Shown piece by piece: positions 1-21,340 of a DNA stretch of 21,340 bases. Each line of letters opens with the position of its first letter. Positions within the stretch are counted from its first letter, which is position 1. Source of the DNA: a virus; the IMG/VR virus record IMGVR_UViG_3300020188_000064, positions 1-21,340 of that record. The stretch is one strand, 5' to 3'. Under the pieces are notes generated by a model. It did no database searches. It was given only the letters and a program-made list of their open reading frames with translations, and was not told the origin of the DNA. A program made the translations under genes and the position numbers.

Positions 1-1872
1 AGCTTTTGTTAGATATAAATTAGCAGTAAATCTAGGCTCCCAACCGCCTTTACCGTTTGGAACTGGCTCATCGCAGTATCTAGCTATTTTGTATAAAGAG
101 TATTTATCTATGTCTTGTTCTTCTAAAAAAGCTCCTAGACCATATCTGTTATTAACAAGAATATCATAAAATACCCAAGCAGGGTTATGTGTATAAGTAA
201 GCTCTACCTCTCCGCTTGAGTTTCTCTTCCAGTCGCCATCCCATATGCCAGAGTATAGACTATCTAAAGAATATTTAGTATCGAAAGACGTTTGAGTAGT
301 CGGACTATAATTACTAGGTATTCGTACTTTCATGCCATAGCATTCATAAGTACGAGTCGGCATACTTGAAAACTGTTTAGCATTAAAAGTAACATGTCCT
401 ACAGCAGAATAGGGATAATTTAATTTTTCTTTAATTACACCTAAAACTTGAGATAAGGCGCCAGATTGAACAGATTGCCACTTGTCTACATCAGGGCCTC
501 TCCAAGTTAGACCAGGCCACCGGTGGCCCCGTCCTTTATTATCGCCGGTCGAATTCGCCGAGTTAGTCAGTCGCGTGACTTTTATTTGAAAATTGCCGAA
601 AGGTTGATAAGGCTCAAGATTTATAGTATGTGAATAAGAGACTGCTGAAGTATTCTTGCCTCCATGAGCAAATATATAATCGTTTACCGACGCGGGGAAA
701 GATCCAGAAATTCCATTTGTAGTCCAATTTTGCGAAAGTTCAGCGTGTAATTTAGAGTCTAGTAAGAGATTTCCTTTTAATTTTTCGAATTGAAATCCGT
801 TACCATCATCCCTATCTATACCTATTTCTATAAGGTATCCTGCTCCTGCAGCCTCTCTACCACCTTTTTGAGTATTTGTTAAATATAGTCCTGAAGGATA
901 CCTAAATACTAGGTCTACTAAATCTATTTCGGAGGCTTGAGCACCTGTTATACCTTGTGTAGTTACACTTTGAGAAATTCCTAGCTCTAGCGGTACTCCT
1001 GAAGCCAGATTTATAGTAGTTGTACCTGCTGAACCTCTTAAAGACTGTATTGGCTCTTGATTAAGGGTTCCAGGCCTAAATTGATACGCAGAACTACTAT
1101 ACTTTTTAAGATCAGCAATATTGGCCGCCTCTACTCCAGGTTTTGTTAGTGCGTATTTTTTATTTGTAAAAGAGACGGGTAAAGAATTTACTAAAGTTGC
1201 ATAGGCTCCAGAAACCGAAGCAATTTCAAAAAAAGTGCCTATACTTAAACTTGCAGAAAGGTCCGAAAGATTTTCTGCTAAATTTTGAAATGTAAACGCA
1301 AATCCTTTAAGGCCCAGAGTTACTTGAGCATTAGTATAATCTAAATCAATTATATAAGTTTCAGAATACTCAAAGTCTCCTCCTAAATTTAATCTGCAGA
1401 TAGATTTTCTATCTGAAAGATTCTCAGAGTTTATTCGAGTATCTATATTTTTAGTCCAAGAAGGCGGAAGCGAAGAGAATCCGCCAAGAACTACTGAAAG
1501 GGAGAAGCCCGTTTGAGAAAATTCAACTACAGATAAGTTAGAGAACGAGAGAATATCTTCTACAAATAGAAAACCTCCCCCATATAAGGATAGATCTCTA
1601 GAATTAGAAAGAGGCCCCGCAGTTGTTCCTGATCCTGATATAACATCTGTGTCTCCTTCCGAGACATAACCTATTTCTTCTTCTGAGAATATCGGGTCAT
1701 TATTTAGATATATACTATCCCCACCCTTTACTAAGCCACCTATAGGGCCTTCTGAAATAAGATCGGTAACAGAAATAATCTGCTCGGTAAATCCAAAAGG
1801 GGCAGAATTTATAGAGTTATTATTGCTTGAGGCTTGTCTACGGTCACTTGAATTTATTGAACTTCTGCTCAT
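1..1872 (-). CDS. J: Tail tip / host specificity protein J (3' part beyond window)
   Basis: Lambda gpJ-like central tail-tip protein that contacts the receptor and forms the end of the tail tube. The frame is open for 624 codons with no stop and runs off the left edge, so the C-terminal receptor-binding part is missing here. Near the N-terminus (about residues 35-55) there is the family signature around SEGPIGGLVKGG followed by a YLNNDPI strand. Near residues 560-620 come SMPTRTYECYGMKVRIPSN, then NPAWVFYDILVNNRYGLG, then EPRFTANLYL, all characteristic of the J family. The ATG was chosen because AAGGA lies a suitable distance upstream, overlapping the stop of the preceding I gene, with an 11-base gap. 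Codons are rich in ATA, AGA and TTA. A short GC-rich patch lies near positions 505-565. Family call is confident; receptor specificity cannot be read. Confidence 0.93.
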   Translation of the reverse strand, partial: MSRSSINSSDRRQASSNNNSINSAPFGFTEQIISVTDLISEGPIGGLVKGGDSIYLNNDPIFSEEEIGYVSEGDTDVISGSGTTAGPLSNSRDLSLYGGGFLFVEDILSFSNLSVVEFSQTGFSLSVVLGGFSSLPPSWTKNIDTRINSENLSDRKSICRLNLGGDFEYSETYIIDLDYTNAQVTLGLKGFAFTFQNLAENLSDLSASLSIGTFFEIASVSGAYATLVNSLPVSFTNKKYALTKPGVEAANIADLKKYSSSAYQFRPGTLNQEPIQSLRGSAGTTTINLASGVPLELGISQSVTTQGITGAQASEIDLVDLVFRYPSGLYLTNTQKGGREAAGAGYLIEIGIDRDDGNGFQFEKLKGNLLLDSKLHAELSQNWTTNGISGSFPASVNDYIFAHGGKNTSAVSYSHTINLEPYQPFGNFQIKVTRLTNSANSTGDNKGRGHRWPGLTWRGPDVDKWQSVQSGALSQVLGVIKEKLNYPYSAVGHVTFNAKQFSSMPTRTYECYGMKVRIPSNYSPTTQTSFDTKYSLDSLYSGIWDGDWKRNSSGEVELTYTHNPAWVFYDILVNNRYGLGAFLEEQDIDKYSLYKIARYCDEPVPNGKGGWEPRFTANLYLTKA

Positions 1873-1883
1873 TTAATCTTTCC

Positions 1884-2591
1884 TTAATCTATAGATATTG
1901 GGCCAAAAAAGTTTTTTCCGCCCCAAGTTAAATCTAAATCTATCACTTCGCCGCCTGGCAGTGTTATGGAGGAGCCTCCGCTTACAGAAGAGGCTGCAGC
2001 TGCATCAAAACTAATAGGTTGTCCAGGTACTCTTAATTTTCCATATAATACAGGAACTGGATCTCCTTCAATTATGTTTTGTTCCGCTCCATTAAATAGG
2101 TATGATTGTTCTTGATCATTATCGGTTGCAGGATCGGGTGCCATTAGTTGCATTATACCAGTTAATGCTAGGTTTACGGCTACAGCCCCTGCAAAATATA
2201 CAGCCGCGGTGGCAGTTTTGCCCAATTCTGCAAAAGCTACTTCCCACCCAACAGTACCTCCACTAGTAACTATCAAATAAGTAGCAACTACAATAGCTAT
2301 CGCTGCAAGAATTTTTGACCCCCCACTTTTTGAACCCGCGGGAACAGGAGTAATGGTTATGTCTCCTTCTGAGATATTCATTAATAGTTCTTCTTGATAC
2401 TCTAAGCACTCTCCAGCTATATCTATTTCAAATCCTACGTCTTTTTCGTGCTGTTCTATTAAGTACTTTTGAAAGTCTGGAAAATTTGCATCCAGACAGC
2501 GAAATACTTCTGCAGGAGTCTCTGCTACTATCTCAAGCTCACGAATAAATTTATGCCCAAGCTCTCCTTCTAAAAATATTTTACGTTTCAT
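1884..2591 (-). CDS. I: Tail assembly protein I (lambda gpI-like)
   Basis: A 235-residue homologue of lambda tail assembly protein I, needed for tail-tip assembly though not prominent in the mature virion. The N-terminal ~85 residues are a small soluble domain starting with a LEGELGHKF strand. They are followed by a Pro/Gly/Ser hinge and two strongly hydrophobic stretches (about 92-112, ILAAIAIVVATYLIV, and 128-150), then a polar tail that includes the motif around EGDPVPVLYGKLRVPG. That hydrophobic glycine/alanine-rich middle followed by a PVPVLYG-type segment is typical of gpI. The start overlaps the stop of K by 11 bases, indicating translational coupling, and the order K-I-J is as in lambda. 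Moderately high confidence from both sequence and position. Confidence 0.88.
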   Translation of the reverse strand: MKRKIFLEGELGHKFIRELEIVAETPAEVFRCLDANFPDFQKYLIEQHEKDVGFEIDIAGECLEYQEELLMNISEGDITITPVPAGSKSGGSKILAAIAIVVATYLIVTSGGTVGWEVAFAELGKTATAAVYFAGAVAVNLALTGIMQLMAPDPATDNDQEQSYLFNGAEQNIIEGDPVPVLYGKLRVPGQPISFDAAAASSVSGGSSITLPGGEVIDLDLTWGGKNFFGPISID

Positions 2592-3285
2592 ATCTGTACG
2601 CTTCCACTAAAAATTTGATCCACAAAGGATACAAGCTTTCTCTGCAAGATAACCTATTTACTGCGTGATGATAAAAAGTTTCGTTACCTAAATAAACCCC
2701 GCAATGGTTTGGCACCTCTGAGTTATTTTGAAATAAAAGTATATCATTTTTTTGGACTTCTTGCAAGGAAATTTTTTTGAACCCCCACTCGGCCATAAGC
2801 TCTTCGCAAAAATAATTTAAACCTTTTTCCCACCAGTCGTCTTCAAAAGCTATACGATGTGGTATAGTTATATTTTCTCTCTTTAAAAAATCTCTGGCGG
2901 CTTCGAAACAATCATATTTGCCAAATATATATTCTCTTCCATAAAGTTCTGTAACATCGGTGTCGGGCTGCTGTATATGTAAGTCCATAGTAGGATAGCT
3001 AAATATATAATATGGAATGCCTAAGGAGTTGCAGTAGTTTATATCGTGCTCACTGGGCTCACAGCTACTATCTGGATGACTGTGTACTATTGCTATAATA
3101 TCTGAGGTTCTATGTATTTTTAGATATTCTTGGGAGTCAAATATAAAGTCTTCGTCATTAGAAGCTATATTTTTACAAGGCACCCAACTAGCTTTTCCTT
3201 TTACTACTGTTATTAAGCCACAGCCTTCTTTTGGGTACTCTTTTTCAAAGTGTTGTTGTATTTCTTCTAGAAAATTAAGTATCAT
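2581..3285 (-). CDS. K: Tail tip protein K: JAMM peptidase-like plus NlpC/P60 domain
   Basis: A 234-residue lambda gpK homologue with two peptidase-like domains. Residues 1-110 form a JAB/MPN metallopeptidase-like domain with the zinc signature intact: E20, then H68-S-H70, S78 and D81 (HxH-x7-S-x2-D). Residues 115-234 form an NlpC/P60 domain with catalytic-type Cys126 (KYDCFEAARDFL), His194 (NHCGVYLG) and a third polar residue, His206 or His207. All key residues of both domains are present, so both may be active. Such proteins act in tail-tip maturation and may trim peptidoglycan during DNA entry; which of these roles applies here is inference. The ATG overlaps the L stop as ATGA, a coupling signal, and I follows with an 11-base overlap. 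Confidence 0.93.
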   Translation of the reverse strand: MILNFLEEIQQHFEKEYPKEGCGLITVVKGKASWVPCKNIASNDEDFIFDSQEYLKIHRTSDIIAIVHSHPDSSCEPSEHDINYCNSLGIPYYIFSYPTMDLHIQQPDTDVTELYGREYIFGKYDCFEAARDFLKRENITIPHRIAFEDDWWEKGLNYFCEELMAEWGFKKISLQEVQKNDILLFQNNSEVPNHCGVYLGNETFYHHAVNRLSCRESLYPLWIKFLVEAYRYET

Positions 3286-4496
3286 CGGAACTTTCGGGTT
3301 CCTGGAAACCCTCCAAAAGGCAATGTAATAGTAGTATCATACTTACTAGGGCTGGGTACGTTATAGGCTCCAGTTCCGTCATAAGTTCGAACTACTTGAA
3401 ATCTGCACTTACAAGAAGATAGAAGTTTACCGCAAACATCACCTTCTACCCATACAGTATAGTCTGTGCCAGGAACTACTCCTCTATTATTTTTTATGGT
3501 TCTCCATACTTTACTATTATATCTTACATAATTACTATTTCTAGAGTCCTCACTATTAACATAATAATTAGTATTACTATCCCAGTCTGTGAAATTTCTA
3601 TAAATTTGCCAATATAAAGTATTTGATAAGTTAATATTTGCAGGAACATCTGCTTTTGCTAAGTAGAATCTATAAAATGTTACTCCATCAATAAGCTCAG
3701 GTACATACACCGCATCGTCTTTTGAGTATGTAGAAGCCGGATCATGCGGAGGCGCTCCATCTTCGCTGCCACTCATATTCTGTAAATAAACTAAGTAACA
3801 AATAGGTTCATCGTCCACCGTAAAATAAAAACTTTGTGGGCCTGCATTTGACCATTCTCCGTTAATTTTTTCTGGATGTATAATTTGATTAGAATCTGTC
3901 CAGGAACATGCACTAGCTACGTCTTCCGTACTTGCGTTATACCCTTTATACAGCCAAGGGCAATACTTTCCTACTACATTTCTGTAAGGTAATCGTGTGC
4001 CTCCAAGATCAAAAGGGGACGCCAACTCTAATTCTACACTAATATCGTTCTTTGAGGCCAGTCTATCGACCAAATATACAGCTTTAGGGAGTTCGTAAGG
4101 AGAGGGAGCAGGCACAGACTCTGTACCTATATCAATATATTTTGATAAAGTTTTAATTCTTGTAACTCTTGCCCCAACTAAATCATCGAGTTTAAAGTTA
4201 GGTATATTCTCGGCGGCCAACAATTGACGGAACTTAGATTGACTATCTAAAATAGAATCAACATTAGGAATAATTAGAGATGGTCGAGTTTGAGCCCCTT
4301 CAGAAGTAATTTCTAGTTTGTCCATTCCGATAGGAAATGCGTGATATGTATTCCCTCCAAAGATAATATCTTCGCTAGTGTTTTCTGGATGGAGCCTTAG
4401 AGTTATTTGTGACTCTTGTAACGTTATCTCAAATAGCGATATTACGCCAGAGTCCAAATTTAAACTTTCTGTATCTTTTGCAATTATGTCACTCAT
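3282..4496 (-). CDS. L: Minor tail protein L with inserted CBM-like modules
   Basis: A 404-residue tail-tip protein L homologue. Lambda gpL is about 230 residues and binds an iron-sulphur cluster through C-terminal cysteines. Residues 1-175 look like the ordinary L fold (IFGGNTYHAFPIG, then ASPFDLGGTRLPYR). Cysteines follow at C179 (KYCPWLY), C197 (ACSW), C355 (VCGKLLSSC) and C362, the expected cluster ligands, plus C233 and C364. Between C197 and C355 lie ~150 extra residues containing two similar segments, about 255-300 and 305-351. Each runs Y...V.Y...Y to P...W, resembling carbohydrate-binding modules of family 5/12. The insertion would display a sugar-binding surface at the tail tip (inference). 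The gene is ATGA-coupled to both M upstream and K downstream. Family call firm; module identity moderate. Confidence 0.88.
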   Translation of the reverse strand: MSDIIAKDTESLNLDSGVISLFEITLQESQITLRLHPENTSEDIIFGGNTYHAFPIGMDKLEITSEGAQTRPSLIIPNVDSILDSQSKFRQLLAAENIPNFKLDDLVGARVTRIKTLSKYIDIGTESVPAPSPYELPKAVYLVDRLASKNDISVELELASPFDLGGTRLPYRNVVGKYCPWLYKGYNASTEDVASACSWTDSNQIIHPEKINGEWSNAGPQSFYFTVDDEPICYLVYLQNMSGSEDGAPPHDPASTYSKDDAVYVPELIDGVTFYRFYLAKADVPANINLSNTLYWQIYRNFTDWDSNTNYYVNSEDSRNSNYVRYNSKVWRTIKNNRGVVPGTDYTVWVEGDVCGKLLSSCKCRFQVVRTYDGTGAYNVPSPSKYDTTITLPFGGFPGTRKFR

Positions 4497-4900
4497 GGTT
4501 CATAAACTCTTCTAAACTGTGCTGATAAAGAATAAACGTCTTCATATTGGTAAGTAATATTAAAGTTGTCACACACTACTTTTACAGTATCTTCATCTAT
4601 ATTAAAGTCAAAACTAAGAGCTGCGTTAGCATTTAAATAATCTTCAATTACTTGAATTTCGTCAGCCGCTCTATTTCTAAAAGATAAATTATATACGTCT
4701 CTTTGAGTATTTATACCGTCTAATACCCGTTGCTCATATCCGTCTCCAAAACTAATTTTTAAAACTTTTTGGGAAGTGTCTCTAGTTACTCCTTTATCTA
4801 CAGCAAAAGCTTTTGGAGTCCCAAGATCTGGATTATAACTAATAAGTTTTGTTACTGGATCTTCTAGTACGGGTATTGTTATGTTATAATTTTTTGCCAT
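4493..4900 (-). CDS. M: Minor tail protein M
   Basis: A 135-residue lambda gpM homologue, a tail-tip component that sits between the tape measure end and L. The diagnostic stretch is KISFGDGYEQRVLDGINT (about residues 48-65), followed by a conserved YNLSFRN strand, a helix (IQVIEDYLNA), and a C-terminal beta pair ending VYSLSAQFRRVYEP. Length fits the family (lambda gpM 109 residues). The gene starts directly after the tape measure stop and its own stop overlaps the L start as ATGA. Order H-M-L as in lambda supports the call. No unusual feature seen. Confidence 0.92.
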   Translation of the reverse strand: MAKNYNITIPVLEDPVTKLISYNPDLGTPKAFAVDKGVTRDTSQKVLKISFGDGYEQRVLDGINTQRDVYNLSFRNRAADEIQVIEDYLNANAALSFDFNIDEDTVKVVCDNFNITYQYEDVYSLSAQFRRVYEP

Positions 4901-7900
4901 TTACGCGACTCCATAAGGGTTTAATATTCCGCCCGAACGTTTTTGATTCTGAAGTTCTTTTTGTACTGCAGAGGCTATTAGTCTTCCAATATTTTCTCCC
5001 TGAGAGGAGTCAGATTGAGAAGTTTGCTGCGAGTTTCCATTACTATCCATACTAACATTTACGGTTACATTATTCATTTGCTGACCGCCACCTTTAAATT
5101 CTACAGGAATAGAACGATTATTGGGAAGAGGTACTACTGCTTCTGTTCCGTGTAGTACTGCGGGATATCCTCGTTGAGGGCCTGCTAAAACTCCACCCAT
5201 AGCCATTTTAGGGGCTTCTGATATTCCTCCATATCGAAACGGAGAAGCATCAAAAAACCCACCAGCTCCTGCATTTTGACTTGCAAAATCAAATTCTCCA
5301 CCACCTCCAAAGGCACTAATTCCAGCCTGTATAGCTTTAAATACTAGCATTTTTGCTATCATTTTTGCCAGATCTTGCAATATTGAGACTGCTAAGTTTG
5401 CAAAAGCTTGTTTAACACTTAAAGTACCTGTTATGATTCCTGCAAAAGCATTTTCAAATCCAGTATACACTGAAGAGTAAACGGATGCTAATCCTTCAGT
5501 TACTAACTGTAGTTCATATTGCTCTTCTGTCAAAGCCCTAATTTCTTCTTTTTGTAGTTGAGACAGACTTATTCCCTGTTGTTGTGCTTGTATAAATATT
5601 TCTTGGGCCTGCTGCTCCGCAGGGTTTATAGAAAGAGAAGCTAAGCGTGCTTGAGTTAATTGTTTTTGGGTTCTTAAACTTCTTAATAGCGCCTCATCCC
5701 TTTCGCCAAATCGTTCTATTTCAAGCTCTGCTAGCTTAACTCCTTGTATTGCATTGCTCTGCTCTTTTCTAGCTGCTGCTAGCTCTTCATCCGAGCCTCC
5801 GCGGGCTCCTATAAAATTAAGTCCTTGGACTTCAGCAAATTTAGCCGCAGCAGACGCCTGACGTTGTGCTGCGAGTGCTAAGTTTTCCTCTAAAATCTTA
5901 GACTGAACTTCTGCGCTACGAGTTGCTTGCTCAAATCCGAATAGTCCTCCGATACCGCTATCTACCCTTTTCTTCTGTAAAGTAAGAGCATTTATATTTC
6001 TTTGCACTTCTAGTTCTTTATTCTTTATAGTTAATAGCTGCTCTTCAAATCTTATAGCATCAATTACGTATCCGTTTCTTTCATTTTCAAGATTAATATT
6101 TTCTTCGAGTATCTTTGACTCTACTTGTAGCTGGTAAACTTTTAAAGCTGCTGATTTTATCTGCTCGTCCGTGCCTTGTTCAACGGCTGCCTGTAATTCT
6201 GCTTCTGCAGCTAGTTGTTTGGCTTGTATGTTTAGTTTTTGGTTGTCTTGTTGTAATGATTTAGACTCTATATTTTTTATTTTATCTGCAACTGTAATAC
6301 CAAGTGTCTGGGCTTGGGCAAATTTAAGTTTATTAAAAACCTGTCTTGCAGTAATATTATCTAAGTCTTTTTCAATTTTTGTAAAATTAGTAGCTAAAGC
6401 ATTTATGTAATTTTGCTGTTGCCCAAGGGCGACTAGTTCTTCTTGAATTTGCTTAGCATTATTTTCAGCTTCTACATAAGCAGCCCCTGTTCTACCTACT
6501 TCGGCAGCTAAGGCCTCTGCGGTTTGTTTTGCTAATTTTAACTCTCTCTGCGCTTGCTTGACACTTTTGCCTAGAAAGCCTCCTGCTTTTGCTACCTCTT
6601 CTTGGGCCTGTTTTACTTTCTCTACCCCTCTTGTTGCAGCGGCAGTTGCTGCTTCAAATTCAGCTCTAGTGGCTCCTACATCTGCTCCCTTGCGAGAGGC
6701 TTCTCTATTTGCGGCGGATACTACAGTGTTAATATTCTCTGCGGCCGCCCTCGCAGAGCTGGCAAGATTAGAGAAAGGGTTCTGGGTTATAGAAGAGGAG
6801 GTTTTTGAGAGCTCAGTATTTAATGTTTGTTGTACTTCTTGCATACGCTGTGCAGCCGAAGATGCTGTTACATAGTCTTCTACTAAACTACTTAATTGTC
6901 CTTTTAGACCTGCGGATAACGTGCCGGTCTTTTTAAACTCCTGCCCCAAAGACTTTAATCCAGGTATTAAAGGAGATAATGTATCGAAGGTTTGCTGAAG
7001 GCCAGATCTTGCTTTTTGATATCTGTCTTCTCCAACAACGTTTATATCTATGTTTTCGAACTCTTTTAACCTACTTAAAATATTTGCAGTATTTAAGGCG
7101 TTTCCTGTTGCAGTTATAGTTTCGGTTAAACCTAATAAGTTTTGAAAGTCTACTTTTGCAACCCCTTGAAGTTCTTCATTAAGAGTTTTACCAGATTCTA
7201 TAAATTTATCTGTTGCCTCCCTAGCTTCCTTTATTTTTTCAGGTATAGGGAAAAAGAATCTATATACCTCTGCACTAAAAGAAACCACCAAGGTGATCAA
7301 TCCTATCCAGCCCAAAGCCGCCGATAAAGCTGCTCCTGCAGAAGCTGCAAGACTAGTAAGACTTACTATCCCAGTTTTCACTACCCCTAAAGCTCTGGTA
7401 GCTTGGACACCATATAGTTTAACTTGAGCCCCCATTCTTGCCCAACTAAGTTTGTGCTTACTTTCAAAACTAGTTAGTATTTGAACCCTTTTGTTATAAG
7501 AAGCCCTTAAATCTGCTACTTGTTGAGCATTGTAACCTTTTAACTTACCTGTAGTTACTTTACCAAACTTATCTATATTTGCTTCTGCTCCGTCTAGTAT
7601 CTTTTTTGCCTGTCTCTGAGCGGCTTTTGAGTCTGTTTCATTAAGCAAAAACTCAAAACCTCCCTGTCCAGTTTTAGTTTTAGGCTGGTCTCCTATTAAT
7701 TTTTCTGCACTTTTTGCGGTTTGCTTCAGAGCTTCTGCCTGTGTTTGTGAAAACTCTTGTACTTTTTTCTTCGCCTTGTCTAATTTATAATTATATACTT
7801 TTAATACTCTTTCTTGTCTCTTTAGGCTTTGCTCTGCGGCATCTCCCCATTCTTTAAAATTAGGCAGAATTTGTTTAATTATTGGAAGAGCTACTAGTCC

Positions 7901-8773
7901 AAGGGCGGCTGTTAAAGCATAAGTATTTTTGCTTAAAAAATCAAATACAGGACGAAGACCTTCTATTAGTCCGGATTTAAAAGTGTTTATAAGAGTATCA
8001 AAGCTTGTCACAAAACGATTCAAAGATGCAGCAGAAGGATCCATAATCTCTTCTATCTGTCCAAATTTTTTCTCTGCTTGAGTAAGGACTTCATTTGCTA
8101 CTGCTTGGCTTCTTTCAAATGCTGTCAAATCGTCTTTAGCTTTGCCAATAGCAAGAGCGTATTTTTCTGTTGCTGTTTCAAGACGTAAAATAATTCCTAA
8201 TTCGTCTAGTAATTCTGGTTCCGCTTTTGTTACACCTCTTACCAAACGATTAAAAGAGTCTGTTAAATCCCTTCCAAGAGCAATAGAGGCATTTTTAGCA
8301 GCAGAACCTAGCCTGTTTAGCTGGTCTGGAGAAAGCCCGGAAGCTGTTCCTATAGCTGCAGCTTTTGCTGCTTCTGCATAAGTTAACTGCCCTGCTGTAG
8401 CATCTTTTATGCTATTTGTAATTGTTTTATACGCTACGCCTGTGGTAGCTGCTAAAGCCTCTTGACCAGCAATAAGATTAGAAATATCACTAGCAGATTT
8501 AAGAAATTGAAACGCTGCACTAACAGCAAAGACTTGTGCAGCCACAGTGGCATAAATGCCGACTAAGCCTCCCATACCTTGTTGCATTTTAGAGAAAGCT
8601 TTAGTTGTATTATTTGTAGCTCCTGCCGCTCCTTTTATGTTACGGTCATATTGCCGAGCAGACTTAGCAGTTTTGTCAAGACTTTCTGAGGCTTTTTTCG
8701 CATTCATAGCCACCTTTTTAGTGGTGCCTTTGTCATCTACCTCTAAATCTAATTCAATTTTATTTTTAGCCAT
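4901..8773 (-). CDS. H: Tail tape measure protein (lambda gpH-like)
   Basis: A 1290-residue tape measure protein, the scaffold that sets tail length and is ejected with the DNA. It opens with a short beta segment (KIELDLEVDD), then coiled coil. Hydrophobic segments lie at about 68-91 (IYATVAAQVFAVSAAFQFL), 284-305 and 467-511, the last long enough for two membrane passes. Residues ~680-1110 are Ala/Gln/Glu/Lys-rich coiled coil. The C-terminus has a Gly/Phe-rich segment, then the HGTEAVVPLPNN motif (about 1207-1220) seen at the ends of many tape measures, and a polar Gln/Ser tail. At roughly 0.15 nm per helical residue the tail would be about 190 nm (inference). The ATG shares one base with the stop of the chaperone extension (TGATG). 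Confidence 0.95.
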   Translation of the reverse strand: MAKNKIELDLEVDDKGTTKKVAMNAKKASESLDKTAKSARQYDRNIKGAAGATNNTTKAFSKMQQGMGGLVGIYATVAAQVFAVSAAFQFLKSASDISNLIAGQEALAATTGVAYKTITNSIKDATAGQLTYAEAAKAAAIGTASGLSPDQLNRLGSAAKNASIALGRDLTDSFNRLVRGVTKAEPELLDELGIILRLETATEKYALAIGKAKDDLTAFERSQAVANEVLTQAEKKFGQIEEIMDPSAASLNRFVTSFDTLINTFKSGLIEGLRPVFDFLSKNTYALTAALGLVALPIIKQILPNFKEWGDAAEQSLKRQERVLKVYNYKLDKAKKKVQEFSQTQAEALKQTAKSAEKLIGDQPKTKTGQGGFEFLLNETDSKAAQRQAKKILDGAEANIDKFGKVTTGKLKGYNAQQVADLRASYNKRVQILTSFESKHKLSWARMGAQVKLYGVQATRALGVVKTGIVSLTSLAASAGAALSAALGWIGLITLVVSFSAEVYRFFFPIPEKIKEAREATDKFIESGKTLNEELQGVAKVDFQNLLGLTETITATGNALNTANILSRLKEFENIDINVVGEDRYQKARSGLQQTFDTLSPLIPGLKSLGQEFKKTGTLSAGLKGQLSSLVEDYVTASSAAQRMQEVQQTLNTELSKTSSSITQNPFSNLASSARAAAENINTVVSAANREASRKGADVGATRAEFEAATAAATRGVEKVKQAQEEVAKAGGFLGKSVKQAQRELKLAKQTAEALAAEVGRTGAAYVEAENNAKQIQEELVALGQQQNYINALATNFTKIEKDLDNITARQVFNKLKFAQAQTLGITVADKIKNIESKSLQQDNQKLNIQAKQLAAEAELQAAVEQGTDEQIKSAALKVYQLQVESKILEENINLENERNGYVIDAIRFEEQLLTIKNKELEVQRNINALTLQKKRVDSGIGGLFGFEQATRSAEVQSKILEENLALAAQRQASAAAKFAEVQGLNFIGARGGSDEELAAARKEQSNAIQGVKLAELEIERFGERDEALLRSLRTQKQLTQARLASLSINPAEQQAQEIFIQAQQQGISLSQLQKEEIRALTEEQYELQLVTEGLASVYSSVYTGFENAFAGIITGTLSVKQAFANLAVSILQDLAKMIAKMLVFKAIQAGISAFGGGGEFDFASQNAGAGGFFDASPFRYGGISEAPKMAMGGVLAGPQRGYPAVLHGTEAVVPLPNNRSIPVEFKGGGQQMNNVTVNVSMDSNGNSQQTSQSDSSQGENIGRLIASAVQKELQNQKRSGGILNPYGVA

Positions 8774-9240
8774 CAGCCTTGAACATTATGGGTGTAATTT
8801 CTTCCACCGCTTGCTTTCGCTTTTCTTTCGTCTGCTTTCCGCTTTCGCTCTGCTTCTTCGGCCCTATATGATACAAGAAGCTGTTCGTAGGTTTTCATAA
8901 AAAATAAAACTACTTTTGTATTCTCTACTTCGTAAAGCTCGAATAAATAATCTAGTCCTTCCCAGTGCTTTCCCATATACGTACCAGAATTTCCTTCCCA
9001 ATAATCTGATAATAAAGAAAACACAAAAAATGCCACTTGAACCTCTTCAGGAAAATCTGAATAGGTTAGCGGCATTTTGGCAGGGTCGGGCTCTTGACCT
9101 AACTGTTCACAAATAGTTAGATACTTTTCTACGCTATGGTTTGAATGGCTTTCTTTTACAAATCTCTCAAGTAACCTTTGTAGTTCAGTTACTTGTTCCT
9201 CGTAAAATTTTCCAAGTCTCCCACAGTTTCGGTTACCCAA
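8773..9240 (-). CDS. Tail assembly chaperone T extension (made by -1 frameshift)
   Basis: This frame is the equivalent of the T part of lambda gpGT. It is open from a TTG at 9240, but there is no sensible ribosome-binding site there and the first 12 residues overlap the end of the upstream G-like gene. It is in the -1 frame relative to that gene and is joined to it at the slippery heptamer at 9204-9210. Residues 13-155, starting Y-E-E-Q-V, would be added to residues 1-136 of G, giving a fusion of about 279 residues. The segment is helical, with acidic and aromatic patches and a very basic C-terminus (RKRKADERKAKA). In lambda the GT fusion recruits the tape measure while G coats it. The tape measure gene follows with a 1-base overlap. 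Confidence 0.9.
   Translation of the reverse strand: MGNRNCGRLGKFYEEQVTELQRLLERFVKESHSNHSVEKYLTICEQLGQEPDPAKMPLTYSDFPEEVQVAFFVFSLLSDYWEGNSGTYMGKHWEGLDYLFELYEVENTKVVLFFMKTYEQLLVSYRAEEAERKRKADERKAKASGGRNYTHNVQG
9168..9210 (-). promoter_or_regulatory. Programmed -1 ribosomal frameshift signal
   Basis: In the zero frame of the G-like gene the mRNA reads G-AA A-AU UUU ACG, giving the heptamer A AAU UUU at 9210-9204, a perfect X XXY YYZ slippery site. Slipping back one base re-pairs AAA and UUU and continues UAC GAG GAA in the T frame. An 8-nt spacer (9203-9196) is followed by a perfect 8-bp stem, CAAGUAAC (9195-9188) and GUUACUUG (9175-9168), around a 12-nt loop. GGGAG lies 7 nt upstream of the heptamer and could act as a Shine-Dalgarno-like stimulator. 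The zero-frame UAA stop is within the stem. Confidence 0.92.
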
Positions 9241-9611
9241 GTGTCAAACTCTGCAGAATTCTTCATTAGAGTCTCTGCATTATCATGGGTAAAAAGCAGT
9301 TCATCGTCCGGGTCTAAAGAATCCACATCTACCAAAAGAAGCTCTTCTAGGTAACGATATTTTAATCCCTTCCATCCTTTGATTACTGCAGTAACATATT
9401 CGGTTAAAAACCGTTCTTCGTCTAGAATCTCTTCAGGTTGTCGAGTCTTTTTATTAAACTTTGTAGTTACACACTTTTTTCGTAACTTTAGCAGCTCTTC
9501 CCTGCCTAAGTAGCATAAATCGACAGTAAAGCCGGAATACCCAGCATAATCAATACTAACAGTTTTACTTGGAGTCATTAGACTCGCTAAAGAAATGGGT
9601 GAATCGCTCAT
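9189..9611 (-). CDS. Tail assembly chaperone G-like
   Basis: A 140-residue chaperone in the position of lambda gpG, between major tail protein and tape measure. The N-terminal half has a beta segment then GREELLKLRKKCVTTKFNKK (about 52-71), a helix-plus-basic motif common to siphovirus tail chaperones. The C-terminal half is acidic and helical (EELLLVDVDSLDPDDELL). The start is an ATG preceded by GAGG and by its own promoter (9661-9689) after the major tail protein terminator. The end of the gene carries the frameshift signal, and its TAA stop lies inside the downstream stem. Most ribosomes would stop to make G and a minority would continue into the T extension. Function inferred from gene order, size and frameshift layout. 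Confidence 0.9.
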   Translation of the reverse strand: MSDSPISLASLMTPSKTVSIDYAGYSGFTVDLCYLGREELLKLRKKCVTTKFNKKTRQPEEILDEERFLTEYVTAVIKGWKGLKYRYLEELLLVDVDSLDPDDELLFTHDNAETLMKNSAEFDTWVTETVGDLENFTRNK

Positions 9612-9660
9612 TTAAACCTCGTTTGTTATTCTGTGAAAAAGTTGAATTTTTATAATGTAT

Positions 9661-9689
9661 AGTATACTGAAGACCACCATAAAAGTCAA
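9661..9689 (-). promoter_or_regulatory. Sigma-70 promoter for tail chaperone/tape measure operon
   Basis: TTGACT (9689-9684), a 17-base spacer, and TATACT (9666-9661), each one base from consensus. The expected start is about 9653, giving a ~42-base leader with GAGG before the chaperone ATG. It sits about 22 bases downstream of the terminator after the major tail protein, so it would restart transcription of the tail genes. Confidence 0.8.
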
Positions 9690-9711
9690 GAATCATTTTT
9701 TATAGGGGTAA

Positions 9712-9735
9712 TAAAAAACCCGCCGAAGCGGGTTT
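9712..9735 (-). terminator. Rho-independent terminator after major tail protein
   Basis: On the minus strand AAACCCGC-UUCG-GCGGGUUU forms a perfect 8-bp stem with a stable UUCG tetraloop and runs into a row of six U. It lies 20 bases past the major tail protein stop and ahead of the chaperone promoter. Confidence 0.93.
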
Positions 9736-9755
9736 AATATTATTATATATTGAAT

Positions 9756-11291
9756 TTATAATGTAGCACCAAAGTAAGTCAAAGTAAATTCGTCAGCTTT
9801 ATCAAAGTCTTCTGTATAAGCACCAAAGCCAGTCTCTACAGAAATTACGTCTTCAATAGAGTGTGTAGGTACTTCGATGTGTACTTTCGGACAAGTTACA
9901 TAAAGTCGAGGAGTTCCAGCAACCCCGCCACCGATTTGGAAAGTTACTTGGAAATCATTTACAACCTTATCCAAACCTTTTCCTACAGTGGTCATATCAT
10001 TAAATAAATCTACTGAAGTGCCCTTATTTGCCCCCGTAGTATCAAGAGTTAGATAGCAAGTAAAATTACCAGTTACTGTACGTCCACCTGTAACACCCTC
10101 AATAGGTACGTTTACCTGTCCAAGTTCTTCTGGTACAAGATAAGTAATGTTATTTGTAACTGTAATGTTGCCACCAGTAAGAGTCAAGTTGTACTCTCCT
10201 GAAGGAAATGCAGTAGTGTCCGTAGTAGATACTTGCATTTGAGTAATACGATTACGGATAAAGGTACTAGTTGAATCTACTGCGGTATCGATTGCCATTA
10301 CTCCGGTATTGGCGTCAGTTGCAATACCTAATTTATTATCATCAGAGCTATTAATAATTACTTCTGGTACGTCTCGTCCAGTAAAACTATTTCCAGCCTG
10401 AACAAAAACATCTCCTGCAGACTGTAAATCAATAATATTTTTTGCGAAACCGGTCCAGTTAATAGTAGCAATTCCATCTACCTCAAAGTCGATAGATGCT
10501 TCATTAATTTGAGCATTTTCTAATTTGTAAACCATGGGTTTTGTAGGGTTTGTTTCCATTACAAAATACAGGTTACAGGTTGCAAGTACTGCTCGATTTG
10601 ATTGACCAAAGTTAATAGCATTATGGTCAGCAGCGGGCAAGCCTACTACTGCGCCATAAGGAGAGTTAGCGTCTGCGTTTGTGCTTCTATAAAATGCTTC
10701 AGTACTCCCACCTTCCAGAGTAGTAACAGTTACTACTAGATCTGAAGTTGCGCCCTCTAAAAGGTCAGAATCAAAAGTAATTGTCTCTGAGCCAGTAAAC
10801 CCTGAACCGCCGTTAAGAACTGTAAGAGTTTTAGTGAGTCCATCTACTGAGTAAGCGAAAGAAGCTCCGGTACCTGCACCGCTAACAGTGCCGTCCTCTG
10901 AGTCAAGAATATAAGTACCGTCTACAGTATCTGCACCTCCAGCCGCTGTAGCTTCTGCAATAATTCCTAGGCCCGCTCCGAAAGTGCCGTAAGTATCTGC
11001 ACCTGCCATAATGTTCCACAGAGCTTCTTCTACTGCGTGATGTTCACTGCCTGTATCATAAGGACGTACATAAGTACTAAAAGACCACTCTGCAGGGGCT
11101 AGAGAGTCTGTAAATAGTCGTCGTCCTCGTCGTGAGATACCATCAGGGCCTTGCATTTCGTTAAGAGTAATGTCTGAGGTATTTGTTGCCTGTGAAAAAC
11201 TAAATCCATCGAGTACTGGAATTTCCCACAGAGTTCCGCTAAATTCCACGTAAAGTTTACTATCACGTGAAAAATATAATGATTGTGCCAT
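9756..11291 (-). CDS. Major tail protein with inserted beta domain
   Basis: The tail tube subunit of a long-tailed phage, called by position (after the tail terminator, before G/GT), abundance signals and sequence style. It is 511 residues, much longer than lambda gpV (246). The tube-like core is visible in residues 1-105 (FSFSQATNTSDITLNEMQG) and 235-300. Residues about 113-197 look like a separate inserted beta domain, with a Gly/Ser/Thr-rich VLNGGSGFTGSETITF core of a type common in virion surface proteins. The C-terminal ~190 residues form another beta-rich part. The ATG has a good AGGAG site. Codons here favour CGT for Arg and ATT/ATC for Ile, unlike neighbouring genes, as expected for a highly expressed protein. 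A strong terminator follows. Confidence 0.87.
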   Translation of the reverse strand: MAQSLYFSRDSKLYVEFSGTLWEIPVLDGFSFSQATNTSDITLNEMQGPDGISRRGRRLFTDSLAPAEWSFSTYVRPYDTGSEHHAVEEALWNIMAGADTYGTFGAGLGIIAEATAAGGADTVDGTYILDSEDGTVSGAGTGASFAYSVDGLTKTLTVLNGGSGFTGSETITFDSDLLEGATSDLVVTVTTLEGGSTEAFYRSTNADANSPYGAVVGLPAADHNAINFGQSNRAVLATCNLYFVMETNPTKPMVYKLENAQINEASIDFEVDGIATINWTGFAKNIIDLQSAGDVFVQAGNSFTGRDVPEVIINSSDDNKLGIATDANTGVMAIDTAVDSTSTFIRNRITQMQVSTTDTTAFPSGEYNLTLTGGNITVTNNITYLVPEELGQVNVPIEGVTGGRTVTGNFTCYLTLDTTGANKGTSVDLFNDMTTVGKGLDKVVNDFQVTFQIGGGVAGTPRLYVTCPKVHIEVPTHSIEDVISVETGFGAYTEDFDKADEFTLTYFGATL

Positions 11292-11360
11292 AGTCTATCT
11301 CCTATGATCTTGAAAGGACTTGAACGTGAACGTTTGTTCGTGTCAGTCGTTTCCTGGGTC

Positions 11361-11819
11361 TTAGTATCGAACTTGAATCAAAACTTCTGCAACCCCTAGA
11401 GGTTCTAGAACTCCTTCGTCGGTATCAATACTAATTATACTAATTTGTTGAGTTGTTTGAGTTTTGCCCTCTCTATCTATATAATCTAGCCTAGAGTTGT
11501 CCTCAATAACTGTCTCTAAATCTTCTAGTAAAGTTGCTAGGGCGTCTACGGCTTCATCCTCATTTACATAGCAACGTATAGTAATATTTAAAAATCTATC
11601 TTTATAACCTCCGCCTTGGTACTCTCTGCTCTCTGCGCCCGCATTTAAATGAATAGAAGGAAACTGCTCTACTTCGTCCCAAAATTTTAATCGCGGGCTA
11701 ACTTCTGCTATTTGAGTGTAAAAAGCTCCTGTACCATTTATTTCTGCTATTCTTTCAGCAAGAGCTTTTGTTATTGCTTGTCTTCTGCTGGAATATACTC
11801 TACTATTTGGCAGTGACAT
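11361..11819 (-). CDS. Tail terminator-like protein (gpU position)
   Basis: A 152-residue protein in the place of the tail terminator (lambda gpU), which caps the tail tube and joins it to the head. It has an N-terminal helix (RQAITKALAERIAEIN), a conserved-looking LKFWDEVEQFPSIHLNAG segment (about 44-61), then beta strands with RFLNITIRCYV, a helix (AVDALATLLEDLETVI) and a final strand pair ending VAEVLIQVRY. That alpha/beta arrangement fits the gpU/minor-capsid tail completion fold. The gene begins one base after the stop of the 468-residue upstream gene and is separated from the major tail protein by a 69-base gap holding no other feature. Assigned on fold pattern and gene order, so moderate confidence. 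Confidence 0.72.
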   Translation of the reverse strand: MSLPNSRVYSSRRQAITKALAERIAEINGTGAFYTQIAEVSPRLKFWDEVEQFPSIHLNAGAESREYQGGGYKDRFLNITIRCYVNEDEAVDALATLLEDLETVIEDNSRLDYIDREGKTQTTQQISIISIDTDEGVLEPLGVAEVLIQVRY

Positions 11820-13226
11820 TTATAGCCTCCTTGTAAAGAATCTTCCCATGCCTTGAGAAGCTGCTATCTCTCTCATAGATCTATCAATTAATCTTCGTGG
11901 ATCTCTGTCTGGGGATCCTTGGGCGTATCCAGGCTCAAAAGTCTGGTACGGATACTTATCATACGTATACCCAAAACTTGGATAGCCTTTACTTGTTATA
12001 TTAACATCTAAAACTCTGACACTACTGGCAAATCTACCTGTTTGATAGTTTAATGCCGGACTAGACATATTTTTTTGTAAAACACTCGGTAGATCTCTAT
12101 TAAAAATACCTAACATAGCTAGCTGATTTGATATTGAAATAGGCGAAGTTCTTCCTTTTGTTGCTAAAGCTGCTCGGGCTCCTCCCCTATTTATTGTTTT
12201 TACTTTACTAGATTTGCTAGATTTTGTTGTATCCTTAGATCTACTCTTAGTCCTAGTATTTACATTTTTAATAGTTGTTTTAGCTTTTACATTTTTATTA
12301 TTCTTTAAAGGCTTTACTATGTTATCAAGTACCAGAGTTTTTGCAATTTTTTCCTTTAGAGTACTAGATCCTTCTAGGTTAAGATAATCTACGTTTGCGA
12401 AAGTTTTTTCAAAGGAAGAAATAAAAGCTTCCTGAAGGAGTCTTTCTTCCTTAGAGCCTCTTTTTAAGTTTAACTCTGCAGAAATAGGAGTAAGAAGCAT
12501 GCTTATTCCAGCTTTTAAGTCTCCGCCCTTTGTTAGTATTTGTTCAGATAATACGACTAAGTTCCATACTAAATCTTTTAGTTTTCCTCTTTGTCCTTTA
12601 GTTAGAAAATTTAGTCCGCTATCTACTTCATATATTAAATTTTGTTCAAAAATATTTTTATTTTTTGTGTACTGTTCTACGCTACCAATTAAAGAAAATG
12701 CTCCGGCTACCGCGCCTACTATTCCTGAAGCAGCTCCATCCGCTCCGTGGTCTAAATGAGTAGTTCTTCCAAACTCTTTACTATTATAAGAGTCTTCTCG
12801 CCCTTTTAAATTATTTACTAGGAAAGATTTATTAAAATCTCCTATCTTTGTCTTTATAGTATCAAATGAGTAAGGCAAATAAAATATAGATCTACCAAAT
12901 ACTAGTCTCTGATCTTTTACTAATTTTTTAAAAAACACATCCTGTAAAGATCCAGAGTCTGGAAAAGGTACCGAAAGCTTTCTAATCTCTTTCTTTAACT
13001 CTCTTCTATATTTAGTACCTTCGCTAGTTGTGAGTTGTCTACCTATAGCCGCTTCGAAACCTTTTTGTATTGCATTTGTTTCTTTTGTTTTTAATACTAG
13101 ACACTGCTGTACTTTAGAAGACTGCAGCAAGGTTCTAGCGGCTTCTCCTATAGTTTTTTCTCTCTGAGTCGTAAACTCTTGTAAAAGTTTATTGCTAATA
13201 TTTTTTCTTATACTAGAATTACTCAT
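11820..13226 (-). CDS. Virion structural protein, probable neck/head-tail joining
   Basis: A 468-residue protein of no firmly known function. It lies between the gp6-like connector and the tail terminator, where HK97-type phages encode gp10-like head-closure or tail-completion proteins of 100-150 residues. It has a basic helical N-terminal region (1-85), a small glycine/alanine-rich hydrophobic segment (about 160-182, following THLDHG), a helical middle, and a long Lys/Ser/Thr-rich linker (about 308-365). The distinct C-terminal domain (385-468) contains TGRFASSVRVLDVN, YPYQTFEPG and RDPRRLIDRSMREIA. I have the impression of similar C-termini in virion proteins of marine phages, but cannot verify this. 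Codon use is AGA/ATA-rich. It abuts the tail terminator gene and shares one base with the connector gene. Role is inference from position. Confidence 0.55.
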   Translation of the reverse strand: MSNSSIRKNISNKLLQEFTTQREKTIGEAARTLLQSSKVQQCLVLKTKETNAIQKGFEAAIGRQLTTSEGTKYRRELKKEIRKLSVPFPDSGSLQDVFFKKLVKDQRLVFGRSIFYLPYSFDTIKTKIGDFNKSFLVNNLKGREDSYNSKEFGRTTHLDHGADGAASGIVGAVAGAFSLIGSVEQYTKNKNIFEQNLIYEVDSGLNFLTKGQRGKLKDLVWNLVVLSEQILTKGGDLKAGISMLLTPISAELNLKRGSKEERLLQEAFISSFEKTFANVDYLNLEGSSTLKEKIAKTLVLDNIVKPLKNNKNVKAKTTIKNVNTRTKSRSKDTTKSSKSSKVKTINRGGARAALATKGRTSPISISNQLAMLGIFNRDLPSVLQKNMSSPALNYQTGRFASSVRVLDVNITSKGYPSFGYTYDKYPYQTFEPGYAQGSPDRDPRRLIDRSMREIAASQGMGRFFTRRL

Positions 13227-13798
13227 TAGTGTATAATTTTATATAAGTCTAAAACTCTTTCAATATGGTCTGGAAAGCCCCCAACCATACGTAGTTTAGT
13301 AACTCCTTGATTTTCTATAGTAGCTCCTACCATAGAACGACGTTCTTTATGCTCGTCTCGTAAATAGTATTTTACCAAATCAATTACTGCTAGCTTTAAG
13401 TCTAATGGGCACTCTTCATACCCTGCAGTATACTGTATAATTAAAGAAGCAGGCCCCTTAGACCAGTTATTACGTATTTTATATAAGCTATCTGTATTCT
13501 TATCTAGTACATACTGAGAAGCATCAAGAGTTACATAAGAGCTCTCTGGTCTATCTCGCTCTTGAACAGAAGTAATAGTATTTACGGGGCATTCACTCAA
13601 TTGTACCACATCTGTATCCCAAGAAAGGGTCACCTCTTCCGTTTTAGGTGTAGTGTAGTAATCAATTATTGTTGTACCACAATAAGTTTTTACTAATTGA
13701 CTTACAGAAACTATAAGGCGTTCTAATCTCTCGTCCTCTTTGGACGATGTGATACCTTCATATTCTTTATACTCATCAATCGTGATTAAATCTGCCAT
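13226..13798 (-). CDS. Head-tail connector, HK97 gp6-like
   Basis: A 190-residue connector that would form the ring beneath the portal through which DNA passes to the tail. The N-terminus (LITIDEYKEYEGI, then DERLERLIVSVSQLVKTYCG) has the helix-turn-helix start typical of this family. A beta part around VVQLSECPVNTITSV follows, then IIQYTAGYEECPLDLKLAVIDLVKYY, the family's strongest signature. The C-terminal helix (FPDHIERVLDLYKII) completes the fold. The ATG lies only 14 bases past the U-run of the capsid terminator, with no visible Shine-Dalgarno. Its message must arise by read-through of that terminator, since no promoter is seen in the gap. Confidence 0.87.
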   Translation of the reverse strand: MADLITIDEYKEYEGITSSKEDERLERLIVSVSQLVKTYCGTTIIDYYTTPKTEEVTLSWDTDVVQLSECPVNTITSVQERDRPESSYVTLDASQYVLDKNTDSLYKIRNNWSKGPASLIIQYTAGYEECPLDLKLAVIDLVKYYLRDEHKERRSMVGATIENQGVTKLRMVGGFPDHIERVLDLYKIIH

Positions 13799-13811
13799 AA
13801 TAAATTAATTA

Positions 13812-13844
13812 GTAAAAACTTGGGGAGGCGAACCTCCCCAGTTT
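13812..13844 (-). terminator. Rho-independent terminator after capsid gene
   Basis: On the minus strand AAACUGGGGAGG-UUCG-CCUCCCCAAGUUUUU forms a long stem: eight pairs nearest the loop, one bulged A, then four more A/C-U/G pairs. The loop is UUCG and a U-run follows. It lies 6 bases past the capsid stop and would terminate most transcripts after the capsid gene. Confidence 0.93.
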
Positions 13845-13850
13845 AATATA

Positions 13851-15236
13851 TTAGGATCCGGCGCCCAAACGAACTGCAGCGGCCTTACCTGCAACAGAGT
13901 TGAACAACTCGTCGAAGCCAAGGTGCTGAGTACCAACAAGTACGCGACGCTGAGCAGCAACTTCATAGTCTTGCTCTACAGTCACGCCACGAAGACGTGG
14001 AATAACAAAGTTGGATACGTTTACAGCAAACGCGCCCATGTTGGCGGTAGAAGCGGCAGCAAAGTTATCAGAGATAACAACTGGCGAACCATATACAGCA
14101 CCAACTTGACCAGTCAACTTCAGAGCAGCATCTGAACCAACTTCAAATACGTTGTCAAATTCTGCATCATTGATGAGATCATGGTATACATCCTGTGAAA
14201 CGATATATACTACGTCTTGAGGCATAAGGCCGTATACGCCCATATCTCGACGCATAGCTACAAGATCTTTTGCAGTTACAGCAGTACCAGTAGTAGTTAC
14301 TTTATCAGTAGAATCTACTGCCAGACCATCGAGACCCGGGATAGCTTTGGAGTTACCAACAAGAATTGCAGCATCTACAGCACGAGCGTGTGAACGAGCA
14401 ATACCATCAGTCAACATTGGCATCAAGTTAACAAGTACTTCTTCATCAATGTAGTTGTCCATGTAAGAAGTAGAGATCAAACGATCTACTTGCAAAATCT
14501 TTTGCTTAGCGTTGTAAGTACCTGTAGTACCACCAGTACGATTAGTAATACCAGTGGTATCACCTGCGCCCAGAGCGTCTTCGCCACCTGTTGACCAAAC
14601 AGCGGCAGTTACGTCTTCTTGCAAAGGAAGAACTGTAGACTTAGAGTTTACTGCCATCTCACGGAAGAGTTGAGCAGTTCGCAACTGAAGCTGAATCTCT
14701 TTCTCAATCATAGTAGAAACTTCTTGATTGATGTCACCAGCGTTAGCCGCATAGTCAATACCAGCTTTTTGCAATACTGAACGGCCAAAGTCAGTATCAA
14801 AACCTTTGCTAGTAATTACACCAAGAAGGTGCGCATGCATAAGGTCTTTGTTTCCTTTTATAAGGTTAGAGCCTTCACGGTCAGCAAAAATACGCTTAGA
14901 TTCACGCATTTTGGTAAGCTCTTCGTTCTTCTCTTGGAGTTGAGCAGCAAAAGACTTAATTACTTCTTCAACCTTTGCATCTTTCTCTTGTAGCTTCTTC
15001 TCAACATCAGCCATAAGACGCTCTGCGCCTGACTCGATGCCTACACGAATAGCAGACTCTTGTGCAGCTTTTTGCTCTGCTTCTACAGCAGCTTTTTGCG
15101 CTGCTTCTTGTGCTGCTTTTTCTGCAGCGGCTTTCTCTTCGGCCTGCTTCATTGCGATCTTAGCGGCAGTCTCTTCAGCTACCTTCTTAGCGAATGCTTC
15201 CAGGTCGATTTCTGGAGTGTTATTAACTTCAGACAT
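13851..15236 (-). CDS. Nested internal start: scaffold-major capsid protein
   Basis: In-frame start inside the protease-capsid gene. The ATG at 15236 (Met207 of the long frame, beginning M-S-E-V-N-N) is preceded by AAAAGGAG (15250-15243) with a 6-base gap, a much better ribosome-binding site than that of the long frame. Product would be 461 residues: coiled-coil scaffold/delta region of ~115 residues, then the capsid fold of ~345, close to HK97 gp5 (385 residues with a 102-residue delta domain). This is the logical way to make hundreds of capsid subunits with only a few proteases, as fusion molecules. What I see is the site and frame; use of both starts is inference. Confidence 0.8.
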   Translation of the reverse strand: MSEVNNTPEIDLEAFAKKVAEETAAKIAMKQAEEKAAAEKAAQEAAQKAAVEAEQKAAQESAIRVGIESGAERLMADVEKKLQEKDAKVEEVIKSFAAQLQEKNEELTKMRESKRIFADREGSNLIKGNKDLMHAHLLGVITSKGFDTDFGRSVLQKAGIDYAANAGDINQEVSTMIEKEIQLQLRTAQLFREMAVNSKSTVLPLQEDVTAAVWSTGGEDALGAGDTTGITNRTGGTTGTYNAKQKILQVDRLISTSYMDNYIDEEVLVNLMPMLTDGIARSHARAVDAAILVGNSKAIPGLDGLAVDSTDKVTTTGTAVTAKDLVAMRRDMGVYGLMPQDVVYIVSQDVYHDLINDAEFDNVFEVGSDAALKLTGQVGAVYGSPVVISDNFAAASTANMGAFAVNVSNFVIPRLRGVTVEQDYEVAAQRRVLVGTQHLGFDELFNSVAGKAAAVRLGAGS

Positions 15237-15854
15237 TTGGATCTCCTTTTGGACTTCTTCGTCCCTTTCCGGTGTTTCACTAGCTACTTCTGAATCTTCA
15301 GTTTTAGCCAGAGACTGACCGGCTAGATCTACACTGTTTTTGAATTGTTTCTTGAAATCTTCGTACTCGGCCATCGAGTCAAAAGATTTAGCCAATGAAA
15401 AAGTAGCTGCTTGGTTGCAAGGCACAGACACAACTGAAACCTCGAACAGTTCAGCATCCTTAATCTTTAATCCGTCAGTTTCACTAATATAATCAGCATC
15501 CTTGACTCGGAAACCGACAGAAAAGGCTCCAAGGACACCGTCTTTAACAAGGTCCGCCACTGCTCCCGAAGGAACCTTAGCACTTTTTGAAATTTTTGCT
15601 TTTAACTCAAGACCATTTTCAGTTACTTTTAAGCCCGTCGCACGGCCAATAGGATGATTATAGTCATGGTTAAAAAGAATAATAGGATTTTTCTCGAAGT
15701 TAGCTAATCCGCCTTTCGTCCAAGCCGTTGCGTCTATAGTATCGCCTGCTCGATCAAAATCGGAAGTACTTGCCATACCGCAGATATGAACACCGCCATC
15801 TTCATCTACATCTAAGGACTTAAAGGTGGAAGTAAAGTTAAAAATTTTATTCAT
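13851..15854 (-). CDS. Fused prohead protease - scaffold - major capsid protein
   Basis: One 667-codon frame carrying three usual head genes. Residues 1-160 are an HK97-type (U35) prohead protease: STSDFDRAGD near 30, His63 and His67 in LFNHDYNHPIG, Ser112 in GAFSVGFR, and ELFEVSVVSVPCN at 135-147. Residues 161-206 are an acidic linker. Residues 207-320 are an Ala/Glu/Lys-rich coiled coil acting as delta domain or scaffold. Residues ~325-667 are an HK97-fold capsid protein (VLPLQEDVTAAVW, then QVDRLISTSYMDNYIDEEVL, then a C-terminal VGTQHLGFDELFN). A strong internal start at Met207 would make capsid alone. Codons in the capsid part favour CGT and ATT/ATC. The start overlaps the upstream gene by 8 bases, and its AAAGG site lies in the loop of a 7-bp hairpin. 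Confidence 0.92.
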   Translation of the reverse strand: MNKIFNFTSTFKSLDVDEDGGVHICGMASTSDFDRAGDTIDATAWTKGGLANFEKNPIILFNHDYNHPIGRATGLKVTENGLELKAKISKSAKVPSGAVADLVKDGVLGAFSVGFRVKDADYISETDGLKIKDAELFEVSVVSVPCNQAATFSLAKSFDSMAEYEDFKKQFKNSVDLAGQSLAKTEDSEVASETPERDEEVQKEIQMSEVNNTPEIDLEAFAKKVAEETAAKIAMKQAEEKAAAEKAAQEAAQKAAVEAEQKAAQESAIRVGIESGAERLMADVEKKLQEKDAKVEEVIKSFAAQLQEKNEELTKMRESKRIFADREGSNLIKGNKDLMHAHLLGVITSKGFDTDFGRSVLQKAGIDYAANAGDINQEVSTMIEKEIQLQLRTAQLFREMAVNSKSTVLPLQEDVTAAVWSTGGEDALGAGDTTGITNRTGGTTGTYNAKQKILQVDRLISTSYMDNYIDEEVLVNLMPMLTDGIARSHARAVDAAILVGNSKAIPGLDGLAVDSTDKVTTTGTAVTAKDLVAMRRDMGVYGLMPQDVVYIVSQDVYHDLINDAEFDNVFEVGSDAALKLTGQVGAVYGSPVVISDNFAAASTANMGAFAVNVSNFVIPRLRGVTVEQDYEVAAQRRVLVGTQHLGFDELFNSVAGKAAAVRLGAGS
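15243..15250 (-). promoter_or_regulatory. Strong internal ribosome-binding site for capsid
   Basis: AAAAGGAG six bases before the in-frame ATG at 15236, within the linker between protease and scaffold. It decides the nested start of the capsid protein. Confidence 0.85.
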
Positions 15855-16167
15855 CGTCTACAACCTTTTCTTTCTTAGTAGACGCCTTTTTTAGGGCCTC
15901 TAAGCCTTCTGAAGCAGCAGGAGCTGGTTCTTCCTTTGGAATCGGATTAATAATAGTATTTACATCAGGATAGAAGGTTTTGAGTTGGCCCATTACTCGC
16001 GGCCAACGGTTACCCCATCCTGCTTTAATTAGTCTTCGTGCTACAGCTTCTCCAGCGCCTACGGCTTTTAAATAGTCTTCGTAGGCAACATCTGTTGTAA
16101 GAGCGTGCATTTTAAACTGCTCATACATTTTATCAAGAATAGCTTTTTTTGATCTCATTGTAGGCAT
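15847..16167 (-). CDS. Hypothetical protein between portal and protease
   Basis: A 106-residue protein I do not recognise. The N-terminal ~60 residues are helical and basic (MRSKKAILDKMYEQFKMHAL), followed by AVARRLIKAGWGNRWPRVMGQL, whose Gly/Trp-rich turn between helices could be a helix-hairpin nucleic-acid or protein contact. The C-terminal 30 residues are Pro/Ala/Glu/Lys-rich and probably disordered. It shares a base with the portal stop (TAATG) and overlaps the protease start by 8 bases. It is therefore translated with the head genes and is probably a head-assembly or minor head protein (inference from place only). Confidence 0.6.
   Translation of the reverse strand: MPTMRSKKAILDKMYEQFKMHALTTDVAYEDYLKAVGAGEAVARRLIKAGWGNRWPRVMGQLKTFYPDVNTIINPIPKEEPAPAASEGLEALKKASTKKEKVVDDE
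15855..15884 (-). other. Hairpin enclosing the protease ribosome-binding site
   Basis: On the mRNA CGUCUAC (15884-15878) pairs perfectly with GUAGACG (15861-15855) around a 16-base loop containing AAAAGG, the only Shine-Dalgarno candidate for the protease-capsid frame. The 3' arm directly abuts the ATG at 15854. It could reduce initiation of the long product; regulatory role is inference. Confidence 0.5.
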
Positions 16168-17384
16168 TAGTTACCCTCTGTATTATCGGCCTCAGTTGGT
16201 CGGCCTCCTTGACTTGGATCTACTGCGCTTCCGGCAATATTGGCGGGTACGCGAATTTCGTCGGCGTCAGGCAATTCATCAAAGTTCATTGCAACTCTTG
16301 CTTCATTAGGTGTTATAATACCAGCATTTACTAAAGAAGTATAAAAAGTTGCTTGGTCTCTAAGCTCTGGTTGTAGTGCTGGAATATCCGTAATATCTTC
16401 TGTAATATGAAAACCAAAGAATCTACTATAACCTATATTTATTTTTTTGACTATAGGTAAAATAGTTTCTAAGTAGTACATTCGTAAATTTGGACGAATA
16501 TTTGCATTATTACCAGAGTCTAATAAAATTGGAGGGACTCCCAAAGCCTTTAAAATAATTTTTTCGTTTTCTGCTATTGCTGCTTGGAAATCTAACTCTT
16601 TAAAACTAACTTTTGATAGCTCATCTACTTCGATCCCTCCATCTAAAATAAGAGGCCTTCTTCCTCCAGCATCTGGTCTATAACGAGCGCTCCAAGATTG
16701 AATCATTCTTTCTTTAATTTTTTCTGAAAGAGTGTTTGGAGATTTTAACACAAGACCTGGAACTGCTCCGTTCTTAAAAAAGTTATCTTGAAAATCTCTC
16801 ATGCTCTTCATAAGTATCATAGTACGCAGAGCAGGCTTTAGTCTAGATACTCCTCTATAGATTGAGTAAAAAGAGTTTTCTTTAATATGTATAATTTCTG
16901 ATGGGTAGAATATTTTATCATTACCATTAAAGCTATAGTGATCGACATATGTAGTAGGACTAGCATGTATAGTCATTTTGCTTGCGGGAAGATGGTAAAG
17001 GTGTACTCCATCAAAATAAATAAAGATATTCCCATCTAATACGTAGTCTGTAATTAGGTTTCTTCGAAAAGAAGAAATATCTTGAAAAGGGTTTGGTGCT
17101 CTATTTAAAAGAGTATCAAGACTAGAAGCTTTTACTCCCTTTGCTACACCAGGAAATGCATCGTCCCTATGAACAACAGCATTAATTTCTGCAGAGTCAT
17201 CTACTAAAAGATTTACTCCTCGATTAACAATTTCGAGGTCTTCATAGGCTCTCTCATAGCTAAAAGTAAATTCGCGAGAAGGCTCGGTAATATTAGCATA
17301 GTAAGGCTGAATCGGATTCAGTTTTTCTTCGTCAGCCTCCTCTATTTTTTTATCAGAACCTAATCCGAATTTATACCATGCCAT
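16167..17384 (-). CDS. Portal protein (HK97 family)
   Basis: A 405-residue HK97-type portal, the dodecameric ring at the capsid vertex through which the terminase pumps DNA. Recognised from the N-terminal INRGV-type motif (EIVNRGVNLLVDDSAEI), a LNRAPNPFQDISSFR segment (about 92-107), LVLDGNIFIYFDG-like core (DYVLDGNIFIYFDG), IIHIKENSFYSIYRGVSRL, and the C-terminal AAIAENEKIILKALGVPPILL. These strings follow the family order. Length matches HK97 gp3 (424). The gene starts 14 bases before the end of the HNH gene, with only a weak AAGAGA site, suggesting coupling. The C-terminal residues are polar and low complexity. High confidence. Confidence 0.95.
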   Translation of the reverse strand: MAWYKFGLGSDKKIEEADEEKLNPIQPYYANITEPSREFTFSYERAYEDLEIVNRGVNLLVDDSAEINAVVHRDDAFPGVAKGVKASSLDTLLNRAPNPFQDISSFRRNLITDYVLDGNIFIYFDGVHLYHLPASKMTIHASPTTYVDHYSFNGNDKIFYPSEIIHIKENSFYSIYRGVSRLKPALRTMILMKSMRDFQDNFFKNGAVPGLVLKSPNTLSEKIKERMIQSWSARYRPDAGGRRPLILDGGIEVDELSKVSFKELDFQAAIAENEKIILKALGVPPILLDSGNNANIRPNLRMYYLETILPIVKKINIGYSRFFGFHITEDITDIPALQPELRDQATFYTSLVNAGIITPNEARVAMNFDELPDADEIRVPANIAGSAVDPSQGGRPTEADNTEGN

Positions 17385-17778
17385 GTTTGTCTCTTTGAAT
17401 ATCTACCCAGCGCATTTGTTTTTCTGCGGTAACGAGCGCAGGGTTGCGTCCGTATACTGAGTGAAGCTGTAAATGATGATTGTGGCACAACGTTACGGTG
17501 TGCTCGTATAATTCTGCCCAGTTCTCTTCTATAAACTCATCTCTCCAGATTACAATATATTCGTCCGTATAGTGTTCTGGACGTATTTTTTGTTTATTCT
17601 TTAACCATTCATCTAATAAAGGAGTTAGAGTATAAAAATGGTGAAAGTCTAGCGTATCTGAAGCTCCGCATATATAGCATTCTGAACCTTTTTCATATTG
17701 AGACTTTGCTTTATCTCGTATATACTTTACTGGGTCCCTTTTTAAATGCTTGCTTTTTCTAGCTATGGGCTTTTTCAT
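17371..17778 (-). CDS. HNH endonuclease of the packaging module
   Basis: A 135-residue HNH nuclease. Zinc ligands C34 and C37 (CYICG) pair with C98 and H101 (LCHNHH). The catalytic strip is DFHHFYT (H46/H47), with N100 and H106 (LQLHSVYG). The N-terminus is Lys/Arg-rich, suited to DNA binding. HNH proteins encoded beside terminase are known in HK97-type phages to be needed with TerL for genome cleavage at packaging, and this gene lies directly after TerL and before portal. It is therefore more likely a packaging factor than a homing nuclease (inference). It has its own consensus promoter (17793-17821) and no Shine-Dalgarno; the predicted mRNA leader is only about 8 bases. Confidence 0.88.
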   Translation of the reverse strand: MKKPIARKSKHLKRDPVKYIRDKAKSQYEKGSECYICGASDTLDFHHFYTLTPLLDEWLKNKQKIRPEHYTDEYIVIWRDEFIEENWAELYEHTVTLCHNHHLQLHSVYGRNPALVTAEKQMRWVDIQRDKHGMV

Positions 17779-17792
17779 AATTTAATACCAGA

Positions 17793-17821
17793 ATTATATC
17801 TTGGAGAGGTTAAAATGTCAA
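17793..17821 (-). promoter_or_regulatory. Consensus sigma-70 promoter for HNH-portal operon
   Basis: Perfect TTGACA (17821-17816), 17-base spacer, perfect TATAAT (17798-17793). Expected start near A17786, 8 bases before the HNH ATG at 17778. The spacer resembles that of the small terminase promoter. Confidence 0.9.
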
Positions 17822-17843
17822 AGGTTATTTTTGTTAGGTATCG

Positions 17844-19148
17844 TTAGAACCCGCTTGAAGACGTTTCAAATGAGTACAAAGCATATCGAAGTGCATCAGC
17901 CATGTGAGAGGCCATATTATGTTTAGGTTTTTCTCTCAAAAGATTTGGATTAGGATCCCATTGATATTGATCTAAAGCAGATAAAGTTTCTTTACACCTT
18001 TGATCTACAATTAAAGCATTATTATCTACAATTCTTTCTACGTGCGCGATGCCATCTAACACTGACTTCTTAGCATTGGTGGTGCTTATGTCATACTGTT
18101 GAGCAAAATCATATCTGGTCTGCTGTGCTGCTGAATCAATAAAAATATAATCAATATCCCATTTATCTATGAGTTTTTGTATCTCTATAGCGTGCTGTTC
18201 TGTGGTCTTTTCACTATTTAAATACTCATCGAGAAGGTAGTACTTTTCTTCGTCCCAATCATATCCTAGCACACAGAGAGCGGTCGGATCTCTATAGCCA
18301 ACATCAAGGCCTGCGAATATATCCATTCTGCTAGTATCTAGTTCTTCGAGGTTTGCGACACATTCTTCTGCATTGAAGTGCCATACTTGGCCTTCATAAG
18401 TGTTAAAGTCAGCTTCATATTCTTGTCGAAACTCAGCGTCGGACATACTTTTTCTAGCTTCTTCAATATCCGACGGAGACATTCTTGGATTATCTTTGTA
18501 AGTCGCACGTATTGATGCCCATTCTTGGAATTCATCAGTGAATCCTCTTTGAAAAAATTTTGCAAACCAGTTGTTCTTTCCTCGTGGTGTAGAAATAAAA
18601 ATAGCTTTTGAGTTATCTTTATCTAGTGTAGGTCGAAGCGCTACGTTGAAGGCGTCTTCGCCGTCTGCCAACGCCGCTTCGTCAAAAATAATTAGATCGT
18701 AAGAGCGCCCTACACAAGAATCTACTTGATTAACAGATCCCATTCTTATCGTAGATCCGTTACTCATCTCAATTACACGATCTTTTGCGTTGTCTCTTTT
18801 AACTTCTAGCTCAAAATGCTTAATTAAATTACGTTGTAAGTCAAAGGAAATTTGAGATAGATTATAATTTGGAGACATAATAAGAATATTGGAACCTGGA
18901 ACAAGAGACACCAGTTGTCCAATAATATTTGCTATATAAGTTTTACCCTGTCTACGAGAAATTGCTGCACATACGAAACGATACTTCGGATCATTTATAG
19001 CATTTATAATAGCTTTCTGCGAAGGAAGAGGCGCAACATTTAATAAGTCTAAATATGGCCCTACTGGAAGTTTTAAAAATCTTCGGTCAGACCCAAACTC
19101 TACTATTTCATCAGAAATAATATCTTTTCTACTTAACTCTATTGCCAT
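17844..19148 (-). CDS. terL: Terminase large subunit (ATPase-nuclease)
   Basis: A 434-residue packaging motor. The ATPase domain has Walker A SRRQGKT (64-70), Walker B LIIFDEAA (152-159, with the catalytic Glu) and the coupling motif FISTPRG (184-190). The nuclease domain has the RNase H-like acidic triad: D282 in AGLDVGYRDPTA, D338 in FIDSA and D418 in HMADALRYAL. All key residues are intact, so it should be active. It docks on the portal and cuts concatemers with TerS. It starts one base after the stop of the small membrane protein upstream, with only a poor AAAGAA site. A 65-base gap carrying a promoter separates it from HNH. Packaging type (cos or pac) cannot be read from this. Confidence 0.97.
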   Translation of the reverse strand: MAIELSRKDIISDEIVEFGSDRRFLKLPVGPYLDLLNVAPLPSQKAIINAINDPKYRFVCAAISRRQGKTYIANIIGQLVSLVPGSNILIMSPNYNLSQISFDLQRNLIKHFELEVKRDNAKDRVIEMSNGSTIRMGSVNQVDSCVGRSYDLIIFDEAALADGEDAFNVALRPTLDKDNSKAIFISTPRGKNNWFAKFFQRGFTDEFQEWASIRATYKDNPRMSPSDIEEARKSMSDAEFRQEYEADFNTYEGQVWHFNAEECVANLEELDTSRMDIFAGLDVGYRDPTALCVLGYDWDEEKYYLLDEYLNSEKTTEQHAIEIQKLIDKWDIDYIFIDSAAQQTRYDFAQQYDISTTNAKKSVLDGIAHVERIVDNNALIVDQRCKETLSALDQYQWDPNPNLLREKPKHNMASHMADALRYALYSFETSSSGF

Positions 19149-19149
19149 A

Positions 19150-19383
19150 TTATTCTTTTTTACCTGAGTTTACGTATAGTCCAAACCAAGCTGCTCCTGC
19201 TCCTATTACTACAGAAATTAGCCCTGCTTGTTGTGTATTTGGGGCTTCTAATCCAATAAACCACTCAAAAGATAAATAAAGCAAATAAATATATGTAGAA
19301 ATAAATATGCGGGGAAAGGGCCGCCACGCATCCACCGCAGCAGCCAGATCCAACCATTTCTGATATTTATTTTCACCTACCAT
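19150..19383 (-). CDS. Small two-helix membrane protein, holin candidate
   Basis: A 77-residue protein with an N-terminal amphipathic region (YQKWLDLAAAVDAWRPFPR) and two hydrophobic segments, about 26-44 (IFISTYIYLLYLSFEWFIG) and 53-71 (AGLISVVIGAGAAWFGLYV), ending in a charged GKKE tail. Size and layout fit a small class II holin, which would make lesions in the inner membrane at lysis. No endolysin is present in the window to support this, and genes of this type beside terminase are often unassigned. It overlaps the upstream basic-protein gene by 7 bases and is followed one base later by TerL. No clear Shine-Dalgarno. Membrane nature is secure; function uncertain. Confidence 0.7.
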   Translation of the reverse strand: MVGENKYQKWLDLAAAVDAWRPFPRIFISTYIYLLYLSFEWFIGLEAPNTQQAGLISVVIGAGAAWFGLYVNSGKKE

Positions 19384-19682
19384 TTGACTTTATCTGCCCA
19401 GTAGGCTGCACTCATTTTACCTTTTGCAATATTCTTTGCATGTCGAGCTTTAAAAGACGCTCTTTTCTTTTTCATTGCCGCACTCTCACCAGCTTTTGGC
19501 TTTCCTGCGGTTTTTGCTCCTTGCTGCCCGAAACGAATAGTTTTAATTTTATTTCCGACTTTTGCCACAACAATGTGTGATTTTTTTGGATGACCAGGGG
19601 TTCTCTTAGGCTTATTATAGCCTGAAACACCTGCTCTTTTCAGCCTTGAGTCTTTCTTTTTACTCTTTCTTTTTGCAGCCAC
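19377..19682 (-). CDS. Small basic conserved phage protein
   Basis: A 101-residue very basic protein with a GTG start at 19682. It contains RLKRAGVSGYNKPKRTP (about 13-29), then HPKKSHIVVAKVGNKIKTIRFG (30-52), QQGAKTAGKPKAGESAAMKKK, and a terminal FKARHAKNIAKGKMSAAYWA segment. I recognise this as a family of unknown function found in marine phages and some eukaryotic viruses; the family number is not certain to me. The charge suggests DNA or RNA binding, possibly with packaging since it sits between TerS and TerL. An out-of-frame ATG precedes the GTG by two bases. A 9-bp hairpin lies just upstream. Real gene with high confidence, role unknown. Confidence 0.85.
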   Translation of the reverse strand: MAAKRKSKKKDSRLKRAGVSGYNKPKRTPGHPKKSHIVVAKVGNKIKTIRFGQQGAKTAGKPKAGESAAMKKKRASFKARHAKNIAKGKMSAAYWADKVKW

Positions 19683-19693
19683 ATTTTTTCTCT

Positions 19694-19725
19694 TACCCTA
19701 ATTACTTTTTATTTTGATTAGGGTA
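19694..19725 (-). other. Inverted repeat between 47- and 101-codon genes
   Basis: On the mRNA UACCCUAAU (19725-19717) and AUUAGGGUA (19702-19694) form a perfect 9-bp stem around a 14-base A-rich loop. It covers the stop of the 47-residue gene and ends 11 bases before the GTG of the next gene, burying an AGGG. There is no U-run, so it is not a standard terminator. Confidence 0.6.
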
Positions 19726-19845
19726 CTTGGTAGAATTACCTCTAACCCCGTCTCCACCCGTGGGCTTGTTTTTCTTTGTATCATATACTCGGTACCCTAT
19801 AAAAACAACAAAAAGTACGATTGCACCATATGCTAACATTTCCAT
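19702..19845 (-). CDS. Small single-span membrane protein (47 residues)
   Basis: Read directly from the sequence: it starts ATG GAA ATG TTA with an excellent AAAGGAG site (19859-19853) seven bases upstream, and ends TAA at 19704. The product has one hydrophobic span, MLAYGAIVLFVVFIGYRV (about residues 3-20), and a polar basic C-terminal tail (YDTKKNKPTGGDG onward). A short N-terminus with a single span and cytoplasmic-type basic tail resembles small holin-associated or antiholin-like proteins, but no family is recognised. The strong ribosome-binding site, best of the small-gene cluster, argues it is truly translated. Function unknown. Confidence 0.72.
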   Translation of the reverse strand: MEMLAYGAIVLFVVFIGYRVYDTKKNKPTGGDGVRGNSTKYPNQNKK

Positions 19846-19871
19846 TTACTTTCTCCTTTAACTTTCTTGGC

Positions 19872-20048
19872 TTATTTGAATTTGCCACCACGTTTTTTGT
19901 ACTCTCTAGATAGCCATGCATTTGCATAAGCTGAAGGGTACACTTTAAATTTTCTTTTAGCTGCTGACTTTACTGCAGAATAAAGTTTTTTATTCTTTGG
20001 AGTCCTTTTACGTTTTCTCTTAGATATAGCCTTAAACTTTTTTGCCAT
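19872..20048 (-). CDS. Small basic protein (58 residues) with YPSAYAN motif
   Basis: Read directly: ATG GCA AAA AAG to TAA, 58 residues of which 23 are Lys or Arg and one is acidic. The C-terminal half, KLYSAVKSAAKRKFKVYPSA then YANAWLSREYKKRGGKFK, matches a short motif family I know from many phage and giant-virus genomes (YP-S-AYAN-A, ending YKKRGG). I believe it is DUF5872, but cannot verify the number. Probably a nucleic-acid-binding or virion-associated peptide (inference from charge). The ATG shares a base with the preceding stop (TAATG), so translation is coupled to the 51-residue gene. Confidence 0.82.
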   Translation of the reverse strand: MAKKFKAISKRKRKRTPKNKKLYSAVKSAAKRKFKVYPSAYANAWLSREYKKRGGKFK

Positions 20049-20203
20049 TATCGTCTCTTACGGCGCTTCATAGTGCTAGACTTTGCAGCTCGAAGAATTT
20101 TTAACATTCTTTTTGCTGATGCTGTTGATTTTGCAGTGGCTTTCTTTCTCCACTTGCCCAGCTTTTTTACATATACGGTTTTACCTGAAACTTTATAAGG
20201 CAT
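20048..20203 (-). CDS. Small basic protein (51 residues)
   Basis: Read directly: ATG CCT TAT AAA to TAA, 51 residues with 20 Lys/Arg and no acidic residue, ending MKRRKRR. The N-terminus (MPYKVSGKTVYVKKLGKW) reads like a small beta hairpin, followed by a lysine-rich helix (ATAKSTASAKRMLKILRAAK). No family recognised. It starts one base after the stop of the coiled-coil membrane protein gene and its own stop overlaps the next start, so it is clearly inside the operon. A role in binding DNA during packaging is only a guess from charge and position. Confidence 0.75.
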   Translation of the reverse strand: MPYKVSGKTVYVKKLGKWRKKATAKSTASAKRMLKILRAAKSSTMKRRKRR

Positions 20204-20204
20204 A

Positions 20205-20531
20205 TTACAGTAGATTGCTCGCTGTATATGCAGCTAACGAGGCCATGCCAATCCAAAATAGTTTGGAAATAACATTTGTAGTAATTTCAATAGACCCAAC
20301 TCGTTTTTCTGTTACTGCAATTCTTTCTTCATGGTCATCAAGAACATCATTTATCTCTTGCCTAGATTTTTCTAGGTTAATGAGTTTTTCTTCTGCTCTT
20401 GCTAATGCCACTACAGTATCCGTGAGTCTATCGAGCTTTTCTTCAATTCTATCAAGCCTGTGGTTCTCGTGAGAGAGATGCTCTCTAAGAGCGCTTTCAA
20501 GCTTAATGTAATCAGTTCGTCTCTCCTCCAT
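20205..20531 (-). CDS. Coiled-coil, C-terminally anchored membrane protein
   Basis: A 108-residue protein with a long heptad-patterned coiled coil (about 15-80: HRLDRIEEKLDRLTDTVVAL, later EKLINLEKSRQEINDVLDDH) and one C-terminal hydrophobic segment (about 88-106, ISKLFWIGMASLAAYTASNLL). This plan is that of XhlA-type haemolysin/holin-accessory proteins, which sit in the inner membrane and assist lysis; it could instead be a spanin-like or unrelated membrane protein. The ATG lies 20 bases inside the end of the TerS gene with no upstream Shine-Dalgarno; a GGAGGAG occurs just after the ATG. Membrane-anchored coiled coil is secure, lysis role tentative. Confidence 0.75.
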   Translation of the reverse strand: MEERRTDYIKLESALREHLSHENHRLDRIEEKLDRLTDTVVALARAEEKLINLEKSRQEINDVLDDHEERIAVTEKRVGSIEITTNVISKLFWIGMASLAAYTASNLL

Positions 20532-20979
20532 TTAACAATTTTTCCATCAACTTTCCATAGTTGCCTTGCCCAAAGGGAACACCTTCGTTAATTTGAACGT
20601 TGGTTTGGTTTTTAATGTTTGTGGATTCAGCCTTTGCAACTTCTGCTTGGGCTTTTATTTCATCCATTCTAAACTTATGTGCCATTTGGAGCAAGTCTGC
20701 TAAATCTTTGTTTGAGTAGACTCCACTCTCTTGAGCTTCTTGAAGTTTTGATGCAATCATTTCGTCAAGAACTGCTGCAATGTTGTTTCGATTTCTATAC
20801 CCTATGTCTAGATAAACATTGTCAATATACTTTTTAACTTCTCGTCTATTTAGTATATTCACAACTTTATCTTCTGAGACTTGAAGATAGTCGGTTACCG
20901 CTCGAATGTTTCCGAATTGCAAATAACAGTTTGCAATTTCCAGTCCTTCGGGTGAAATTGTAGTCAGTTCTTTACTCAT
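20512..20979 (-). CDS. terS: Terminase small subunit
   Basis: A 155-residue DNA-recognition subunit of the packaging machine. The N-terminal part (IANCYLQFGNIRAVTDYLQVSEDKVVNILN, about 15-45) is a helix-turn-helix of the type that reads the packaging site. A helical oligomerisation part (about 60-120) and a charged, glutamine/asparagine-rich C-terminus that would contact TerL follow. Called by this layout, size and its place as first gene of the head operon upstream of TerL. The ATG at 20979 lies about 8 bases from the -10 box, so the mRNA is expected to start at or next to the A of the ATG, and there is no Shine-Dalgarno. The five-gene gap to TerL is unusual. Confidence 0.83.
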   Translation of the reverse strand: MSKELTTISPEGLEIANCYLQFGNIRAVTDYLQVSEDKVVNILNRREVKKYIDNVYLDIGYRNRNNIAAVLDEMIASKLQEAQESGVYSNKDLADLLQMAHKFRMDEIKAQAEVAKAESTNIKNQTNVQINEGVPFGQGNYGKLMEKLLNGGETN

Positions 20980-20986
20980 GAGTGTA

Positions 20987-21015
20987 ATTATACTTTGGTC
21001 AGGTTGTTATGTCAA
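20987..21015 (-). promoter_or_regulatory. Consensus sigma-70 promoter for terminase operon
   Basis: Perfect TTGACA (21015-21010), 17-base spacer, perfect TATAAT (20992-20987). The start point 7-8 bases on falls on C20980 or A20979, the latter being the first base of the terS ATG. No Shine-Dalgarno lies between, pointing to a leaderless mRNA. Confidence 0.92.
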
Positions 21016-21018
21016 GGG

Positions 21019-21340
21019 TTAAATTTCTGAGCTCAAAAATTCAGGAGGTGTTGGCCAAGAAATAGACTCTAAAGTAGGAAAATTTTCAGGAGCTTGTTTC
21101 AATGGCTCAGTCATATCTCTAAGTTCTTGTCTATATTGTTGTGCAGCAGCCTTTTCTACTCCAGTTATTGGAGCGTCTGGTAATTGAGTCCAGTCCGTTA
21201 ATCTTAATTTAGAGGTTCTCTGTTTTCTTGTATAATTTAATAGAGCGGCATCATTCCATTGCCACTGACGATCTGCGGTCCAATAAGCAAAAGGATTAGG
21301 CTTAATTCCTTTTTCTGCCCATGTTGAGTTAACAAAGTCA
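21019..21340 (-). CDS. Tail fibre assembly chaperone-like protein (5' part beyond window)
   Basis: The frame is open from the right edge to a TAA at 21021-21019; 106 C-terminal residues are visible. The segments LRLTDWTQLPDAPITG and QQYRQELRDM, then a proline-rich SWPTPPEFLSS tail, are the hallmark of the phage tail assembly chaperone family (DW-TQ...YRQ-LRD...WP-P; PF16778-like), which is commonly encoded at the end of tail-fibre operons and assists fibre folding. Just upstream the visible part reads NPFAYWTADRQWQWNDAALL. Its stop is only three bases from the -35 box of the terS promoter and no terminator is seen, so its message may read into the packaging operon. The family is recognised from memory of the motif, not a search. 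Confidence 0.75.
   Translation of the reverse strand, partial: DFVNSTWAEKGIKPNPFAYWTADRQWQWNDAALLNYTRKQRTSKLRLTDWTQLPDAPITGVEKAAAQQYRQELRDMTEPLKQAPENFPTLESISWPTPPEFLSSEI

Follow-up and report, generated by a model that had tools for sequence, protein, structure and literature searches.

A predicted nested capsid start preceded by conserved RNA structure in a phage gene joining prohead protease, scaffold and capsid

The window (the whole stretch of viral DNA that was analysed, 21,340 nucleotides of IMG/VR record IMGVR_UViG_3300020188_000064) carries on its minus strand an uninterrupted ATG-to-TAA stretch of 667 codons (Table 1). An original prediction made from the letters of the window had read this stretch as prohead protease, scaffold and capsid in one frame without a stop, and profile searches bear this out at the N terminus, where PF04586 (prohead serine protease) matches residues 55–161 with E=3.6e-14 (53.7 bits against a cut-off of 21) and TIGR01543 (NCBIfam) scores 67.9 against a cut-off of 59. 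The catalytic residues proposed at the same time were borne out: His63 and Ser112 are the same in all 82 of 82 aligned sequences, and so are Glu135 and Glu138. With both the scores and the catalytic residues in place, the N terminus of the 667-aa product is an HK97-type prohead protease (Peptidase S78). An AlphaFold2 model built from 23 aligned sequences was too poor for use (mean pLDDT 51). The long start shares 8 nt (15847–15854) with the upstream gene (15847–16167), an overlap through which the long product may be translationally coupled to that gene. Elsewhere on the minus strand of the window, a tail gene (2581–3285) has JAB and NlpC/P60 domains fused, an arrangement that is usual in siphophage tail assembly.

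Table 1. Features of the fused gene and its flanks in the window.
Feature	Position	Strand	Basis
Long product: prohead protease–scaffold (delta)–HK97-fold capsid, 667 aa	13851..15854	-	ATG-to-TAA open frame, profile matches
S78 prohead protease domain, residues 1–161; His63, Ser112, Glu138	15372..15854	-	PF04586 above cut-off
Nested product: predicted scaffold–capsid precursor, 461 aa	13851..15236	-	Met207 invariant in 79/79; homology to T5 major head protein
Nested Shine–Dalgarno (SD) sequence AAAAGGAG, six bases ahead of the ATG	15243..15250	-	GGAG at spacing 6 in 217/217
Scaffold (delta) domain, residues 207–363; predicted cleavage after Lys363 (codon 14766–14768)	14766..15236	-	Lys363 invariant; T5 chain lengths
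Predicted mature capsid protein, residues 364–667	13854..14765	-	T5 match and Lys363
RNA element 1, within coding sequence: GAUCUAGC flank, P1 (CGGU/ACCG), P2 (UC-CUGGCUA/UAGCUAG-GA), variable P3 hairpin (15290–15301)	15270..15329	-	Synonymous identity, fold z, covariation, covariance model
Hairpin 2, GGAC[GAAGAA]GUCC, 4 nt upstream of GGAG	15251..15264	-	Stem in 78/78 distinct sequences; mean z −3.7
Intrinsic terminator directly after the capsid stop, TGGGGAGG-TTCG-CCTCCCCA-AGTTTTT	13814..13840	-	Similar hairpin and T-run in 75/76 representatives

A first search of viral contigs gave 80 loci, in which the frame is single wherever the gene is complete, and two further searches together with three contigs from marine Gammaproteobacteria MAGs brought the collection to 217 loci running from long start to stop. 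Protease, scaffold and capsid form a single open frame in all 217 of these full-length relatives, and the same open frame in independent contigs excludes a sequencing error hiding a stop. Three truncated gene copies (L102, L144 and L174), each broken at another place, look like sequence errors. Programmed frameshifting in the linker was dropped as an explanation, as inspection by eye found no conserved slippery site there. The related phages come from sea and lake, and the contigs from marine Gammaproteobacteria and Halieaceae MAGs (L204, L205 and L206) carry both the fused gene and the RNA element described below, hinting at the hosts of these phages. The nearest relatives in phage records, at less than 60% identity, are T5-like phages in which protease and capsid are encoded separately. 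In the Vibrio phage VCPH (L081 3628–3652) the protease and capsid genes are in frame with each other and a single stop codon and 21 nt keep them apart, making it an apparent stepping stone toward fusion; no other split relatives of the VCPH kind were found in the viral-contig search. In a tree built with the linker columns left out, the fused sequences group together in a single clade that excludes the three split ones.

At the protease/scaffold junction, codon 207 of the long frame is an in-frame ATG (position 15236) preceded at six bases by the predicted SD sequence, and since an ATG with GGAG exactly 6 nt upstream is kept in 217 of the 217 full-length relatives the site is not there by chance. 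Seven columns with a methionine in 60% or more of 79 representatives were tested for an SD; an SD-like motif occurs at codon 207 (79/79) and at the gene's own start (46/79), and in 0–1 sequences at the other columns. The two codons that form the SD are AAG GAG or CAG GAG in 36 of 36 representatives, against 2 of 110 Lys-Glu pairs and 1 of 86 Gln-Glu pairs with the same codon choice elsewhere in the gene. From these comparisons we infer that the nested ATG and its SD are under selection beyond any constraint at the protein level, which lends sequence support to the two nested products proposed originally. The accompanying claim that the nested site is the better of the two holds for most of the clade: the nested start has a mean SD energy of −8.3 (sd 0.7), the long start one of −5.5 (sd 2.5) and the remaining in-frame ATGs one of −1.3, and the nested SD is the stronger in 68 of 79 representatives, some relatives having a strong SD for the long product too.

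This bias in initiation matters for the stoichiometry of assembly. Proheads of HK97 contain about 60 proteases to 415 capsid subunits and those of D3 about 90 to 540 (PMC12749128), numbers which imply that such assembly needs the protease as a minority; a weak long start combined with a strong nested start would yield a similar minority here. It is highly improbable that only the long product is made, with self-cleavage freeing the capsid and the internal ATG incidental, a reading that fits the uninterrupted frame of every full-length relative but implies as many proteases as capsid subunits, which is not the case in HK97 or D3, and leaves the invariant SD, the synonymous constraint on it and the hairpin described below unexplained.

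The T5 major head protein matches the C-terminal part of the long product (E=2e-57, profile positions 238–655), and the nested product, at 461 aa, is close in length to the 458-aa T5 precursor pb8. By full-length similarity and scaffold length the nested product is thus assigned as a putative T5-type capsid precursor with an N-terminal scaffold. In T5 the N-terminal scaffold domain of pb8 is removed by the phage protease (PMC5292684), and the solved mature chain comprises 299 aa of the 458-aa precursor. Lys363 is invariant (79/79) and lies one alignment column off T5 Lys159. If cleavage occurs after Lys363, both products would give the same subunit of about 304 residues, protease and scaffold being removed together, and with a shared mature subunit the protease tether would therefore be transient. 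The suggestion that the protease is built into the shell survives in part: co-assembly of the fusion seems plausible, but incorporation would be at most transient, as protease and scaffold both lie upstream of the predicted cleavage point.

Conserved RNA structure ahead of the nested start is an addition to the original prediction. Hairpin 2 lies between element 1 and the nested SD, 4–8 nt before GGAG across relatives, and has a stem of at least 4 bp in 78 of 78 distinct sequences (28% of shuffled sequences reach this); its stem sequences differ among relatives with strong covariation, and its mean z is −3.7 over 79 representatives. Upstream of the other gene starts in the window z falls below −1.5 in 2 of 19, most values being near zero, and the nested starts tested in the NF045541 family of fusions have no comparable upstream hairpin (mean z 0.1). 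The predicted unpaired probability of the nested SD is 0.59, against 0.30 when the upstream codons are synonymously randomised (higher in 78 of 79 representatives, p=1e-14). As randomisation lowers SD accessibility, the upstream structure would serve to present the nested site; in the clade without element 1 the corresponding values are 0.48 and 0.40, a small gain. Structured regions upstream of an SD have been found to change initiation over 100-fold (PMC3936740).

Further upstream, synonymous identity over codons 176–184 is about 1.0 against a gene mean of 0.56. This segment belongs to element 1, a hairpin of about 60 nt and near-invariant sequence in which GAUCUAGCCGGUCAGUCUCUGGCUAA, the variable hairpin and UAGCUAGUGANACACCG are predicted to form a long irregular hairpin with internal loops (z=−4.2 for the window copy). 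In two representatives P1 has a compensatory change, A-U replacing C-G. P3 forms a hairpin of 4–6 bp in 36 of 36 distinct sequences with compensatory pair changes, and its support comes from this covariation and not from stem length, because 58% of short shuffled segments reach 4 bp. P2 is almost unchanged in 68 representatives and is neutral for the predicted fold. A covariance model of element 1 gave one strong match in a scan of the window; weak opposite-strand matches at the same place were not counted, because palindromic stems predict them. Rfam 15 gave no match to the whole window or to 15100–15500, either at gathering score or at E up to 5, and we regard the predicted structure before the nested start as a family that Rfam lacks. 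That the element is a mobile RNA was ruled out, the newly fetched core matches listed (at least 122) all lying in this gene. Three segments of element 1 (CUAGCC, GGCUA and UAGCUAG) hardly vary and are complementary to one another, a pattern like that of a bistable RNA.

In principle the synonymous constraint might stem from an overlapping gene, or from one segment having been transferred recently, and the clean pattern of presence and absence of element 1 would suit such an origin. We give this very little credence: the hairpins covary, the element-1 core is found, among the matches listed, only in this gene, and the best alternative frame is open across the region in no more than 12 of 79 representatives, on which ground an overlapping gene was dismissed.

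On the tree element 1 was lost twice inside the fused clade, with hairpin 2 and the nested SD retained. Since these losses spared the nested start, and the sequence of element 1 is conserved far beyond what an insulator needs, the element probably does more than insulate. One proposal is that it marks a site of processing or stability, cleavage near the hairpins releasing an mRNA for the capsid alone, headed by a 5′ hairpin and ended by the 3′ terminator; amplification of capsid would then take place at the level of mRNA, and the processed message would have the nested start as its first. The long irregular hairpin with its internal loops has the look of such a site, and with a terminator closing the capsid gene in 75 of 76 representatives such a message would have a hairpin at either end; near-invariant primary sequence is however unusual at processing sites, and the two losses left hairpin 2 and the nested SD in place, so that we hold this proposal to be unlikely. 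No more favoured is an operator or switch, with nested initiation altered over time either by an alternative fold or by a protein, whether capsid precursor, protease or host factor. The complementarity of the 5′ CUAGCC, middle GGCUA and 3′ UAGCUAG strands, with P2 so little changed, would provide for it, as would the ability of the loop GUCUCU to pair with the SD (GGAGAY) and the invariance of the 5′ strand though unpaired in the predicted fold; but strands, loop and SD are so nearly invariant that they offer no covariation to draw on, the SD–loop pairing is weaker in some variants (L225 and L231), and the SD is open in the predicted fold. Somewhat less doubtful, though still tentative, is the broader idea that element 1 represents a new class of regulatory RNA within a coding region: as a switch or operator, responding for instance to feedback from the capsid precursor, it would let the phage shift the balance between fused protease and capsid, in addition to the fixed nested start that the hairpin presents.

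Our preferred reading, to which as a whole we assign a probability of about 0.68, is that one mRNA yields two in-frame products that co-assemble, with the protease dose set by two starts and the nested site presented by RNA. A minor protease–scaffold–capsid fusion would be initiated at 15854 and a major scaffold–capsid precursor at 15236. Because the scaffold and capsid domains are common to both, the fusion could co-assemble and the protease enter the prohead without a separate targeting signal, its dose following from the initiation ratio of the two starts. After assembly the protease would cut after Lys363, so that scaffold and protease are lost and a uniform shell is left. Hairpin 2 and element 1 would fold the upstream coding sequence on itself and keep the nested ribosome-binding site single-stranded; the open site would hold capsid initiation high and steady despite drift of the coding sequence, and capsid would be over-produced relative to the fused protease. 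Against this reading stand the NF045541 fusion family, which does without the hairpin, the small accessibility gain in the clade that lacks element 1, and the strong long-product SD of some relatives.

Few proteases enter a shell of several hundred subunits, and their loading is usually ascribed to protein–protein recognition. Fusing the genes around a nested start would instead load the protease by way of assembly domains common to both products, a pair of ribosome-binding sites encoding the dose, and any effect of the RNA at this site should be directly measurable from the relative amounts of the two proteins. That nested starts recur in unrelated fusions suggests convergence on one solution, and annotation pipelines hide the nested product by calling the long one alone. 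Cultured fusion phages (MD8, mEp213 and the Rhodobacter phages) make the nested-start part of the model testable now.

A clear nested start is not the rarity among fusions that it was originally taken to be. In the junction region (codons 150–260), 20 of 27 NF045541 loci have an ATG whose SD energy is −6 or below, against 6.5% of other in-frame ATGs, and in that of phage-record fusions (codons 140–260) 8 of 10 do, the remaining two being at −5.6 and −5.7; other in-frame ATGs pass at about 5–7%, a somewhat generous contrast because each gene has several ATGs in the junction region. For a few of them (MD8 and mEp213) the best-scoring ATG lies within the protease and the second at the junction. 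The MD8 and mEp213 fusions (L328 and L329) each have two SD-backed ATGs, at codons 185/220 and 176/211, the first of each pair inside the protease domain. Nested capsid starts thus look like the rule in unrelated fusions, including those of the cultured phages MD8, mEp213 and Stenotrophomonas S1, and it is the RNA structure, not the nested start, that distinguishes the window clade. Excerpts of the open-access description of MD8-like phages (PMC8508860) report a fused protease–scaffold–capsid gene, cite the C/Nu3 overlap of lambda and do not mention a nested start, descriptions elsewhere being possible. The Rhodobacter phages are annotated as having protease/major capsid protein fusions; Moraxella Mcat17 and Agrobacterium 7-7-1, whose annotation had suggested fusions, were dismissed, as their genes are separate. 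NF045541, Pseudomonas MD8 and Rhodobacter RcOceanus resemble the window in having protease, scaffold and capsid in one gene, with an SD-backed junction ATG in most, but the NF045541 fusions belong to another lineage (the window protein scores 44.2 bits against a cut-off of 525 and is not a member) and their tested loci have no hairpin before the nested start.

In lambda an internal in-frame start in the protease gene C gives a shorter nested product, the scaffold alone. The window gene shares the internal in-frame start within a protease gene, but where the lambda product is scaffold only, the window frame runs on through the capsid domain, so that the nested product comprises scaffold and capsid and the shell protein itself is part of the fusion. 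The closest likeness is to T5 (Demerecviridae), in gene order, in an S78 protease over 160 residues, in near-equal scaffold length and, one alignment column off, in a lysine at the predicted cleavage point. T5-like phages encode protease and capsid as two genes, an arrangement not found in the window clade, in which there is one frame without a stop (217/217) and the capsid start lies within it. On this homology the window module is best described as a fused relative of the separate T5 genes for the protease and the pb8 precursor.
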